From positions 62,001 through 126,000 of the forward strand of contig JAIUPL010000002.1 in assembly GCA_020160935.1 (NCBI GenBank): 64,000 bases of DNA, in the 5' to 3' direction. Shown in pieces: positions 1-64,000 of the stretch. The notes under the pieces were generated by a model, which did no database searches, was not told where the DNA came from, and worked only from the letters and a program-made list of their open reading frames with translations. This DNA comes from Bacteroidota bacterium (GTDB lineage Bacteria; Bacteroidota; Bacteroidia; Chitinophagales; Saprospiraceae). A program made the position numbers and the translations under genes. How positions within the stretch are numbered: the stretch's first letter is position 1; each line of letters starts with the position of its first letter.

Positions 1-467
1 GAATCCTGCATGTTTTTTTCGAGCCGCGCAATTTCCGACTCCTTAAAGCGCTTGTCGTTTTCGAGTTTGCGCACGTTGTCGCGCAGTTGCCGGATCATGC
101 GCTCCTGTTCGCCGCCCTGCATTTTTTTTACTTCAAACACCACAGGCGTGGTGGCAGAACGAGGCACCAACGCCCGACCCGAGCGCGGATACACCACTTC
201 GTAGCGATCCATTTCCACCTGCACTTCCGACGTGGATGCCGGTACTGCCACCCGAAACAGGCCGTCGTCGTCGGTGCGCGTTTCGCTCAGCCCAATGAGG
301 ATCACCCGGACGCCTTTTACACTTTTTTGCTCGGCATCCACCACCCGGCCAGTGAAAATGACATCCTGGGCGTGAGCGGATTGGAAGAAGAGGCAAAGGG
401 CAAGGGGCAAAAAGGCAAGGGGCAAAGAGCAAGAGGCAAAGGGCAAGAGGCGAGGGCGTATGTTCAT
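1..467 (-). CDS. Secreted beta-sandwich/coiled-coil protein, C-terminus cut by window edge
   Basis: The start ATG is at 467-465 and the frame stays open for 155 codons to the left edge. It begins with a hydrophobic signal peptide ending SAHAQ (about residues 1-34). A carboxypeptidase-regulatory/Cna-B-like beta-sandwich follows (VIFTGRVVDAEQKSVKGVRV to VVFEVKK, about 36-115), then a charged heptad region (ERMIRQLRDNVRKLEND). The start overlaps the stop of the upstream gene by 4 bp (ATGA), so the two are probably co-translated. The signal peptide (about residues 5-27) is encoded by CCCTTGCC/CTTTGCC words, the same repeat found as an intergenic array at 23.76-24.02 kb. No enzyme motif is visible. 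The function is unknown; an envelope role is inferred. Confidence 0.8.
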   Translation of the reverse strand, partial: MNIRPRLLPFASCSLPLAFLPLALCLFFQSAHAQDVIFTGRVVDAEQKSVKGVRVILIGLSETRTDDDGLFRVAVPASTSEVQVEMDRYEVVYPRSGRALVPRSATTPVVFEVKKMQGGEQERMIRQLRDNVRKLENDKRFKESEIARLEKNMQD

Positions 468-1369
468 GGGTTCAAAGTAAGTTGAAACAAGGTGCTGGTG
501 CTCAGGGTCAGGTCGCGGTGGTAGCGGTTTTTACCTTGATAATCAATCATCAGCGGGGCAGTTTTTCCGGCAGCCATCGGCACGGCCATTTGAAAACGGC
601 CTTTCTCGTCGGTTACCGCCGTCGCCTGTCCGCCATTGAAATCGAGCGTGGCGCCCGCTGCGGGTTTGTTGCCCGCTCCAGGCAGGTACACCATCCCGCG
701 TATCAGGGTCGTGTCGGGAATGGGCGTCAGGGTAAACGTAAGGTTCCGGCTTTCCTGCGCGCTGCGGGCCGACTGGGCCGTCACTTTGTATCGATCCATG
801 GGCACCAACTGCAGCGGTTCCGCCAGGTATTTTCCGGGAATTTCACTAAAAACCGCCTGACCATTGCTGTTAATGTCCTGAATCGGCGTATGGTAAGCAC
901 CCAGCAGCAATTTTATTTTTCCGGAGGTAATTAAATCCGATTCACCGGCCGGGCCATGCACCTGCACCTGCACATTGAATGATTCGGGTGGGGCGGCCGG
1001 GGCGCCTCTCTTGTCGAACGCCAGATACACCATGCCTGCCAGCACGATGACGAGTACGCCATAAATCCATGCTTTGCTTTCAGCCACGGGCGTCGGCTCG
1101 GTCGTTTCGCTGGTTTCATCGAGTTGTTTGCCAAGTTCGAGCAAGGCTTTGGTAATGCGGTTGCGCTCCAGATCGGCGTCGGCCTGTGCAATGAGTCCGC
1201 CCAGCACCTGGCTGTCGAGCGCTTTGATGCGGTTGAGCAAGGCCAGCGCCGCATCCTGCCGGCTGGCGCTTTTGCCTTCAAACCACTGGAAAAGGAGTTC
1301 TGCGGCCGCCTTGTTCTGGTTGTCGGCAATGAGTTGTCGCAGGGTGCTGAGTGCTTGTTCGGACGTCAT
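464..1369 (-). CDS. EAD11-like domain, single-pass membrane protein with extracytoplasmic beta-sandwich
   Basis: 301 residues. Residues 1-85 are helical and end in LIAQADADLERNRITKALLE, which resembles effector-associated domain 11 (EAD11), an adaptor known from NTP-dependent bacterial conflict systems. One membrane segment follows (about 99-118, WIYGVLVIVLAGMVYLAF). Residues 130-301 form a beta-rich region with a GMVYLPGAGNKPAAGATL carboxypeptidase-regulatory-like repeat. No signal peptide is present, so the EAD is predicted cytoplasmic and the beta part periplasmic. The stop overlaps the next gene's ATG, which indicates an operon with the partial gene to the left. The EAD assignment is by eye from the NRI..AL motif and from similarity to the C-terminus of the protein at 43786-44499. 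Confidence 0.75.
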   Translation of the reverse strand: MTSEQALSTLRQLIADNQNKAAAELLFQWFEGKSASRQDAALALLNRIKALDSQVLGGLIAQADADLERNRITKALLELGKQLDETSETTEPTPVAESKAWIYGVLVIVLAGMVYLAFDKRGAPAAPPESFNVQVQVHGPAGESDLITSGKIKLLLGAYHTPIQDINSNGQAVFSEIPGKYLAEPLQLVPMDRYKVTAQSARSAQESRNLTFTLTPIPDTTLIRGMVYLPGAGNKPAAGATLDFNGGQATAVTDEKGRFQMAVPMAAGKTAPLMIDYQGKNRYHRDLTLSTSTLFQLTLNP

Positions 1370-1439
1370 GTTTGCGGTGGGTATTAATCATGTGACGTTG
1401 AAAATTGTTTCAAAAATAAGAGGTTTCCGGCATATGACA

Positions 1440-1549
1440 GTGTACTCTACGCTTTGTGTCCTTTGTGAAACCTTGGTGTCCGTTGTGGTTAAATTTTTTA
1501 CCACGAAGAACACTAAGGTTTCACAAAGGACACAAAGCGTAGAGTGCAC
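1440..1549. repeat. Long hairpin, family A copy 1
   Basis: Two 50-nt imperfect arms (1440-1489 and 1500-1549) face each other across about 10 nt. The outer part reads ACTCTACGCTTTGTGTCC and its complement. A diverged second copy lies at 36902-37019. Its position between a gene start (1369, minus) and a gene end (1597, minus) would allow a terminator role. The rest of the 1370-1596 gap shows nothing else. Confidence 0.85.
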
Positions 1550-1596
1550 GACATAAAGAGCATTCAATAAGAATTTTTCCTATTGAGCCATGCCTC

Positions 1597-2697
1597 TCAG
1601 CGTTTCAAAATCTCCACATCGAAGCCCAGCGCCCGCAGTTTTTCTTCGCTCAGTTCTTCCAGGCTTTTGATTTCCAGCACTTTACCGTCCTTGTTTTTAA
1701 ATGTGAGAATCACTTCTTCGCGGCTGTCGGCCTGTGCGCTGGCCTGCTCTGCCTGTGCGCTGAGCAGGTTGGCCTGCCGGATAGCGCTGTTGAGTTGTTC
1801 GAGGGCGGCGCGTTCCTTGTCCTGCGCATCGGAGAGGGCGCGTTGCATTTCGCCGGTGCGGGCGATGTTGTCGTTGAGCGTTTTTTTCAGTTCTTCCACC
1901 TGCGCTTTGGCGGCGGCCAGTTCCTGCTGGCGGGCATTGCGTTCTTCTTCCGCTTTCTGGGCAGCCAGGCGCGCCTGCTCTACTTTTTCACGGCGGGCAA
2001 TTTCCTCGTTGTTGATCAGGTCGTTGCAGTTTTGCAGAGACAGCAGCCTTTCGAGGCTCACGAGGTCGACCGACACCACATAATCGACCTTAAACTGATC
2101 GCTGCTGCTGTACACCTCCCCGCCTACGCTGAACACCACCCCGCCCACTTCCGAGTCGCTCGTGATTTTCTGGTACAGGCGGGTGTACACCGTGGTGAGT
2201 TTGGCCGAGCGGATGTAGTAGGTTTTACGCCGGGTTTCGGGGGCCACATTGGTGGCTGCGCGGCATATTTCGATGTACGGAATATAGTCTTCCGGCAAAA
2301 AAGCATACCCGATGTCGGTGATGACAATTTCACAGATTTTATCCTTGTCGACCTTGGTAGAGGCGATGCTGTACGCGCCGTTGAACTTGAATTTGGAGTC
2401 TATTTTGGCGCTGTAAATCACATCCGACGAAGAGGTGGTCACCACGGGCGGCTTGTCCTGCCGCACAAACCGCGTCAGTACGGAGGTCTTGTTGTCGTCG
2501 AGGATGACCATGGCGCCTACCAACTGGTCAATTTTGTTGACAAACCCCGCGAGCCCTTTTACAAAAGTGCGTTGTTTGTACGAATCCGGCAGGTCGAAAC
2601 CCAGCGAAACGGGCGTTAGTTTGATTTTTCTGGAAGGCTGGGCAACTGCGGCCGTAGCCAGCATACACAGGAAGGTGAAAACGTAAAGGCGGAACAT
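1597..2697 (-). CDS. Secreted protein with long coiled coil
   Basis: 366 residues with a clear signal peptide (MFRLYVFTFLCMLATAAVAQ). Residues 25-220 look beta-rich and globular without a family I can name. Residues about 225-325 are a strongly charged, Ala/Glu/Gln-rich coiled coil (EEERNARQQELAAAKAQVEEL...). The tail from about 328 (EEVILTFKNKDGKVLEIKSL) is a small beta/alpha unit. It lies upstream of, and co-directional with, the EAD membrane protein and the coiled-coil protein at the left edge, so all three may serve one envelope structure. The gap to the next gene is over 220 bp and contains a hairpin, so co-transcription is uncertain. Confidence 0.8.
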   Translation of the reverse strand: MFRLYVFTFLCMLATAAVAQPSRKIKLTPVSLGFDLPDSYKQRTFVKGLAGFVNKIDQLVGAMVILDDNKTSVLTRFVRQDKPPVVTTSSSDVIYSAKIDSKFKFNGAYSIASTKVDKDKICEIVITDIGYAFLPEDYIPYIEICRAATNVAPETRRKTYYIRSAKLTTVYTRLYQKITSDSEVGGVVFSVGGEVYSSSDQFKVDYVVSVDLVSLERLLSLQNCNDLINNEEIARREKVEQARLAAQKAEEERNARQQELAAAKAQVEELKKTLNDNIARTGEMQRALSDAQDKERAALEQLNSAIRQANLLSAQAEQASAQADSREEVILTFKNKDGKVLEIKSLEELSEEKLRALGFDVEILKR

Positions 2698-2700
2698 TGG

Positions 2701-2915
2701 AATGATGAATGATGAGTGAGAAAGTTATGAGTTATAAGTTATGAGTTATACGCACACTGCTATCGGCTTCTTCATTAGAGTGGCCGATAGCAATGTGCGT
2801 ATAACTCATAACTCATAACTCATAACTCTAAAAGAGGTTAACGATCATCCAGTGGTTTACAAATATTGCAAATGCTGAAAAAATTCATCGTTCATCATTC
2901 ATCATTCATCATTCC
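2701..2915. repeat. Nested inverted tandem-word element (GATGAAT / GAGTTAT words)
   Basis: The outer layer is ATGATGAATGATGAG at 2702-2716 and its reverse-complement words (TTCATCATTCATC...) at 2890-2914. The inner layer is AGTTATGAGTTAT words from 2723 and ATAACTCATAACTC words to 2827. The centre is a hairpin with arms ACGCACACTGCTATCGGC (2750-2767) and its near complement (2783-2800). The whole element fills most of the gap between divergent genes. It starts 4 nt upstream of the minus-strand ATG at 2697. Confidence 0.85.
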
Positions 2916-2928
2916 CGATGTTCCTCCC

Positions 2929-2936
2929 TACTTTTG
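2929..2936 (+). promoter_or_regulatory. Bacteroidota -7 element TACTTTTG
   Basis: Exact match to TAnnTTTG, 37 nt before the ATG at 2973. No convincing TTTG -33 box is seen at the usual spacing. Confidence 0.4.
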
Positions 2937-2972
2937 CCCCCTTTCCAACCAGTATTACTATACAACCAGCAT

Positions 2973-4028
2973 ATGTTTATTTCCGGCATACAACAGATCG
3001 GGATCGGCGTCAGCCACGTACACGAAGCCTTTAAATGGTACCGCGAGCATTTCGGCATGGATATTCCCATGTTTGAAGAAGCCGCTGTAGCCGGGTTGAT
3101 GCTGCCTTACACGGGCGGCCAGCCACAAGCGCGCCACGCCATCCTGGCCCTCAACCTGCAGGGCGGCGGCGGCATGGAAATTTGGCAATACACCGGCCGG
3201 ACGCCCGTTCCACCGGCCTTCCAGCCGCAAATCGGCGACCTCGGCATCGGCATCGCCAAGGTAAAATGCAAAGACGTGTGGGCCTGTTTTCACGACCTGC
3301 GCAAACGCGGCGTCAATATGCTGACCAACCCCGCACCGCGCCCCAACGGCGAAGAACACTTTTTTGTGAAAGACCCCTGGGGCAATCCCTTCGAAATTGT
3401 GGAAGCGGGCGACTGGTTTATCAAAAACAACCGCAGCCTCACGGGCGGCATGTACGGCGCTGCGATCGGCGTGTCGGACATGGATCGCTCCATCCGTTTC
3501 TATGGCGAAGTGCTGGGATACGACACCGTGGTGTACGATAAATCGGGCGATTTTGCCGACTGGCATGGCGTCGATGGCGGCTTTTCCAACTACCGCCGCG
3601 TACTGCTGCGCCACGCCGAAAAACGCAAAGGCCCGTTCAGCCGACTGCTCGGCGACACGGAAATAGAACTCGTGCAAAGCCTGGACCGCAGCCCGCGCAA
3701 AATTTTTGAAAACCGCTTCTGGGGCGACCTCGGTTACATCCACCTCTGCTTCGATATCACAGGCATGGAAGCCATGAAGAAATTTTGCGCCGAAAAAGGC
3801 CACCCTTTCACCGTCGACAGCAGCGGCTCCTTTGATATGGGCGAAGCCGCCGGCTATTTTTCCTACATCGAAGATCCCGATGGCACCCTCATCGAATTTG
3901 TGGAAACACATAAAATTCCGATCCTCAAAAAAATCGGCTGGTACCTCGACCTGCGTAAACGCAGCAACCCCGAACAACCTTTGCCGGGTTGGATGCTGCG
4001 CACGCTTGGGATGGGAAGAGTGAAGTAG
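2973..4028 (+). CDS. Two-domain VOC (glyoxalase/dioxygenase fold) protein
   Basis: 351 residues from the ATG at 2973; the frame is open further upstream but only through non-coding-looking DNA. Two vicinal-oxygen-chelate modules are visible. The first (about 3-140) runs from IGIGVSHVHEAFKWYREHFG to FFVKDPWGNPFEIVE. The second (about 155-325) runs from AAIGVSDMDRSIRFYGEVLG through GYIHLCFD to DPDGTLIEFVE. The second module keeps likely metal ligands (His in YIHL, Glu in IEFVE). Members act as glyoxalases, extradiol dioxygenases or resistance proteins, and the substrate cannot be read here. No signal peptide, so cytoplasmic. The stop TAG at 4026-4028 runs directly into a repeat. Confidence 0.85.
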   Translation: MFISGIQQIGIGVSHVHEAFKWYREHFGMDIPMFEEAAVAGLMLPYTGGQPQARHAILALNLQGGGGMEIWQYTGRTPVPPAFQPQIGDLGIGIAKVKCKDVWACFHDLRKRGVNMLTNPAPRPNGEEHFFVKDPWGNPFEIVEAGDWFIKNNRSLTGGMYGAAIGVSDMDRSIRFYGEVLGYDTVVYDKSGDFADWHGVDGGFSNYRRVLLRHAEKRKGPFSRLLGDTEIELVQSLDRSPRKIFENRFWGDLGYIHLCFDITGMEAMKKFCAEKGHPFTVDSSGSFDMGEAAGYFSYIEDPDGTLIEFVETHKIPILKKIGWYLDLRKRSNPEQPLPGWMLRTLGMGRVK

Positions 4029-4187
4029 GAGTCCTGAGTCGTAAGTCCTGAGTCCTAAGTCCGTAGAGTACACCTGAATATCCTGGGCATCTCTATTAAG
4101 GAATGCAATAAGTTAACAGGTGTACTCTACGGACTTAGGACTCAGGACTTAGGACTCAGGACTTAGGACTCAGGACTCAGGACTCCT
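4028..4187. repeat. Hairpin with AGTCCTGAG words, family C copy 1
   Basis: Tandem AGTCCTGAGTCCT words on the left face GGACTTAGGACTCAGG words on the right. Between them lies the core pair GTAGAGTACACCTG / CAGGTGTACTCTAC. The element begins at the last base of the VOC stop codon. Copy 2 is at 11754-11888 with the same core. The rest of the gap (4188-4351) contains short TAACTGATAACCAATAAC words just before the next ATG and no gene that I can support. Confidence 0.9.
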
Positions 4188-4351
4188 ACCAATTGTCAAC
4201 AATTCGCAAAAGCCGCCCCTCACCTCCGAGACCACTGTAATTTTGCGCGTCGTAACCCTGATACGATTTCGCTACATTTTTCCATTGCCCGCGTACATAC
4301 TTATCCCCACTTACCACCCTGATAACTAATAACTGATAACCAATAACAAAT

Positions 4352-5764
4352 ATGCGACTCAAACTCATACTTGCCCTCTTCATCGGTGCCTTCAGCGTCT
4401 CCATGCTGCACGCCCAAACGGACAGCACCTACATCGACGTCACGATCGAAGGCATTCCGGCCGGCATGGTGCGCATCGTGGGCACTTACGGCGACCAGAA
4501 CTACCTCGCCGATTCGACGATGGCCGACGCCAAAGGGCATTTTGTGGTAAAGCGCCAGCATCCGCTGTTCCCGGGCTACTATTTCTTCCTGCTGCCCGGA
4601 CAAAAGAATTTCCCCTTTATCGTCGACACCGACCAGCATTTTACCCTGCACGCCAAAGCCAATGACCTGATCGGTACCATGCAGGTGGATGGCTCGCTCA
4701 ATACCGATTTGCTGTACCAAAACCTGGTGTTTCAGTCGATTCAGGACCCCGAACTCATGCGCCTGAGCGATGTTATGCGCAAAAATCCGCCGAATTCGGC
4801 CGAATACCTGCAAGCCAAAACCTTCCAGTTGGAAATGCTCGCCGGCCGTAAAGAACACCTGGAAGCCATTTACAAGGAACACCCGACATCGCTGTTTACC
4901 AGTTTCAAACGCGCCGGACAAAACCCCGATTTTGTCGAATTTCACAAACCCAATGGCGACATCGATACCATGCGCCAGGTGATGCACTACCGCGACCATT
5001 TCTGGGACGGCGTCGATTTCAGCGACCCCCGACTGCTGTACACGCCCGTTATTGCCAACAAACTCAAACGATACATCAAGGAACTCACGCCCCAGCAGCC
5101 TGATTCGCTCATCAAAGTGGCCGACCAGATCATCCGCCGCGTGATGCCCTACAAGGACTATTTCCGCTTTTTCAGCAACTGGATTGCCCTGCAACACGAA
5201 AATACCAAAACCACCGTCATGGACGGCGAAGCGGTGTATGTGCATATCGTGAAAACCTATTTCACCGATGAACTGGCTACCTGGGACACCCACGAAAACC
5301 TCGAAAAACTCCGCCAGCACGTGTCGGAAATGGAAGCCAGCCTCCTGGGCCGCAAAGGCCCCGATGTGCGCGCCATGGACGTCAATGGACAGTACCGCAG
5401 CATCTACGAATCCACCGCGCCGATCGTGGTGATCTTTATGTTCAGTCCCGACTGCGAACACTGCCAGAAAGAATCGCCCGAAATAGAACGCCTCTACAAA
5501 AAATGGAAAGACAAAGGCGTCGATTTCTTCGGCATCGCTATCAGCACCACCGACGCGGAATGGAAGGAATTTGTGAAGAAAAACGGCTTCACCTTCACCA
5601 ATGTGTACGACCCGACCAACCGCGCTATCTACGCCAAATACTTCGTCGATATCACGCCCGAACTCTATGTGCTGAATAAAGACCGCACCATCGTAGCCAA
5701 AAACCTGAAATCGGAACAACTGGAAACGATTTTTGAGCGGGAATTGAAGAAATTGAAGAAGTAA
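4352..5764 (+). CDS. TlpA-like periplasmic thiol-disulfide oxidoreductase
   Basis: 470 residues. It has a signal peptide (MRLKLILALFIGAFSVSMLHAQ). An N-terminal beta-sandwich of the DUF4369 kind typical for Bacteroidota TlpA proteins covers about 25-110. A helical middle (DUF5106-like) covers about 130-330. The thioredoxin domain is about 335-470. The active site is FSPDCEHC with cysteines at about 368 and 371, followed by a cis-Pro region (ITPELYVL). The role is reduction or isomerisation of secreted protein disulfides; the client is unknown. It stands alone between repeats. Confidence 0.9.
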   Translation: MRLKLILALFIGAFSVSMLHAQTDSTYIDVTIEGIPAGMVRIVGTYGDQNYLADSTMADAKGHFVVKRQHPLFPGYYFFLLPGQKNFPFIVDTDQHFTLHAKANDLIGTMQVDGSLNTDLLYQNLVFQSIQDPELMRLSDVMRKNPPNSAEYLQAKTFQLEMLAGRKEHLEAIYKEHPTSLFTSFKRAGQNPDFVEFHKPNGDIDTMRQVMHYRDHFWDGVDFSDPRLLYTPVIANKLKRYIKELTPQQPDSLIKVADQIIRRVMPYKDYFRFFSNWIALQHENTKTTVMDGEAVYVHIVKTYFTDELATWDTHENLEKLRQHVSEMEASLLGRKGPDVRAMDVNGQYRSIYESTAPIVVIFMFSPDCEHCQKESPEIERLYKKWKDKGVDFFGIAISTTDAEWKEFVKKNGFTFTNVYDPTNRAIYAKYFVDITPELYVLNKDRTIVAKNLKSEQLETIFERELKKLKK

Positions 5765-5799
5765 GGCCGTATTCGTGCCTCCCTGCTTTTTGCAGCCAA

Positions 5800-5940
5800 G
5801 GGTTATTGAGTTGGTGGTATGGACTTTAGTCCGTCGGGACAGCGCCATTTATGGCGCTTAAATCAAAAAAAATTAGTTTTGAGCGCCATAAATGGCGCTG
5901 TCCCGACGGACTAAAGTCCATACCACCAACTCAATAACCC
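5800..5940. repeat. REP-like hairpin, family D copy 1 (left of transposase)
   Basis: Perfect 59-nt inverted arms at 5800-5858 and 5882-5940 with a 23-nt AT-rich loop. The inner part is AGCGCCATTTATGGCGCT, itself palindromic. It starts 36 nt after the preceding stop codon and shares almost its whole sequence with the copy at 6731-6885. Confidence 0.95.
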
Positions 5941-6030
5941 TCGGCTATCCTAAAAAGAGCACCCCCTGTTTTTGTACTTCGCCTTTTGTTTTGCAATATT
6001 TGCAACACTTCATTTATGTGTTTCTAATCT

Positions 6031-6693
6031 ATGCAGAACAAACCCGAGTACACGCGGACGCTTCCGCATTATCACCATGTGGGCGCTACTTTTTTTGTTA
6101 CGTTTCGCCTTTACAATTCCCTGCCCAAGTCTTTTCTTGATGAATTGTCGGCCTGGTACAACCAGGAAAAAGAACGAATCGAGCAAAGTTTACTTTCCTC
6201 TGAACGTCTAAAAGCCCTTGCCCTGCTGCAACGCGACTATTTCCGTCGATTTGATCGGGCACTCGACCCATGCCTGCACGGCCCCACTTTTTTGAGCCAG
6301 CCTGCTATTGCTTCGGAAGTGGTCAGGCAGTTAAAGCGTTTCGATGGCCAGTACTACCACTTGCAGGGCTACACCATTTTGCCGAACCATGGCCATATCC
6401 TGCTCGATTTTTCTGCGCAAGCCGATCCTGCCGGTCAAATAAATAGGGACACGTACAAAAACCTCGACTATGTGATGCAACGGATCAAAGGGGCATCTGC
6501 GAGGGCCGCCAACCTGATTCTGAAAAATACCGGGACACCGTTTTGGCAGCAGGAGTACCACGATCGGTATATCCGCGACCGTCGGCACCTGCTGGCTGCT
6601 GTCGATTACCTGAAACAAAACGCAGTGTCGGCCCGCTTATGCCGCCATTGGCAGGAGCATGCGTTTACATGGATTCATGAACGATTCTGGTGA
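6031..6693 (+). CDS. REP-associated tyrosine transposase (Y1_Tnp, IS200-like)
   Basis: 220 residues, within the usual size of RAYTs. The HUH-type metal site is read as LPNHGH (H120, H122) in the typical YTILPNHxHIL context. The middle position is Gly rather than the usual hydrophobic residue. The conserved tail FWQQEYHDRYIRD (about 171-183) supplies the candidate catalytic tyrosine (Y176 or Y180), followed by VDYLKQNAV. RAYTs cut and move single-stranded REP hairpins and are usually single-copy and domesticated. A TATTTG element lies about 30 nt upstream. The flanking hairpins are the obvious substrates. Confidence 0.88.
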   Translation: MQNKPEYTRTLPHYHHVGATFFVTFRLYNSLPKSFLDELSAWYNQEKERIEQSLLSSERLKALALLQRDYFRRFDRALDPCLHGPTFLSQPAIASEVVRQLKRFDGQYYHLQGYTILPNHGHILLDFSAQADPAGQINRDTYKNLDYVMQRIKGASARAANLILKNTGTPFWQQEYHDRYIRDRRHLLAAVDYLKQNAVSARLCRHWQEHAFTWIHERFW

Positions 6694-6730
6694 AGCGTTG
6701 TAGCAACGCATTGATATGCGCTTCAGGCGA

Positions 6731-6885
6731 GGCCGAGGGTTATGGAGGTGGTGGTATGGACTTTAGTCCGTCGGGATAGCGCCATTTATGGCGCTCGAAT
6801 AATGTTTTTATCGTTTTTATTGCGCCATAAATGGCGCTGTCCCGACGGACTAAAGTCCATACCACCACCTCCATAACCCTCGGCC
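6731..6885. repeat. REP-like hairpin, family D copy 2 (right of transposase)
   Basis: Arms of 64 nt at 6731-6794 and 6822-6885 with one mismatch (T at 6776, a possible G-U pair). The core from GGTGGTATGGACTTTAGTCC to GGCGC is the same as in copy 1; the loop differs. Confidence 0.95.
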
Positions 6886-7231
6886 ACCCGCTCCAAACGC
6901 CTGCCCTTGCCACATTTACGCCAGTTCTGGCTTTACAGAAAGTTAATGCAGGCATTTTTTGGCGTTTTTGACCTGAAAACTTTACTTTTGTGGCCTCTTA
7001 ATCATTCCTCAGTTTACTTCTAATCGGTGCGTAGCACTACACACTTGCCTACGGAAACGGCCACCTGCACTGTGGTCAGTAAGAGTTGTGTGTGCGCCCG
7101 GAAGTTGGTGTCCCTGCCGACTATGACATCCAAAAACTTCGTTGCTGCCGATAGGGATAGGGGCAGTGGAGGAAATGCTATTTATTGTTCGCAATTAATC
7201 TTGCTAACAACAGCAAAACAGTTATTGAACT
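6886..7231. other. Intergenic stretch with one -7 element
   Basis: No supportable gene. TACTTTTG at 6983-6990 matches the Bacteroidota -7 element, 240 nt upstream of the next ATG, which would imply a long leader. The sequence is more AT-rich than the coding DNA around it, like the 5' part of the next gene. Confidence 0.4.
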
Positions 7232-8422
7232 ATGAGTGCAAAGAATTACTTTTTTTTAACCTTTCTTGTTTTATCAATACCGACTTCTTTGTTGGTAGCG
7301 CAACAAGGGTTTGGAGCTTCTGGTGCCTTAGGTGCTTATTCTCAGAACTTTAATACATTTGCTGGAACTGCCGGGTCGCTGCCGTCTAACTGGACTAATT
7401 CATTAGCATATAATGCAACTGGGGTGTACTCTAATGCTGGTGCATACAACAATGGTAACGGTGCACGTGCACTCCGAGATGGCTCGAGCAGTGATTATGC
7501 ACTTGGGGGTAAAGTATCCGGGGCTACAGGAACACAGATATTAACCTTCTCGGGTATAAACAATGCATCCACAGGTGAAATTACAGATTTTACTGTAAGT
7601 TGGGACGTAGAACAGTATTCCACAGAAGGTCGGGCAACAACGGTTGATTTTACATTCAGCGGAGGAGGCAGCATATCTGGCACAACATTGACTACTGGTA
7701 TCACCGGGTCCGCCGCCAACCTTGCAAATGTATTAGTAACATCAAGGTCCGTCTCTATTTCAGGGCTTAACATTAGTGTAGGGGGAACTTTTAGTTTTAC
7801 TTGGACCATTGCTGGAGGAGCAGGTTCCGGAGGAAATGGACACATTGGGATTGATAATGTTGTCATTACACCAAGCGGTACTCTTCCTATTGAATTAAGT
7901 AGTCTTAAGGCAAGTATTAACTTCAATTTTGTGAATATCTCCTTCTCCACCGCCACCGAAATCAACAACTCCCACTTCGTCATCGAACGCAGTGCCGATG
8001 CGCGCACTTTTTCGGAAATCGGTCGCGTACAGGGTGCGGGCACCACGCGTGTGCCACAGTCCTACACTTTTACGGATGAAAAACCTTTGTCGGGCCTGAA
8101 CTACTACCGCCTGCGCCAGGTCGATTTCGACGGCGCCGAGTCGCTCAGCGGCGTGGTAAGCGTGGTATTTGGCAAGGCTGGCAGCATCACCATTGCGCCC
8201 TCGCCGGCTACCGACCGCGTACGCATCCAACTCGACGAAGCCCTGACGAACGACGGCCTCTGGCAGGTGTTCGACAACATGGGCCGTCAGGTACTGTCCG
8301 GCGAATGGCAAGCCGAAAGCGCTGATTACGACCTCGATGTGAATACCCTGCCTGAAGGCATGTACACCTTCCGCCTGGCCGTAGGCACGCAGGTACAGGT
8401 GAAGCAGTTCCGCAAACTGTGA
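7232..8422 (+). CDS. Type IX-secreted surface protein, compositional chimera
   Basis: 396 residues. Signal peptide of about 24 residues (MSAKNYFFLTFLVLSIPTSLLVAQ). Residues 25-220 are a Gly/Ser/Thr/Asn-rich beta domain (SQNFNTFAGTAGSLPSNW... to GNGHIGIDNVVITPSG), as seen in Bacteroidota extracellular proteins. LPIELSSLKA then opens the common linker module (FVIERSADARTFSEIGRV). The C-terminal 75 residues are a type A Por-sorting domain (ITIAPSPATDRVRIQL ... GMYTFRLAVG...VKQFRKL). The first two thirds of the gene are visibly AT-richer than the last third, with the change near 7940. The cargo function is unknown. Confidence 0.88.
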   Translation: MSAKNYFFLTFLVLSIPTSLLVAQQGFGASGALGAYSQNFNTFAGTAGSLPSNWTNSLAYNATGVYSNAGAYNNGNGARALRDGSSSDYALGGKVSGATGTQILTFSGINNASTGEITDFTVSWDVEQYSTEGRATTVDFTFSGGGSISGTTLTTGITGSAANLANVLVTSRSVSISGLNISVGGTFSFTWTIAGGAGSGGNGHIGIDNVVITPSGTLPIELSSLKASINFNFVNISFSTATEINNSHFVIERSADARTFSEIGRVQGAGTTRVPQSYTFTDEKPLSGLNYYRLRQVDFDGAESLSGVVSVVFGKAGSITIAPSPATDRVRIQLDEALTNDGLWQVFDNMGRQVLSGEWQAESADYDLDVNTLPEGMYTFRLAVGTQVQVKQFRKL

Positions 8423-8479
<57 letters not shown>

Positions 8480-8619
8480 GGGGTGAACGGGTTGGTTGTA
8501 GGAAGGGATGGTTGATGTGAGAACCATGCGGCAACGCGAATGCCTGGTAGTTGTGACAGAACAAATGGGCATTTTTGCGCACTAAAGACCAACATTTACA
8601 ACAACATACATTGCTTTTG

Positions 8620-9080
8620 CTATACGGCCCCGCCAAGCGCTTGTCGCCCTGGTGGGGCCATTCACGTTGTATGCGTGTAACAACTAACGCCAGTCTTAAA
8701 CGATGCCACTCCCACAACCACGCACCAATCCCAAGCGCTTGTCCTCCTGTCGGGAACCGTCCACGCTACGAGGGAAAATACTTTGCTCCGCGCATGTAGA
8801 GCGGACAGACCCTGCCAGGGTGACAAGTGCTTGGGGTTGCTGCGTGGTTATTGCGATACACACCAATCCCAAGGGCTTGTCTTCCTGTCGGAAACCGTCC
8901 ACTCTACGTGCATGTAATGGCCAACGCCATGTTTCAGTGACGCTATTCGCTTCAATCACACACCAATCCCAAGTGTTTGTCCTCCTGTCGGGAACCGTCC
9001 ACTCTACGAGGGAAAATACGTTGCTCCGCGCATGTAGAGCGGACAGACCCCGCCAGGGTGACAAGTGCTTGGGGTTGGTG
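8620..9080. repeat. Array of degenerate hairpins, family E
   Basis: Two direct repeats of about 118 bp (8723-8840 and 8961-9080) are nearly identical. Each has facing arms (CACCAATCCCAAG...CTTGTCCTCC and its degenerate complement ending TTGGGGTTG). A half copy starts at 8861 and a weaker one near 8630. The word CTCTACG recurs inside, as in families A and C. Together with the heptamers this accounts for most of the 720-bp gap 8423-9143. Confidence 0.85.
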
Positions 9081-9102
9081 CTTATTTTGCCGCCCAACTG
9101 CC

Positions 9103-9110
9103 TACCTTTG
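9103..9110 (+). promoter_or_regulatory. -7 element TACCTTTG
   Basis: Exact TAnnTTTG, 34 nt before the ATG of the HAD gene and just outside the repeat array. Confidence 0.5.
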
Positions 9111-9143
9111 CGTTCTTTTTGCACCTGCTACATTCCTTTTCCC

Positions 9144-9809
9144 ATGTTGAAACACCTCTTGTTTGACAACGACGGCACCATCGTCGATTCCGAAATTATT
9201 GCCGTGCGCGCCACACTGCGCCTGTTGGAGCCCTACGGATTTCGCATGAGCGAGCAGGAGTATAGCCGCCGTTTTCCGGGGCTGCTGGAACGCGATATCC
9301 TGGCCATTCTAAAAGAAGAACATGGCGTGGTGGTGACCGACGATTATTTCGAACAGTTGAGGGCCCTGCATCAGGAAGGGTTCCGGCGCGAACTGCGTAC
9401 GATCCCGGGGATGGAGTCGATTTTCAGGAGCGTTCGGGTGCCCAAAAGCATGGTATCGAACGGCAGTGTGCGGCATGTGGTGCAATGCCTGCAACAGGTG
9501 GGCCTGCACGATGCGCTGGATGGCCGCATTTTTTCCGCCGAACATGTGGCCCGCCCCAAGCCGCACCCCGATGTGTACCGGCATGCACTGACCGAACTGG
9601 AACTTCACCCTTCCGAAACCATCGCGGTGGAAGATAGTCCCACGGGTGTGGCGGCTGCGCGCCAGGCCGGATTGCGGGTGGTTGGATTTTTAGGGGCGGC
9701 TCATATTTATGAAGGACACGGGGAGCGACTGGCGGAAGCGGGCGCCGACTGGCTGGCTGCAGACGCCGGGGAACTGGCTGGTATTTTCAGGCATCTGGAT
9801 GTGCTGTAA
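9144..9809 (+). CDS. HAD-superfamily IA phosphatase/phosphoglucomutase-like
   Basis: 221 residues from ATG 9144. Motif I is LLFDNDGTIVDSE with the nucleophile at D8 and the acid/base at D10. Motif II is MVSNGS. Motif III is the Lys of RPKPHPDVY. Motif IV is VEDSPTG. A helical cap lies between motifs I and II (about 20-85). The layout matches subfamily IA sugar-phosphate phosphatases of the YieH and beta-phosphoglucomutase type. A mutase would be favoured only if the cap loop carried the expected residues, which I cannot judge. Cytoplasmic; it stands alone. Confidence 0.88.
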   Translation: MLKHLLFDNDGTIVDSEIIAVRATLRLLEPYGFRMSEQEYSRRFPGLLERDILAILKEEHGVVVTDDYFEQLRALHQEGFRRELRTIPGMESIFRSVRVPKSMVSNGSVRHVVQCLQQVGLHDALDGRIFSAEHVARPKPHPDVYRHALTELELHPSETIAVEDSPTGVAAARQAGLRVVGFLGAAHIYEGHGERLAEAGADWLAADAGELAGIFRHLDVL

Positions 9810-10150
9810 CTGGCTGCCCGGCGTATGAATTGTTATGCGGCGTCGATGCTTATATGGGTGGCAATCAGACATTACTTGTTGCAACCTCTAATGTTATAAG
9901 ATCGAGCGGGGGCAAAGTTTTCGACGAAAAATTAAACTTGAAAAACCGGGTTTGTTTTTCCTTTATAAAAAATGAAAATAATTTAAAATGTTGAAAATCA
10001 AAAAGATGTGTATTCGAAGATTTGAAAAAAGTTGACTCCGAAAAAAGTTTCATTTTAAAAGTAAAAAAAATCTGATCGAAAAATACTTGCATGATTCCAA
10101 AAGTCGCCGTACCTATGTCCCAGTTTTCATTTGGTTTTTTGGGGTTTATT

Positions 10151-10190
10151 AGCCGTCGTGGTGCGTAAGTACTTCGGCGGCTTTTCTTTT
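10151..10190 (+). terminator. Terminator-like hairpin with U tract
   Basis: AGCCGTCG (10151-10158) pairs with CGGCGGCT (10175-10182) and is followed by TTTCTTTT. It lies about 40 nt upstream of the TTG start of the next gene. It could end a short transcript from the AT-rich 9.9-10.1 kb region or act as an attenuator. The rest of the 9810-10231 gap is very AT-rich; a 75-codon minus-strand frame there is low-complexity and not called. Confidence 0.45.
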
Positions 10191-10231
10191 GCCCCTGTCT
10201 CTGGGCCCCTGTCCAACTTTCGTTTTACACC

Positions 10232-11293
10232 TTGAAAAAGATACTACAATTTTTCCTGTTCCTCGGCATCGGGGTCGGTATCATGTATTTGGTATTTCGC
10301 AATCAGCAGGCTGCGTTTCAGGAGCAATGCCGCCTCGATGGCGTGCCGCCCGAGCAATGCAGCATGACCGACAAACTGCTGCATGATTTTTCTACTGTAC
10401 ATCTGGGCTGGATTCTGGCGGTGGTGTTGGCATTTACCCTGAGCAACCTTTTCCGGGCCTTACGCTGGCAGATGTTGCTGGAGCCGATGGGCTATCGGGT
10501 GAAGTTGAGCAATTCGCTGCTCACCATTCTGCTGGGTTACTTTGCCAATCTGGGTTTTCCACGCATGGGCGAAGTCGTGCGGGCCGGCTCTCTGGCGCGC
10601 TACGAGCGCCTCCCACCTGAAAAAGTGATGGGCACGCTCGTAATCGACCGCCTGATGGACGTGATTTGCCTGGGTATTGTCGTCGGACTGGCATTCCTGA
10701 TGGAAGGCGATACGCTGCTGCATTTTTTGCGCCAGCCCAAACCCGGAGCCACGACGCCGGATGCGCCCTTGTGGCAGTCGCCTGTTGCATGGGTATTGGT
10801 ATTGCTTTTTGCGATCGCGGTGATGGTCTTTTTCTTTTTCCGGGAAAAACTGACGCAGATAGCGCTTGTGAAAAAAATGCTGGGCATGCTGCAAGGCTTT
10901 TGGGATGGTCTGCGCAGTATTCTGAAACTGAAACAGCCCGGTATGTTTTTGTTGTATTCGGCAGGTATCTGGGTCATGTTTTACCTGCAGTGCTATTTCA
11001 ACCTGAAATCATTTCCGCCGACGGCCCATTTGGGCGCCGATGCGGCCCTCATGATTTTTGTATTCGGCACCCTGGGTTTCCTGATTCCGTCCCCGGGTGG
11101 CATGGGCACATACCACGCCTTGTGTATCGTTGCCCTGGCATTGTACGGGATTAGCGGCAGCGATGCATTTTCGTATGCCAACATCGCATTTTTCACCATC
11201 CAGATCATTTACAACCTGGTGGCGGGCACCCTGGCCCTGCAATTGTTACCCATTATCAACAAAAAGAAAAATGACCCGCTTCGAGCAGATTGA
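10232..11293 (+). CDS. Lysylphosphatidylglycerol synthetase-like TM protein (UPF0104)
   Basis: 353 residues starting at TTG. The hydrophobic profile suggests about 8 membrane segments. Family hallmarks include NLFRALRWQMLLEP (about 72-85), the loop FANLGFPRMGEVVRAG (about 104-119) and FGTLGFLIPSPGGMGTYHA (about 273-291), all conserved in the LPG_synthase_TM family (MprF N-terminal, AglD). No catalytic lysyltransferase domain is present. It is probably a lipid or lipid-linked glycan translocation protein in the inner membrane. Its 3' end overlaps the next gene by 23 bp, so the two are coupled and an envelope (LPS) role is favoured. Confidence 0.85.
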   Translation: MKKILQFFLFLGIGVGIMYLVFRNQQAAFQEQCRLDGVPPEQCSMTDKLLHDFSTVHLGWILAVVLAFTLSNLFRALRWQMLLEPMGYRVKLSNSLLTILLGYFANLGFPRMGEVVRAGSLARYERLPPEKVMGTLVIDRLMDVICLGIVVGLAFLMEGDTLLHFLRQPKPGATTPDAPLWQSPVAWVLVLLFAIAVMVFFFFREKLTQIALVKKMLGMLQGFWDGLRSILKLKQPGMFLLYSAGIWVMFYLQCYFNLKSFPPTAHLGADAALMIFVFGTLGFLIPSPGGMGTYHALCIVALALYGISGSDAFSYANIAFFTIQIIYNLVAGTLALQLLPIINKKKNDPLRAD

Positions 11294-11762
11294 ACAAAAA
11301 ATACAAACCTGGGAGCAAATCAGCGCTACCGTGGCAGCCTGGCGCGCCGCAGGTGACCGCATCGTGTTCACCAACGGCTGTTTCGATATTTTGCACTACG
11401 GGCACCTGCATTATCTCTCGCAGGCGCGTGACCTGGGTCAACGGCTCGTAGTGGGGCTCAACAGCGCCGCATCGGTATCGAGGCTCAAAGGGCCCCATCG
11501 CCCCATCAACGACGAACTCACCCGCACCCACCTGCTGGCGGCTCTCGAAGTGATTGATGCTGTCGTGGTATTTGAAGATGATACACCACTCGAATTGATC
11601 CGGCTTATCCTGCCCGATATTCTGGTAAAAGGCGGCGACTGGAAGCCCGAACAGATCATAGGTTCCGATCTCGTGCTCGCCGCCGGCGGAGAAGTGAAAA
11701 GCCTGCCTTTTGTGGCAGGGTATTCTACGACGAATATTGAGAAGAAAATAAAAGAGTCCTGA
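11271..11762 (+). CDS. rfaE2: D-glycero-beta-D-manno-heptose 1-phosphate adenylyltransferase
   Basis: 163 residues from ATG 11271. Nucleotidyltransferase signature TNGCFDILHYGHLHYLSQAR with HxGH at 42-45. RLKGPHRPINDELTR and the C-terminal YSTTNIEKKI (the equivalent of the ISSTxI motif) also fit. This matches the stand-alone C-terminal half of HldE, which makes ADP-heptose for LPS inner core; the kinase half is not in the window. It overlaps the upstream membrane-protein gene. The last codons GAG TCC TGA lie inside the family C repeat, so the repeat supplies the stop. Confidence 0.9.
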   Translation: MTRFEQIEQKIQTWEQISATVAAWRAAGDRIVFTNGCFDILHYGHLHYLSQARDLGQRLVVGLNSAASVSRLKGPHRPINDELTRTHLLAALEVIDAVVVFEDDTPLELIRLILPDILVKGGDWKPEQIIGSDLVLAAGGEVKSLPFVAGYSTTNIEKKIKES

Positions 11763-11888
11763 GTCGACAGTCCTGAGTCCTGAGTCTGTAGAGTACACCT
11801 GATTACTTTTGGCTTACCATTAACAGATGCCGAAAGTAATCAGGTGTACTCTACAGACTCAGGACTCAGGACTTACGACTCAGGACTG
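11754..11888. repeat. Hairpin with AGTCCTGAG words, family C copy 2
   Basis: Core arms CTGTAGAGTACACCTGATTA and complement, flanked by AGTCCTGAGTCC words on the left and GGACTCAGGACT words on the right. It overlaps the rfaE2 stop codon and ends 5 nt before the convergent doxX-like stop. Confidence 0.9.
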
Positions 11889-11892
11889 TTCG

Positions 11893-12285
11893 CTACCCAA
11901 CCACCGCCTTATCCTTCGCATAATTCTGTGCATACATCATGGCTGCGCCGGCCAGCGCCAGGTCTTTCAGCAGCATCGACATGGAAGCCTGGGAACCTTC
12001 ACCGCCGCTCATGGCGCCGGGCAAATGCACCAATACCACCAATAGCAGCAGAAATACAGCCAGCAGGGTGGTGGCGAGTTTGTCGTATTTACCGATCAGC
12101 ATACTCACCGTAGCGGCAATAAGGCCCAGGCCGGAGAGGTACACAAAAACCGTTTTGGCAGGCATGTAAGCAGGCACTACAAAGTCGGCCATTGCATTGG
12201 CGTTCATGAAGTGAAACAAACCGAAAATGGCAAAAGGCAAGGCGAAAATCCAGCGGCCGAGAGATAAAAATGCATTCATGTGCAA
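11893..12285 (-). CDS. DoxX-family inner-membrane protein
   Basis: 130 residues (or 128 from the second Met, 12279). Four hydrophobic segments (about 5-25, 46-66, 70-90, 103-120). The start resembles DoxX (LGRWIFALPFAIFGLFHFMNA). The family is linked to redox or thiol stress and quinone pools, but its biochemistry is poorly defined. It stands alone between the convergent rfaE2 unit and the divergent VWA gene. Confidence 0.75.
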   Translation of the reverse strand: MHMNAFLSLGRWIFALPFAIFGLFHFMNANAMADFVVPAYMPAKTVFVYLSGLGLIAATVSMLIGKYDKLATTLLAVFLLLLVVLVHLPGAMSGGEGSQASMSMLLKDLALAGAAMMYAQNYAKDKAVVG

Positions 12286-12422
12286 GTCGTATTTGTTTTG
12301 AAAATAGTAATTAACTTTGGCATCCGGGGATGCTTTTCAGTGGCTAAATTACTATATACATTCGTTAATGGGTTGTTTGGTCAAAAAAAAATCCAAATCT
12401 TTGAAAAAAATCAGAATATAGT

Positions 12423-13562
12423 TTGGAAGAAACTGCAACAATCGAACACCTTGAGCGCTGGCGGCTGATCCTTGGCCGCCCTTCCGACCCGGAGGAAACG
12501 GTGCCGCTCGGCAAAGGCACTGCCGGCATGGATCAGGTGCTGGATGCCCTGTACGACGGGCAACGCAAGGGCGGCTTGGGCAGTTCGTCGCCCAATGTCA
12601 ATCGCTGGCTCGGCGATATCCGGCGCTATTTTCCTGCGCCGGTAGTACAGGTGCTCCAGCGCGATGCCCTCGAACGCCTGGGACTTACACAAATGTTGCT
12701 GGAACCCGAACTGCTGGGCTCGGTGGAGCCCGACATACACCTCGTAGGCGCCCTCTTGTCGCTCAACAAGGTGCTGCCTGCCCAAACGCGCGACACGGCA
12801 CGCATGGTGGTTCGAAAAGTAGTGACCGATCTTGAAAAACGACTGCAGCATCCCTTGCGCGCTGCCTTGCACAGGGCTTTGCAACGCCACACGCGCAACC
12901 GTCGTCCGCGGCCCGGCGAGATCGACTGGCGGCGCACGATCCACCAGAACATGAAGCATTACCAACCCGAATATCGGACGGTGATACCGGAAACACTGGT
13001 GGGCTTCAGCCGGAAAGGGCAGGCGCTGCGCCACGTCATTTTGCTCACCGACCAGAGCGGTTCCATGGCCAGTTCAGTAGTCTTTGCAGGCGTTTTTGGC
13101 GCAGCGCTGGCTTCCATTCGTGCCATCCAGACCCATGTGGTGGTGTTCGATACGGCAGTGGTCGACCTGAGTGAGCACCTCGACGACCCTGTGGAGTTGC
13201 TGTTCGGCACCCAACTGGGTGGCGGCACCGATATTCACAAGGCACTCTGCTATGCCCAGACGCTGGTGCAGACGCCGCAGGATACAATTCTGGTGCTGAT
13301 CAGCGACCTGTTTGAAGGCGGCAACCGCGCGGAAATGCTCCGGAAAGCCGCCGAACTCCGGCAGTCGGGCGTTACCATGGTTGCCCTGCTGGCGCTGAGC
13401 GACGATGGCGCTCCGGCGTACGACCACGACAATGCTGCTGCATTTGCCCAAATGGATATTCCGGCGTTTGCCTGTACGCCTGATGTATTTCCGGAGTTGC
13501 TGGCAGCAGCAGTGAACAGAGAGGATTTGCGGCGATTTAAATCGGGGCATGGCGGAGGTTAA
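12423..13562 (+). CDS. CoxE-like VWA-domain protein
   Basis: 379 residues with a probable TTG start; an in-frame stop lies at 12402-12404 and no ATG follows it. Residues 1-190 are helical and basic. Residues about 203-375 form a von Willebrand A domain with MIDAS DQSGSM (210-215), a conserved Thr/Asp site in LGGGTDIHKAL and ISDLFEGG. No signal peptide, so cytoplasmic. This type usually works with a MoxR-family AAA+ ATPase and SWIM-domain proteins, none of which is in the window; partners may lie elsewhere. The function of such units is metal or cofactor insertion or stress response in known cases. Confidence 0.82.
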   Translation: MEETATIEHLERWRLILGRPSDPEETVPLGKGTAGMDQVLDALYDGQRKGGLGSSSPNVNRWLGDIRRYFPAPVVQVLQRDALERLGLTQMLLEPELLGSVEPDIHLVGALLSLNKVLPAQTRDTARMVVRKVVTDLEKRLQHPLRAALHRALQRHTRNRRPRPGEIDWRRTIHQNMKHYQPEYRTVIPETLVGFSRKGQALRHVILLTDQSGSMASSVVFAGVFGAALASIRAIQTHVVVFDTAVVDLSEHLDDPVELLFGTQLGGGTDIHKALCYAQTLVQTPQDTILVLISDLFEGGNRAEMLRKAAELRQSGVTMVALLALSDDGAPAYDHDNAAAFAQMDIPAFACTPDVFPELLAAAVNREDLRRFKSGHGGG

Positions 13563-13590
13563 TCACCATACTTCGTTTTGCATGTAAACC

Positions 13591-14343
13591 TCATTTCAGC
13601 AGTGTTTCCAGCCCCGCCACAAATACCAGCAAGGCTGTGAGCCGCCGCACGATGGCGGCATTGAACCTGGCCGTACTCACCCGCACGCCCAGTTGGCCAC
13701 CCAGCAGCACCGCCGCACCCAGCAGGGCGATGCGCGACCAGTTGAGTTCAGCAGGTAAATGCGAGAGTTGGCCTGCAATGCCCGAAATGGAATTAACGAG
13801 GATAAAAATGGTCGCCGTAGCAGCTATTTTCCGGGCAGTATCCCAGCGGAAAAAATGCAGGACAGGCGACAGGAAAATGCCGCCGCCGATGCCCACCATA
13901 CCGGACAGAAGGCCGATGGCGCCTCCCAATGCGCCTTCCCGCAGGGGGCGGGGCGGTAGCGGGTCGCTTTTTTCCTCGCGCTGCGGCTGAAACCACAACA
14001 GAAGGGCTGCCAGAATCAGGCTTGCACCCAGCAATTGAAAAAATGTGTGTTCGCTGATGCGCATTTTAGCGCCTATAAAAGCCGCAGGCACGCTGAGTGC
14101 CACCAATGGCAGTATTTTTCGGAAATCGACTTCCTTTTTTTGCAAATACAGAATCGTGCTGCCACTTACCACGATCACATTGCAAATGAGTGCAATGAGG
14201 CGCATTTCCTGAAACGGCGCAGCCGCCAAAGCCAGCAAAGCCAGGTAACTCGAACCGCCGCCAAACCCGACGGAGGCATATACAAACGCGATGGCGGCAA
14301 ACAGGATTGGTAGAAAATCAATCAGCATATTGCAGGAGGGCAT
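13591..14343 (-). CDS. TSUP (TauE/SafE) family transporter
   Basis: 250 residues from ATG 14343 (alternative 14328). The frame extends further upstream, but that part is the family F repeat and would encode a charged, non-conserved extension, so I reject it. Two pseudo-repeats start with SVGFGGGSSYLALLAL (about 23-38) and SGMVGIGGGIFLSPVLHF (about 150-167), the TSUP signature, with about 8 membrane helices. Members export sulfite, sulfonates or other small anions. The gene is convergent with the VWA gene and downstream of the permease operon, separated by a long hairpin. Confidence 0.88.
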   Translation of the reverse strand: MPSCNMLIDFLPILFAAIAFVYASVGFGGGSSYLALLALAAAPFQEMRLIALICNVIVVSGSTILYLQKKEVDFRKILPLVALSVPAAFIGAKMRISEHTFFQLLGASLILAALLLWFQPQREEKSDPLPPRPLREGALGGAIGLLSGMVGIGGGIFLSPVLHFFRWDTARKIAATATIFILVNSISGIAGQLSHLPAELNWSRIALLGAAVLLGGQLGVRVSTARFNAAIVRRLTALLVFVAGLETLLK

Positions 14344-14395
14344 TTTGAAAGGATGCCGCTGCAATATTAATCTTTGTGAGGGTATTCTGAATGGG

Positions 14396-14580
14396 GAGGA
14401 AGGTTCGGCTTCGCCGAACAAGGGGTACTGGATTGGGCGGATTTTACGGATTAAGCGGATTTCATTTGAATACACACCCAAAATCAATAAAAGTGGCCGC
14501 CAGGCCACAAAAAATCCGCTTAATCCGCCCGATCCGCCCAATCCAGTATCCCCCCGTTCGGCGAAGCCGAACCTTCCTCC
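14396..14580. repeat. Long inverted repeat, family F
   Basis: Arms of about 68 nt (14396-14463 and 14512-14580). The outer part is GGAGGAAGGTTCGGCTTCGC and the inner part TGGATTGGGCGGATT...TTAAGCGGATTT. The right arm ends on the base before the TAG stop (14583-14581) of the permease gene. It is likely the operon terminator. Confidence 0.9.
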
Positions 14581-17028
14581 CTATTCCGATCGCAACGACT
14601 CCACCGGATTCGCCAATGCCGCCCGAATACTTTGATAACTCACTGTCAGGAAGGCCACTGCGATCGCCAAAAGCCCTGCCAGAGCAAAAATCCACCACTG
14701 CATTTCCACCCGATATGCAAAATCGGCCAGCCAGCGGTGCATGAGCCAGTAGGCCACCGGAGAAGCAATCACGATGGCTACGACAACTAATTGAAGAAAA
14801 TCCCGGGCCAATAGTCCGGTAATACCGCTGACACTGGCGCCGAGCACTTTCCGCACGCCGATTTCCTTCGTGCGCTGGTGTGCGGCAAAAGTGGCCAGCC
14901 CGAACAGGCCCAGGCAGGCAATCAAAATAGCCAGCCCCGCAAACACCATGTACAAATTACCTTCCCGTATTTCCGCTTCATACAATCGGCCATAATCTTC
15001 ATCGAGGAAGCGGTAATCGAATGGAAAATCGGGATTGAATTTTTCCCACACCTGTTTCACATAAGCCAGTGCTACAGGCGTGTCGCCAGCCAGTTTGATA
15101 GAAATCCCCTGCAGGTTGTCGGTTTGGCGCGGGATGAAGAATATCATGGGAGTAATGGCCTGGTGCATGCTTTCAAAATGAAAATCGCGCAGCACACCGA
15201 CGATGTAGCAATCTTCCCGGCCGCCATATACCAGCCGTTTACCCACAGCGGCTTCTGCGGAAGGCCAGCCGATGGCCCGCACGGCGGCTTCATTGAGCAT
15301 CCAGCCTTGTGTGGTATCGGTCGGGAAATCGCGCGAAAACGAACGCCCGGCTGCCAGCGGAATCTGGTAGGTATTGACAAAATCCATGTCGACGTTCAGC
15401 ATTTTCAGCGTGACGGTCAGGGGCGACATGGTGTCGCCAATTTGCACAGAAGTTCCATTCAGGTAATCGAGCAGGCGATCGGCCGGAAAACGCGACGATT
15501 GCGCCACGTCCTTGACATAGGGGCTGCGCAGGAGTTCGGCGCGAAAAGCATTCCATTGCGGCCGCAACTTGTTGTTTTGCAGCAAGGTGACTACCCGATC
15601 CTTGTCGAGTCCCAGTTCCTTGTTTTGCATAAAATTCAACTGCCGGGAAATAACAAAAGTGCCTACCAGCAGCGCAATGGAAATGCTGAACTGAAACACT
15701 ACCAGCGCCTTGCGCAGGGAAACATTGCTTTTCGTAGTCGCATTGCCGCTTTTCAGCACCGCCACCGGACGAAATCCGGACATAAAAAAAGCCGGATACA
15801 GGCCGGCGAGCAGCCCCGAAAGCAAGGAGATGCCGGCAAAAGCAGCGAGCATCCAGCCCAGTGTGGCAGGGTCGGGCGTCAGGCCTATGTCGAGTTTTTT
15901 CCGGACCAGTGGTATCGCCAGGGCCGTAAGCCCGAGGCCCAGTCCGGCGGCCCCGGCCGACAGCAAGAGGCTTTCCGATAAAAACTGTCCGATGATCTGG
16001 CCGCGTCGTGCGCCGTTCGATTTACGGACGCCGATTTCGCGGGCCCGCCGCAGCGAAAATGCGGTTGCGAGGTTCACGTAATTGACGCCGGCAATCAGCA
16101 GGATCACCAGCGCGATGAATCCGAACATGCGCACCCGCGCCAGGTCGCCGCCCGGCTCTATCTCGTCGTCGTGCTGGCTTTGCAGGTGAATATCGCCGAG
16201 GCGTTGCAGGTGCAGCCGGGTGAATTCATGCGGCGGCCGGCTGTTGGTGCTGCCCGGTGGCGGCGGCGGAAACACGTCGTCGAGAAATTTTGGAAACCGC
16301 GCCTCCATTTTCGTCGGCTCAAAACCTTGTCCTACAGTGAAATACGTGTAAAAAGCGTTGTTGCCGAAATTGCTGCGCAAGTTGTCAGCCCCGTACAAAG
16401 TAGTATCTTCCAGAGAAACAAAAGACATCAGCGCGTCCGGATGCCAGTGCGAAGTGACGGGAAAATCGCGGTACACGCCGGTTACCTTGTACTGAAAATC
16501 ATTGTCGACCTTCAGCACCTGGTTGACAGGATTTTCATTACCAAAAAAGCGGCGCGCAGCCGACTCCGACAAAGCAATTTGCCAGGGGGCCGACAAGGCC
16601 GTGCCAGCATCGCCGTTGATCATGGGCACAGTAAATACATCGAACAGGTGTTCATCGGCATAAAAAAACTCCCCTTCGGTGTACAACTGGTTGTTGGCAG
16701 AAGTGCGTACCACTGCATTGTAATTGCGCAACACCCTCGTGATATGTTCGATTTCGGGGAAATGCTGCGGCAACAAGGTGCCGAAAGGCGGGGCCACGGC
16801 ACTCAGATGCAGGTTTTGCGTACCGTCCACATCGTGAAAAGAACGCGTCACCCGCCAGATGCGGTCGGCATTTTTATGGTAGCGATCGTACTGCCTTTCC
16901 CGACTGATATACAGGGTAATCAGCAGGCCGCAAGCCAGTCCCAGCCCCAGTCCGAACAGGTTGAGGAAAGTGTGCAGTTTGTTGCGCAGGAGGTTGCGCA
17001 AGGCCGTTTTGATATAGTTTTCCAGCAT
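14581..17028 (-). CDS. MacB/FtsX-type ABC permease 1
   Basis: 815 residues. An N-terminal helix (about 20-42, LFGLGLGLACGLLITLYI) is followed by a periplasmic MacB_PCD domain (about 45-285) and three helices of an FtsX domain (about 295-425). A second helix, PCD and FtsX half follows (about 430-815), ending NPVESLRSE. PCD1 contains a proline-rich insertion (PPPPPGSTNSRPPHEFT). No ATP-binding domain is present, so an ATPase from elsewhere is needed. Last gene of a three-permease run (22043 to 14581); 91 bp with tandem words separate it from the gene upstream. The substrate is unknown; relatives export lipids or peptides or act as mechanotransmitters. Confidence 0.9.
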   Translation of the reverse strand: MLENYIKTALRNLLRNKLHTFLNLFGLGLGLACGLLITLYISRERQYDRYHKNADRIWRVTRSFHDVDGTQNLHLSAVAPPFGTLLPQHFPEIEHITRVLRNYNAVVRTSANNQLYTEGEFFYADEHLFDVFTVPMINGDAGTALSAPWQIALSESAARRFFGNENPVNQVLKVDNDFQYKVTGVYRDFPVTSHWHPDALMSFVSLEDTTLYGADNLRSNFGNNAFYTYFTVGQGFEPTKMEARFPKFLDDVFPPPPPGSTNSRPPHEFTRLHLQRLGDIHLQSQHDDEIEPGGDLARVRMFGFIALVILLIAGVNYVNLATAFSLRRAREIGVRKSNGARRGQIIGQFLSESLLLSAGAAGLGLGLTALAIPLVRKKLDIGLTPDPATLGWMLAAFAGISLLSGLLAGLYPAFFMSGFRPVAVLKSGNATTKSNVSLRKALVVFQFSISIALLVGTFVISRQLNFMQNKELGLDKDRVVTLLQNNKLRPQWNAFRAELLRSPYVKDVAQSSRFPADRLLDYLNGTSVQIGDTMSPLTVTLKMLNVDMDFVNTYQIPLAAGRSFSRDFPTDTTQGWMLNEAAVRAIGWPSAEAAVGKRLVYGGREDCYIVGVLRDFHFESMHQAITPMIFFIPRQTDNLQGISIKLAGDTPVALAYVKQVWEKFNPDFPFDYRFLDEDYGRLYEAEIREGNLYMVFAGLAILIACLGLFGLATFAAHQRTKEIGVRKVLGASVSGITGLLARDFLQLVVVAIVIASPVAYWLMHRWLADFAYRVEMQWWIFALAGLLAIAVAFLTVSYQSIRAALANPVESLRSE

Positions 17029-17064
17029 TTCGGTTATCTGTTATCAGGGTGATAGGGGCAATCT

Positions 17065-17119
17065 CTTCATTTCCCGACTGTCGACTGTCGACTGCCGACT
17101 GCCGACTGTTGACTTTAAA
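17065..17119. repeat. GACTGTC tandem words
   Basis: CCGACTGTCGACTGTCGACT words followed by GACTGCC variants fill the 3' flank of permease 2, ending at the base before its stop codon (17122-17120). They separate permease 2 from permease 1 within the same transcription direction. Confidence 0.85.
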
Positions 17120-19585
17120 CTATTCACTCTTGAGGCTTTTCACCGGGTTGTCCAGTGCTGCCCGGATACTCTGATATCCCACCGTAACAAATGCCACCAA
17201 CACGGCCAGTGCGCCGGCGAATACAAACGTCCACGCGGAGATGTCGATGCGGTAGGCAAAATCGGCGAGCCATTGGTGCATGAAATACCACGCTAGCGGG
17301 GTGGCAATGAGCAGTGCGATAAAGATCAGTTTCAGAAAATCGCGGCTCAGCAAACCCACTACCGACACAACGGAAGCGCCCAGCACCTTGCGAATACCGA
17401 TTTCCTTGGTGCGCTGTTCGGTGGTAAAAGCCGCCAGTCCGAAAAGGCCCAGGCAGGAAATCAGGATGGACAACAAGCCGAAAACGCCTGCAATCTTTCC
17501 AATACGCTGTTCTGTGTCGTACATGCGCGCAAAGGATTCATCGAGGAACTTGTAACTAAATGGCTGATCGGGCGACAGCGCCTTCCAGTTTTTTTCGAGC
17601 GCTGCAATGACCGAAGCGGTTTGTGCGCCCTCATATCGAAAAGATGCAAGGCCTGTGGAACTTCCGAGGCGGAAACTGAGTGCTCCGATGTTGTCGCGCA
17701 GGCTCGACCAGTGAAAGTCGCGTACTACACCGATAATTTCCATTTCTGTAAAATCTTCGGGCTTGGGCGAGCCTTGCATAAAGCGAGGCGGCAAATACAT
17801 TTTTTGTCCGATCGGGTCGGCAAAGCCGAGTTGTTTGGCGGTTGTTTCGTTGATGATCAGCGCCGTGCTGTCCGTGAGGCGGGCCCGGTCGAAATCGCGT
17901 CCCTGCAAGATTTCCATGCCCAGGGTTTTCAGGTAGTCTGCATCTACAGTCCAGCATTGCATATTCACCGCATTTTGTTCGTCGAAACCCCGCACTTTGG
18001 AAAAAGTGTAGTCGCTGCGATTGGAAGAAACGGGCAGGAAACCGGATACCGTAGCGCCGCTTACGCCGGGTTCTTTCAGCATTTCCTCTTTCAGGGTATA
18101 TATTTTGTCGCCCAATGCATATGCGTCGTTCAGCACGATGACCTGTTCTTTGTTGAAGCCTAATTTTTTATTTTGGATATAATTCAATTGTTTGAAAACC
18201 AACATGGTAGAAATAATCAGCACTACTGAAACCGTGAACTGAAACACCACCAGCGTGCTGCGCAGGTTGCCGCCCTTGCCCATACCGCTCAGGTGCCCTT
18301 TCAACACCCGGATAGAATCGAAAGCAGACAGAAAAAAGGCAGGGTAACTTCCGGCCAGCAATCCGACGAAGGTGGTGCCGCCCGCCAGCGCCGTCCAGAA
18401 CAGGGGGCTACCCCAGGGTATTTCCAGTCCGATACCTGTCAGGTCGCGGTACCAGGGCATGGCTACTGCTGCGATTATAAGTGCCAGCACAACTGAAAAG
18501 CCAGACAAAACCATCGATTCGCTCAAAAACTGCCCGATCAGGGCGCTGCGGCGGCCGCCCAGCACCTTTCTGACGCCTACTTCCCTGGCACGACCGGACG
18601 AGCGGGCTGTAGCGAGGTTCATAAAATTGATACAGGCAATCAGGAGGATAAATGCTGCGATGGCCCCAAAAATCCACACGTACCGAATGCTGCCATTGGG
18701 CGCCAGTTCGATGGTGAGGCCCGAGTGAAGGTGAATGTCTTTCAGTTCCTGCAAGGGATAGCGCACATATTGCCCGGTATTTTCAACATCGGCCATGCTG
18801 GTACCCATCAGTTGTTGGGCGGTGACAGCCACTTTGGCTTTGGTGAGTTCTGCAAATTTTTGCCGGAATGCTTCTATATCCGTGCCTTTGCGCAGCAGGA
18901 AATAGGTGTGGAAATTGTTGTTGGCAGCCCAGAACGGCGGATCTTGTTTTACTTCGTCATTGCCATTCATGGACAGCAGCAAATCGGCCTTGAAGTGTGT
19001 ATTTTCAGGTAAATCCTCGTACACAGCAGTAACGAGCCAGCGATCCTGGTTTTCCAGCACCAGCGTTTGCCCGACGGCCATTTGCGGCGAAGAGAAATAA
19101 CGCTCGGCCCGGCTGCGCGAAATTGCCATTGTTTTGGGCTGGGTGAGGCAACGCATGGGGTCGCCCTGAATAACCTTTGCCGGGAAAACCTCAAAAAACG
19201 AACTGTCCACCGTCAGTACATTCTCCTCCCGGATACTCTGCTGGGAAAGGCCGTCGCGTTTTACCAGGAAGGTGCCGTATTGCCGAAACCGGCACCACGA
19301 CTGAATTTCGGGCAGTTCGGCCGCTGCCTCGGGCGCAACAATCGAGGATGTCACAGCCATTTCGAGGTGACTTCCGCCAAAGTTGATATCCGATGTCGGA
19401 CGTACAATGCGCTCAACATTTGGATTCCAGCGATCGTAACTGGTTTCATGAGCGATAAACAGAACGATCAGGAGGCAAGCCGCAATCCCAATAGACAGCC
19501 CTACAATGTTGAGGCCTGAGTACATACTGTTCTTGCGCAGGTTGCGAAATGCAATAGTGAGGTAGTTGGTCAGCATAGGAGGCAA
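17120..19585 (-). CDS. MacB/FtsX-type ABC permease 2
   Basis: 821 residues with the double PCD/FtsX layout. N-terminal YLTIAFRNLRKNSMYSGLN precedes the first helix. FtsX segments include NFMNLATARSSGRAREVGVR and FGLAAFTTEQRTKEIGIR. The end is NPVKSLKSE. It is clearly closest to the permease at 30947-33415 (shared YDRWNP, RIVRPT.DI, AAxLPEIxxWCRF, DSSFFxVFPxKxxxGD), which points to duplication across the intervening 11 kb. It starts 19 bp after the stop of permease 3, so the two are in one operon. Confidence 0.9.
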   Translation of the reverse strand: MPPMLTNYLTIAFRNLRKNSMYSGLNIVGLSIGIAACLLIVLFIAHETSYDRWNPNVERIVRPTSDINFGGSHLEMAVTSSIVAPEAAAELPEIQSWCRFRQYGTFLVKRDGLSQQSIREENVLTVDSSFFEVFPAKVIQGDPMRCLTQPKTMAISRSRAERYFSSPQMAVGQTLVLENQDRWLVTAVYEDLPENTHFKADLLLSMNGNDEVKQDPPFWAANNNFHTYFLLRKGTDIEAFRQKFAELTKAKVAVTAQQLMGTSMADVENTGQYVRYPLQELKDIHLHSGLTIELAPNGSIRYVWIFGAIAAFILLIACINFMNLATARSSGRAREVGVRKVLGGRRSALIGQFLSESMVLSGFSVVLALIIAAVAMPWYRDLTGIGLEIPWGSPLFWTALAGGTTFVGLLAGSYPAFFLSAFDSIRVLKGHLSGMGKGGNLRSTLVVFQFTVSVVLIISTMLVFKQLNYIQNKKLGFNKEQVIVLNDAYALGDKIYTLKEEMLKEPGVSGATVSGFLPVSSNRSDYTFSKVRGFDEQNAVNMQCWTVDADYLKTLGMEILQGRDFDRARLTDSTALIINETTAKQLGFADPIGQKMYLPPRFMQGSPKPEDFTEMEIIGVVRDFHWSSLRDNIGALSFRLGSSTGLASFRYEGAQTASVIAALEKNWKALSPDQPFSYKFLDESFARMYDTEQRIGKIAGVFGLLSILISCLGLFGLAAFTTEQRTKEIGIRKVLGASVVSVVGLLSRDFLKLIFIALLIATPLAWYFMHQWLADFAYRIDISAWTFVFAGALAVLVAFVTVGYQSIRAALDNPVKSLKSE

Positions 19586-19604
19586 AATTTCTTCGATCAG
19601 ATAA

Positions 19605-22043
19605 TTATTCGTTTTTCAGGGAATTGGCCGGATTGGCCAGGGCTGCTTTTATACCCTGATACGATACGGTCATCATAGCGATCAGGATGGCAAGCGCACC
19701 TGCCAACACAAACATCCACGCATTCAAAGGGATGTGATAGGCAAAGTCGTCGAGCCATTTGCGCATCAGATAATAAGCAATCGGCGATGCGATGACAACG
19801 GCCAGCAGCACCAGCCGTAAAAAATCTTTTGCCAGCAAACCTGTCAGGCTCGCGATGCCGGCGCCCAGCACCTTGCGTACGCCGATTTCCTTGACCCGGT
19901 TGGCAGCAGCCAGTGCCGACAGTCCGAACAACCCCAGGCAGGCCAGGGCAATAGCCAGTATGCCTGCATAGGCTACGAGGCGGCCACGGCGTTCGTCAGC
20001 CGCATAAAACTTGTTCAGGTTTTCATCCAGAAACGTATATCGAAACGGCAATACCGGTTCGGCCTGGGCCCAGGCACTTCGTATGCGATCGAGCGTTTCT
20101 CCCGGATATCCGGGCGCAATGCGCACATAAAACTGAAAGGGAGCATAGTCGCTGAACATCTGAAACATCATGGGTTTTACTTGCTCGCGCTGCGACAGGT
20201 AGTTGTAGTCCTGTACCACCCCCACCACCACAGGATCGCGAGAGGGATTGTTGCTGTTATATCCCGTCAGTGGCTGGCCAATGGCGCTTTCGGGCGTCCA
20301 GCCAAAATCGCGCAAAGCCGATTCGTTGATAATCACCGAGGTAAGCGAGTCTGCTACCACGTTGTAATCAAAATTGCGGCCCGACAGCAGGTGCAAACCC
20401 AGCACCGGGATGTATTGCGGGTCGATGTGGTATTCGTACAGGGACTTGTGCTGGCCTTTATATTCAAAACTGGAACGACTCCAGCCGGCTTCCGCGCCCA
20501 GCGACAGTTCGGCGCTGGTGATGCCGGAAATGCCCGGTTGTTCCTGGAGCGTTTGGCGGAAACGCTCGAGCGTTTTTTTGCTGTCTTTGGTACCCTCTGC
20601 GTTGACGATGACCACATTTTCCTTGTTGAAACCGGGGTTTCTCGTTTTCAGAAAATCCAGTTGGCGCATCATCACCAGGGTGCAGGCGATTAATCCGACC
20701 GACAGCACGAATTGTACCGTGACGAGCGAGCGGGTAAACCAGTTGGCGCCACCGATTTTGATTTTGCTTTTCAGGGTTTCCAGGGGTGAAAAACCCGACA
20801 ATACGAATGCCGGATAAATACCTGCCATGAGCCCGGTCAGGGCAGCCACGCCGGGCAGGAGCCACCACAATTCGGGAAATTGCGCGACATCAAACACGAG
20901 TTTTTTCTCGGCGATCTGGTTGAAAACGGGCAGCAACAATTTGGCGAGCCCCAGGCCCAGCACCGCCGAAGCCACACTTAGCAGCAATGCTTCCGACAAG
21001 AACTGGCGCGCCAACTGGCTGCGGCCGGCGCCGATTACTTTGCGAACGCCGATTTCACGCGCCCTGCCGGCGCTGCGACCAATGGCAAGTGTGGTAAAAT
21101 TGATACATGCAATCAACAGGATCATGATGCCGATGCCCAGCAAAATCATGGTTTGTTTGGGATTGCCGTCGGCTTCACCCAGCGACGTATCATTGTGCAA
21201 GGTGAGCAGCGGCTGCAGGCCGTAGGTGATGGGTGGGCCGGATTTCGACCAGGCGCCCTGGCTGCGGTATTCTTTTTCTTCGTCGGGGTGGTATTTCTGT
21301 CGGAATTGCTGCAGTTGTACATCATTATTAGCCAGTCCGGACCCCGGGCGTAGTTCCACAAATGTCATCATGGACGAACTGTTCCAGCGATCGGTATTGC
21401 GTTTGCCGCTGGCAGTGGTGGCATATCGGGAAAATGGCAGCAGTATTTCAAACTGCGCAGTAGAGTTGGATGGAAGGTTTTTGGCTACTGCCGATACCAC
21501 GAACGGTTCGAAATTGTCTTCCAGTTTTATTTCCAGCGTTTTTCCCAGCGGATTGGATTCTCCAAACAGGCGTTGCGCCACTTTTTCTGTCAACACCACG
21601 CGATGCGGGTCGGCGAGCGCCTGTGACGCATCGCCGTACAGCAATGGAAAGGAGAACATGGAAAAAAAGGCGGTGTCTGCAAATTCGATGCGTTCGTTTG
21701 TCACGCCAGAGGCCGTCCGCACAAAAGAATCGCCATAACCCCGGTACCTGGAATAACGCACGACATCCGGAAAATCGGCCTGCATGGCAGGGCCCAGCGG
21801 CATGGGCAGGTAGACACTTTTTTGCTCGGGCTCGCCCGACAGCCCTTCCTGATAATGCACATACACCCTGTAAATGCGGTCGGCTTTTTTGTGCATACGC
21901 TCGAAGGTATTTTCATCGAGGACGTGCAGCAAAACGATGCTAAAACAGGCGATTCCCAGCGAGAGGCTGGCCACATTGATCAGGGCAATGCCTTTGTTTT
22001 TCCAGAGTGCCCGTAAAGTGCTTTTCAGGTAATTGTACACCAT
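19605..22043 (-). CDS. MacB/FtsX-type ABC permease 3, first gene of operon
   Basis: 812 residues, same double-half architecture. N-terminal YLKSTLRALWKNKGIALIN, PCD1 about 45-275, FtsX1 with NFTTLAIGRSAGRAREIGVR, second half ending NPANSLKNE. It differs from the other permeases in PCD1 (VYVHYQEGLSGEPEQKSVYL) and so may bind a different ligand. It is the promoter-proximal gene: a sigma-54-like box is 57 nt upstream of its ATG and a palindromic element about 145 bp upstream. Confidence 0.9.
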   Translation of the reverse strand: MVYNYLKSTLRALWKNKGIALINVASLSLGIACFSIVLLHVLDENTFERMHKKADRIYRVYVHYQEGLSGEPEQKSVYLPMPLGPAMQADFPDVVRYSRYRGYGDSFVRTASGVTNERIEFADTAFFSMFSFPLLYGDASQALADPHRVVLTEKVAQRLFGESNPLGKTLEIKLEDNFEPFVVSAVAKNLPSNSTAQFEILLPFSRYATTASGKRNTDRWNSSSMMTFVELRPGSGLANNDVQLQQFRQKYHPDEEKEYRSQGAWSKSGPPITYGLQPLLTLHNDTSLGEADGNPKQTMILLGIGIMILLIACINFTTLAIGRSAGRAREIGVRKVIGAGRSQLARQFLSEALLLSVASAVLGLGLAKLLLPVFNQIAEKKLVFDVAQFPELWWLLPGVAALTGLMAGIYPAFVLSGFSPLETLKSKIKIGGANWFTRSLVTVQFVLSVGLIACTLVMMRQLDFLKTRNPGFNKENVVIVNAEGTKDSKKTLERFRQTLQEQPGISGITSAELSLGAEAGWSRSSFEYKGQHKSLYEYHIDPQYIPVLGLHLLSGRNFDYNVVADSLTSVIINESALRDFGWTPESAIGQPLTGYNSNNPSRDPVVVGVVQDYNYLSQREQVKPMMFQMFSDYAPFQFYVRIAPGYPGETLDRIRSAWAQAEPVLPFRYTFLDENLNKFYAADERRGRLVAYAGILAIALACLGLFGLSALAAANRVKEIGVRKVLGAGIASLTGLLAKDFLRLVLLAVVIASPIAYYLMRKWLDDFAYHIPLNAWMFVLAGALAILIAMMTVSYQGIKAALANPANSLKNE

Positions 22044-22099
22044 AATAATCTGTTTCGGGTTTCAATGTTGAAAATAAGTCCCCAAACCTGAAAACAAGT

Positions 22100-22115
22100 G
22101 CCAAACCTTTCGCCA
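22100..22115 (-). promoter_or_regulatory. Sigma-54-like -24/-12 promoter of permease 3 operon
   Basis: On the minus strand TGGCGAAAGGTTTGGC, preceded by an A-rich run. It matches TGGC-N7-TTG at the invariant GG, with one change at the -12 C (GG instead of GC). Permeases 4 and 5 carry boxes in the same place. Confidence 0.45.
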
Positions 22116-22167
22116 TTTTTTCAAGTAGTTGATAGTCAAAAAGTTGGAAAAGTTTTTGGTAAAAAAA

Positions 22168-22206
22168 ACGTTCGAACCCGAACGAGATGTGTTCGGATTC
22201 GAACGT
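22168..22206. promoter_or_regulatory. Palindromic operator/enhancer, copy 1
   Basis: Arms ACGTTCGAACCCGAAC and GTTCGGATTCGAACGT (one mismatch) around 7 nt. Related palindromes lie at 30752-30787 and 33574-33609, each upstream of another permease gene. The distance to the ATG is about 145 bp, as expected for an enhancer used by a sigma-54 activator. Confidence 0.65.
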
Positions 22207-22208
22207 TT

Positions 22209-22500
22209 GGAGGGAGCAGGTTGAATCAGGATTTTAGTGATTGGAAGGATTAGAAAGATTCCCAATGGGATGTCGGAATTTAAAAAATTAAATTGATTAT
22301 CCGCATATTGTACGCCGCCTATTTTTGTTCTTAAAGGTGGCCGAAGTTGAAAGATATGCCAAGCGTTAGTGTGCAGAGTCCCTACCAACAGCATAAACAC
22401 ACAAGCGGATCGTCAATATAATTTTTTAAATTTTGACATTCCGTTGGGAATCCTTCTAATCCTTCCAATCCTCTACATCCTGATTCAACCGTCCCGCTCC
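22209..22500. repeat. Long inverted repeat, family H
   Basis: The left arm (about 22209-22295) GGAGGGAGCAGGTTGAATCA... faces the right arm (about 22413-22500) ...TGATTCAACCGTCCCGCTCC across about 120 nt. The arms carry GGAAGGATTAGAA words and an AT-rich inner part. The right arm ends on the stop codon of the DUF2911 gene. With the operator and promoter above it accounts for the whole 22044-22499 gap. Confidence 0.85.
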
Positions 22501-23597
22501 TACTTCATCGCCCCCAATTGCTTCATAAACTTCTCCGAATTGGCTTTCACATTTTCCGGCGGGTTGAGGCTCAGCGATTTCCGGAAACTCTTGATGGCAT
22601 TGTCCTTGTCGCCTTTGGTGGCGTAGGCTTCGCCGAGGCTGTCCCAGGCGTTGGCGCTTTCCGGGTGGCGTTCGGTGTTCATAGCCAGCACCTTGATGGC
22701 CTCGTCGTGTTTGCCTTCATTGAGCAACTGATAACCATACGTGTTCAGGTCGGCTTCGGAGGCTTTGGGAAGAATGTCGTTCATCATTTTATCTGCTTCG
22801 GCCGCTTTGCCGGTCATTTTCATCAGGCGGGCTTTGGTGTTCATATTGGCAAAAGAGTGGTCGAGCGTAGCCGCGCGGTCGGCCCAGGCGAGGGCGGTTT
22901 CCAGGTGGGTTTTGTTGGCGATGGCGTAGTTGGCTGCGCTGGTGTAGGCGGGGGCCGTAAAGCCTTTGGCGCCTTTCAGTTCGGCAGCAGCATTGGCCAT
23001 AACGATGTCGTCGACGGCAAATTCGATGCTGACAGGGAATTGTTTTTTCTCCCAGTTGAGCACCAGTTCGGCTGTGTTTTTGGTGAGGTTGATAAAATCG
23101 TAGGTCAGTGCTTCCACGTGGTTGGTGGTGTTGCGCACCTGAATTTTAGCACGCATCTGGTCGCGGGCCGGGTCGTAGAAGAAATTGCCCCAGGCCATGT
23201 TGTCTTTTGACAGGATCACCTCTCCGCTGTCGTCTTTGTTGATGACGAAGAACAATCCGTATTTGCCGGCAGGTACTTTTTGTCCTGCTACGGTGGCGTC
23301 GTGCGAGAGTTCGAGCACCGTGTTTTCATTGGCGCCTGCACGCCAGGGCGCCAGGTTGGGTGTACCGAACGCCTGTACATTCCAGCCGTAGGGTACCAGT
23401 TCGCCCCACACGGTGCGGCCTTTTACCGAGGGGCGGGAATAATTGACGGAAACGGTGGAAATACCGATGGTTTGGCGCACTTCCGCAGCCGGGCTGGGGG
23501 TTCTGGGTACGGTGACACCGTTTTGAGCCCAGAGGGCTGCCGTTGACAATACCGCAAAAAGTGCTGCAACAATTCGAATGGTTGGTTTTGTTTGCAT
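22500..23597 (-). CDS. DUF2911 domain secreted protein with TPR repeats
   Basis: 365 residues from ATG 23597; the frame extends 20 codons further upstream without signal-peptide logic. Signal peptide MQTKPTIRIVAALFAVLSTAALWAQ. The DUF2911 domain (about 30-180) has VSVNYSRPSVKGRTVWGELVPYG, NVQAFGTPNLAPWRAGANENT and PAGKYGLFFV. Two to three TPR-like hairpins lie at about 215-360 (AWADRAATLDHSFANMNTKA, AWDSLGEAYATKGDKDNAIK). DUF2911 has no assigned reaction. Periplasmic or extracellular. Confidence 0.88.
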   Translation of the reverse strand: MQTKPTIRIVAALFAVLSTAALWAQNGVTVPRTPSPAAEVRQTIGISTVSVNYSRPSVKGRTVWGELVPYGWNVQAFGTPNLAPWRAGANENTVLELSHDATVAGQKVPAGKYGLFFVINKDDSGEVILSKDNMAWGNFFYDPARDQMRAKIQVRNTTNHVEALTYDFINLTKNTAELVLNWEKKQFPVSIEFAVDDIVMANAAAELKGAKGFTAPAYTSAANYAIANKTHLETALAWADRAATLDHSFANMNTKARLMKMTGKAAEADKMMNDILPKASEADLNTYGYQLLNEGKHDEAIKVLAMNTERHPESANAWDSLGEAYATKGDKDNAIKSFRKSLSLNPPENVKANSEKFMKQLGAMK

Positions 23598-23756
23598 GGT
23601 AAAACGTTTGAATAAAAAAATCAAATAGTACCTGATTTGAAAGCATACAAGAGCCATTTGCCGCTGTTTTGCTTTAAATCAACTGAAATTTCACTTCTTT
23701 TCAAGGCGCCACCATGTTAAATGGATGAATGGGCAGTCTTTACACGTCAACGACAA

Positions 23757-24023
23757 ATACAAAAGGGCAAGGAGCAAAGGGCAAGAGGCAAAGGGCAAGG
23801 GGCAAAGGGCAAGAAGCAAAGGGCAAGGGGCAAAGGGCAAGAGGCAAAAAGCAAGAGGCAAAAAGCAAGAGGCAAAGGGCAAAAGGCTCAGCAAATTTGC
23901 CTCTTGCCTTTTGCCCCTTGCCCTTTGCCCCTTGCCCTTTGCTTCTTGCCCCTTGCCTTTTGCCCCTTGCCCCTTGCCCCTTGCCCCTTGCCCCTTGCCC
24001 CTTGCCCCTTGCCCTTTGCCCTT
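23757..24023. repeat. Giant hairpin of GGGCAAG/GGCAAA words
   Basis: About 130 nt of GGGCAAGGGGCAAA words (23760-23888) are followed by the complementary words TTTGCCCCTTGCCC (23897-24023), around the centre GGCTCAGCAAATTTGCCTC. The right array runs directly into the stop TGA (24026-24024) of the TonB-type receptor gene. With the AT-rich leader of DUF2911 it fills the 23598-24023 gap. The same words encode the signal peptide of the protein at 1-467. Confidence 0.92.
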
Positions 24024-26495
24024 TCACTCCCCGCCGCTGGCGCGTTTGCTTTCGTCATCGGCTCCGGAAGTACGCCTTCTGACATTTTGAAGGTTGTTGT
24101 TGCCGAAGCGATAGGTCATGTTGATTTTGAATTGCTGGCCTTCCCAGGCGCCTTTGGCGGTAATGTACAAATCGCCCACTTTGGTGTACGACGACCAGCC
24201 GGCGGTGTGGAACACATCCGTAAAACTCACGCGCAGCGTACCGGCACCGTCCCAGAGGCGTTTGCTAAGGCCCACATCCATCATGCCCTGCGGGCGCTGC
24301 ACGTAAGCGCCCCAGAGTCCGCCCCAGTTGTACCAGCCGGATGCTTCGGCCGTCAGGGTTTTGGAGAGCGTGAACGTCTGTTGCGTCCAGAAACCGCCGC
24401 CGCTCACGCGCAGGTCGATGATGCGGCCTTCGCCATAGTCGGCTTTGTTGATCGAGTAGTTGTAAAAGGCATTCAGGTTGCCGTTCCACCATTTGGCGAT
24501 GGGTATGGGCGTATTTACATTAAAACCCCAGTTGTCGCGGGTGGCGAGGTTGCGCACCTGTATGTAAAAACGTTGTTTGCCGCTAATCGGGTCAATTTCC
24601 TGATCGGCAATATTCGTAAAGGCATTGAGCGTACGCGCATAATTGGCGCTCAGGTGTACGCGCTGGAACAAAGACCAGCCCAGTTCAACGGTATGGGTAA
24701 ACTGTGGGCGAATAAACGGATTGCCCCGCCGGTAACTCAACTCGTCGAGGCGCAATTCGAAGGGATTCAGGTCCTGATAGCGCGGCCGGTCGATGGAGCG
24801 GCGGTACGTGAGGTTGATCTGGTGGTTTTTGCTCAGGTTGTAACCGAGGGCTGCACTGGGGAAAAAACTCGTGTACGTGGTATCTACTGTTTTGTCGTCG
24901 ACGGGTTTGTAAGCAGTCAGGTCGCCATGCACATCGGTATTTTCCATACGGAGGCCCACCTGCACGCTCCATTTTCCCACCTGCGTATTGCCGTTCACAT
25001 AAGCGGCTGCAATACGCTCCTTGTACTGGAATGTATTGCTCCGATCAGGGTCGAGGTTTTCGGCATGGTTGCTGACCGTGAAAAAGTTGAAGGTATTATC
25101 CGTGTCCACGTCCGAATATTTTCCGCCGGCGCCGAAGGTGGTATTTTTTTCCTTGCCAAACAGACTGAGTGTTTTTTCATAGTCAGTTTTTACCGACTGA
25201 ATATTGATGTCACGTGGCATATCGGTGCGGAAAGAACTTTGGGCCAGGGTCATCACATTTTCCGGATCACGGTAGTAGTTGTTGTTGAAAATGGTCTGGC
25301 TGTCGCGAAACATCCCGTAATCGGCATCTATACTGAGTTGATTGCCTTTTTGATCGGCAAATTTATAGTTGAGGTTAACATTGGCGTTCCAGTTGAGCAT
25401 GCCGCCGTCATTTTCTGCAATCAGCAGGGAATCCACACTGTTTTGGGAAAGGCGGCCAATTTCCGTGCGCGATTTCGACCACAAATCCGGGAAAAAAACA
25501 CCTCCATTGAACAGGACGCCGAAGGTGTGGCGGCTATTGGGAGCATAATCTACGCCGAAGCGGCCCCATTGCGGACGGGCATAGCGGTAGTTGTTGGTGC
25601 GGAGATGGTACAGTCGGCCGCCCACTTGATTGGTAGATTGCATGGGATTGTCCCAACGCCCGCGGAACACACTGGCCGAGCCGAACAGGTTGATCTTTCG
25701 GTCGCGGTGGTTGAAAGTAATGGCAGCATCGCCTTTGGGCGTCACGCCCTGGTAGAAGCCGAGGCTGACGGAGCCATTGGTGCCCAGGCGTTTGTCTTTT
25801 TTCAGGCGCAGGTTGATGATGCCTGCATTGCCCTCTGCCTCGTATTTGGCGCCGGGCGTAGCAATAATCTCAATGGCTTCCACGTCGGCTGAATTGATAC
25901 TTTTCAGGTACTGCGCCAGGTCCTGCCCGGTCATGGGCGTGGGTTTGCCGTTGATTTGTACCATCACATTGGAACGGCCTTTGAGGCTCACGTTTTCATC
26001 CTGATCGAGGCTGACGCCGGGGCTTTTTCGTAGCAATTCGAGTGCGTTGAGGCCGGTGTTGGTGGGGCTGGCGTCTACATTGAACACCAGTTTGTCGGCT
26101 TTTACCTCAATGAGCGGCTTTTGCGCCACCACCGTAATTTCCTGCAACTGGTTGCCGGAAGGTTTCAGCACCAGTGACGGCAGGGTAATGTCGGTTCGAG
26201 TGTATTCAAATACATCGGATTGCGCTGGCTGAAAGCCCAGCAACTGGGTGCGCACGAAATACCGGCCGGCGGGCACGTTTTCAATTTCAAAAAGGCCCTG
26301 TTCGGTGCTGACAGCGCCTTTCACCAGCGCGGAATCGCGTGCGGAAAGCAGGGTGACGGTGGCAAATTCCTGCCCGACGCCACTTGCATCGAGTAGGCGC
26401 CCGCTGATTTTTTGAGCAAAAGAGGTTTGAAGGCAAAAGAGCAAGAGGGCAGCCGAAAGGGGCCGAAAAAGCAAGAGGGAATAGCGTAGCAACAT
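24024..26495 (-). CDS. TonB-dependent receptor-like outer-membrane beta-barrel protein
   Basis: 823 residues. Signal peptide ends SFAQ (about 28). A carboxypeptidase-regulatory-like domain (about 29-115, ISGRLLDASGVGQEFATVTL) is followed by a plug (about 120-225, ALELLRKSPGVSLDQDENVSLKGRSNVMVQINGKP). The barrel is of the OMP_b-brl_3 type (about 230-810), ending in an aromatic strand (FKINMTYRFGNNNLQ) plus a charged tail. This is the SusC-like/FecA-like layout without an adjacent SusD, so it may import a small substrate or serve as an adhesin or assembly protein. It stands alone. Confidence 0.88.
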   Translation of the reverse strand: MLLRYSLLLFRPLSAALLLFCLQTSFAQKISGRLLDASGVGQEFATVTLLSARDSALVKGAVSTEQGLFEIENVPAGRYFVRTQLLGFQPAQSDVFEYTRTDITLPSLVLKPSGNQLQEITVVAQKPLIEVKADKLVFNVDASPTNTGLNALELLRKSPGVSLDQDENVSLKGRSNVMVQINGKPTPMTGQDLAQYLKSINSADVEAIEIIATPGAKYEAEGNAGIINLRLKKDKRLGTNGSVSLGFYQGVTPKGDAAITFNHRDRKINLFGSASVFRGRWDNPMQSTNQVGGRLYHLRTNNYRYARPQWGRFGVDYAPNSRHTFGVLFNGGVFFPDLWSKSRTEIGRLSQNSVDSLLIAENDGGMLNWNANVNLNYKFADQKGNQLSIDADYGMFRDSQTIFNNNYYRDPENVMTLAQSSFRTDMPRDINIQSVKTDYEKTLSLFGKEKNTTFGAGGKYSDVDTDNTFNFFTVSNHAENLDPDRSNTFQYKERIAAAYVNGNTQVGKWSVQVGLRMENTDVHGDLTAYKPVDDKTVDTTYTSFFPSAALGYNLSKNHQINLTYRRSIDRPRYQDLNPFELRLDELSYRRGNPFIRPQFTHTVELGWSLFQRVHLSANYARTLNAFTNIADQEIDPISGKQRFYIQVRNLATRDNWGFNVNTPIPIAKWWNGNLNAFYNYSINKADYGEGRIIDLRVSGGGFWTQQTFTLSKTLTAEASGWYNWGGLWGAYVQRPQGMMDVGLSKRLWDGAGTLRVSFTDVFHTAGWSSYTKVGDLYITAKGAWEGQQFKINMTYRFGNNNLQNVRRRTSGADDESKRASGGE

Positions 26496-26614
26496 AGTAT
26501 TTTCGAATGCTTGGAATGTGGGGCTAATGACCTTTACAGATTCGTATAGTTGCGCAATTCAGGTGATGATCGACCAACGCTTAACCCTGGCGAGCGATCG
26601 ACACATTCTTACAG

Positions 26615-26722
26615 ATGTACTGGAATAAAGACAAAAAGCAATTACTGGATATTAACCACTATGTCGGGAATAGGGAATTGGACGCATTGATTTCGCTTTT
26701 AAAGAGACTCCCTGCTAAATAA
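26615..26722 (+). pseudogene. Short ORF or remnant in 26.5-26.8 kb gap
   Basis: A 35-codon frame starts MYWNKDKKQLLDINHYVG and ends LLKRLPAK. Its in-frame upstream stop is at 26582-26584. Composition looks coding-like (amphipathic, charged), but I do not recognise a family. It may be a genuine small protein or the 3' remnant of a lost gene. Nothing else is visible in 26496-26841 apart from the leader of the next gene. Confidence 0.25.
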
Positions 26723-26841
26723 ACCTTAAAACCAGTACACGTCCCCAACCTTTTGCAGCATTAACAGGTCAATCAGGATCGCGGATGCAATAACGCGCAC
26801 CTCGTTTTTCTGTAAAATATATTACCTCCATCTTCTTTTTT

Positions 26842-28215
26842 ATGAAAACAACCCCTCTCTTCATCTTGCTTTTTGCAATAGCCTGCCAAAGCCTTTTTTC
26901 CCAAAACTGGAATCTCGTCACCCCGGGCAGCAAGTACAATTTTCAACTCAACACCGCCGCCTACGTCAGCAATACCATCCGGGTAGACAGTGCCGCGGCC
27001 CTCGGCGCCGATTCTGTTTTCTGGTTGTCGCAGCCCCGGGGACTGTACACCAACGGCTACCCCTATATCGTGATGATAGGCAACTTGCTGGGCGACAGCG
27101 TGGTAAAACACCCCGATTTTTCATACGAATGCCGTTTCAGGCTGCCCTTGTGGCCGGAATATGCCCAGGAGACTTTTTTAATTCGTGCACATGCCGAGCC
27201 GGGCGAGTCCTGGGAATTCAAATCGGGTATCATCGCTACGGTTTCCGAAAAAAAAGACACCCTTTGCTGGGGCGTTTCCGATTCGCTGAAAACCATCGAT
27301 TTGTCGGACGGCAAGCGCCTGCGCCTGTCCAAACAATTCGGCCTGTTGGTTGCAGAAAACCAGACGCTGGTTGGGCTGCAAGACAAAGACAAGGGGATAC
27401 AACTGCCCGTGCTGGCCGACTTTTACAGCGATTGGGCGCCTGGCGCCGTGTTTGAACAATACCAGATTTACAACGAAAATTATGGCAGTTCACAGTCCAA
27501 AACCTGGACGAAATACTATGTGCTTGGAAAAACGATTACAGCGGACAGCATCAAAATCAATGTACGAAAACTGACCCGCACCGAGACCTGGTTTTTTTCC
27601 AACCAGGGCCCCACTACTTTTCAGGATGTGGTGACGACGCTGGTCATCCTGAACCCTCAAAAAGTCAGTTATCCGGGAATTGTCAGAGATTACAGCGATT
27701 TTACCACAACGTACTACCAACAGGTGGCTGCGGGCCTGCAATTATCCATCCAGAACTCCACCCCTCCCGGATATGGCGGCCCGATCCGAAGGGATGTTTG
27801 GGTACAGGGAATCGGAAAAACGGAGTTTGAATTTACATATGGCTATATCGGCTCGCATTCCAGCAGGGTGGAAAGCCTCAATGGCTATCAAAAAACGGGG
27901 CAATCGCCGCAGGGTACCATCCATCCTGATTCTTTTTACGGCGTCACCACCTCTGTGCCCGACGAAGTGGATGCCGCACAATTCAGGATGTTCCCAAATC
28001 CTGTTGGCAAAGGCTCGGTGTATATCTATTGCGATTCGTGCCCCTTGCCGGAAAGGGTCGATTGCATCAGCGCTTCGGGCCAGGTAGTGCGCAGTTTTCA
28101 GCCCGTTTCCCTGCCGATCGAAATGCCGACAGACGACCTGTCGGGCGGCGTGTATTTCCTGAAAATGCAGTTTGCGGGCGGGCAACAGGTAGTGAAAAAG
28201 GTGGTGGTGCAGTAG
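26842..28215 (+). CDS. Type IX-secreted protein of unknown function
   Basis: 457 residues. Signal peptide MKTTPLFILLFAIACQSLFSQ. The body (about 22-375) is beta-rich without a recognised fold. A type A Por-sorting domain (about 380-457) begins FRMFPNPVGKGSVYIYCDSC and ends GGVYFLKMQFAGGQQVVKKVVVQ. The C-terminal domain contains two Cys close together (YCDSCPLP), which is uncommon. It converges with permease 4, with 2 bp between the stops. Confidence 0.85.
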   Translation: MKTTPLFILLFAIACQSLFSQNWNLVTPGSKYNFQLNTAAYVSNTIRVDSAAALGADSVFWLSQPRGLYTNGYPYIVMIGNLLGDSVVKHPDFSYECRFRLPLWPEYAQETFLIRAHAEPGESWEFKSGIIATVSEKKDTLCWGVSDSLKTIDLSDGKRLRLSKQFGLLVAENQTLVGLQDKDKGIQLPVLADFYSDWAPGAVFEQYQIYNENYGSSQSKTWTKYYVLGKTITADSIKINVRKLTRTETWFFSNQGPTTFQDVVTTLVILNPQKVSYPGIVRDYSDFTTTYYQQVAAGLQLSIQNSTPPGYGGPIRRDVWVQGIGKTEFEFTYGYIGSHSSRVESLNGYQKTGQSPQGTIHPDSFYGVTTSVPDEVDAAQFRMFPNPVGKGSVYIYCDSCPLPERVDCISASGQVVRSFQPVSLPIEMPTDDLSGGVYFLKMQFAGGQQVVKKVVVQ

Positions 28216-28217
28216 GA

Positions 28218-30644
28218 CTACTCACTCCGCAACGACTTCACCGGGTTGGCCAGCGCTGCGCGGACACTCTGATAACCAACAGTAAGTACCGCCACCAATA
28301 GCGTTGCCAGCCCCGCTGCTGCAAACATCCAGCCTTTCAGCGGTATGCGGAAAGCAAACTCCTGCAACCAGCGGTTCATGAGCAGCCAGGCAAGCGGCAA
28401 CGCAATGACAGAACCCAACAACACCAGCCGGGCAAAATCGGCTGTAATCATCCCTGCAATGCCAGCCACGCCTGCGCCCAGCACTTTTCGGATGCCTATT
28501 TCTTTCGTTCGTCTACGCAGCACAAAGGCTGCCATGGCAAACAAACCGAGGCAGGAAATAAACACTACCACGGCAGAGAAGAAAATCAGCAGGTTGCTGC
28601 GCTGGATGTCGGCCTCGACAAAACGACCGAATTGTTCGTTCAGAAAATTGTATTCTATCGGGTTTTGCGGGTCGAAGCGGTCATTGATGCTGCGCAAGGT
28701 TGCCAACGTTTGCGCCCAATTGGAAGAGGAAATACGCAAGGTGTAGTAGTCAATATTTTGGATGCTGTTGTTCCAGCAACCGAGGACGAGTGGTTTGAGC
28801 GTTTGCCGGAAATCTTCCACCTGAAAATTATCGATCACTCCGGCGATTTGTACCCGAACAGGGCGATCAAACCGCTCGTATTCACCTGTCCAGTTGACGT
28901 ACGGGATTTCTATCCATTGCCCCACCGGATCGGAAAGGCCGAGTTGCGCAGCAGCCAGCCGGTTGATCAATACCCGGGAGGTATCGGTCGGCATACCGGA
29001 GAAGTTGCTGCCTTCCAGTAGTTTAACGCCGTAAGTGTTCAAAAAATCCTGGTCGGCGCCGAGATAGATCATGTCGGGCCCGGATTTATCCTGCTGCCCT
29101 TCGGCATATACGCCCACCATAGGCAGGTCTTTCCACTCGCCCGGCACACGCGAACTGACGCATACGCTTTTTACTTCCGGCAGTTGAGAAAACTCGTGTT
29201 TGATGGCTTCAAAACTGTTCCGCAATGTTCGGCTGTTGATGTCGACAACCAGCAGGCCTTCCAGGTCGAATCCACGATCTTTCGATTGCAAAAACTGAAC
29301 CTGCCGGTAAAATACCAGGGTACAGGCGAGCAGGCATATGGAAACGGCAAACTGAAATACGGTCAGGCTACGGCGCAAAGGCATACCTGCGCCGCTTTTT
29401 TTATCCTGTGTCATGGCAGCCAGGGTAGTAAGCCGACTGCTGACAATGGCCGGATATACAATAGCGCTCAGGCTTAACAACAGGCCTGTGCCCAACAACA
29501 TCCCAATCCGGTTGGCCGGGAGCGCCGACCAATCAAACGGTTTGCCCAGCCATTGGGTGAGCACCGGCTGCATGGCCGAAAGCAAGGCCATCTCCAGCAA
29601 TAATGAAGTGCCAGTGAGCAACATACTTTCAACCAGAAATTGAAACAACAGGCTGCTTCGCGCCGCACCAATGGCCTTGCGAACGCCTATTTCACGCGAA
29701 CGTTCGAGGTAGGACACATTCAGCAATCCGGTATAATTGAAACATGCTACGAGCAGGATCACCAGGGCAACCCAGAAAAATATGCGGACGTAGAAAGCGT
29801 TGCCGGGCATCCAGTTGACACCGCCGTCTACATTCGCTTCTTCTAGGTGAATATCTTCTACAGGTTGCAGGTGAAATTGTGTGGAAAAAGGCTCCTGTTT
29901 GGCTGGCCAATTGGATTTGGTCAGTTGCGTGATCTTATCGCCCAGGGTTGTCAGGTTTGTCTCCGGGCGCAATTTCATGTAGGTAATCATGGCGTTTTGA
30001 TCCCAGGTGGTGGCTACAAAATCCTTCCAGAAGTTCAGGTTGGCCGCCGCCGTTTGAGTTGGCATCATCAGATCGGTATGCAGGTGCGTATTGGCCGGAA
30101 AATCTTCCAGCACACCTGCTACCACTCCTTCGAAGGTATTGGTTTTCAGTACTTTACCTGCTGCTGGCAAGGTGCCGAAATAACGTTCCTTGAGTTTTCG
30201 GGTAAGCAATAGGGCATTGGGCTGCGAAAAAACCTGTTCGGGCGTTCCTTCCACCAATTGGAAATCAAATACCTCAAAAAAGGAAGGGTCGATGGTCGTA
30301 ATCTGCTCATAGTTGCGGTTGCCAGGGTCGTTGCCAACTGTCATACGCCCCATCACGAGCAATTGCGTGACGGCCTCTATTTCTGAGAATTGCTCTTTGG
30401 CGCCGGTGCCCGTGCGGGGAGCGCATTTCGCAGTTGTCAGCGTCTTCCCCTGGCCATCTTTGGTGTCCTGTAGCAGGCGATAAACATGCCCATGCTGGCG
30501 GTCGAAGTTTTTTTCACTGCTTACATAAAAGTTGAGCAGCAGAAAACAGGCAAACCCCAGCGTCAGCCCCAGGAGGTTGACAGCCGTATAGGTTTGGTGC
30601 GTTTTAAAATAGCGCAATGCAGTACGAACATAATTGTAAATCAT
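28218..30644 (-). CDS. MacB/FtsX-type ABC permease 4
   Basis: 808 residues, double PCD/FtsX layout, N-terminal YVRTALRYFKTHQTYTAVN, ending NPVKSLRSE. FtsX1 has NYTGLLNVSYLERSREIGVR, FtsX2 has FAMAAFVLRRRTKEIGIR. It is the most divergent of the five in PCD1. It appears to be its own transcription unit: a sigma-54-like box lies 38 nt upstream of the ATG and a palindromic element about 125 bp upstream. The stop nearly touches the convergent type IX cargo gene. Confidence 0.9.
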   Translation of the reverse strand: MIYNYVRTALRYFKTHQTYTAVNLLGLTLGFACFLLLNFYVSSEKNFDRQHGHVYRLLQDTKDGQGKTLTTAKCAPRTGTGAKEQFSEIEAVTQLLVMGRMTVGNDPGNRNYEQITTIDPSFFEVFDFQLVEGTPEQVFSQPNALLLTRKLKERYFGTLPAAGKVLKTNTFEGVVAGVLEDFPANTHLHTDLMMPTQTAAANLNFWKDFVATTWDQNAMITYMKLRPETNLTTLGDKITQLTKSNWPAKQEPFSTQFHLQPVEDIHLEEANVDGGVNWMPGNAFYVRIFFWVALVILLVACFNYTGLLNVSYLERSREIGVRKAIGAARSSLLFQFLVESMLLTGTSLLLEMALLSAMQPVLTQWLGKPFDWSALPANRIGMLLGTGLLLSLSAIVYPAIVSSRLTTLAAMTQDKKSGAGMPLRRSLTVFQFAVSICLLACTLVFYRQVQFLQSKDRGFDLEGLLVVDINSRTLRNSFEAIKHEFSQLPEVKSVCVSSRVPGEWKDLPMVGVYAEGQQDKSGPDMIYLGADQDFLNTYGVKLLEGSNFSGMPTDTSRVLINRLAAAQLGLSDPVGQWIEIPYVNWTGEYERFDRPVRVQIAGVIDNFQVEDFRQTLKPLVLGCWNNSIQNIDYYTLRISSSNWAQTLATLRSINDRFDPQNPIEYNFLNEQFGRFVEADIQRSNLLIFFSAVVVFISCLGLFAMAAFVLRRRTKEIGIRKVLGAGVAGIAGMITADFARLVLLGSVIALPLAWLLMNRWLQEFAFRIPLKGWMFAAAGLATLLVAVLTVGYQSVRAALANPVKSLRSE

Positions 30645-30681
30645 AGCCTGACTGTATTAGTTCTGAATAAATATCAGAGAG

Positions 30682-30697
30682 GCCAAGACTTGGGCCA
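30682..30697 (-). promoter_or_regulatory. Sigma-54-like promoter of permease 4
   Basis: Minus strand TGGCCCAAGTCTTGGC preceded by AAAAAAA. It is the same spacing and the same single deviation at the -12 C as the box at 22100-22115. Confidence 0.45.
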
Positions 30698-30751
30698 TTT
30701 TTTTAATTTGTTGATATTCAACCGATTATTCCGGTTTCTTGCTATAAGAAT

Positions 30752-30787
30752 CGTCCGAATACGAACAGGCTTGTTCAGGATCGAACG
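30752..30787. promoter_or_regulatory. Palindromic operator/enhancer, copy 2
   Basis: CGTCCGAATACGAACA and TGTTCAGGATCGAACG around 4 nt (five mismatches between arms). It aligns with copies 1 and 3, consensus half-site GTYCGAAYMYGAAC. Confidence 0.55.
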
Positions 30788-30804
30788 CGATGTGGCGGGC
30801 AGGA

Positions 30805-30927
30805 TTAATAAATCACTTCGCTGCTCTGGATATAGGTTACAATGGCTTCTATATCTTCGTCTGTCAGCCTGGAGAAACCGTCCATAATCACAGGTTTGTA
30901 TTCTTTCCAAACCTGCACCCTTATACA
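30805..30927 (-). pseudogene. Remnant of a c-type cytochrome C-terminus
   Basis: A 40-codon minus-strand frame ends PVIMDGFSRLTDEDIEAIVT plus YIQSSEVIY and a TAA. The motif M-x-x-F-x-x-L-(T/S)-D-E-(D/E)-I is the axial-Met loop and last helix of class I cytochrome c domains. An in-frame TGA (30930-30928) and the absence of CxxCH upstream show that the 5' part is gone, replaced by the 3' end of permease 5. Confidence 0.55.
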
Positions 30928-30946
30928 TCAGCCATGCAACACCCAT

Positions 30947-33415
30947 TCACTCACTCCGCAGCGACTTCACCGGATTGGCCACTGCCGCCCGAATGCTCTG
31001 AAAACTCACCGTAAGCGCTGCTACTGTAAGCGCTGTCAGTCCTGCCGCTGCAAACATCCACCAGCGGATGTCGATGCGGTAGGCAAAATCGGCCAGCCAT
31101 TGCTGCATGAAATACCAGGCTACGGGCGAGGCCAGTACAATGGCAATGCCAACGAGTTTCAGGAAATCGGCGGCCAGCATGCCGGTGATGCCGCTGACGC
31201 TGGCGCCCAGCACCTTGCGAATGCCGATTTCGCGGGTGCGCTGTTCGGTGGTAAAGGCAGCCAGGCCAAAGAGGCCCAGGCACGACACAAAGGCAGCCAG
31301 CAGAGCAAACAGCAGGGCTATTTTTCCAATGCGTTGTTCGGCCCCGTACATGCGTTGCAGCGATTCGTCGAGGAAATGGTACTGCACCGGTTGTCCGGGC
31401 GAAAATGCATTCCACTGCGTTTCTACGGCCTGTATCACCTGCGCTGCATCGGCGCCCTGCATGCGCAGGCTGAGTGTACCGGGTTCGCCGGACAGTTGCA
31501 AAAACAGGCTGCCGATGCTGTTGTGCAGGCTTTCGTAGTTAAAATCCCTGACAACACCGATGATGGTGAGTTCGTCAAAATCCTCGGGCTTCGAATCGAC
31601 GGCCTTGGTGCGCGAGGTGTACAGTTTCTGGCCAATAGGGTCGGGGTAGCCGAGTTCGTGCGCAGCCGTTTCATTGATAACAATGGCCGAACTGTCGGCC
31701 GGGCGGCCTGCTTCGAAATTGCGCCCGGCCAGCAGTTGCATGCCCAGCGTTTGGATGTAATCGGCGTCTACCCGCCAGCGTTGCATGACCTTGTCGCCCG
31801 AGCCGGTGGTTCTGCCTTTTGACAGGATGGCGTTTTCACGGTAACTGTCGGGCATGGGCAGGTACGATGTGATACTGGCGCTTTCCACCGCGTTGTTTTT
31901 CAGCAGTTCTTCCCTGAATGCAGGCAGTCGATTGCCGAGGGCCCGTGCGTTCTGGATAATCAGCACCTGGCGTTTGTCAAAACCCAGTTCTTTTTGCTGG
32001 ATAAAACGCAACTGGGTGTATACGAGCAAAGTACACAAAATAAGCGCAGTGGAAATACCAAACTGGAACACTACCAGCCCGTTGCGCAGGGTAACGCCGC
32101 GGCCTGCTCCGGGGTTACCGGTTGAGCCTTTCAGCACGCGTATCGACTGAAATGCCGACAGGAAAAACGCCGGATAACTACCCGCCAGCAAACCCACCAG
32201 CAGGGCGCTGCCCAGCAGTGCTGCCCCGAAAGCGGGGTGGCTCCAGGGCATCGACAGGGGCCGGTCGCTGAGTTCACGAAAGGCGGGCAAGGCCAGTTGG
32301 GCCAGTCCGACGCCCAGCGCCACGGCTATTACGGACAAGGCCACCGATTCGGTCAGAAACTGCCCTGCCAGTGCGCTGCGCGAACTGCCCAGCACCTTGC
32401 GTACGCCCACTTCCCGCGCGCGGGTGGCCGAACGCGCGGTGGAAAGGTTCATAAAATTGATGCAGGCGATGAGCAGAATGAACAGGGCGATCGAGCCAAA
32501 AATCCACACGTAACGCGCATTGCCGTTGGCATCCAGTTCCGACTGGAAATGAGAATACAGGTGAATATCGCTCAGGTTTTGCATGCCGAAACGCGCATGC
32601 TGGCCTGCTTTTTCAAAATCGGCGGTGGTGGTGGCAAACAGGTCATGCAGCAGAATGCTCACCCTGTCCTGGGCCAACTGCTCGAATTTTTTTGCAAACA
32701 CCTGTTTGTCAACGCCTTTTTTCAGCAGGAAATAGGTAAAAAAATTGTTGGTGTAGCCCCAGTACGGACGCGCAGTTTTCAGGTCGGGATGCTCCATCAT
32801 GGGGATGAATATATCCGCATGGAAGTGTGTGGTGGCGGGTATGTCCTCAAAAACGGCCGCCACCAGCCTGCGCTCTGCCGAGCGCCCCATCACCAGCACC
32901 TGCCCCGCAGCCGCAGCCACAGAGCCGAAATGCGCTTCGGCGCTACGGCGCGAAATGGCTGCTCTGCCCGGCTGGTTGAGGCTGTTCTGCGCATCTCCGG
33001 CCAGTATTTTCAAGGGAAAAACCTGAAAAAAACTGCTGTCGGCGCACATTACTTTTTCTTCCCGACTGCTTTGTTCGGTTTGATCTGTGCGGCGGGTGTC
33101 CCACATCCCGGCGTGGTTCAGGCGGCACCAGGCTTCTATTTCCGGCAGGGCAGCCGCAGCATCGGGGCCCACTACGGCGTCCACGCAGCCGTGGCGCTCG
33201 TTGAAGTCGTTGATGCGGATGTCGTAGGTGGGGCGTACGATGCGGCTCGATTGTGGATTCCAGCGGTCGTAACTGAGTTCGTGGCCGACATACACCAGAA
33301 TGAGCGTGCAGGCTGCCACGCCAATGGCCAGTCCGCAAATATTGAGCAGGGTATAGAGTCGGTTTTTCGACAGACTCCGCAAGGCTATTTTCAGGTAGTT
33401 GGTTAACATATTCAA
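30947..33415 (-). CDS. MacB/FtsX-type ABC permease 5
   Basis: 822 residues, double PCD/FtsX layout, N-terminal YLKIALRSLSKNRLYTLLN, ending NPVKSLRSE. Closest relative in the window is permease 2 (17120-19585), with extended shared stretches in both PCDs and NFMNLSTARSATRAREVGVR versus NFMNLATARSSGRAREVGVR. Two sigma-54-like boxes and a palindromic element lie in the 190 bp upstream. No ATPase gene is nearby. Confidence 0.9.
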   Translation of the reverse strand: MNMLTNYLKIALRSLSKNRLYTLLNICGLAIGVAACTLILVYVGHELSYDRWNPQSSRIVRPTYDIRINDFNERHGCVDAVVGPDAAAALPEIEAWCRLNHAGMWDTRRTDQTEQSSREEKVMCADSSFFQVFPLKILAGDAQNSLNQPGRAAISRRSAEAHFGSVAAAAGQVLVMGRSAERRLVAAVFEDIPATTHFHADIFIPMMEHPDLKTARPYWGYTNNFFTYFLLKKGVDKQVFAKKFEQLAQDRVSILLHDLFATTTADFEKAGQHARFGMQNLSDIHLYSHFQSELDANGNARYVWIFGSIALFILLIACINFMNLSTARSATRAREVGVRKVLGSSRSALAGQFLTESVALSVIAVALGVGLAQLALPAFRELSDRPLSMPWSHPAFGAALLGSALLVGLLAGSYPAFFLSAFQSIRVLKGSTGNPGAGRGVTLRNGLVVFQFGISTALILCTLLVYTQLRFIQQKELGFDKRQVLIIQNARALGNRLPAFREELLKNNAVESASITSYLPMPDSYRENAILSKGRTTGSGDKVMQRWRVDADYIQTLGMQLLAGRNFEAGRPADSSAIVINETAAHELGYPDPIGQKLYTSRTKAVDSKPEDFDELTIIGVVRDFNYESLHNSIGSLFLQLSGEPGTLSLRMQGADAAQVIQAVETQWNAFSPGQPVQYHFLDESLQRMYGAEQRIGKIALLFALLAAFVSCLGLFGLAAFTTEQRTREIGIRKVLGASVSGITGMLAADFLKLVGIAIVLASPVAWYFMQQWLADFAYRIDIRWWMFAAAGLTALTVAALTVSFQSIRAAVANPVKSLRSE

Positions 33416-33464
33416 TGGATTGGAATAAAACAGGCAATTCAGGATAATTCCCCACTTTTCAGAA

Positions 33465-33480
33465 AGCCATCAGAATGCCA
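33465..33480 (-). promoter_or_regulatory. Sigma-54-like promoter of permease 5, downstream box
   Basis: Minus strand TGGCATTCTGATGGCT has GG and GC at the -24/-12 positions and shares TTCTGAT with the upstream box 41 bp away. Confidence 0.4.
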
Positions 33481-33505
33481 AAACGTATAAAGTTAAGGTA
33501 TTCCG

Positions 33506-33521
33506 GGCAATCAGAACGCCA
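33506..33521 (-). promoter_or_regulatory. Sigma-54-like promoter of permease 5, upstream box
   Basis: Minus strand TGGCGTTCTGATTGCC keeps TGGC at -24 and TTGC at -12 with the exact sigma-54 spacing. It is the best match of the four boxes. Confidence 0.5.
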
Positions 33522-33573
33522 ATTTTCAATCCATTCACTATCAATTGTTTAGTAAAATAAATGCCTGAAAAAA

Positions 33574-33609
33574 TGTCCGAACCTGAACGCCACCGTTCAA
33601 ATTCGGACA
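33574..33609. promoter_or_regulatory. Palindromic operator/enhancer, copy 3
   Basis: TGTCCGAACCTGAACG and CGTTCAAATTCGGACA around 4 nt (two mismatches). About 175 bp upstream of the permease 5 ATG; it borders the CTCACCA array. Confidence 0.6.
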
Positions 33610-33669
33610 TGCTCACCACTCACCACTCACCACTCACCACTCACCACTCACCACTCACCACTCACCACT
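33610..33669. repeat. CTCACCA tandem octamers
   Basis: About seven copies of CACTCACC. The array runs through the last codons of the GT39 gene: on the minus strand TGG TGA (Trp, stop) are part of the repeat. Confidence 0.9.
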
Positions 33670-35329
33670 CTTTCCTCCTGAACACCTGCACGAAATACAC
33701 ATTATTTCTAATAGCGCCCTGCTGTACTTTGTATTTCACTACGGCAGGTTTGGATTTGCTGTCTGTTTCAATAAACTCGAAAGGCTCGTATTCGGGCGAA
33801 TGCAACACTTCCAGAATGGCTTTGGTGAATGGATTGGAATAATCGTATTTTGTCATCCAGGCATAGGGATAGCCGTTGAAAATGACGTATTTGGGGCGGA
33901 GTTTCTTTAACTCGTTCACGATTTCCTGCTGCCACTGGAATGCTTCCGGAAACTGCGCTTTGGATAAAAAAGGCATGTACATGTGGCGGCTTGGGCTCAT
34001 TTTGTTCAGGTATATGTAATACTGCGGGTCGGAGCCGAATACCATCACGGTGTCATTGGGCTGCACCACCTTTTTCAATTCCCTGGACAGTATTTCGTGT
34101 TCTACAAACGGATTACCAGGCGAATAAACGCGGCTGATGGCTTGCAACGATGGCCTGAAATACAGATCGGACCTGACAAATACATGATGCGCGCCCCACA
34201 ACAAACCCAGCGACAACAGGAGCAGCGACATTTCATTTCTCTTTTGCAACCACCTGCTTGCAACATCAAATAACAGAGCGCCTGCAATACATCCTGCCGG
34301 GAATGCCATGATGTAATAATGCCCGTAAAATCGCATTCCTGGTACAATCGTTAGTGCCGATAAAGCCAGCCAGGTTGCCAGAAATATTTTGTAGGCAGTT
34401 GTGAGCCCCGAACGCCAGAGCACCAGCAGCCCGCCCAGCATGACCCAAAAGTAACCTTCATAACTTTTCGATACGAGGAACCAACTGGTCTGGAAGTACA
34501 AGCCTGCCCTGTTGTCGTTGGTAGAAGTGGCATAATGCTGCGGATAATCGGACAGCCAGAACTGCGCCTCCTGCATAGTGCCGGATGCCCAAACGATCAG
34601 GAAAGCCCCCAATACGGGCAAGACGCCGCCTGCTACCCACCACAACAGCGGTTTCCACACAAATTCCGTTCGCAGGCTCCGCCACTGCATCAACCAGTAC
34701 ACCACGACTGCCACACCAAAAGCGGCGGCTGTTTGTTTGACCAGCACTGCCAGGGCCAGCAATACGCCACTCAGCACCAACATAAAGGGCTGGCTCCGTT
34801 TGGGATACTGCAACGCCAGCCACAAACCTGGCAACCCCCACAACAGTGCCACATGCTCGGAGGCAAGATACATACCCGAGGCGCCGGGGTTGAGTGAAAG
34901 GAAAATATAGGCCACCGCTGCTACTACTGCTACTTGCCGCCCGCTCAGATGCCGGGCAATCAGATAGGTGAAAAGCGTGTTCGACAAAGCCACAAACAGC
35001 AATGCCAGGTGCGGACCTGCGCCTGAATACCCAAATAAACCCACCAGTAAAGCGTAGGAATAAAACAGCCCCGGCGGCTTCATTTCATAAAAATCGTGGT
35101 AGGGCTTGCCACCCTGAAGGGCTGCTTTCCCCAGGTAGGTGTACACCGATTCGTCGCGTTCGAGCGGAATATCGATGTATTGCCAGCGAAGCAACACAAC
35201 CAGCAACAGCAAAATACCTGCAATAGCCCATTCCGGCATGGTCCATGCCGGAACAGCAGAGGGTGGTGAGGTTTGGACAAGAGGGGGTGTTTTGGGAATA
35301 GGGGTAGTTTTCGCTTTGTTTTTTGCCAT
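33662..35329 (-). CDS. GT39/ArnT-like membrane glycosyltransferase
   Basis: 555 residues. A Pro-rich cytoplasmic start is followed by about 10 membrane segments. The first periplasmic loop IPLERDESVYTYLGKAALQG...YEMKPPGLFY (about 53-90) carries the catalytic Asp/Glu of the PMT/ArnT class. The C-terminal about 150 residues form a soluble domain. It should transfer a sugar from a polyprenyl-phosphate donor. The GT2 gene 36 bp upstream on the same strand could make that donor. The final Trp and stop codon come from a tandem repeat. Confidence 0.88.
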   Translation of the reverse strand: MAKNKAKTTPIPKTPPLVQTSPPSAVPAWTMPEWAIAGILLLLVVLLRWQYIDIPLERDESVYTYLGKAALQGGKPYHDFYEMKPPGLFYSYALLVGLFGYSGAGPHLALLFVALSNTLFTYLIARHLSGRQVAVVAAVAYIFLSLNPGASGMYLASEHVALLWGLPGLWLALQYPKRSQPFMLVLSGVLLALAVLVKQTAAAFGVAVVVYWLMQWRSLRTEFVWKPLLWWVAGGVLPVLGAFLIVWASGTMQEAQFWLSDYPQHYATSTNDNRAGLYFQTSWFLVSKSYEGYFWVMLGGLLVLWRSGLTTAYKIFLATWLALSALTIVPGMRFYGHYYIMAFPAGCIAGALLFDVASRWLQKRNEMSLLLLSLGLLWGAHHVFVRSDLYFRPSLQAISRVYSPGNPFVEHEILSRELKKVVQPNDTVMVFGSDPQYYIYLNKMSPSRHMYMPFLSKAQFPEAFQWQQEIVNELKKLRPKYVIFNGYPYAWMTKYDYSNPFTKAILEVLHSPEYEPFEFIETDSKSKPAVVKYKVQQGAIRNNVYFVQVFRRKEW

Positions 35330-35349
35330 TGTTGGTGAGTGTTAGCGAA

Positions 35350-35357
35350 CAAAAGTA
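35350..35357 (-). promoter_or_regulatory. -7 element TACTTTTG before GT39
   Basis: Exact TAnnTTTG on the minus strand 20 nt upstream of the ATG at 35329, inside the 36-bp gap after the GT2 stop. It suggests GT39 can be transcribed separately. Confidence 0.4.
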
Positions 35358-35365
35358 GGGCGATT

Positions 35366-36352
35366 TTAATTCTCCTGTGTTTCTGTCTTTTCAGCCGCTG
35401 CCGGCTCATCTTTTCTGATAATAAACCCCGGGCGTGCTTTCACCTCCTCATAAATCCGCCAGATGTATTCCGCTACAATACCCAGGCAAAACAGCACCAG
35501 GCCATTGAAAAAAGCCACCAGTGCAATAATGGTCGTCCAGCCTGGCACTTGAAAACCAAACAGGCGGCTGTGTGCAAAAAAGCGGGCGTAGGTCAGTAAG
35601 GGAATCGCCAGCAGGCAAATGATCGAAATGCCCAGTCCCAGGCTGGTGATTGCCCGGATTGGAAAGGAGGAAGAGGCAAAAAACGTGTCTTTGGCCAGCC
35701 GCACCTTCTTTTTCCAGGTCCACCGCGATTTCCCCTGCCTTGGAGGCCGGTCGTAAGGAATGTACACGGGGTCGAACCCAAGCCGCAACACTTCCACCAC
35801 AGTAGAGGTATGGATAGGGTGAATCCGGGTGTTCATGATGTCGACAATTTCGCGGTCGGCCAGAAACCCGTCGGTGCCGCCGGGCGGAAAACTGACGTCG
35901 GACAGGCTGTTCATAATCCGATAGTACAAACCCGAAAAAAGATCGCTCCACCAGCCGTCGTCTCTCGACACCCGATAGGAAACGACCAGTTTGTGTCCTT
36001 CCTGCCATTTGCGGTAGCAAGCCACCAGCGTATCGAGGGGGCGTTGCAAGTCGTCGGGCATGGAAGTGACACATGCGCCTTTACAAACTGAAAAACCGGC
36101 AAAATGCACATAAGGCGACGTATAATTGCGGCTCAATCGGAACGCACGCACACGAGTGTCTTCTTTTGCCAATTGCTGCGCCACTGCCCAGGTATTATCT
36201 TTGGAGCCGTCGTCGATGATCAATAATTCGAAGGGAATCTGCTCGGCCTCCAACTTGCCTGTCAGTGCTGCCACAGCAGGACGAAGGCGGTGTTCGCTGT
36301 GGAAAGCCGGGATCATCACAGACAGTAATTCCGGGTGGGCAGTTTGTTCCAT
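35366..36352 (-). CDS. GT2 polyprenyl-phosphate glycosyltransferase (GtrB/DPM1-like)
   Basis: 328 residues from ATG 36352; upstream in-frame sequence lies within the antisense of the neighbouring gene and is not conserved-looking. GT-A domain: LSVMIPAFHSEHRLRPAV, LLIIDDGSKDNTW (nucleotide-binding Asp pair about 47-48), SMPDDLQRP (DxD-like, about 101). Two C-terminal helices (about 232-255 and 268-295) match undecaprenyl-phosphate sugar transferases. It is the likely donor maker for the GT39 enzyme. It is divergent from the FdtA-like gene (56 bp). Confidence 0.9.
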   Translation of the reverse strand: MEQTAHPELLSVMIPAFHSEHRLRPAVAALTGKLEAEQIPFELLIIDDGSKDNTWAVAQQLAKEDTRVRAFRLSRNYTSPYVHFAGFSVCKGACVTSMPDDLQRPLDTLVACYRKWQEGHKLVVSYRVSRDDGWWSDLFSGLYYRIMNSLSDVSFPPGGTDGFLADREIVDIMNTRIHPIHTSTVVEVLRLGFDPVYIPYDRPPRQGKSRWTWKKKVRLAKDTFFASSSFPIRAITSLGLGISIICLLAIPLLTYARFFAHSRLFGFQVPGWTTIIALVAFFNGLVLFCLGIVAEYIWRIYEEVKARPGFIIRKDEPAAAEKTETQEN

Positions 36353-36408
36353 TTCGTCGTTTTTATCTTGAACTTGCAAAGAAACACCCTCCAACCACCA
36401 ATTGCAAA

Positions 36409-36840
36409 ATGAATCAACCCATTGCACCGCATACGATACATTTCGACAAAATCGGACATTCCGCAGAAGGCTACCTCGCCATTGCCGAATTTGAAAAAAA
36501 ACTGCCGTTTGTACCCTTGCGGGCATTCTGGACATATTTTACCCCGCATGAAGTAGTGCGCGGCAGGCATGCGCACTACCGCACCGAAATGGTCATCCTG
36601 GCCCTCAATGGCCGCATCGAACTCGAAACGGAAACCCTGCAAGGTAACACCACGCATTTTTTGCTCGATCGGCCCGATGTGGGTGTGTACTTGCCGGTGC
36701 TGTGCTGGCACACCATGCAATACTCGCACGATGCTGTGCAACTGGTGTTTACCTCTACCTTGTACGACCCGGAGGATTATATTCGCTCGTATGAGGATTT
36801 TTCAAGGATGAAGGATCATTTTTTGTCAGCCTCGACATAG
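36409..36840 (+). CDS. fdtA: dTDP-hexose 3,4-ketoisomerase-like cupin (FdtA/QdtA, WxcM family)
   Basis: 143 residues. WxcM/FdtA hallmarks: EGYLAIAEFEKKLPF, VVRGRHAHYRTEMVILALNG (His pair of the active site), PVLCWHTMQYS and YDPEDYIRSYEDF. Such enzymes convert dTDP-4-keto-6-deoxy-glucose to the 3-keto sugar, the substrate of the FdtB-type aminotransferase found 200 bp downstream. The symbol is by family and pathway context; FdtA versus QdtA (galacto or gluco product) cannot be decided. Confidence 0.85.
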   Translation: MNQPIAPHTIHFDKIGHSAEGYLAIAEFEKKLPFVPLRAFWTYFTPHEVVRGRHAHYRTEMVILALNGRIELETETLQGNTTHFLLDRPDVGVYLPVLCWHTMQYSHDAVQLVFTSTLYDPEDYIRSYEDFSRMKDHFLSAST

Positions 36841-36901
36841 CAGGATGGAACAACTGAAAACGAATTTTCCGCTCGAACTTTTTCCCAAATTTCCATTGAA
36901 A

Positions 36902-37019
36902 CAGGCACACTCTACACTTTGTGCACTTTGTGAAACCTTGGTGTCCTTCGTGGTTAAAAAAAATTTACCACAAGGGACACAAAGGTTTCACAAAGTGCAC
37001 AAAGTGTAGAGTGTGCCTG
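36902..37019. repeat. Long hairpin, family A copy 2
   Basis: 53-nt arms (36902-36954 and 36967-37019) CAGGCACACTCTACACTTTG... and complement, with an A-rich loop. Related to copy 1 at 1440-1549. It lies between fdtA-like and fdtB-like genes, 23 nt before the ATG of the latter. Confidence 0.92.
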
Positions 37020-37042
37020 CATTACACGCAATATCTATACAG

Positions 37043-38146
37043 ATGCACATTCCGTTTTTTTCATTTGCCGCCATGAATGCCGATTTAGGGGAAGCCCCGA
37101 TGGAGGCGTTCCGCCATTTTTGGGAACAGCAATGGTATATTCTGGGCCATTCGGTCACACAATTCGAAACTGAATATGCCCGCTGGAACGGCACGTCGTT
37201 TTGTGTCGGCGTGGCCAATGGCCTCGATGCGCTGCACCTGGCTTTGCGCGCCCTGCAAATCGGACCCGGCGACGAAGTGTTGGTGCCTTCCAATACCTAT
37301 ATCGCTACCTGGCTGGCGGTGTCGCAAGTGGGGGCGAGGATAGTGCCGGTAGAGCCGGATATACGCACATACAACCTCGATCCGGGCTTGCTGGAAGCGG
37401 CCATCGGGCCTGCGACGAAAGCCATTTTGCCGGTGCATTTGTACGGACAAGCCTGTGATATGACGGCCATTATGCGTATTGCCGAAAAACACGGCCTGTA
37501 TGTGGTGGAAGACAATGCCCAGGCGCATGGTGCTGTGCATGCGGGTAAAATGACCGGCAGTTTTGGTCATTTGAACGCCACCAGTTTTTACCCGACCAAA
37601 AACCTCGGCGCGCTGGGCGATGCGGGCGCCCTGACTACCGACGACCCGGCGCTCGCCGAGCAAATTCGCCTGCTGCGCAACTATGGCTCTTCCCGAAAAT
37701 ATTACAATGAAGTGCCGGGCTACAACTCACGACTCGATGAACTACAGGCGGCATTGTTGTCTGTAAAATTGCCGTTTCTGGAAAAATGGACAGCACAACG
37801 CAGGCAAATTGCCGAATGGTACCATGCACATTTGTCTGATATAGAAGGTATTATACTGCCCCAGGTGTCGGATACGACGGCGCATGTCTGGCATCAATAC
37901 GTGATCCGTACCGATCGGCGCGACGAACTGGCTGCAGGTCTTGCAGCCGAGGGGATTGGCACTATGATTCACTACCCTTTGCCGCCGCATTTGCAGCAAG
38001 CCTACCGGGAATTGGGCTACCAGCGCGGCGATTTTCCCCTGGCCGAAACCATTGCCGACACTTGCCTGAGCTTGCCGATGTACCCGGGTTTGACGGAGGA
38101 GGAAGTAACACGGATTGCAACACTGCAACACGGATTACACAGATAA
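37043..38146 (+). CDS. fdtB: DegT/DnrJ/EryC1 sugar aminotransferase (FdtB-like)
   Basis: 367 residues from ATG 37043; the ten codons before it lie in the hairpin. PLP fold: [40 protein letters not shown] and the PLP lysine in [44 protein letters not shown] is typical of dTDP-3-keto-6-deoxyhexose transaminases. With the ketoisomerase it would give a 3-amino-3,6-dideoxyhexose for surface glycans. The last nine residues (ATLQHGLHR) and stop are encoded by the left arm of a repeat, so the native C-terminus was probably different. Confidence 0.88.
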
Positions 38147-38246
38147 AACGGATTTGCAACACGGATTACGCGGATGTTGACGGATTTGCACGGATTTTAT
38201 CTGTGTAAATCCGTCAATATCTGCGTAATCCGTGTTGCAGTGTTAC
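38118..38246. repeat. Inverted repeat of ACGGATT words, family G
   Basis: AACACTGCAACACGGATTAC words on the left face GTAATCCGTGTTGCAGTGTT on the right, with further CGGATT words between. The left arm lies inside the fdtB-like reading frame; the right arm ends 2 nt before the convergent stop at 38249. Confidence 0.88.
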
Positions 38247-38248
38247 GC

Positions 38249-40840
38249 TCAGAAGAAATATTTCACACCCACCGTTGCTTTCACAAAATTCCTTTCAGGC
38301 TTGGGCACGCCCGTCAATCCCAGATCGATGGCCCCTTCCAGGTGGGAGGTGAGGTGCTTGTGTACACCAGCATGCAGGGTAAAACCAAAGGCCCAATCCT
38401 GGTTGATAGGCTGGAAAGCGCCCAGTCCTGCGCCTGCGTGCCACCCGTAAGTGCCGGCGTTGAACGGGCGGCTGTACAATACCCCCACGGTACCGCCCGA
38501 AACATCCAGATCAGGCTCGAACGTATAGCGCCCGATAACGGCCTCCAGCGCCCAGTTGGGGTTGAGTTGGTAGGTCAGGTCGGCTTCCAGCGCCAGTCCG
38601 GGGTCGGCCAGCAGGTCAAAGTTGCCGATAGGAACGGCTGTCCCGAAATGCAGGCTGATACCAAACGGATGTGTGCTGCTGTTGCCGAGAAGCACAGACA
38701 GGGGTTCGCGAATGACAGGTTTTAGTGGGTCGATGACGGTGATGGTGACGATCGGATTTTCTCCTTCCGGCACGCGCAATTCGGTGGTGTAGGTGCCATT
38801 CAGACCATCCTGGAGCGGTGCAACAGTACCTTTTGAGAGTCGAACGCCGATGCGCCGGCTTTGTGCGGGACCGAAACGTTTGCCAAATTTGTTGACTGGC
38901 TGCATGGACAGGCGGTAGCGGTGCATGCCATCCACCACGCCCAGATCGACGATGCTTTGTTGCAAGTCAATATCTTCTGGGCGTGAAAAATCAACGAGCA
39001 CACATTTGGTTTCCCAGCCCTGATACGCGCCCAGCCCGGGGCGCTGCCCTTCGATGAGCGTAACTACCCGGTAGGTGCCGGTGAGGGTATTGCCGGTAAA
39101 CGTGCCGGTATAGTTGCCGTTGCCTGAAGGAACCAGCGTTAAAACGGCGCCGCTGGTATCGTTTTTCACCTGATTCACAAAAGTAGAATTGCGCAATAGC
39201 GAATCGATTTTTGCCTGCCCATTGTCGAGCGGGTCGCCGGAAGACGTGCTGGGCAGGCTGTTTGCCGACACATTGGTGCGTGCCGCCAGGTCACCGAGGT
39301 CTTCGCCGGGTTTGAGCAAAATGGCGCGCACCACAGCATTGTCGACACCCTGCCCGGCTTCCACAAGGTTGAGATTTACATGAATCGGGTCGCCTGCATA
39401 AACGATTCCCTGCTCACCAGCATCCAGCCTGGTTTTCAGGTATTTGTCTTCTACCATGACGGAGAGTTCGTATTCAAGCCCGCTCAAAGCATTTACATGC
39501 ACCTCCCATTCGCCACCAGCCTCATACGGGTCGTTGAATTCGATAAAATAGCGGATGTTGAAGTCATTGTTTTCTACCGGTGCGGAATGTACTGGCTCGC
39601 CGTCCTTGAACAGCGTTACAAAGGTTCTGTACAACGACCCTTTGGTTTTACTGAGCCGGATAGACAGGTTATCGACCATCCTGTTTATCTTGAAAGTATG
39701 AATCGTGGTATCGCGCGAATCACGCACGGTAGCGTGTCTGTAATCCACAATCCGCGGGCTACCGCAGTCGTACAGCGACCAGGGAATGGTGCTGGTAAAG
39801 AAGATGTTCAATTCGGCCGAACCTCCTGTATTCGATTGTGCAAACTCTCCATCCGGCTGGGCCAGCACCTGTAGCAGAGCGGCATCGCTACCGGTGGTGC
39901 CGATGGTAAAAATTTTAATTTGGTTGTTCGGACTGTTATCCAGATCGATGCTGCCGCCGGAGGTACAGGGTATTTCGTGCGTGCCGGAATTGTAATCGGG
40001 CGGTACCGTCTGATACCCGTCTGTAAACAGGAGAATGGTGCGGTTGTTGGCAGCCGCAGAGCCCTGAATGGCATCGCATATGGCATCGCCAATGGGCGTT
40101 CCGCCAGAGGGGTTGATCGTTACGGGCGGGTTGCCTTCCTGAAAAAGTGTTTGTTCGATATAACTTCGGTTGCTCCAGTTGGGCCCCCAGTTGCCACTGT
40201 ACTTCTGCGATGCCGCCGCGCCGTTGAAATAATACACTTTCAGGATGCCGGTTTGCCCCAGGGCGTCGTTGAGTTGGGGCAGGTAAGTAGATACGGTGGC
40301 TTTCAATTCATCCCAGCGGTCATCAGCACTGGTAGTACTAACGGGTGTGTTCATACTACCCGAGCGGTCGAGCAGGATGATAAATTCTTTCGGTGCGCTG
40401 CATAGCGGCGGCGCACTGTTTCGGACGAACAGGGTGTATTCCCTATCCTTGATGAGATTTCCCATATTATCACGCGCTTCCAACCTGCCCCGGCAGAGGG
40501 TACCGGCAGTGCCATTGGAAACGCGCGGGCTACCGGCAGACGTATAATTCAGGGCGCCTGTGCTGGGGTTTACATCGATTCCGAGGGTTGAAATATCGGA
40601 GGTTCCACCCAACGGAATCCAGTCCCAACTGCTGGGAATTTGTCCATCGGACATGGTAAATGTGAGCGGGTAAGGCTTGCCTGTATATGGAGCCGGGTAA
40701 GCCTGGTTTTGAACCGCATCCGGGAGTTTGGTGATAGCCGGAAGAATGGTAGGCTGCGCCTCGACGCCCTGAAACACGCTCAGGAAAAAGAGTAGTGCCA
40801 GGCAGCACTTCCTGACGGGATGGGCATTAGATGAGATCAT
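38249..40840 (-). CDS. VWA protein with C-terminal outer-membrane beta-barrel
   Basis: 863 residues. Signal peptide to about 28 (GVEAQ). A He_PIG-like Ig domain covers about 35-140. A VWA domain (about 150-355) has perfect MIDAS DRSGSM (158-163), GGTPIGDAICDAI and LFTDGYQ. Beta-sandwich regions follow (about 370-720). The last about 150 residues are an alternating beta region with GISLHFGTAVPIGNFDLLAD and GVKYFF at the end, a terminal aromatic typical for outer-membrane barrels. VWA plus a C-terminal barrel is an unusual combination; it would display a metal-dependent adhesion domain. Last gene of the five-gene operon, 20 bp after the PKD gene. Confidence 0.85.
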   Translation of the reverse strand: MISSNAHPVRKCCLALLFFLSVFQGVEAQPTILPAITKLPDAVQNQAYPAPYTGKPYPLTFTMSDGQIPSSWDWIPLGGTSDISTLGIDVNPSTGALNYTSAGSPRVSNGTAGTLCRGRLEARDNMGNLIKDREYTLFVRNSAPPLCSAPKEFIILLDRSGSMNTPVSTTSADDRWDELKATVSTYLPQLNDALGQTGILKVYYFNGAAASQKYSGNWGPNWSNRSYIEQTLFQEGNPPVTINPSGGTPIGDAICDAIQGSAAANNRTILLFTDGYQTVPPDYNSGTHEIPCTSGGSIDLDNSPNNQIKIFTIGTTGSDAALLQVLAQPDGEFAQSNTGGSAELNIFFTSTIPWSLYDCGSPRIVDYRHATVRDSRDTTIHTFKINRMVDNLSIRLSKTKGSLYRTFVTLFKDGEPVHSAPVENNDFNIRYFIEFNDPYEAGGEWEVHVNALSGLEYELSVMVEDKYLKTRLDAGEQGIVYAGDPIHVNLNLVEAGQGVDNAVVRAILLKPGEDLGDLAARTNVSANSLPSTSSGDPLDNGQAKIDSLLRNSTFVNQVKNDTSGAVLTLVPSGNGNYTGTFTGNTLTGTYRVVTLIEGQRPGLGAYQGWETKCVLVDFSRPEDIDLQQSIVDLGVVDGMHRYRLSMQPVNKFGKRFGPAQSRRIGVRLSKGTVAPLQDGLNGTYTTELRVPEGENPIVTITVIDPLKPVIREPLSVLLGNSSTHPFGISLHFGTAVPIGNFDLLADPGLALEADLTYQLNPNWALEAVIGRYTFEPDLDVSGGTVGVLYSRPFNAGTYGWHAGAGLGAFQPINQDWAFGFTLHAGVHKHLTSHLEGAIDLGLTGVPKPERNFVKATVGVKYFF

Positions 40841-40860
40841 AACAAGTTGGATGTAGGTTT

Positions 40861-42564
40861 TTATTGAATAAGTTGCCCCAGATGATTGGTTCGAATAAAA
40901 AGCGTAGAGCCGCTTTCGTCTTCGCCGCCCAAAATAAAACCGTCGTCGCGCGTTTGCGCGAGGTAGTACAATCTTCTCGACAGGGTACCTGCCGGAAACG
41001 TTTGTGGCGCAACAGCCGCCGCGCCGTCGCTGATTTTCAATTGAACAAGGTAAGGTAGAAATGCCACACCATCAGAAATGCCGCCGGCTAATGCCAGCCG
41101 GCCTTTATTGGTGACAAGTCCTTTGTACAATACCGTATTGGGCAATGAAACCGGCCAGCCGGACAGGTCATTCCCGGAAGCATCCAGTTTGAACACCTTG
41201 CCCGAGGCGCCATCGGTACCGATCAACAGGTACGTGTTGTTTTCCAGTGCAATCATATCGGAGGGGATAAAATTGCCGAGGTTGCGTTCCGTTCCAATCA
41301 CATTAAAATCGGCATCGAGGCGTGCAAAAAACGTGAAAGCGCCTTTTTTACCCGTTATCACGTAGCCTGTACCATTGTTGGCAATGGTGTAAATGCGGCG
41401 TTGTTCCTGCGTGTTGGTTTCACTTCTTACCATGGCATTGCCCACCTTGCTCAGTCCGCCGCTGAGTTTCATGTAGTAAAATCGTTTGGGCGGCCCACCT
41501 GCGCCAAAATCCTGGTCGCCTGCTATGACGTAGCCTCCATCGCGTTCGATGACAAAACGGCCGGTTTCATTTCCATTGCCTACGCCGGGAATGTTGTCAA
41601 ACAAGGGATTGGGGAAATTTTGCACCGTGAAATCGGATTTCAGCGTGAGGGCATATATGTCGGTATTAATGTCCAGAGGATTCAGGGTATTTTCTACATT
41701 ACCCACCAGGATATAACCGTTGGCTGTTTTTCGGGTGCAAAAGATGTTCTGGGCCCCGTTGATGTATGCCGAACCTATAGGATAATCGACCAGATTGGGA
41801 GAGCCTTGCAAAGCGCCGGTTGCTGAAATTTTTACCAGATAAAGCGCATCGGAGGTACTCGTAGCCGCCCGAAAACTGCCATCGGAGGCTTCATCCGTGA
41901 GCACGGCCCGTTCGAACACACCGGCAGCCACGTCGGATGTGAGCAAGAATGTTTTGGGCTCAATACGCACCCAAATGGTATCCCGATCCTGATCGCCGCC
42001 TTGTCCGACGGCTTTCAATACCACCATAAACGTGTCGGGGCGAGCATAGGCATGCGAAGCCGTAGCGCCTGTGGCGGTGCCGCCATCGCCAAAATCCCAG
42101 CTGTAGGAAACGGCGTTCTGGCTGGCATTGGCGTCAAAATTGACCGTTGTAACAGGCATGGTGTACACGGCAGGCTGGGCAGTGGTGATCTTGGCAACCG
42201 GCGCCGGAAACCCGATGGTGAGTGGTTTGGTTGGAACGACCTCATTTGCACAGGCATCCTGTGCAATGACCAGCGATACCTGATACGTACCTGCCTGCGC
42301 ATAGGTGTGCTCCGGTTCCGCAGCGTCCGAGGTGCTGTTGTCGCCAAAATCCCAGGTATAGCGCAGGTCGGAGCCACCCACCACCGTAGCCAGAAAACGA
42401 TAGGTACAGCCAGACGAACAATTGCCGGTATCCGTACGAATAAATTCAAAAGAAGCCGATTCCACACAGTTTATGTCGGGTGTGGTGGCATAATCACAAC
42501 CGCCAGAAAAGGTGGCGATGGCCATGACAGCAAGATATATGCTGGGAAAAAGTACGTTTTTCAT
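40861..42564 (-). CDS. PKD-domain surface lipoprotein
   Basis: 567 residues. Signal peptide with a lipobox-like FSGGC (Cys 23). Two PKD domains follow (about 35-120 with YTWDFGDNSTSDAAEPEHTY, about 122-205 with YSWDFGDGGTATGATASHAY). Residues about 210-567 form a repeated beta unit resembling a beta-propeller (GGYVIAGDQDFG, GYVITGKK, GRLALAGGISDG, DGFILGGEDESG). It is likely an outer-membrane surface binding protein. 20 bp from the VWA gene downstream and 10 bp from the protease gene upstream. Confidence 0.85.
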   Translation of the reverse strand: MKNVLFPSIYLAVMAIATFSGGCDYATTPDINCVESASFEFIRTDTGNCSSGCTYRFLATVVGGSDLRYTWDFGDNSTSDAAEPEHTYAQAGTYQVSLVIAQDACANEVVPTKPLTIGFPAPVAKITTAQPAVYTMPVTTVNFDANASQNAVSYSWDFGDGGTATGATASHAYARPDTFMVVLKAVGQGGDQDRDTIWVRIEPKTFLLTSDVAAGVFERAVLTDEASDGSFRAATSTSDALYLVKISATGALQGSPNLVDYPIGSAYINGAQNIFCTRKTANGYILVGNVENTLNPLDINTDIYALTLKSDFTVQNFPNPLFDNIPGVGNGNETGRFVIERDGGYVIAGDQDFGAGGPPKRFYYMKLSGGLSKVGNAMVRSETNTQEQRRIYTIANNGTGYVITGKKGAFTFFARLDADFNVIGTERNLGNFIPSDMIALENNTYLLIGTDGASGKVFKLDASGNDLSGWPVSLPNTVLYKGLVTNKGRLALAGGISDGVAFLPYLVQLKISDGAAAVAPQTFPAGTLSRRLYYLAQTRDDGFILGGEDESGSTLFIRTNHLGQLIQ

Positions 42565-42574
42565 GTGTGGTGGT

Positions 42575-43780
42575 TTATTTGTGGAGGATTACTTTTTTGG
42601 CGCGTTTTGACTTCGGATGCGTATGAATCAGATAAACAATCAGGCTTCCCGTCGCCACGCCTACGCCCGACCAGAGCAGGTATTGGGCCTTTTTGTGCCT
42701 GTCGTTGGCATCGTTGTACACGGCTGTGCGGTTGGTGCCTGCATACACGGCCGATTGCGGGTTGGGTGAAGCGAGGTAAATGTTTTTATAGGTAGAATAG
42801 GCATCCTGTTCTTTTCGATAGCCAATGCCTGCGGCTACGAGTCCGCCTACAAAGCCCGTCAGTTCCAGCGGCAGCACCCAGCCGCCGGGCTTTTGCGGCA
42901 CTTTGCCCGGGGCAAAGGCGCCTACGCCAATCTCGTCGGGGTGCATCACCTGTTCGCGGGTGTAGCCATCGCGCTCGAAATACCAGATCACCGTGTGGTT
43001 GCCAGCATGTGAGGAGTCGCCTACCCAGTCGAGGGTTTGGGGCACCAGCGATGAATGCGGGTCGATCATGAGGAAAGGCCGGAACGTCTGCACATTTTTG
43101 TTGGGTGGCACCTTGTACGTGATTTCCATGCGCCGGCCTTTGATGGTGGCTTGCGCATTTCTGGCCCAGTTGTACGACACCTTGCCCGTCAGTCGCGGTT
43201 CGAAGCGCAGGGCTGCATCGCGCGGATGCTGGCCCCGGGCTTTCCAGGCGTCTTCCTGGGCATCCCAGCCGTCGCCCACTTCAAACTCCCGATCACTCGC
43301 TGGCGGGTACACGCCGCCCGAGAGATCCTGGCCCATGTTGCGAAACCCGGCCAGCGTCTCTTCCCGCGTAGCCCCGAGCGTGTTGAGTACACGGCCGGCA
43401 AAATTGTCGGCATTGAGTTCGAGTTCCCTGCGCACGGCAGGGTTGCGCTCCTGAAGGTCATGCCCCAGAATGAGGTGACCGAGTTCGTGGGCCAACAGGC
43501 TGTACACGGCCCATTTGGTTTGCGCATTTTTCTCAAACTGTGTGACAAATGCCGGATTGTATCGGATGTAATTGTTAGAGCCGTCTCTGTATGCTTCTGC
43601 ATTGCGTGTAGCAGTAGATTCCTGCAGTTTGATGACAATGGCTGAACTGGAGGCGTCCTTGATTTCTTCCAATATCAGCCGCAGCCGTTCGTGCGCAGCA
43701 GGGTTGGCAGCAACGGGGTTCTGTGCCTGCAATGCCGAAGCAAGGCAGAACAGCGAGACAATCATGGGGAATATTTTCAT
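42575..43780 (-). CDS. Secreted HExxH metallopeptidase with C-terminal membrane segment
   Basis: 401 residues. Signal peptide to about 20. Zinc motif LLAHELGHLILGH (H98, E99, H102) with downstream ELELNADNFAG giving ExxAD (E121), the third ligand arrangement of M48-like enzymes. The middle (about 150-285) is a beta-rich region that may bind substrate. A hydrophobic stretch (about 300-320) and another (about 365-385) suggest membrane association. It lies 5 bp after the EAD gene and 10 bp before the PKD gene. All catalytic residues are present, so it is predicted active. Confidence 0.82.
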   Translation of the reverse strand: MKIFPMIVSLFCLASALQAQNPVAANPAAHERLRLILEEIKDASSSAIVIKLQESTATRNAEAYRDGSNNYIRYNPAFVTQFEKNAQTKWAVYSLLAHELGHLILGHDLQERNPAVRRELELNADNFAGRVLNTLGATREETLAGFRNMGQDLSGGVYPPASDREFEVGDGWDAQEDAWKARGQHPRDAALRFEPRLTGKVSYNWARNAQATIKGRRMEITYKVPPNKNVQTFRPFLMIDPHSSLVPQTLDWVGDSSHAGNHTVIWYFERDGYTREQVMHPDEIGVGAFAPGKVPQKPGGWVLPLELTGFVGGLVAAGIGYRKEQDAYSTYKNIYLASPNPQSAVYAGTNRTAVYNDANDRHKKAQYLLWSGVGVATGSLIVYLIHTHPKSKRAKKVILHK

Positions 43781-43785
43781 GGCAT

Positions 43786-44499
43786 TTATGGTAAAAGGTG
43801 GATCAATGCGACCGTAATCCGGTTGAGTTGTCGCTGGGCATCCGCCGGGGCAATCAGGTTGAGTTCACGGTTGCGTATTAGTTGGGTGTATTCGCCCTGC
43901 AGCACGGCAATGTCGGCCTGTATCTTGTCGTCAGGCGACTTGCTTTGCTGCAGGGTGGAAAAGGCTCGGGGGAGTTCGCCGGCGGAAACGGCCTCCAGCA
44001 GGGACTGGCGAAAAGCGTCGCCTTGCTGCATGGCCTTCTTGAGTTGTTCGCCGGCCATTTCCAGGATTACTTTTTGGTCGGGTTGAAAAATGGGCACTTT
44101 CCGCCAGAAAAACAGCCCGAATCCTGCCAGCAGCAGCATATTGAGCGGCGCCAGCCACCAGTACGAACCCTGGAAATAGGCAATCAACCCGTGATCGTTT
44201 TGCAACATATTCAGCAGGGTGAGCAATACCAGCACGAGGTACAGCCACAACAGGGCGAGGAGCAGGTAGTGTGCCGCAGGCGGCGTATGCTGCCCGGCAT
44301 ACCGGCTCAGCAGCGCGCCGCCCAGCAGCATAGCCAGGCCGGGTAGCAATAAAACTCCCGCCCAGCACCAGACGACTGGCGCGGCGTCGCCCAGTTTGCC
44401 GGTTATGGTTTGTACAAAAACCATCAGCAACACCAGGGTCGTACAAACAGCCCAGGGCCACAGGGAAAAATGCATCGTTCGGGAAAGAGGCTTCCACAT
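43786..44499 (-). CDS. Four-helix membrane protein with C-terminal EAD11-like domain
   Basis: 237 residues. Four membrane helices (about 13-32, 42-64, 76-97, 112-130) put both termini in the cytoplasm. The C-terminal about 75 residues are helical and end LNLIAPADAQRQLNRITVAL. This nearly repeats LIAQADADLERNRITKAL of the protein at 464-1369 and fits effector-associated domain 11. EADs recruit partners with the same domain. Position: 5 bp before protease 1 and 19 bp after protease 2, at the heart of the operon. No NTPase or other EAD gene is in this operon. Confidence 0.72.
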   Translation of the reverse strand: MWKPLSRTMHFSLWPWAVCTTLVLLMVFVQTITGKLGDAAPVVWCWAGVLLLPGLAMLLGGALLSRYAGQHTPPAAHYLLLALLWLYLVLVLLTLLNMLQNDHGLIAYFQGSYWWLAPLNMLLLAGFGLFFWRKVPIFQPDQKVILEMAGEQLKKAMQQGDAFRQSLLEAVSAGELPRAFSTLQQSKSPDDKIQADIAVLQGEYTQLIRNRELNLIAPADAQRQLNRITVALIHLLP

Positions 44500-44518
44500 G
44501 GTGCCGAATATTGGGTCG

Positions 44519-45736
44519 TTATTTTTTGATTTGATCGAGGATGCCTGCTTTTTGCAGGTGATCTTCTGCGCGGGCGCTCAGGCGGCATTCCTCATGGGCC
44601 TGTTTGTTGCTTTCCTCGGCCCTGAATTCGTACACCAGCCCGCGTACCGAATGGCCGTTTACAGATTGTTTGGCCAGGTAGTCGGGCAGGACATTGCCAC
44701 CGCGTTGCAGCCATTCCTTGCAGCCGTCGACGCTGACGCATCCGGGCTCATACTCCAGGGCCGACTGGTTGGTGACGACAAAGACAAAAACCCGGAAATA
44801 AGTAGGGTCGGGGAAAAACATCTTGCTGAAATAGTCCCAAACCCCGTCAAAACTGGGGCGGGGCGGGTAGTCGAGCCAGCGGTTATTCCCGGCAATCGAC
44901 GACAGTGCAGGCGCAGCGCGAAACTGTTCGGCGGCTGTAACGATGGCGAAACCATTTTTCACAGCAAAATACCTGCGGTCGGTGTAGCCCTGTTTGTCCA
45001 ATGCCCTGCAAATGCGGAAATTGATGTCGCCCAGTACCGCACAGCCTTCAAAGCGGCGGGTATTGAGGGTGCATTCCTTTGGGCAGCCGCTTTTTTTGAA
45101 ACGAGGCAGAGGGCTGTTTTCTACATCGGAAGGGTTGTTGCCAAAACTCAACCCCTTGTTCAGGGCTTCAGCCGTATTCCAGCCTGTGGAAATGCCGGTT
45201 TTGCGCTCTTTGAAAGGGTAGGCGGCCAGGTAAGAGTACGGGAACGCTTCTACCTGCTCCAGCAACACATCCAGGCTGGTGAAATCGCCGATTTTTTTGA
45301 CCACACTCGCAGCAAAGCGGTCGGCTTCGGCTTCTTCCCGGATTCTTTTTCGGGCGTCCAGGCTGTGTGCCAGGTGCAAATGCCCGATTTCATGTGCCAG
45401 TAAAAAATAGGCCCAGGGACGCCGCATGGCCATCAGCGATTTCAATTCGCCCCGGTTGTACAGCAGGTATTTGCCTTTGGCATCTGTTACGGCTGCCACG
45501 CTCGATACCCGGGCGTTCATGACCTGAAACGAAGCGCGATCCACGCCTGCCAACTGGCAGATCGTATCTACCATTTTTTCAACTTCAGCATCATTGCTGC
45601 CCTGCCGGGGCTGAGTGCCGAAAAAAACACCGGTGTACAAACAGCGGTGTACCGTGTCTATTTGAAGTGCCTGGGAAAACAGGGGAAATGCCAGCACGGC
45701 GCAAATGGCAAAAACAGAGAGTTTTTTCGTTGCCAT
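44519..45736 (-). CDS. Secreted HExxH metallopeptidase, first gene of operon
   Basis: 405 residues. Signal peptide to about 22 (LFSQ). Zinc motif LLAHEIGHLHLAH (H115, E116, H119), third ligand in EEAEADRFAA (E135). Cysteine-rich after residue 205 (CPKECTL, GCAVLGD, GCVSVDGCKEW), unlike protease 1. Similar spacing of helix and ligands to the protein at 42575-43780 but low similarity elsewhere, so these are two distinct M48-like enzymes of one operon. The transcript probably starts in the AT-rich gap 45737-45850. Confidence 0.82.
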   Translation of the reverse strand: MATKKLSVFAICAVLAFPLFSQALQIDTVHRCLYTGVFFGTQPRQGSNDAEVEKMVDTICQLAGVDRASFQVMNARVSSVAAVTDAKGKYLLYNRGELKSLMAMRRPWAYFLLAHEIGHLHLAHSLDARKRIREEAEADRFAASVVKKIGDFTSLDVLLEQVEAFPYSYLAAYPFKERKTGISTGWNTAEALNKGLSFGNNPSDVENSPLPRFKKSGCPKECTLNTRRFEGCAVLGDINFRICRALDKQGYTDRRYFAVKNGFAIVTAAEQFRAAPALSSIAGNNRWLDYPPRPSFDGVWDYFSKMFFPDPTYFRVFVFVVTNQSALEYEPGCVSVDGCKEWLQRGGNVLPDYLAKQSVNGHSVRGLVYEFRAEESNKQAHEECRLSARAEDHLQKAGILDQIKK

Positions 45737-45858
45737 AGTATGGAGGTTTATCCCTTATATGTACATAAAACACCTTCCCGTGAACAGGATTTATTAAAAA
45801 AAAATTGAATTTTATTTTTGAAACAAGCCTCTTTCTGCTGATGCTCCCAACGTTTTTG

Positions 45859-45866
45859 TAAATTTG
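45859..45866 (+). promoter_or_regulatory. -7 element TAAATTTG before the precursor peptide
   Basis: Exact TAnnTTTG, 47 nt upstream of ATG 45913. No clear TTTG -33 box at the usual spacing. Confidence 0.45.
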
Positions 45867-45912
45867 GGTTGTCTACCGTGCATATTGTTCACCAGACAAC
45901 ATTCTTATTGTT

Positions 45913-46137
45913 ATGAAAATTTCCAAATCACTCTTGCACGCCATCTTTGCTGGCGTCACTGTTGCGGCCACCGCTACTGCCTGCGAACATCAGAAAAAAG
46001 AGACGGCTCAAATTCACTTTCCTTCCTGCCCTTCCGATTGTGATATTGACCATGCTATTGATCTGCGAAATGAGGGGAATGGAGAAGGTGAAGAGGCGCC
46101 AGTACCCGGCAACTGCCCTGCCTGCGGAATGGGTTAA
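45913..46137 (+). CDS. Candidate MNIO-modified precursor peptide
   Basis: 74 residues. The N-terminal part MKISKSLLHAIFAGVTVAAT with C24 looks like a secretion signal with a lipoprotein-type cysteine. The rest is acidic and Gly/Pro-rich with cysteines at 39, 43, 68 and 71, in the contexts FPSCPSDCD and GNCPACGMG at the very C-terminus. A DUF692/MNIO enzyme gene follows on the same strand. The pair fits a RiPP of the kind in which MNIO enzymes oxidise Cys residues in precursor tails; signal-bearing precursors are known in some MNIO classes. The precursor role is inferred from size, cysteines and context. Confidence 0.7.
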   Translation: MKISKSLLHAIFAGVTVAATATACEHQKKETAQIHFPSCPSDCDIDHAIDLRNEGNGEGEEAPVPGNCPACGMG

Positions 46138-46241
46138 TAATTTCATTTTTTGAGGTGTTTGTCCGGGGGTATCTGTTGGGTATCCTTCGGACATTGGTTT
46201 GTTTTCACCCGGCAACCGCCCCGCAAACCCACACACCCCAC

Positions 46242-46350
46242 AGGGCGTTGCCCTGGGCTATTGGGTACGCCCTTTCAGGGCTCTCTCGATTTACCCTCTC
46301 ACTCTCTCACCTCTCACCCTCTCACATCTCTCACCCTCTCACCCTCTATC
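46242..46350. repeat. Small palindrome plus CTCTCACC words before MNIO gene
   Basis: AGGGCGT (46242-46248) and ACGCCCT (46267-46273) form a hairpin. From about 46290 CTCTCACC/CTCACCCT words run to the base before ATG 46351. They would form an unusually pyrimidine-rich leader. Confidence 0.75.
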
Positions 46351-47484
46351 ATGCTTTACCCTTCCATAGCCTGCAACCTCGATACCGATATTCTGCTGGC
46401 GGCGCTTCCGTTGCTGGAATCGGAGCGGGTGCAGGCACTGGAATGGTCGTTTGATACCCTGTATCAGGTGCGGGATATTCCGGCGTGGTTCGACGAGTTG
46501 CTGCTCGAATACGGGCGCGCAGGGAGGTTGATCGGACATGGCGTGTTTTTTTCACTGTTTTCAGGCCGCTGGTCGCCCGAACAGGCCCAATGGCTGGAGC
46601 ACCTGAAAAAGCAGTGCAGTGTTTTTCAGTTCGACCACATTACCGAACACTTCGGTTTTATGACGGGCGCCGATTTTCATTCCGGTGCGCCGATCAGTCT
46701 GCCATTCACCGCAAGTACGCTGGCTATCGGGCATGACCGGCTCCGGCGCATTCAGGAGGTGTGTGCCTGCCCGGTGGGGCTGGAAAATCTGGCTTTTGCC
46801 TATTCCCTGGAGGAGGTGAAACGGCATGGAGATTTTTTGAACCGACTGGTAGAACCTGTAAATGGCTTCATCATCCTGGATCTGCATAATTTATATTGTC
46901 AGGCTCACAATTTTGATATGCCAGCCGAGGAACTGCTGGATTTGTACCCACTTGAACGGGTGCGGGAAATACACATTTCCGGCGGGAGTTGGGAAAATTC
47001 ACCCTTGCTGCCCGAACGCCCGGTGCGCCGCGACACCCATGACGACGCTGTGCCAGCAGAGGTGTTCCAATTGCTGAGAAATACCATTCCGCTGTGCCCC
47101 AACCTGAAATTTGTGGTACTCGAACAAATGGGCACCGCCCTGCACACCGAAGCCAATCGCAGGCAGTTCAGACAGGATTTTGATGCCATGCATACCATTT
47201 TGGAGGCATTCGATGCGCCTGCCCAATCTACTGGGAATACATTTGCGCCTTTTTCATTGCCTGCATTGGGTACTCCTTTGGAAGATGCCGATCTGTACCG
47301 GCAACAACGTCAGTTGTCGGAAATACTGGAAACAGCCGACTCCTATGAAGCAGCGCGGCAGATGCTGGAAAATTCCGACCTCGCCGGAACCGCCTGGGGA
47401 ACAGAACACTGGGCGCCATATATGCTGGAAACGGCGATGCGCATCGCCCAAAAATGGCAAAAGGGCTTTCAGCAGCCTGCCTGA
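46351..47484 (+). CDS. DUF692-family MNIO (multinuclear non-heme iron oxidative enzyme)
   Basis: 377 residues from ATG 46351. TIM-barrel metal ligands are in family order: IGHG (H63), FDHITEHFGF (E99/H100, the SEHL motif), GLENLAF (E145/N146), ILDLHNLYCQAHNF (D177, N180, H186), REIHISGG (H208), RDTHDDAVP (D228, H230) and VVLEQM (E258). The usual family length is about 270-300. This enzyme has about 100 extra C-terminal residues (about 275-377, helical, ending QKWQKGFQ) that could replace the separate peptide-binding partner common in MNIO clusters. The predicted substrate is the Cys-rich peptide encoded just upstream. Confidence 0.85.
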   Translation: MLYPSIACNLDTDILLAALPLLESERVQALEWSFDTLYQVRDIPAWFDELLLEYGRAGRLIGHGVFFSLFSGRWSPEQAQWLEHLKKQCSVFQFDHITEHFGFMTGADFHSGAPISLPFTASTLAIGHDRLRRIQEVCACPVGLENLAFAYSLEEVKRHGDFLNRLVEPVNGFIILDLHNLYCQAHNFDMPAEELLDLYPLERVREIHISGGSWENSPLLPERPVRRDTHDDAVPAEVFQLLRNTIPLCPNLKFVVLEQMGTALHTEANRRQFRQDFDAMHTILEAFDAPAQSTGNTFAPFSLPALGTPLEDADLYRQQRQLSEILETADSYEAARQMLENSDLAGTAWGTEHWAPYMLETAMRIAQKWQKGFQQPA

Positions 47485-47559
47485 AGGCTGCGCAACAACA
47501 TAATACCAAGGGAGAGCCGCACGTTTGACATTCATTTCACTTGTAGCACTCCCGAAGCC

Positions 47560-48534
47560 ATGAAAAAGATTGTTGTTCTGATGCTGGGCGTTTTTCCTGC
47601 GTTCAGCCCCTGCCATGCGCAGGATGCCCCACCAGCCCCTTCGTCCTATCCACCCTGGTATAAACCGCCGGGCGAGCCATACCCAAAGGAATTAAAAGAT
47701 ATTAATGCGGATGGTCTGGTTGATACCATCCAAAGCGATCAATCATCCGGAAGTGGATTCAGCGGTACTTTTTTCAGTATTACAAATGGGAAAACAGGAG
47801 AACAGTACACGGTGGAGCCGGAATACTGTTTCTGCTCCTTGTACAGCCGCATTGATATTCCACCTGCACTGCTGAAACCTGAAAATGCAGGATTCAAAGC
47901 ATACCTCGAACAGCATGTTTTTTCCAGCCCCCGACGACAAGATCCCGATGCATCGCTGCAATGGATTCTGGAAAGCAGGGCCTGGCAGAAGGAGATTTCC
48001 GACAATCTTTACTTTGACACACGTATACACCTCGGACTGAAATGGCACAACCTGCCCGTTGAAATTCCGTCTGATTATTACACGGAATATCAGGGCGAGG
48101 GTGATACAAAGGCCTGTTTTCTGGATTATGCCGGCAGAAACCACTACCTGAATTGGAAAGGTGATACATTACAGATACGCTATTCCGATGATTCCTTGCG
48201 TATCCTGTCGACGATGCACGGCATGCTGCTTCAAAAGAATAACCGCTATGCATGGATTTTTGTAACTGATCCGGAAGTGACAGGCGCTCCCGACAAACTC
48301 CGTTGGGCCTCCATTGGTCAGGTTAAAGTAGTGGGCTCCTGGCTATTGATGCGGCATCACAGGCCTGTATTTTCTGATGATAAATTTTTTATGGTCGACC
48401 TGCAAACAGGTAAATGTGCCGGATTCAAGATAGATTTACCGCTTGATATGGATGCTTTGATGAATGCCCCTGCGCCCGAAGTTTTGCAAAACCAGGTGTT
48501 TTTGCGTATTCTTCAGGCATTCAAAAATATCTAG
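47560..48534 (+). CDS. Secreted protein of unknown function beside MNIO gene
   Basis: 324 residues. Signal peptide to about 20 (CHAQ). A Pro-rich stretch is followed by DINADGLVDTI (about 48-58), a calcium-loop-like motif. The rest is beta-rich with many aromatic residues and no family I recognise. It starts 75 nt after the MNIO stop and ends 14 nt before the PQQ dehydrogenase ATG, so it probably shares their transcript. It does not look like an MNIO partner protein (DUF2063-like) or a peptidase. Confidence 0.7.
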   Translation: MKKIVVLMLGVFPAFSPCHAQDAPPAPSSYPPWYKPPGEPYPKELKDINADGLVDTIQSDQSSGSGFSGTFFSITNGKTGEQYTVEPEYCFCSLYSRIDIPPALLKPENAGFKAYLEQHVFSSPRRQDPDASLQWILESRAWQKEISDNLYFDTRIHLGLKWHNLPVEIPSDYYTEYQGEGDTKACFLDYAGRNHYLNWKGDTLQIRYSDDSLRILSTMHGMLLQKNNRYAWIFVTDPEVTGAPDKLRWASIGQVKVVGSWLLMRHHRPVFSDDKFFMVDLQTGKCAGFKIDLPLDMDALMNAPAPEVLQNQVFLRILQAFKNI

Positions 48535-48548
48535 CAAGACTTATTTAC

Positions 48549-50654
48549 ATGAAATCAATCCTGTTCAGCACCCTCCTTTGCAGCCTCTTCCTGATCGGTT
48601 CTGATGGCCCTAATTACGAACGCTGGGAAGAATACCTCGGCGGCCCCGATCGCAACCATTATTCAGCCCTTACACAGATCAATACCGGAAACGTCAACCG
48701 ATTGCAGGTAGCCTGGACCTACGAGGCGCCGGACACGGGCCAGATGCAGATGAGCCCGATCATTGTCGATGGCGTCCTGTATGGCGTCACGGCAGGCGTT
48801 CAGGCTTTTGCCCTAGATGCGGCTACCGGAAAGGAAATATGGCGTTTTGGCGACCCGCTAAAAGCCTGGCACAGCACCAGCCGGGGCGTGTCATATTGGT
48901 CGGATGGCAAGGAAAAACGTATCCTTTTTACCGCAGGCCCCAATCTCTGGGCACTGAATGCCACAACCGGCAAGCCCATTGAATCATTCGGGAAAAGTGG
49001 CGCAGTCGATCTGCATGAAGGCCTGCCGCGTCGGGCCCAGGGTAAGTTCATTATTTCCAATACACCCGGCACCATTTTCGAAAACCTGATTGTCATGCCC
49101 GTTCGGGTGTCGGAAGGTAATGATGCGGCGCCGGGCGACATTCGCGCTTTCGATGTGGTAAGCGGCAAACTGGTGTGGACATTCCATACCATTCCTTACC
49201 CCAATGAACCGGGTATGGAAACCTGGGAAAACAAATTTGCTTTTCAAAACAATGGCATCGGCGGGGCCAACAACTGGGCCGGGATGGCCGTCGACCGGGA
49301 AGCAGGCATCCTGTTTGTACCGACAGGTTCGGCCGCGCCGGATTTTTATGGAAATAACCGCAAAGGCGACAACCTGTATGCCAACTGCCTGCTGGCACTC
49401 GACGCCCGCACGGGAAAACGCCTTTGGCACTACCAATTTACGCACCACGACATCTGGGATCGCGATTTGCCTGCCCCGCCCAATCTGTTGCAGGTAAAAC
49501 GAAACGGCGCAGTGGTCGACGCTGTCGCACAAATCACCAAACAGGGTTTTGTATTCGTATTTGACCGGAAAACCGGCGCACCCTTGTTTGATATCAAGGA
49601 AATGCCCGTGCCGGCATCCAGTCTCGAAGAGGAGCAAGCCGCGCCGACGCAGCCTGTGCCCGTATTGCCCCGACCCTTCGCCCGGCAGTCGGCCGACCTG
49701 ACAGAAAAAGACCTCAGCCCTTATGCGCCCAACAAGAAGGAATTGTTGAACCTGTTCAATACCCTCGACAAAAGGATGTATGCGCCGCCCAGCCTGGAAG
49801 GTGCATTGTTGCTTCCTGGCTACGACGGCGGTGCAGAATGGGGCGGCGCAGCAGCCGATCCTGCCGACGGTATTTTATATGTAAACTCCAATGAAATGGC
49901 CTGGATGCTGCAAATGCAGTCCGCAGGTGGTGAAAAAAGTGCAGGAAACCTCTCGCCTGGCGGAAAAATATACCAGGAGAATTGTGCGTCCTGCCACCAG
50001 CCCGACCGCAGCGGACTGGCCGCCAGCGGATTTCCTTCCCTGCTGAAAATACAGCAGCGCAGCCGCGATTTTACCACACAAATGATCGAACAGGGTAAAG
50101 GTATGATGCCGGGTTTCCCGCAGATTTCCGGTGAAGCGCGAAAAAACCTGCTGGACTTCCTGTACGGTACGGAAAAAACAGAGAAGCCCGCATTCGAAAT
50201 TGTTACATTGACCAACCCCAACAATACGACTTTGTACCAACATACCGGCTACCACAAATTCCTGGACAGCAACGGATTGCCAGGTATTGCGCCGCCCTGG
50301 GGTACCCTGAGCGCCATCGACCTCAATACGGGCGAATACCGCTGGCGCATTACACTCGGTGATACGGAATCGCTGCGGGAAAAGGGCAACCCGCCAACCG
50401 GTTGTGAAAATTACGGTGGACCGGTTTCCACCGCAGGTGGGTTGCTGTTTATTGCGGCCACCAAGGATGGGAAATTTCGTGCTTTCGACAAAAAAACGGG
50501 GGCTTTGCTATGGGAAACCACCTTGCCTGCTGCCGGATTCGCTACGCCTGCTACTTATGAGGTGAAAGGCAAACAATACGTTGTAGTAGCCTGTGGCGGT
50601 GAAAAACTGGGCACGCCAAAAGGAAATAAAGTGGTGGCGTTTTCGCTGCAATAG
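48549..50654 (+). CDS. PQQ-dependent quinoprotein dehydrogenase with internal heme-c domain
   Basis: 701 residues. Weak signal peptide (to about 20). Propeller start WEEYLGGPDRNHYSALTQIN and LQVAWTYEAPD..., repeated tryptophan docking motifs (GKEIWRFG, GKRLWHYQF, GALLWETTL). A cytochrome c insertion at about 465-560 has CASCH (C479, C482, H483) and MMPGFPQ as candidate axial Met. This is the membrane/periplasmic quinoprotein glucose- or alcohol-dehydrogenase class; the substrate is not readable. Electrons would pass from PQQH2 to heme and the respiratory chain. PQQ synthesis genes are not in the window. Confidence 0.9.
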   Translation: MKSILFSTLLCSLFLIGSDGPNYERWEEYLGGPDRNHYSALTQINTGNVNRLQVAWTYEAPDTGQMQMSPIIVDGVLYGVTAGVQAFALDAATGKEIWRFGDPLKAWHSTSRGVSYWSDGKEKRILFTAGPNLWALNATTGKPIESFGKSGAVDLHEGLPRRAQGKFIISNTPGTIFENLIVMPVRVSEGNDAAPGDIRAFDVVSGKLVWTFHTIPYPNEPGMETWENKFAFQNNGIGGANNWAGMAVDREAGILFVPTGSAAPDFYGNNRKGDNLYANCLLALDARTGKRLWHYQFTHHDIWDRDLPAPPNLLQVKRNGAVVDAVAQITKQGFVFVFDRKTGAPLFDIKEMPVPASSLEEEQAAPTQPVPVLPRPFARQSADLTEKDLSPYAPNKKELLNLFNTLDKRMYAPPSLEGALLLPGYDGGAEWGGAAADPADGILYVNSNEMAWMLQMQSAGGEKSAGNLSPGGKIYQENCASCHQPDRSGLAASGFPSLLKIQQRSRDFTTQMIEQGKGMMPGFPQISGEARKNLLDFLYGTEKTEKPAFEIVTLTNPNNTTLYQHTGYHKFLDSNGLPGIAPPWGTLSAIDLNTGEYRWRITLGDTESLREKGNPPTGCENYGGPVSTAGGLLFIAATKDGKFRAFDKKTGALLWETTLPAAGFATPATYEVKGKQYVVVACGGEKLGTPKGNKVVAFSLQ

Positions 50655-50655
50655 A

Positions 50656-50952
50656 TCATACCAGCAACTCCAGTTGCCGGAACACGGGGATTAATTCCCG
50701 GCCTTTTTCACTCAGCGCATATTCAATGTGAAGCGGCTTGAGGCGTACCACGTTTTTGTCGAGCAGTTGTGCCGTTTCCAGTTCTTTCAATGCCAGCGCT
50801 ACCGATTGCTTGCTGGCGCCTTTCAATTGACGCAGCAGGCTGTTGAAACGCAGCGGGCCATCCTGCGCCAGGCGAAATATTTGCGGCTTCCATTTGCCGG
50901 ACAACATTTTTAACAATCCCTCTGCGGGGCATTCTTCTTGCATGGTGGTCAA
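50656..50952 (-). CDS. HxlR-family winged-helix regulator
   Basis: 98 residues (alternative start 50943). HxlR signature: ECPAEGLLKMLSGKWKPQIF, LRFNSLLRQLKGASKQSVALALKELE, HIEYALSEKGRELIPVF. The N-terminal Cys (C8) matches the redox-sensing Cys of YodB/HypR-type members. Divergent from the DsbA-like gene with 71 bp between starts, so regulation of that gene and itself is likely. It converges with the PQQ dehydrogenase (1 bp between stops). Confidence 0.9.
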   Translation of the reverse strand: MTTMQEECPAEGLLKMLSGKWKPQIFRLAQDGPLRFNSLLRQLKGASKQSVALALKELETAQLLDKNVVRLKPLHIEYALSEKGRELIPVFRQLELLV

Positions 50953-50965
50953 CTTTTTTTGACTA

Positions 50966-50997
50966 ATTGTGCAGCCAATCCGACGCCTTTACCTTTG
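50966..50997 (+). promoter_or_regulatory. Promoter of DsbA-like gene
   Basis: ATTG at 50966-50969, 20 nt, TACCTTTG at 50990-50997. This fits the TTTG / TAnnTTTG consensus and predicts transcription start near 51004. It supports ATG 51024 over the internal ATG 51114. HxlR could bind here. Confidence 0.55.
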
Positions 50998-51023
50998 CGT
51001 CAATAAAAAGCATAACCCGCAAC

Positions 51024-52013
51024 ATGCTGCGATTGTTCTCATTTTTCTTCACCGTGCTGCCGGCCATGCTTGGGGCCCAGTCGGCACAGCACACACCCGC
51101 CATTACCCGTACTATGAACAGCAACCCACTGATTTGCGACCCCGAGGAAGGCATGTGTATCATGCCGGGCCCGACGGCCACAGGCAGCGAACCTGCGCCT
51201 TCAACAGGAGTTAAAATCGTGTATTTCACCGACCCGATCTGCTCCTCCTGTTGGGGTATCGAGCCGCAACTCCGCAAACTCAAACTGGAATATGGCGACA
51301 ACCTCGATATTGAATACCGCATGGGCGGGCTGCTGCCTTCCTGGGATGTGTACAACAGCGGCGGCATCAGCAAGCCTTCCGATGTAGCGCACCACTGGGA
51401 TGAAGTGAGCCGATACTACGATATGCCGATCGACGGCGACGTATGGCTGGAAGACCCGTTGCCCTCCTCCTACCCGCCTTCCATCGCTTTCAAAGCGGCG
51501 CAGATGCAGGACTCCAAAAAAGCAGTTGTGTTTTTGCGCGAACTGCGCGAATTGCTGTTTTTGCAGAAAAAGAATGTCACGAAGTGGGAATACGTACAGC
51601 AGGCTGCCGAAGCGGCCGGACTGGATGCAAATCGCCTGCAAGCAGATATGGAAGGCCCTGCCAAAAAGTTGTTTGAAGATGACCTGGCGTTGGCCCGACA
51701 AATGGGCGTGCGCGGATTTCCAACGCTGTTTTTCAGCAATGAAGCAGGACAACAGGAAAAAGTGTACGGGGTAAAACCTTACGAGCAGTTTGAACGGGCG
51801 GTATTGCAAATATTCCCGACTGCCAGCAAAAAGGCCATCGATCCTTCGTGGCAAAGCCTGTTCGGACATTACCCGACCCTGACAGCCAAAGAATTTTCGG
51901 TGCTGTCGAATACGCCCAGGGTCGAAGCGGAACGGCTTTTGCTGGCACTGAGCCAATCAGGTCACTTGAGTGTGCTGGAAACCAAAAACGGGCGTATGTG
52001 GCAAAAGATTTGA
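51024..52013 (+). CDS. DsbA-family (FrnE-like) thiol oxidoreductase
   Basis: 329 residues from ATG 51024, which gives a signal peptide (LRLFSFFFTVLPAMLGAQ); starting at 51114 would give a 299-residue cytoplasmic form. Active site YFTDPICSSCWGIEPQ (CSSC), then YRMGGLLPSWDVY and cis-Pro region RGFPTLFF. A winged-helix-like tail (LTAKEFSVLSNTPRVEAERLL) is typical for the Bacteroidota family. Divergent HxlR regulator upstream. The codons ATT TGA at the end lie inside the first copy of a palindromic repeat. Confidence 0.88.
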   Translation: MLRLFSFFFTVLPAMLGAQSAQHTPAITRTMNSNPLICDPEEGMCIMPGPTATGSEPAPSTGVKIVYFTDPICSSCWGIEPQLRKLKLEYGDNLDIEYRMGGLLPSWDVYNSGGISKPSDVAHHWDEVSRYYDMPIDGDVWLEDPLPSSYPPSIAFKAAQMQDSKKAVVFLRELRELLFLQKKNVTKWEYVQQAAEAAGLDANRLQADMEGPAKKLFEDDLALARQMGVRGFPTLFFSNEAGQQEKVYGVKPYEQFERAVLQIFPTASKKAIDPSWQSLFGHYPTLTAKEFSVLSNTPRVEAERLLLALSQSGHLSVLETKNGRMWQKI

Positions 52014-52195
52014 CAACTTTTTGAAAGTTGTCAAATCTAAAAAATGAGGTGTGGAAAGATTTGACAACTTCTTAAAAGTTGTCAAATCTGAAAAATGAGG
52101 TAAGGCAAAAGATTTGACAACTTTCAAAAAGTTGTCAAATCTAAAAAACGGGGTAAGGCAAAAGATTTGACAACTTTCAAAAAGTTGTCAAATCT
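52006..52195. repeat. Four tandem copies of a 33-nt palindrome
   Basis: AGATTTGACAACTTT...AAAGTTGTCAAATCT at 52006-52038, 52057-52089, 52110-52142 and 52163-52195, with 18-20-nt separators that are themselves similar (AAAAATGAGGTAAGGCAAA). Period 51-53 bp. The first copy covers the stop of the DsbA-like gene. The array sits between convergent genes and could act as bidirectional terminator or binding array. Confidence 0.93.
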
Positions 52196-52206
52196 AAAAG
52201 CCAGGC

Positions 52207-52680
52207 CTAATCGTAAGCGAAGAAACTATTCGCCACTTTCAGTGCCATTCTTTCCGAACGATCGTCGTACACAATCACCACGAGCAGGTTGGTGCTGCTT
52301 TCTGTGTCCATCAGGGCCATCAACAGCGCATTGACGCCGTCTTTTTTACCCAGAACATAGTATCCAACGAGGTCCTGCATTTCTGCTTCATCGGCATTGT
52401 CCACTACATCGTATTCCAGTTCCTTTGCCATTTCCACCACTGCTTCTGCGAGGTGTTCTTTTGTCAGATTTTCATCCTGAATAGGAATGATGCTCAGAAA
52501 CAGGTTGTCGTTGGCGGCAGTATACTCTTCTGCGTTGTTGGTCTGTATTTTAAAGTCGGTAGGCACGGTAAATCCGATGCCGTGGGTGTCCCAGCGCATT
52601 TCCTGTTGGGAAAAAACACTTTGCTGAGCCAGAAACAGTAAGGAGAGTAACAGGGTTCGGTTAAGCATTCGGGTAGACAT
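52207..52680 (-). CDS. Small secreted protein of unknown function
   Basis: 157 residues (or 153 from the second Met). Signal peptide to about 24 (VFSQ). The body (25-157) is one alpha/beta domain: MRWDTHGIGFTVPTDF, LFLSIIPIQDENLTKEHLAEAVVEMAKELEYD, and a C-terminal strand pair LLVVIVYDDRSERMALKVANSFF. It resembles small stress-type domains described in Bacteroidota, but I cannot name the family. A TACCTTTA near-match to the -7 element lies about 30 nt upstream. Confidence 0.7.
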   Translation of the reverse strand: MSTRMLNRTLLLSLLFLAQQSVFSQQEMRWDTHGIGFTVPTDFKIQTNNAEEYTAANDNLFLSIIPIQDENLTKEHLAEAVVEMAKELEYDVVDNADEAEMQDLVGYYVLGKKDGVNALLMALMDTESSTNLLVVIVYDDRSERMALKVANSFFAYD

Positions 52681-52741
52681 TGTTTGAATGGTTTTGTTAT
52701 GAATGGGGTAAAGGTAGTGTTTTCAATGTTTGACCACCCGA

Positions 52742-53599
52742 TTATGCCTGTAATTCTGTGTGTACGGCCTCCCAGCCAATGATAGCGGCCTTGCGCACAG
52801 GGCCCCAGTGGTAGCCGCCGAGCAATCCGCTCGACTGTATGACACGATGGCAGGGTATGAGAAATGCGACCGGATTATCGCCGATGGCTGTACCCACAGC
52901 CCGCGATGCGCCCGGGCGTGCTATTTGCCGGGCAATATCGCCATAGGTGGCCAGTTTGCCTTTGGGTATTTTCAGCAGTGTCTCCCACACTTTCAACTGA
53001 AAATCGGTGCCCTTCAGGTGCAGTTTGATCTCGTGGAGTTTGCTCCAGTCATGCGAGAAAATGTACAGTGCATTCTGTTGCATCCTATCAAGCATTTGCT
53101 GGTAGTGCGCATTCGGGAAATGCCGTTTCAGGTCGTTCAATGCTGCATTACCCTCTTCGGCAAATGCCATGTAACAAATGCCTTTGTGGGTAGAGGCCAC
53201 CAGTATGTTGCCAAACGGGCTTTCGGCAAAACTGTAGCGAATATCGAGCCCTGCGCCGCCATTCTTGTATTCGCCGGGCGTCATGCCTTCTATGTTGACA
53301 AACAGGTCGTGGAGCCGGCTGGCGCCTGAAAATCCGGTTTCCATGGCCGTTTCGAAGAGGGTGGCCCCGTCTTGTTTCAGCATTTTTTTGGCATGCTGAA
53401 TACTGATATACTGAAGAAATTTTTTGGGGCTGGTGCCTGCCCACTCCGTAAACATACGCTGGAAATGGTACGGACTGAGGTGTACCTGCGCAGCCACTTC
53501 CGAGAGTTCGGGTTGTTGCGTAAAATGTTGTTGCATGTACTCGATTGCCTCGGCAATCCGCTGAAAATCGATGTGCTCTTGTGCCTTCATTTTTTTCAA
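52742..53599 (-). CDS. Ada-like fusion: AraC regulator + O6-methylguanine-DNA methyltransferase
   Basis: 285 residues. Residues 8-112 are an AraC/XylS DNA-binding domain (LSEVAAQVHLSPYHFQRMFTEWAG, GASRLHDLF). Residues 118-282 are the MGMT domain with the alkyl-acceptor site VAFLIPCHRVI (C250), GTAIGDNP and GLLGGYHWG. The metal-binding N-terminal Ada domain is missing, as in AraC-MGMT (ada/ogt) fusions of many Bacteroidota. Role: repair of alkylated guanine, and possibly autoregulation. Start alternatives are Met1 or Met4. Confidence 0.92.
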   Translation of the reverse strand: MKKMKAQEHIDFQRIAEAIEYMQQHFTQQPELSEVAAQVHLSPYHFQRMFTEWAGTSPKKFLQYISIQHAKKMLKQDGATLFETAMETGFSGASRLHDLFVNIEGMTPGEYKNGGAGLDIRYSFAESPFGNILVASTHKGICYMAFAEEGNAALNDLKRHFPNAHYQQMLDRMQQNALYIFSHDWSKLHEIKLHLKGTDFQLKVWETLLKIPKGKLATYGDIARQIARPGASRAVGTAIGDNPVAFLIPCHRVIQSSGLLGGYHWGPVRKAAIIGWEAVHTELQA

Positions 53600-53609
53600 T
53601 TTGATGGTA

Positions 53610-53617
53610 CAAAAGTA
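53610..53617 (-). promoter_or_regulatory. -7 element TACTTTTG of AraC-MGMT gene
   Basis: Exact TAnnTTTG on the minus strand 10 nt upstream of ATG 53599. If the start is here the leader is very short, favouring the second Met (53590). Confidence 0.45.
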
Positions 53618-53663
53618 GGGGGAGGTGGGGAGGGCGACGACCCGAAAGTTGCGGAGTTTTTTA

Positions 53664-53707
53664 GAGGTGAGAAGTGAGAGGTGAGAAGTGAGAGGTGAGA
53701 AGCGAGA
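53664..53707. repeat. GGTGAGAAGTGAGA tandem words
   Basis: Three copies of AGAGGTGAGAAGTG, ending at the base before the TAA stop (53710-53708) of the response-regulator gene. Confidence 0.9.
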
Positions 53708-54343
53708 TTACGTATTTTTCAGAAACACCTTTGAAATGGCTTCGCTGACGGAGTGCACCTGAAGTTTTTCATAAATCCGCTTCACATAGGTGCGCACGGT
53801 TTCTATACTGATATTCAATTCAGCCGCCACCATTTTATAACTAAATCCGCGGGAGAGGGCTTTGACGACTTCCAGTTCGCGAGCGGTCAGTTTGTCGAGG
53901 TCGACATCGCGTTCGGCGGGTTTGCCCGGGAATAACTGAAGTACTTTGCGTGCTATGACAGGCGACATAGGCGCACCGCCTTCCGTTACTTCCTTTATGG
54001 CATCCAAAATGCGTGCAGGAGCCGTTTTTTTAAGTAAATATCCGCTGGCACCGGCACACACTGCCTCAAACACTCGATTATCGTCGTCAAAAACGGTCAG
54101 CATGAGCGCTTCCACCTGTGGATGCGCTTTTTTCAGTCGGGCTACCCCTTCAATTCCGCTCATACCAGGCATGTCTATGTCCATCAATACAACATCCGGA
54201 CGAAGTGTGGCGGCTTGTTCAACAATTCCTAGACAGTTGTCAAAAGCGCCACTGAGTTCGAACCCTTCCGTGCCACCGATCAGTGCCGCCAGTGCGCCAC
54301 GCATGTCAGTATTGTCTTCATAAATCAAGGTGCGGATGGGCAT
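53708..54343 (-). CDS. NarL/LuxR-family response regulator
   Basis: 211 residues. Receiver domain 1-120 with DN pair (E9, D10), phospho-Asp D55 in VVLMDIDMPG, a Thr in LMLTVF, a Lys in YLLKK. LuxR HTH at about 150-207 (LTARELEVVKALSRGFSYKMVAAELNISIETVRTYVKRIYEKL). The cognate kinase gene ends 83 bp upstream and is co-directional, so they form a two-component pair. Confidence 0.93.
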   Translation of the reverse strand: MPIRTLIYEDNTDMRGALAALIGGTEGFELSGAFDNCLGIVEQAATLRPDVVLMDIDMPGMSGIEGVARLKKAHPQVEALMLTVFDDDNRVFEAVCAGASGYLLKKTAPARILDAIKEVTEGGAPMSPVIARKVLQLFPGKPAERDVDLDKLTARELEVVKALSRGFSYKMVAAELNISIETVRTYVKRIYEKLQVHSVSEAISKVFLKNT

Positions 54344-54426
54344 AGGTCATTAAATATATGATGGGGCAAAGATGCTTTGAATGAATAGATGAGTCAATCC
54401 CATAAAGATGTGACAAACTGTGGTGG

Positions 54427-57400
54427 TCAAAGCGGGATAATCAGCAAAAGTGAAAAACCGCCTTCGGGTTTTTGGGACGTACGGAATACCGCTCCGATCA
54501 AATGGGCCCGGGCAGCCATATTCTTTAGTCCGTTGCCACCGCTTGAATATGCGGCAGTACTTTCCTGCAACCCGATTCCATCGTCCAACAACTCGAATAC
54601 CAGGTTTCCTTCTTCTTTTTCAAGGGAAATATAGGCATGTCCGGCCTTGCTATGGCGCGCACAATTGGTAACTGCTTCTTTAAAGATCAGGTAAAAGTTT
54701 TTTCTGATTTCCAGCGGCAGGCTCATTTTCTCCACGCCTTCGCCGATGGTAAAATGTGGCATAATACCGGCGCCTTCCAGTATTTCGGAGGCAAAACCCG
54801 CCATTCGGCCGATGACTTGATCCATGGCGTCGTTCTGCGGATTAACGGCCCAAACAATGTCGCTCATGCTATCGAGTGCCGCCCGGGCCTTGTCGCCAAT
54901 ATTGTCCAACGCTCTGCTGTTGCCGGGCATGCTTGTCTGCGACAGGATGCTGATTGCGCTCAGGGTGCTGCCCACTTCGTCGTGCAGGTCGCGGGCAATG
55001 CGGTGGCGCAGTTCTGTTTGCCGGATGCGTTGTATCTCGCGGTAACGGAAAATGGCGTAAAAAATGCCACCTATGGCTGTCACACACAGCAGGTAGAACC
55101 ACCAGGTACGATAGTAAGGCGGTCTCACCCGAAGCAGCACTACGGCGGGATCTTCACACAAAAAGCCGTCGGCATTAATGGCCCAAACCCGGAATGTATA
55201 ATGCCCGCCATCCAGGTTGGTGTATACCGCCGAGCGACTAGTACCGGCGTTGCGTGGGGCAGCGTCAAAACCTTCCAACTGGTATCGGAAAGTGATTTTT
55301 TCCGACTGGTAAAAATCGGGACAGGTAAACTCAAAACGCAGGATATTCTGCGCATGCCTAACCGTAATGGAAGGTTCAGTGTTGGCAAACAAGTCGACAG
55401 GTACCCGTTCATCCAGCGCAAAAACATCCGTAATATAAGGCTTTACATTGGTTTTTACCAGATTGCTACCCGGATTCCAGGTAGAATAAGCATAACTAAA
55501 CCCGGCGTGAAGCACGTCTCCATCGCGGGTGAGGATACCGGGCACAAAACTTTCCGCCAGCCCGTCTTCTTCCGCATATCTTTTGAATCGACCGTATTGC
55601 GGGTAAAAAGCAAAAATACCATTGTCGGAATTCATCCACAATTGTCCTTCAGGTCCAGGCAACATGGAACGAATACGCATATTGGAAAGCCCCTCGGCGG
55701 CTCCGAAATGGCGAATACGACTGCTGGTTTTGAGATATTCAGTAAGGCCGGAGGAATGTATCACCCAAAATGAGGTGTCTGTTTCCACCACATCGACAGG
55801 ATGAATCGTTTTTAGAACCAGTTCAGGCCGTGGGAAGCACCTGCACGCTGTATCATAATCGTTGTGACGTACGCGCAAAATGACCGAGTCTGAACAGAAC
55901 AGCGCAGCATTATCACGGCCACTTGTCAGTTTAAAAACGGGTTTATCGGCATCTTTTTCATTTTTGGGGAAGCGGATGGGGGTATATGTTTTTGACACCG
56001 TGTTGAACAATCCGGCTCCGGAATAGTGGCGAAGCCATATGCCATTGTATCCATCCGATATTAATTCCACAATACCGTTAGTACCCAATTCATAGGTTTC
56101 AGTGTTGAAGTTTTGATCGATACGCACTATTCCTGTATTGGTAGCCACCCATAAATTCCCTGTTTCATCATATTGGATATAATTGACCTTACCCCAGTTA
56201 TGCCCTCCATTTGCTCTTGTATCGTTTGGTAGAAAGGATTTTACTACGCTTTGTGAGGCTTTATCAAACAGCAGCAACATATCTGCGGTGGCTATCCATT
56301 CCTGCTCCGGATGCTGGAATCGAGTAAGCACTTTCCGCACCCTGCTTACCTGTTCTTTTTTCAGCCAGGGAATATGTTGAGTTTGAAAAGACAACTGACG
56401 ACCGTCTAATTTGGCTATGCCTTTTTGGCCGGCTAACCAAAGGGTTTGGTTTTTTGTTGTAAACAGAAAGTTGATCCAATTTTGCAGTATACCATTTTTT
56501 CCATGCGAATCGGAATTAAATTGTGCTACGAACTGTCCCGTATGAATCTGTAGCAATAAAATACCGCTGCTACAGGTGCCTATCCAAAGGATACTATCGC
56601 CTGTAATACCGGGAACAAACTGAATACTACCGGCGCAAGCCGGTTTCAGGTCGCCGAAGTATTCATCCGCATTGGTTTTTACCCATCCTGTTGCTTTATT
56701 TCTAACATCAATATAATAAAATGTATCGATGGAAGAGGCTGCCCATATTTTTCCATCATACTGATAACGCAGTTCATAAAACTGGATAGATTCGAAAAAA
56801 CGTTTCTTGTCTCCAGAATCTGGATCAAAAAAAGTGATTCCTTGTTCCCCAGAACACCACAGATTACCATCAGGATCCAGTTGCATATAGCCGGTCCTCG
56901 TGTCAGAAAGCGTCAACACCTGTTTTTTTGCACCAGTACTCATTTCGTATCTAAAAACACCTTCACGTTCCTTTACCCACAGACAATGCCTTGCCGGATC
57001 AACGACAAAATTGATCAATCGATCCGTCGTTTTTTTACCCCATTTTGCAACCTGTGGTGTAAAAATCCCTGTGAAAGCAAAGGTGTCAGATACTCGATCC
57101 AGGCGATAAAAGTAACCGATTTGATTCAAGCACCATACTTCATCCCGAACACAATATACTTGTTCAATTTGGTTAGTCGCCGATAGAAGTGTGCTGTCTA
57201 TTACCGACATTCGGTAATTCCTGAAATATTGTCCGTCAAACCTCGATAACCCATCGCGAGTGGCCATCCAGAGGAACCCATGTACGTCCTCTGCCATAGT
57301 AATTACCTCAGAAGCAGGTAAACCCTGGGCAGTGGTATACGGCGTAAAATTAAAAGCCGGAATGTTTTGTGCGCATTGACAAGTGGCATGTAATACGAAC

Positions 57401-57480
57401 CACACCTGAAAAGAGGAGCGCAGAAACTGACGAAAAAAAGAGCGGGCATTCATGTTTTGGGGAAGCAATATGTGTAACAA
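54427..57480 (-). CDS. Triple-Tyr beta-propeller sensor histidine kinase
   Basis: 1017 residues (second Met at 57453 possible). Signal-anchor N-terminus. Periplasmic beta-propellers of Reg_prop repeats (about 45-660; ITMAEDVHGFLWMATRDGLSRFDG at the start). Y_Y_Y domain (about 680-765; FRYQLEGFDAAPRNA). One membrane helix (about 770-792). HisKA_3 dimerisation box RIARDLHDEVGST with His at about 833. HATPase N-box FKEAVTNCARHS and G-box LLDDGIGL. The layout is that of Bacteroidota one-membrane propeller kinases. The signal is unknown. Partner: response regulator 53708-54343. Confidence 0.93.
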   Translation of the reverse strand: MLHILLPQNMNARSFFRQFLRSSFQVWFVLHATCQCAQNIPAFNFTPYTTAQGLPASEVITMAEDVHGFLWMATRDGLSRFDGQYFRNYRMSVIDSTLLSATNQIEQVYCVRDEVWCLNQIGYFYRLDRVSDTFAFTGIFTPQVAKWGKKTTDRLINFVVDPARHCLWVKEREGVFRYEMSTGAKKQVLTLSDTRTGYMQLDPDGNLWCSGEQGITFFDPDSGDKKRFFESIQFYELRYQYDGKIWAASSIDTFYYIDVRNKATGWVKTNADEYFGDLKPACAGSIQFVPGITGDSILWIGTCSSGILLLQIHTGQFVAQFNSDSHGKNGILQNWINFLFTTKNQTLWLAGQKGIAKLDGRQLSFQTQHIPWLKKEQVSRVRKVLTRFQHPEQEWIATADMLLLFDKASQSVVKSFLPNDTRANGGHNWGKVNYIQYDETGNLWVATNTGIVRIDQNFNTETYELGTNGIVELISDGYNGIWLRHYSGAGLFNTVSKTYTPIRFPKNEKDADKPVFKLTSGRDNAALFCSDSVILRVRHNDYDTACRCFPRPELVLKTIHPVDVVETDTSFWVIHSSGLTEYLKTSSRIRHFGAAEGLSNMRIRSMLPGPEGQLWMNSDNGIFAFYPQYGRFKRYAEEDGLAESFVPGILTRDGDVLHAGFSYAYSTWNPGSNLVKTNVKPYITDVFALDERVPVDLFANTEPSITVRHAQNILRFEFTCPDFYQSEKITFRYQLEGFDAAPRNAGTSRSAVYTNLDGGHYTFRVWAINADGFLCEDPAVVLLRVRPPYYRTWWFYLLCVTAIGGIFYAIFRYREIQRIRQTELRHRIARDLHDEVGSTLSAISILSQTSMPGNSRALDNIGDKARAALDSMSDIVWAVNPQNDAMDQVIGRMAGFASEILEGAGIMPHFTIGEGVEKMSLPLEIRKNFYLIFKEAVTNCARHSKAGHAYISLEKEEGNLVFELLDDGIGLQESTAAYSSGGNGLKNMAARAHLIGAVFRTSQKPEGGFSLLLIIPL

Positions 57481-57563
57481 TCTTCATGCAAGATAATGCA
57501 TATGAAGAAAAGATACTGCATCCTTGATGAAATAATCGAATATTGACCAGGATGCCTCCGTGT

Positions 57564-59675
57564 TTACGGCACTTTCACCATACAGACGGGCGAAAAAGCC
57601 GACTCTTTACCGTCTTCATATATCACTTTAAACGTGTACTCATACTGACGACCAGTTCTCACATCGGTATCGACAAATTCCGATGCATGCCCGGCCTGAA
57701 ATGCGGAGCAGGTCACAAATTGCCCGCCTTCCACTGCCTTGTATAGCACCAGCCGGTAGTTGCCGGTGTAGGGGTAGCGCCAGCGGATGAGTACTTTTTT
57801 CTGATCGTCTAACTGCGCTGTGAGGTTTTGCACAGCCGGTTTTAGCCTGAAATCAGGTATTTTGAGTGACAAAAGCCCCGACGGGCGCGACAATAAGCGA
57901 GCGTCGTCTTCGGCCAGTACCTGATATTCGTAGGTGCTGCCCGGCGTAGCGGAAGTGTCGGTGTAAGTGATAAACGGGTCTTTGGAAGTGCTCTTGAAAA
58001 TCATTTTCCAGTCGCCCTTACCCGATTCCCGGCGCAGCAGCCGGTGCGCCACCACATCTTCGCTGCTGCTGGCGGCCCAACTGATGCGCACCCGACCCCG
58101 GTCGATCTGGTAATCGGAAAACAGCGGCGGCGAAGGAGGAATGGTATCGGGCTTGCTGAGTTCGAGCAAGGAGGAGAAAGCAGAGTGATTGCCTCGCATA
58201 TCCACAGATACTACCCGGTAGTAAATTTTTTCTGTCAGGGTGTTCAACGGAATGGTATCCAGAAACACCGTATCGAGCAGTGTTTCGGGCGTAATGCACA
58301 CCAGTTCGTGATCGGCGGCATTGGAATAATGCACTGTGTAACCTTTCAAATCGCGCTCCGCCCCGAGGTTCCAACGCAGCCGTACGACGCCGTTCGTATC
58401 GATGCTTCCGGCCAGGCCCGTCGGTGGCATCGGCGGCAAGGTATCGGTTACGTGCCCATATGAATACAGCGACACACTGCCATTGCCCGCCGTGTCGACG
58501 GCTATCACCATGTAAAAATTGCTGCCATCTTCATCGGCTTTTTCGTCCGTAAAACGGCGGGTGTTTTTTGGCAAAACGGTTTTGGTCAGCGGCTGGTAAC
58601 GGCTGTCGACCTCCGAACTGCGCACCACATGAAAACCGGCAAAATCGGGCTCCAGGCTGCTTTTCTCCCAGGTAATATTCATTTTCCCTTGTCCCAGGTA
58701 CTCCGCCCGCACGTTTTCGGGCGGTGCGGGCGGAGTACGATCGCGGCCCATAGCCCGCACGGGCAAGGAAGGTACGCTTTGCATCCCAAAAGCATCAATG
58801 CCAATGAGGCGATACCAGGCAGGCACGTAATTGCGCCCGGTGGAATCCTTATAGGCAAACTCCTTGCTACCAAACGAACTATAACTGTCTGAAACAGGCA
58901 GGGTGTAAGGGGTCTGGTTGAGCCGACGATATGTTTTGCCTTCGTCGTCGGAGCGCTCCACAAAATAGGCTGTGAAATGCTGCTGGTGCCATTCACGCTC
59001 CCAGAAAAGGGTTACGCTGCCTTCGTTTTCGCCCGGCGCCATCAGCCGGGGCGGCAGCACCACGGCTGCAAAATCTGTTTTTACAAAAAAGTAATCCTGA
59101 TCGGGCAGTCCCGGCATGGTATCGGGTGTGGCAAAACGAATGCGGTAGGCATACACCTGGTCTTTTTCGATGCCGGTATCCTCAAACGACAGTCCGAGCG
59201 ACTGTGCCGCCGGTTGCGATAAATCGGCCGACAGCAAGGCGAAGCCCCAGCGCGATTTCAGGTCGGCAATCTGGTCGGTAAGGTTGGTGGCAGACACTGC
59301 ACTTTTCCCGAAAACAGTTTGGGCGGCTACGGCCACATACGGGTTTTTCCCGTCGGCATATGCTTTTTTGAAATCTTCCTGTGTGCCCAACCGAATGGGC
59401 TGCGCCGTGAGCGGCAGGTAGGATGCCGGGTCCACGTAGCCTTTTCGCACCGAAGCGCGCTCCAGCCAGTAGCCGTACCGGTTGCCATGCAGCCAGTGTT
59501 CGGGTGAGGCGGGCGCCCACCGCAACAACACCGAATGGCCTGTATAACGGGCCAGCAGGCGCAGCCCGTCGCGGGGCTGCGCCAGGCTATCAGGTGCTGT
59601 CGGCGCCTGTGCGTGAGCCTGTATGAAGAAAAAAGCGAACAGTATTATGCACCAATAAAAGCGAACGATTTTCAT
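57564..59675 (-). CDS. Secreted protein with about five fibronectin-III domains
   Basis: 703 residues. Signal peptide to about 22 (AHAQ). FN3-like modules at about 30-110, 215-310 (VTLFWEREWHQQHFTAYFVER), 312-410 (PPAPPENVRAEYLGQGKMNITWEK), 412-510 (PPMPPTGLAGSIDTNGVVRLRW), 512-610 (PPSPPLFSDYQIDRGRVRISW) and 612-700. No sorting domain at the end (FSPVCMVKVP). 13 bp after the giant protein gene, so probably co-transcribed. Role unknown: surface or extracellular scaffold. Confidence 0.85.
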   Translation of the reverse strand: MKIVRFYWCIILFAFFFIQAHAQAPTAPDSLAQPRDGLRLLARYTGHSVLLRWAPASPEHWLHGNRYGYWLERASVRKGYVDPASYLPLTAQPIRLGTQEDFKKAYADGKNPYVAVAAQTVFGKSAVSATNLTDQIADLKSRWGFALLSADLSQPAAQSLGLSFEDTGIEKDQVYAYRIRFATPDTMPGLPDQDYFFVKTDFAAVVLPPRLMAPGENEGSVTLFWEREWHQQHFTAYFVERSDDEGKTYRRLNQTPYTLPVSDSYSSFGSKEFAYKDSTGRNYVPAWYRLIGIDAFGMQSVPSLPVRAMGRDRTPPAPPENVRAEYLGQGKMNITWEKSSLEPDFAGFHVVRSSEVDSRYQPLTKTVLPKNTRRFTDEKADEDGSNFYMVIAVDTAGNGSVSLYSYGHVTDTLPPMPPTGLAGSIDTNGVVRLRWNLGAERDLKGYTVHYSNAADHELVCITPETLLDTVFLDTIPLNTLTEKIYYRVVSVDMRGNHSAFSSLLELSKPDTIPPSPPLFSDYQIDRGRVRISWAASSSEDVVAHRLLRRESGKGDWKMIFKSTSKDPFITYTDTSATPGSTYEYQVLAEDDARLLSRPSGLLSLKIPDFRLKPAVQNLTAQLDDQKKVLIRWRYPYTGNYRLVLYKAVEGGQFVTCSAFQAGHASEFVDTDVRTGRQYEYTFKVIYEDGKESAFSPVCMVKVP

Positions 59676-59688
59676 ATGGCAATTTGAT

Positions 59689-62600
59689 TTACGGGATGTT
59701 GAAGAAGAAGGAAGAGAACTGAAAGTAGTTCACAACCGGCTGATAAATAATCGGACTCGCTGGTGGGTCGTTTACCGGGAAGGTGCCGTTGCTGCCCTGT
59801 GTAGGCGCGGGTGTCGGGAACGTGCCATTGCTGCCGCCTGTCTGGAATGTCAGGCTGCCGATGTTAAAAGTTAAGCCAACAAGCGGCGACAATGCAACGA
59901 AATGAAATTCACGTTCCGTACGGGCTGTATTCGCCGGAACACTGATACCGTTTTGCAGTCCCGGTGTAGGAATGTTAAAATCAAACCTTACGCCGTACGT
60001 ACCGTTGCCGACCGGAATGCGCTGGAAAAGCGGTGGCATGATCGAGCGCAGCAGTTCCCGATTGGCATGGTCGCTGTTGCGCAGGCTGTTGAACTGGGCC
60101 TCGTTGAGACGATGCCGCTCTTGTACGGCGCCTGTAATAAGGCCTTGTGAATCCCACCCGTCAAAACCTGCCGGTGTTTTGCAATTGAACAATCCCGACC
60201 AGTAGTCAGCACTATGGCTTTCGAGTGTGCGGCTGCCATCCTGAATAAAGTAGTTGATGGCGTTGCAGGCGTTCATATCGCCTTTCAGCGAGCCGTAATG
60301 GTGCTGTTCCATCCAGTTGTAAATGTCGGTAGCGGAGCCAGCAAGCATGTAACCCGACGGACCGTTGACCAGTTTCGAATCCAGCATTTGCTGATACGTT
60401 TCCATCAATCTGCTGCGGTGTTCGTTGACGATCTTGTGCGTTTCATATTTCAGGTTGTACACCAGCGCAGTGTTGCTCATGGGTAGGTCCGCCGCACCCG
60501 ACGCTTGAATCGGGCGCGGATGCAGGGTTTCTTCGTTTACCTGCGCTGTTATTTCATCTACATCCAGCGGGGGCTCTCCGATCGGCAAGCCAAGCGCCAG
60601 GAATAGGAAAGACGTGTTGTGTTTGAAGGCGACCTTGGGGCTGGGTTCCTGCACGCTGTACAGCATCGAGCCGGGGTATTGACTTACCCAGCCGCTACCC
60701 GGCACAAAATTGTAATAGGAGAAAATACCCGAGGGATAAAATCGCGTCATCAGTGGCGTGTACAATTTGTCGCGCACTTCCTGCTTCTGGGCAAAGCGCT
60801 CAAACGGCGCTGTCAAGTCCAGCAAGGGATCTACTACACGCGTGACGTCGTGATAGTATCCTTCCAGATCATATTGTTCCCAGCCTTCGCCGGTCATGGC
60901 CATTTCCACTTCCAGCCAGGAGGCATCTCCGCTGCTGGCAAGTTGCGGATTTTGCAATTGTACAGTGCTATATTTCTCCTGCATGCTGCGGTATTGGCTG
61001 GTGCGGAAGTAGAAACTGTACAGCAGTTTCTCTCCTTCATTCAGTACCTGGTCGGGCAGTGTGCGGGTGGTAACAGTGCTGCTGCTCTGGTACTCGCCTG
61101 AACTGTACGTGTTGTTTTGCTGAATAAATTTTGCTTTGACACTGCCCAACCCCGGCATTTGGTTATTCCGGGCTTTGCTCTTGCGAATTAGTTGCACAGC
61201 GTACACCCGTTGCGTTTCCAGTGGCGGCATGGCAAATACGATGCTGTTCGGGCTGTTCGGGCTGTTCGGTACATGCGCCAATTCTGCCGGCAACCTGCCC
61301 CCTACGGGTGTTCCATCCAGGGTTTTTATCCTGAAATAGTAGTCGTACAAGGATGTTTGGTTCAGCACAGACTGCCATTTGTCCAATTTGATAAAACTGT
61401 ATAGGCCGTTGTCCTGCGTCATAAAGAAACGCTGGTTTTTCAAAGGCCAGGAAAACAGCACATTCTGGTCGGGAATATTGGTAGCGGTTGCGCCTGTGCG
61501 GAAGCACGATTTGGCGCGTTCCACCACCTCCGAGTTGCCGCTTCGTACTTGCTGCCACCCGCCGTTGTCGCATTGTTTGTCGGCGCCGATTTCCACAACG
61601 AACCTGAATTCTGAATACCCGGCCAGTTCGCTCGCAGGTACGAGGGTGTACACGGTGCGGTCGCTGTTCCAGTTGCTGCTCTGAATCGGCACCTGTGCTC
61701 CATTGGCATCTTCCAGGAAACAGTGCAGCAGTTTGGGCGACACCTGGCAGTTATGGCCGTCGTTGTCGATAAATGACTGGCTTGTCTGCATATTCACATT
61801 AAACGACACGGAAGGATTTACAAAAGTGCTCACATTCGATTGCGTCTGGCGACACTCATTGCGCGTTGGACTGGTGCCTCCAATAAAAGTGACACCGCCC
61901 AGATCGGCTGCTTCAGGGTGACACTTTTCACCCAGTTCCATTTTAAAATTGCACTGGCCTTTTATCATGCCGCCCAGCACTTCATAGCCCAACCCGACGC
62001 GACCCACGAAGTACTCAGGGTTAGGCAGTTCGGCTTTCATTGCCACAGCGGCATACAGCCGTAGGATCGGGATGCGACAGCGGCTGCACAGCCAGTCGAT
62101 GTCGACGCCGACGCCCATTTCGCCGTCCAGCCCCACGTATGCCTGCCCTTTGGCGCGCCAGCTATCGAGGCCGTTGCCGCCATTGGCGCACAGCAGGCCG
62201 GGCTCCCGTACCAGCATCATATCGACTCCTGCCCATGCTTTCAGGGAGGCATAAAATATGGCAAAATTCAGGCTGGTTTCCAGCGACAGGTGTGCACCAA
62301 AAGCCACCCCGCTGCCGTCGGGACTGCGTCTGTCCGGTATCTGGCGCCCGTCGCCACTCAATGCCTGGCTGCCCAGTTTGGCGCGGCTTTCGGCATTGGC
62401 GCCTGTCAGCATAATTTCAACGGCTTCGGGCAGTGGTGGAAGTTCGGTAGGAATAGGGGTGCCGACCATGAAGTAGGTGCTGATTTCTACCCAAAGGCCG
62501 GGAATTTCTGCAATCATACCTGCCCTTCCCATCGGAATATTCAACTGTTCGTCTTTCCCATTCGGGTTGAGGTGGCCCAGGTAAAAATGCCACATCGTTT

Positions 62601-64000
62601 TGTCGGCATAAAAAGTGGCTGTTACAAGTTCATTTTGAGGCCCGACGCCGTGAATAACAGGGTTGCTGCGCGGGTAGGCGAGTTTCACCTTCAGCCAGCC
62701 TGTAAATCGGAATTCGTTGTTGCCGATATTACTGAGCCGGAATTCGCAACTGGCCGTTATGGGCGCTGTATCCGCCGGATCGGGGTCGTTCTGGTCTTCC
62801 GGCAGGAAATAGGCCTCGCCGCCTACAGAAATGTAGGTCAACGAGCCATGATGCGTATCAATCTCGGCTTCCACTTTCACGGTGAGGCCGTACACGCCGC
62901 CCGATGGCGGGCCGAAGAGCGCGCGCAAACCGAAGCCCAGCGTACCCCATTTCGGCGAGAACTGAATCCTGTTCGCCGAGCCGTGCTGCGCAGAGGAGTC
63001 GGTAGCGGTCAGGCGACGCAATTCATCGGGGCTGGCAAACTGACCCTCCGAGAGTTTTTCCATATTATACCACACGCCGCCACCGATACCCATGATGGCT
63101 ACGCCCGGGAAAATGGTAATGCCGCTCGACAGGCGCACCATCGCATCTATGGAGAAATAAGGGTAATATTGATTGGAAGTATTGTAATCCGGGCATGTCG
63201 TGCAGTTTTTCACCGTACCGAATTCCACAAACAGGTTGAAAGCGCCGAGGCTGGGCAGTGCCACGTTGGCCGAACCGCGTACGACGTCTTTTTTGCCGCC
63301 GGAGGGCATGTTTTCTGAATAAAATTCGATTTCTCCGGCCAGCCGTATGCCACCGCCTACGTCGCCGGAAATGCCGATTTTGCTGACTTCTACGCCGCCC
63401 CATTCGAGCGACAATTGATCGATGTGATCGAGGCTGAAATTGCGCACGATGGCATAAAATGCGATGGTGGTTTTTGCGCTCAGTTGCTGGGATGAGCCTG
63501 AGGTGAGCGTCAGTTCAAGATTTACTATCCTGAGCCCCAGTTTCATGTTGCCGTCTTCACCTGTCTGAAATACAGGTTCAATGGTTCCTACTTTCACCGG
63601 GAAACCGGCCGTGTTGTGCTGAGGGCAGGCAGCAGCAAAATATGAGTTGGTATCAAAGTAAAACCCTCCACGCTGGCTGGAAACGCCAAACCGAAGGTGT
63701 TCATAACGAACACCTGCGAAGTCCATACCTGGAATAGAGCCTCCACCCGTCATGTCTCCGACGAGGCTAATATGTCCGAATAAACAAGCCTCCAATCGCA
63801 CATCATTGCTGTTGATCACAAATTCAATGGCCGAGTTGGCATCCAGGGTGGCTTCGGCAATATCCCACATGTCGATATGCATGATTTGATTAGCCGGCAC
63901 ATTGGTTCGGAACTGATAGGAAGCCGTTGTTTGATTGCCCACTTGCACAGTGAGTAGCATGGAATAATCGAGGAGTTCGCCCGCCCGGAAAATCGGCAGC
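59689..64000 (-). CDS. Giant secreted/surface protein, N-terminus beyond window
   Basis: At least 1436 residues; the frame is open to the right edge, so no start codon is seen. The body is beta-rich and Gly/Asn/Ser-rich. It includes an Ig-like unit (about residues 800-885 of the visible part, VSFNVNMQTSQSFIDN...) and several Cys pairs (CTTCPDYN, CSRCRIP). The C-terminus (VVNYFQFSSFFFNIP) ends in hydrophobic aromatic residues, but no Por sorting domain is recognisable. No family is recognised. It forms an operon with the FN3 protein 13 bp downstream. Confidence 0.75.
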   Translation of the reverse strand, partial: LPIFRAGELLDYSMLLTVQVGNQTTASYQFRTNVPANQIMHIDMWDIAEATLDANSAIEFVINSNDVRLEACLFGHISLVGDMTGGGSIPGMDFAGVRYEHLRFGVSSQRGGFYFDTNSYFAAACPQHNTAGFPVKVGTIEPVFQTGEDGNMKLGLRIVNLELTLTSGSSQQLSAKTTIAFYAIVRNFSLDHIDQLSLEWGGVEVSKIGISGDVGGGIRLAGEIEFYSENMPSGGKKDVVRGSANVALPSLGAFNLFVEFGTVKNCTTCPDYNTSNQYYPYFSIDAMVRLSSGITIFPGVAIMGIGGGVWYNMEKLSEGQFASPDELRRLTATDSSAQHGSANRIQFSPKWGTLGFGLRALFGPPSGGVYGLTVKVEAEIDTHHGSLTYISVGGEAYFLPEDQNDPDPADTAPITASCEFRLSNIGNNEFRFTGWLKVKLAYPRSNPVIHGVGPQNELVTATFYADKTMWHFYLGHLNPNGKDEQLNIPMGRAGMIAEIPGLWVEISTYFMVGTPIPTELPPLPEAVEIMLTGANAESRAKLGSQALSGDGRQIPDRRSPDGSGVAFGAHLSLETSLNFAIFYASLKAWAGVDMMLVREPGLLCANGGNGLDSWRAKGQAYVGLDGEMGVGVDIDWLCSRCRIPILRLYAAVAMKAELPNPEYFVGRVGLGYEVLGGMIKGQCNFKMELGEKCHPEAADLGGVTFIGGTSPTRNECRQTQSNVSTFVNPSVSFNVNMQTSQSFIDNDGHNCQVSPKLLHCFLEDANGAQVPIQSSNWNSDRTVYTLVPASELAGYSEFRFVVEIGADKQCDNGGWQQVRSGNSEVVERAKSCFRTGATATNIPDQNVLFSWPLKNQRFFMTQDNGLYSFIKLDKWQSVLNQTSLYDYYFRIKTLDGTPVGGRLPAELAHVPNSPNSPNSIVFAMPPLETQRVYAVQLIRKSKARNNQMPGLGSVKAKFIQQNNTYSSGEYQSSSTVTTRTLPDQVLNEGEKLLYSFYFRTSQYRSMQEKYSTVQLQNPQLASSGDASWLEVEMAMTGEGWEQYDLEGYYHDVTRVVDPLLDLTAPFERFAQKQEVRDKLYTPLMTRFYPSGIFSYYNFVPGSGWVSQYPGSMLYSVQEPSPKVAFKHNTSFLFLALGLPIGEPPLDVDEITAQVNEETLHPRPIQASGAADLPMSNTALVYNLKYETHKIVNEHRSRLMETYQQMLDSKLVNGPSGYMLAGSATDIYNWMEQHHYGSLKGDMNACNAINYFIQDGSRTLESHSADYWSGLFNCKTPAGFDGWDSQGLITGAVQERHRLNEAQFNSLRNSDHANRELLRSIMPPLFQRIPVGNGTYGVRFDFNIPTPGLQNGISVPANTARTEREFHFVALSPLVGLTFNIGSLTFQTGGSNGTFPTPAPTQGSNGTFPVNDPPASPIIYQPVVNYFQFSSFFFNIP

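Follow-up and report, generated by a model that had tools for sequence, protein, structure and literature searches.

The gene pair at positions 45913-47484 of the window (the whole 64,000-nucleotide stretch of Saprospiraceae DNA analysed here) very probably constitutes a module of the DybA/DybH type, that is, of the DAG-RiPPs described for Dyadobacter crusticola (PMC12636315, bioRxiv Nov 2025). It fits each sequence-level feature of these DAG-RiPPs and is therefore placed as a member of the described kind, so that in enzyme, core and lipid anchor it is typical of a system that was described only very recently. What we have here is probably a new variant of this known system, with a second ligand-like site in the linker of the precursor. 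We infer the chemistry and the lipidation from characterised relatives. The features of the locus are the following:

45913..46137, + strand: precursor gene, 74 aa, DybA-type, ChrA_rel_RiPP family (ORF; NF050125 54.9 bits, cut-off 40)
45913..45981, + strand: predicted lipoprotein signal peptide, residues 1-23, MKISKSLLHAIFAGVTVAATATA directly before the C (leader conserved in 65 full-length precursors)
45982..45984, + strand: lipobox C24, where lipidation is predicted and the mature peptide would begin (invariant in 12/12 precursors of alignment A2; analogy with DybA)
46015..46053, + strand: linker motif H35-x3-C39-x3-C43-x3-H47, candidate metal site (conservation in A2; 19/68 precursors; spacing scan)
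46114..46134, + strand: core CPACGMG (C68, C71), predicted MNIO substrate motif (CP.CG[ML]G ends 61/68 precursors; genome-wide pattern search)
46138..46350, no strand: spacer with a tandem repeat of the ACCCTCTC type (46293-46347), not coding (Tandem Repeats Finder; diverged in locus L001)
46351..47484, + strand: MNIO of the ChrH/DybH subfamily, 377 aa (PF05114; NF050165; structure model with nearest folds TglH and MbnB)
47251..47481, + strand: C-terminal helical domain, residues 301-377 (predicted helices 313-328, 332-340 and 356-369; 59/60 loci cover 311-370)

According to PMC12636315, the minimal clusters of Bacteroidota outside Chryseobacterium consist of a precursor and an MNIO. DybH functions alone, no obvious partner being encoded, and a C-terminal helical bundle of ~7.8 kDa is found in its enzyme family, while in Cyanobacteria the bundle is a separate protein, MelHc, which was required in the tested case (PMC12636315). 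The same source reports that DybH, ChsH and HymH yield a -4 Da product without a partner, that the DybA product is by NMR a macrocycle with a hydantoin and a free thiol, and that DybA is triacylated at the lipobox Cys, its additional conserved Cys. Background is found for ChrH in PMC10214503 (preprint PMC9934569), for MNIOs in PMC12452194 and for related chemistry in the review PMC11002830.

The ORF at 45913-46137 (+) encodes exactly the 74-residue Cys peptide ending in NCPACGMG that the original prediction had picked out, residues 68-74 being CPACGMG (the CPxCGxG motif), and the ChrA-like resemblance suggested for it is borne out by the NF050125 score given above; all 12 A2 precursors match this ChrA_rel_RiPP family. 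There are five Cys in the peptide, the lipobox C24, C39, C43, C68 and C71, of which the prediction had rightly named C68/C71 but missed C39/C43 together with the two flanking His. The N-terminus, taken at first for a secretion-type one, holds up as an export leader but not as a plain secretion signal, since it reads as a lipoprotein signal with lipobox C24. This lipobox is ATA-C24 in the window, and a loose lipobox pattern fits 58 of the 65 full-length precursors. The leader of these 65 appears more uniform than a signal peptide should require (K5 in 54, L7 in 61, L8 in 58, A10 in 50 and G14 in 54), its conservation being readable only from position 5 on, as starts were picked by a rule on residues 1-4, and it may be a second recognition element.

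The comparison set comprised 68 distinct precursors from 58 of the 60 MNIO-holding loci (the L192 peptide duplicates that of another locus, and L196 lacks a precursor); near-duplicate or truncated loci were left out (L001, L005, L006, L007, L009, L010 and L012), and the L068 precursor, cut at a contig end, was still counted. Seven of the 68 deviate from the CP.CG[ML]G core, a conservation that is partly due to selection of the set, as it was gathered by a looser form of the C-terminal Cys motif or by the leader plus a C..C end. The core also gave a match to PF19335 (HMBD) covering 13 residues around CPACGM (15.3 bits, E 0.02), under the gathering cut-off of 23.6 and found in one of the 12 A2 rows; descent of CPACGMG from an HMBD domain is thus an idea only, given this single sub-threshold match. 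One A2 row also matched NF050180 (E 0.00062), and the predicted fold of the precursor was uninformative (pLDDT 50). Two or more acidic residues stand at +2 to +7 after the lipobox Cys in 38 of 58 precursors; a surface-export signal after C24 was nonetheless discarded for the window, where the residues EHQKKE depart from the K-(D/E)2 rule cited in PMC5080379. Two distinct precursors are present at 10 of the 60 loci (L002, L062, L070, L074, L078, L167, L169, L170, L181 and L189). At L078 (genome G056) a 103-aa precursor ending in NCPACGMG (6076-6387, - strand) has no clear lipobox and adjoins a lipobox-bearing one, perhaps two export types within one locus.

The enzyme matches PF05114 (MbnB_TglH_ChrH, E 5e-30) and NCBIfam MNIO_ChrH (NF050165, 383 bits over positions 10-361 of 363). 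The latter score does not reach the equivalog cut-off of 600, so that the enzyme does not count as a chryseobasin maturase sensu stricto. It is 60-62% identical to three Chitinophaga relatives. Its likely start is the ATG at 46351, around which the conservation with 25 relatives begins, giving 377 aa. The TTG at 46150 (the listed ORF of 444 aa) was rejected, because the intervening spacer contains a repeat and shows no coding conservation in the sister locus L001. Modelling from an alignment of ten sequences (the window's and nine homologues) gave the MNIO fold with a mean pLDDT of 87, the nearest solved folds being TglH (8hi7, 8hci), MbnB (7fc0, 7tcr, 7tcw, 7dz9) and 3bww. The full set of barrel metal ligands claimed for this DUF692 enzyme is present. 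The residues aligned to the nine TglH iron ligands named in PMC10880893 are H63, H100, E145, D177, N180, H208, D228, H230 and E258, paired by profile alignments (H100 after the 3bww alignment, since the TglH one slips by one there), and each is identical in 60/60 loci, the window included. Comparison of the window with L001 gave a dN of 0.085 and a dS of 0.569 for the precursor, and values of 0.067 and 0.738, respectively, for the enzyme; both are therefore under purifying selection.

With 377 aa against a Pfam model of 263 positions, the enzyme is indeed about 100 residues longer than the usual core. The linker before the C-terminal domain is poorly conserved (median identity 0.30, residues 271-300), and the domain itself comprises three helices in the predicted model. 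It is no unusual fusion, being found in 59/60 loci; at the sole locus without it, L196 (genome G356), one TGA lies inside the match and the open piece ends before the domain. L196 and L034 (genome G031) are enzyme remnants with no detected precursor; the latter is a match to 62 positions, and complete pairs occur in G273 and G276 of the same genus. The extension had been proposed to stand in for a leader-binding partner. A part in the enzyme's function agrees with the separate, required MelHc of Cyanobacteria, but leader binding is not what matters for the described relative, for which GFP carrying just the seven residues CPACGMG as a tag was enough (PMC12636315).

The genome of the window has one PF05114 match and one ChrA_rel_RiPP match, both at the locus. 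Among 100 genomes of the family (own included), MNIO_ChrH was matched at E 0.001 or better in 21, at full length in 19, the matches in the other two (G031 and G062) being short or weak, and ChrA_rel_RiPP was found in the same 19. The pairing of a RiPP precursor with an MNIO (NF050125 and full-length NF050165 matches) is thus shared by 19/100 family genomes. Conservation in relatives, suggested earlier as a check, was found for the Cys motif as well as for the gene pair. At the DNA level, a CPxCG[M/L/V]G-plus-stop pattern gave 20 sites, each next to the MNIO, in 17/100 family genomes, all of which belong to the 19; its reversed control gave none (0/100). A profile built from 12 precursors found matches in 45 of 298 family genomes, with an MNIO at the same locus in 45/45, although the profile used H-C-C-H-bearing rows and favours finding more of these. 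Among 248 genomes of the order, precursor matches of E 0.001 or better occur in 19, 12 of them over the cut-off; four of the weakest (G119, G175, G258 and G268) were left out of the locus set. Of 395 genomes of the phylum, 26 match MNIO_ChrH at all and six match it strongly (E 1e-90 or better), the core pattern appears in five, all among these six, and two exceed the ChrH equivalog cut-off (686 and 707 bits). Within the window's own genus the pair is patchy, with a precursor match in two of six genomes (G000 and G785, none in G040, G286, G826 and G857).

The two genes are separated by 213 bases. The ACCCTCTC repeat lies directly before the enzyme ATG, and at this place L001 carries a similar but more regular array, with an inverted copy upstream. 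A promoter and terminator scan gave a single site of each kind, fewer than the shuffle means of 2.1 and 2.3. The absence of a partner gene noted at the outset extends to the relatives: no recognisable one is encoded, and no partner-like gene is common to 26 clustered loci. This clustering, which took genes of at least 70 aa (many precursors are shorter), recovered the MNIO at all 26 loci and the precursor at 9, and besides these two no gene cluster at more than 3/26, in scattered places. Conserved transport, regulation or metal genes as neighbours were thus discarded, none going beyond 3/26 loci. Four clusters reach three loci and include HxlR-type regulator, CBS-like and TonB-like genes, the last two labelled from the look of the sequence only; the HxlR-type cluster joins the window to two Chitinophaga loci, at differing distances and sides. 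L001 is collinear with window positions 41284-51999 except for 47478-48403, which holds most of the ORF at 47560-48534 (+). This ORF (324 aa, secreted-looking, no Pfam match) was rejected as a third gene, being absent at the collinear place in L001. Pfam found no chrI (DUF1772), chrE or chrP domains among the eight neighbouring proteins at window positions 40861-52013. A membrane-type protein with effector-associated domain EAD11 (43786-44499, - strand; E 9.5e-13) sits between two genes (42575-43780 and 44519-45736) with HExxH-like motifs and sub-threshold metallopeptidase matches, and the group adjoins a PKD-domain protein; this is possibly a conflict-type cluster.

The linker motif H-x3-C-x3-C-x3-H sets part of the family apart. 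First noticed among 40 precursors (12 with CxxxCxx[DNE]H), it stands between lipobox and core in 19 of the 68 precursors, at 17 loci, a count that is not a population frequency; linker shuffles averaged 0.004 and never exceeded 1. The L001 precursor, outside the set, bears it too. In A2, C39, C43 and H47 are invariant and H35 is kept in 11/12, and in the L061 precursor a Cys replaces the first His. We also scanned all spacings from 1 to 14 with no motif preset. Over the 68 precursors, C-C at +4 was found in 32 (3.0 expected), C-H at +4 in 21 (4.6) and at +8 in 24 (4.1), H-C at +4 in 25 (4.6) and at +8 in 26 (4.0), and H-H at +12 in 19 (2.3). Peaks appear at 4, 8 and 12 alone, with no other spacing above the shuffle maximum, the counts being mutually dependent and the shuffles blind to ancestry. 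In the 19 motif-bearing peptides, positions 2-4 and 6-8 vary widely and position 12 is always Asp, Glu or Asn. The motif is absent from 48/68 precursors in all, among them those of Chitinophaga and of family f20 and two beside enzymes over the ChrH cut-off. It persists in two precursors with a drifted core (CIACGRG or CLDCGRG; L002 and L167 of genome G752). The motif loci fall in two GTDB families (f1 and f12) and need ten state changes on the enzyme tree, against 14.9 for shuffled labels (1/500 shuffles as low), at least four changes being forced by well-supported branches of a tree whose bootstrap had not settled. Such a scattered distribution indicates that the motif is ancient with frequent losses, or has moved repeatedly, and that it is retained while its surroundings change. 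Compared with solved structures, the A2 profile had five weak matches, mostly zinc fingers (best E 0.00019, no passing stretch), which we treated as Cys/His matches.

As for the pair itself, small lipoproteins are common in Bacteroidota, and the small ORF might be one of these, or a chance ORF, beside an enzyme with another substrate. This is barely credible in view of the curated family match, the purifying selection and the close co-occurrence of core motif and enzyme. An S-methylated product of the chryseobasin type (+10 Da) in place of the free thiol is quite improbable. It would agree with MNIO_ChrH as the best NCBIfam match of the enzyme, but the score is far under an equivalog cut-off that two of the 395 phylum genomes exceed, the precursor is of the lipobox and not the SPI type, and the products of the Chitinophaga, Dyadobacter and Hymenobacter relatives are reported as unmethylated, although one Archangium enzyme made a mixture (PMC12636315).

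For the linker, the main rival takes C39/C43 as a periplasmic disulfide or redox pair tuned by the histidines, not as a metal site, which we consider possible though doubtful. The C-x3-C spacing is the commonest of all (32 of 68 precursors against 19 with the full H-C-C-H), and a DsbA-like thioredoxin gene is found at 50967-52013; this gene, however, belongs to none of the clusters common to three or more of the 26 loci, the flanking His recur at exactly four residues in both directions, well above expectation, and the one precursor with Cys for the first His shows the kind of swap that is frequent among metal ligands. It is unlikely that the pattern is kept for structure or recognition (a helix face, a receptor or export) with no metal bound. 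Residues at i, i+4, i+8 and i+12 would lie near one side of a helix and motif position 12 is also acidic or Asn in 19/19, but the non-ligand positions 2-4 and 6-8 are free to vary and the fold prediction of the peptide (pLDDT 50) gives no information. The recurrence of His/Cys at every fourth residue, four in all, and the one replacement of the first His by Cys point to a metal site, and a candidate copper or zinc site is our best guess for the linker.

By analogy with the characterised relatives, the MNIO would act alone in the cytosol, with two or three irons and O2, recognising the C-terminal CPACGMG of the precursor and removing four electrons from C68/C71 and their neighbours, to give a macrocycle with a hydantoin and a single free thiol (-4 Da). 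Next, the lipoprotein pathway would place a diacylglycerol onto C24, remove residues 1-23 and possibly acylate the new N-terminus, so that a membrane-anchored peptide of 51 residues remains. Between anchor and ring, H35-x3-C39-x3-C43-x3-H47 would make up another functional site, with a metal as its likeliest occupant, a step of pure inference. We tentatively propose that in Saprospiraceae-like Bacteroidota the DAG-RiPPs may be two-headed membrane metallopeptides, in which the anchor, the H-C-C-H copper or zinc site and the thiol of the thiohemiaminal ring would jointly capture or pass metal at the outer membrane. The function of lipid-anchored MNIO RiPPs is called unknown in PMC12636315, and a second His/Cys site of strict spacing, present in some of the precursors, leads directly to the hypothesis of metal handling at the envelope. 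If true, this would link the ChrH/DybH branch of MNIOs to the copper-related bufferin, oxazolin and methanobactin branches. We found no description of the motif in the consulted main-text portions of PMC12636315 or in the one paper (PMC6189053) that a literature search for the motif brought up.

Among known systems, the CuA site Hx34Cx3Cx3Hx2M (PMC6189053) shares the C-x3-C-x3-H spacing, a resemblance in spacing only, as CuA sits in a folded cupredoxin domain with its upstream His 34 residues off, not 3. The window precursor and the A2 rows have no cupredoxin Pfam match, and no Met stands at +3 after H47. The lipidated bufferins and oxazolins (NedA; PMC12636315, PMC12452194) are also MNIO-modified Cys peptides, some with lipoprotein signals, and are copper-linked, but unlike the window peptide they use EGKCG or Buf-domain cores, a partner protein and another MNIO subfamily. 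Closer is the ChrA/ChrH system of chryseobasin (PMC10214503), with a CPACGMG core, the same enzyme subfamily and the same domain layout, although ChrA is longer and has an SPI-type leader, its cluster includes chrI, chrE and chrP, its product is S-methylated (+10 Da), and the window enzyme lies below the ChrH equivalog cut-off. The window peptide differs from DybA, which has three Cys, one besides the core pair, in having five, with C39/C43 in addition and set in the H-x3-C-x3-C-x3-H linker. With DybA/DybH the window pair shares a lipobox precursor, a C-terminal CPACGMG, and a position directly before a ChrH-subfamily MNIO with a helical bundle and no partner gene.
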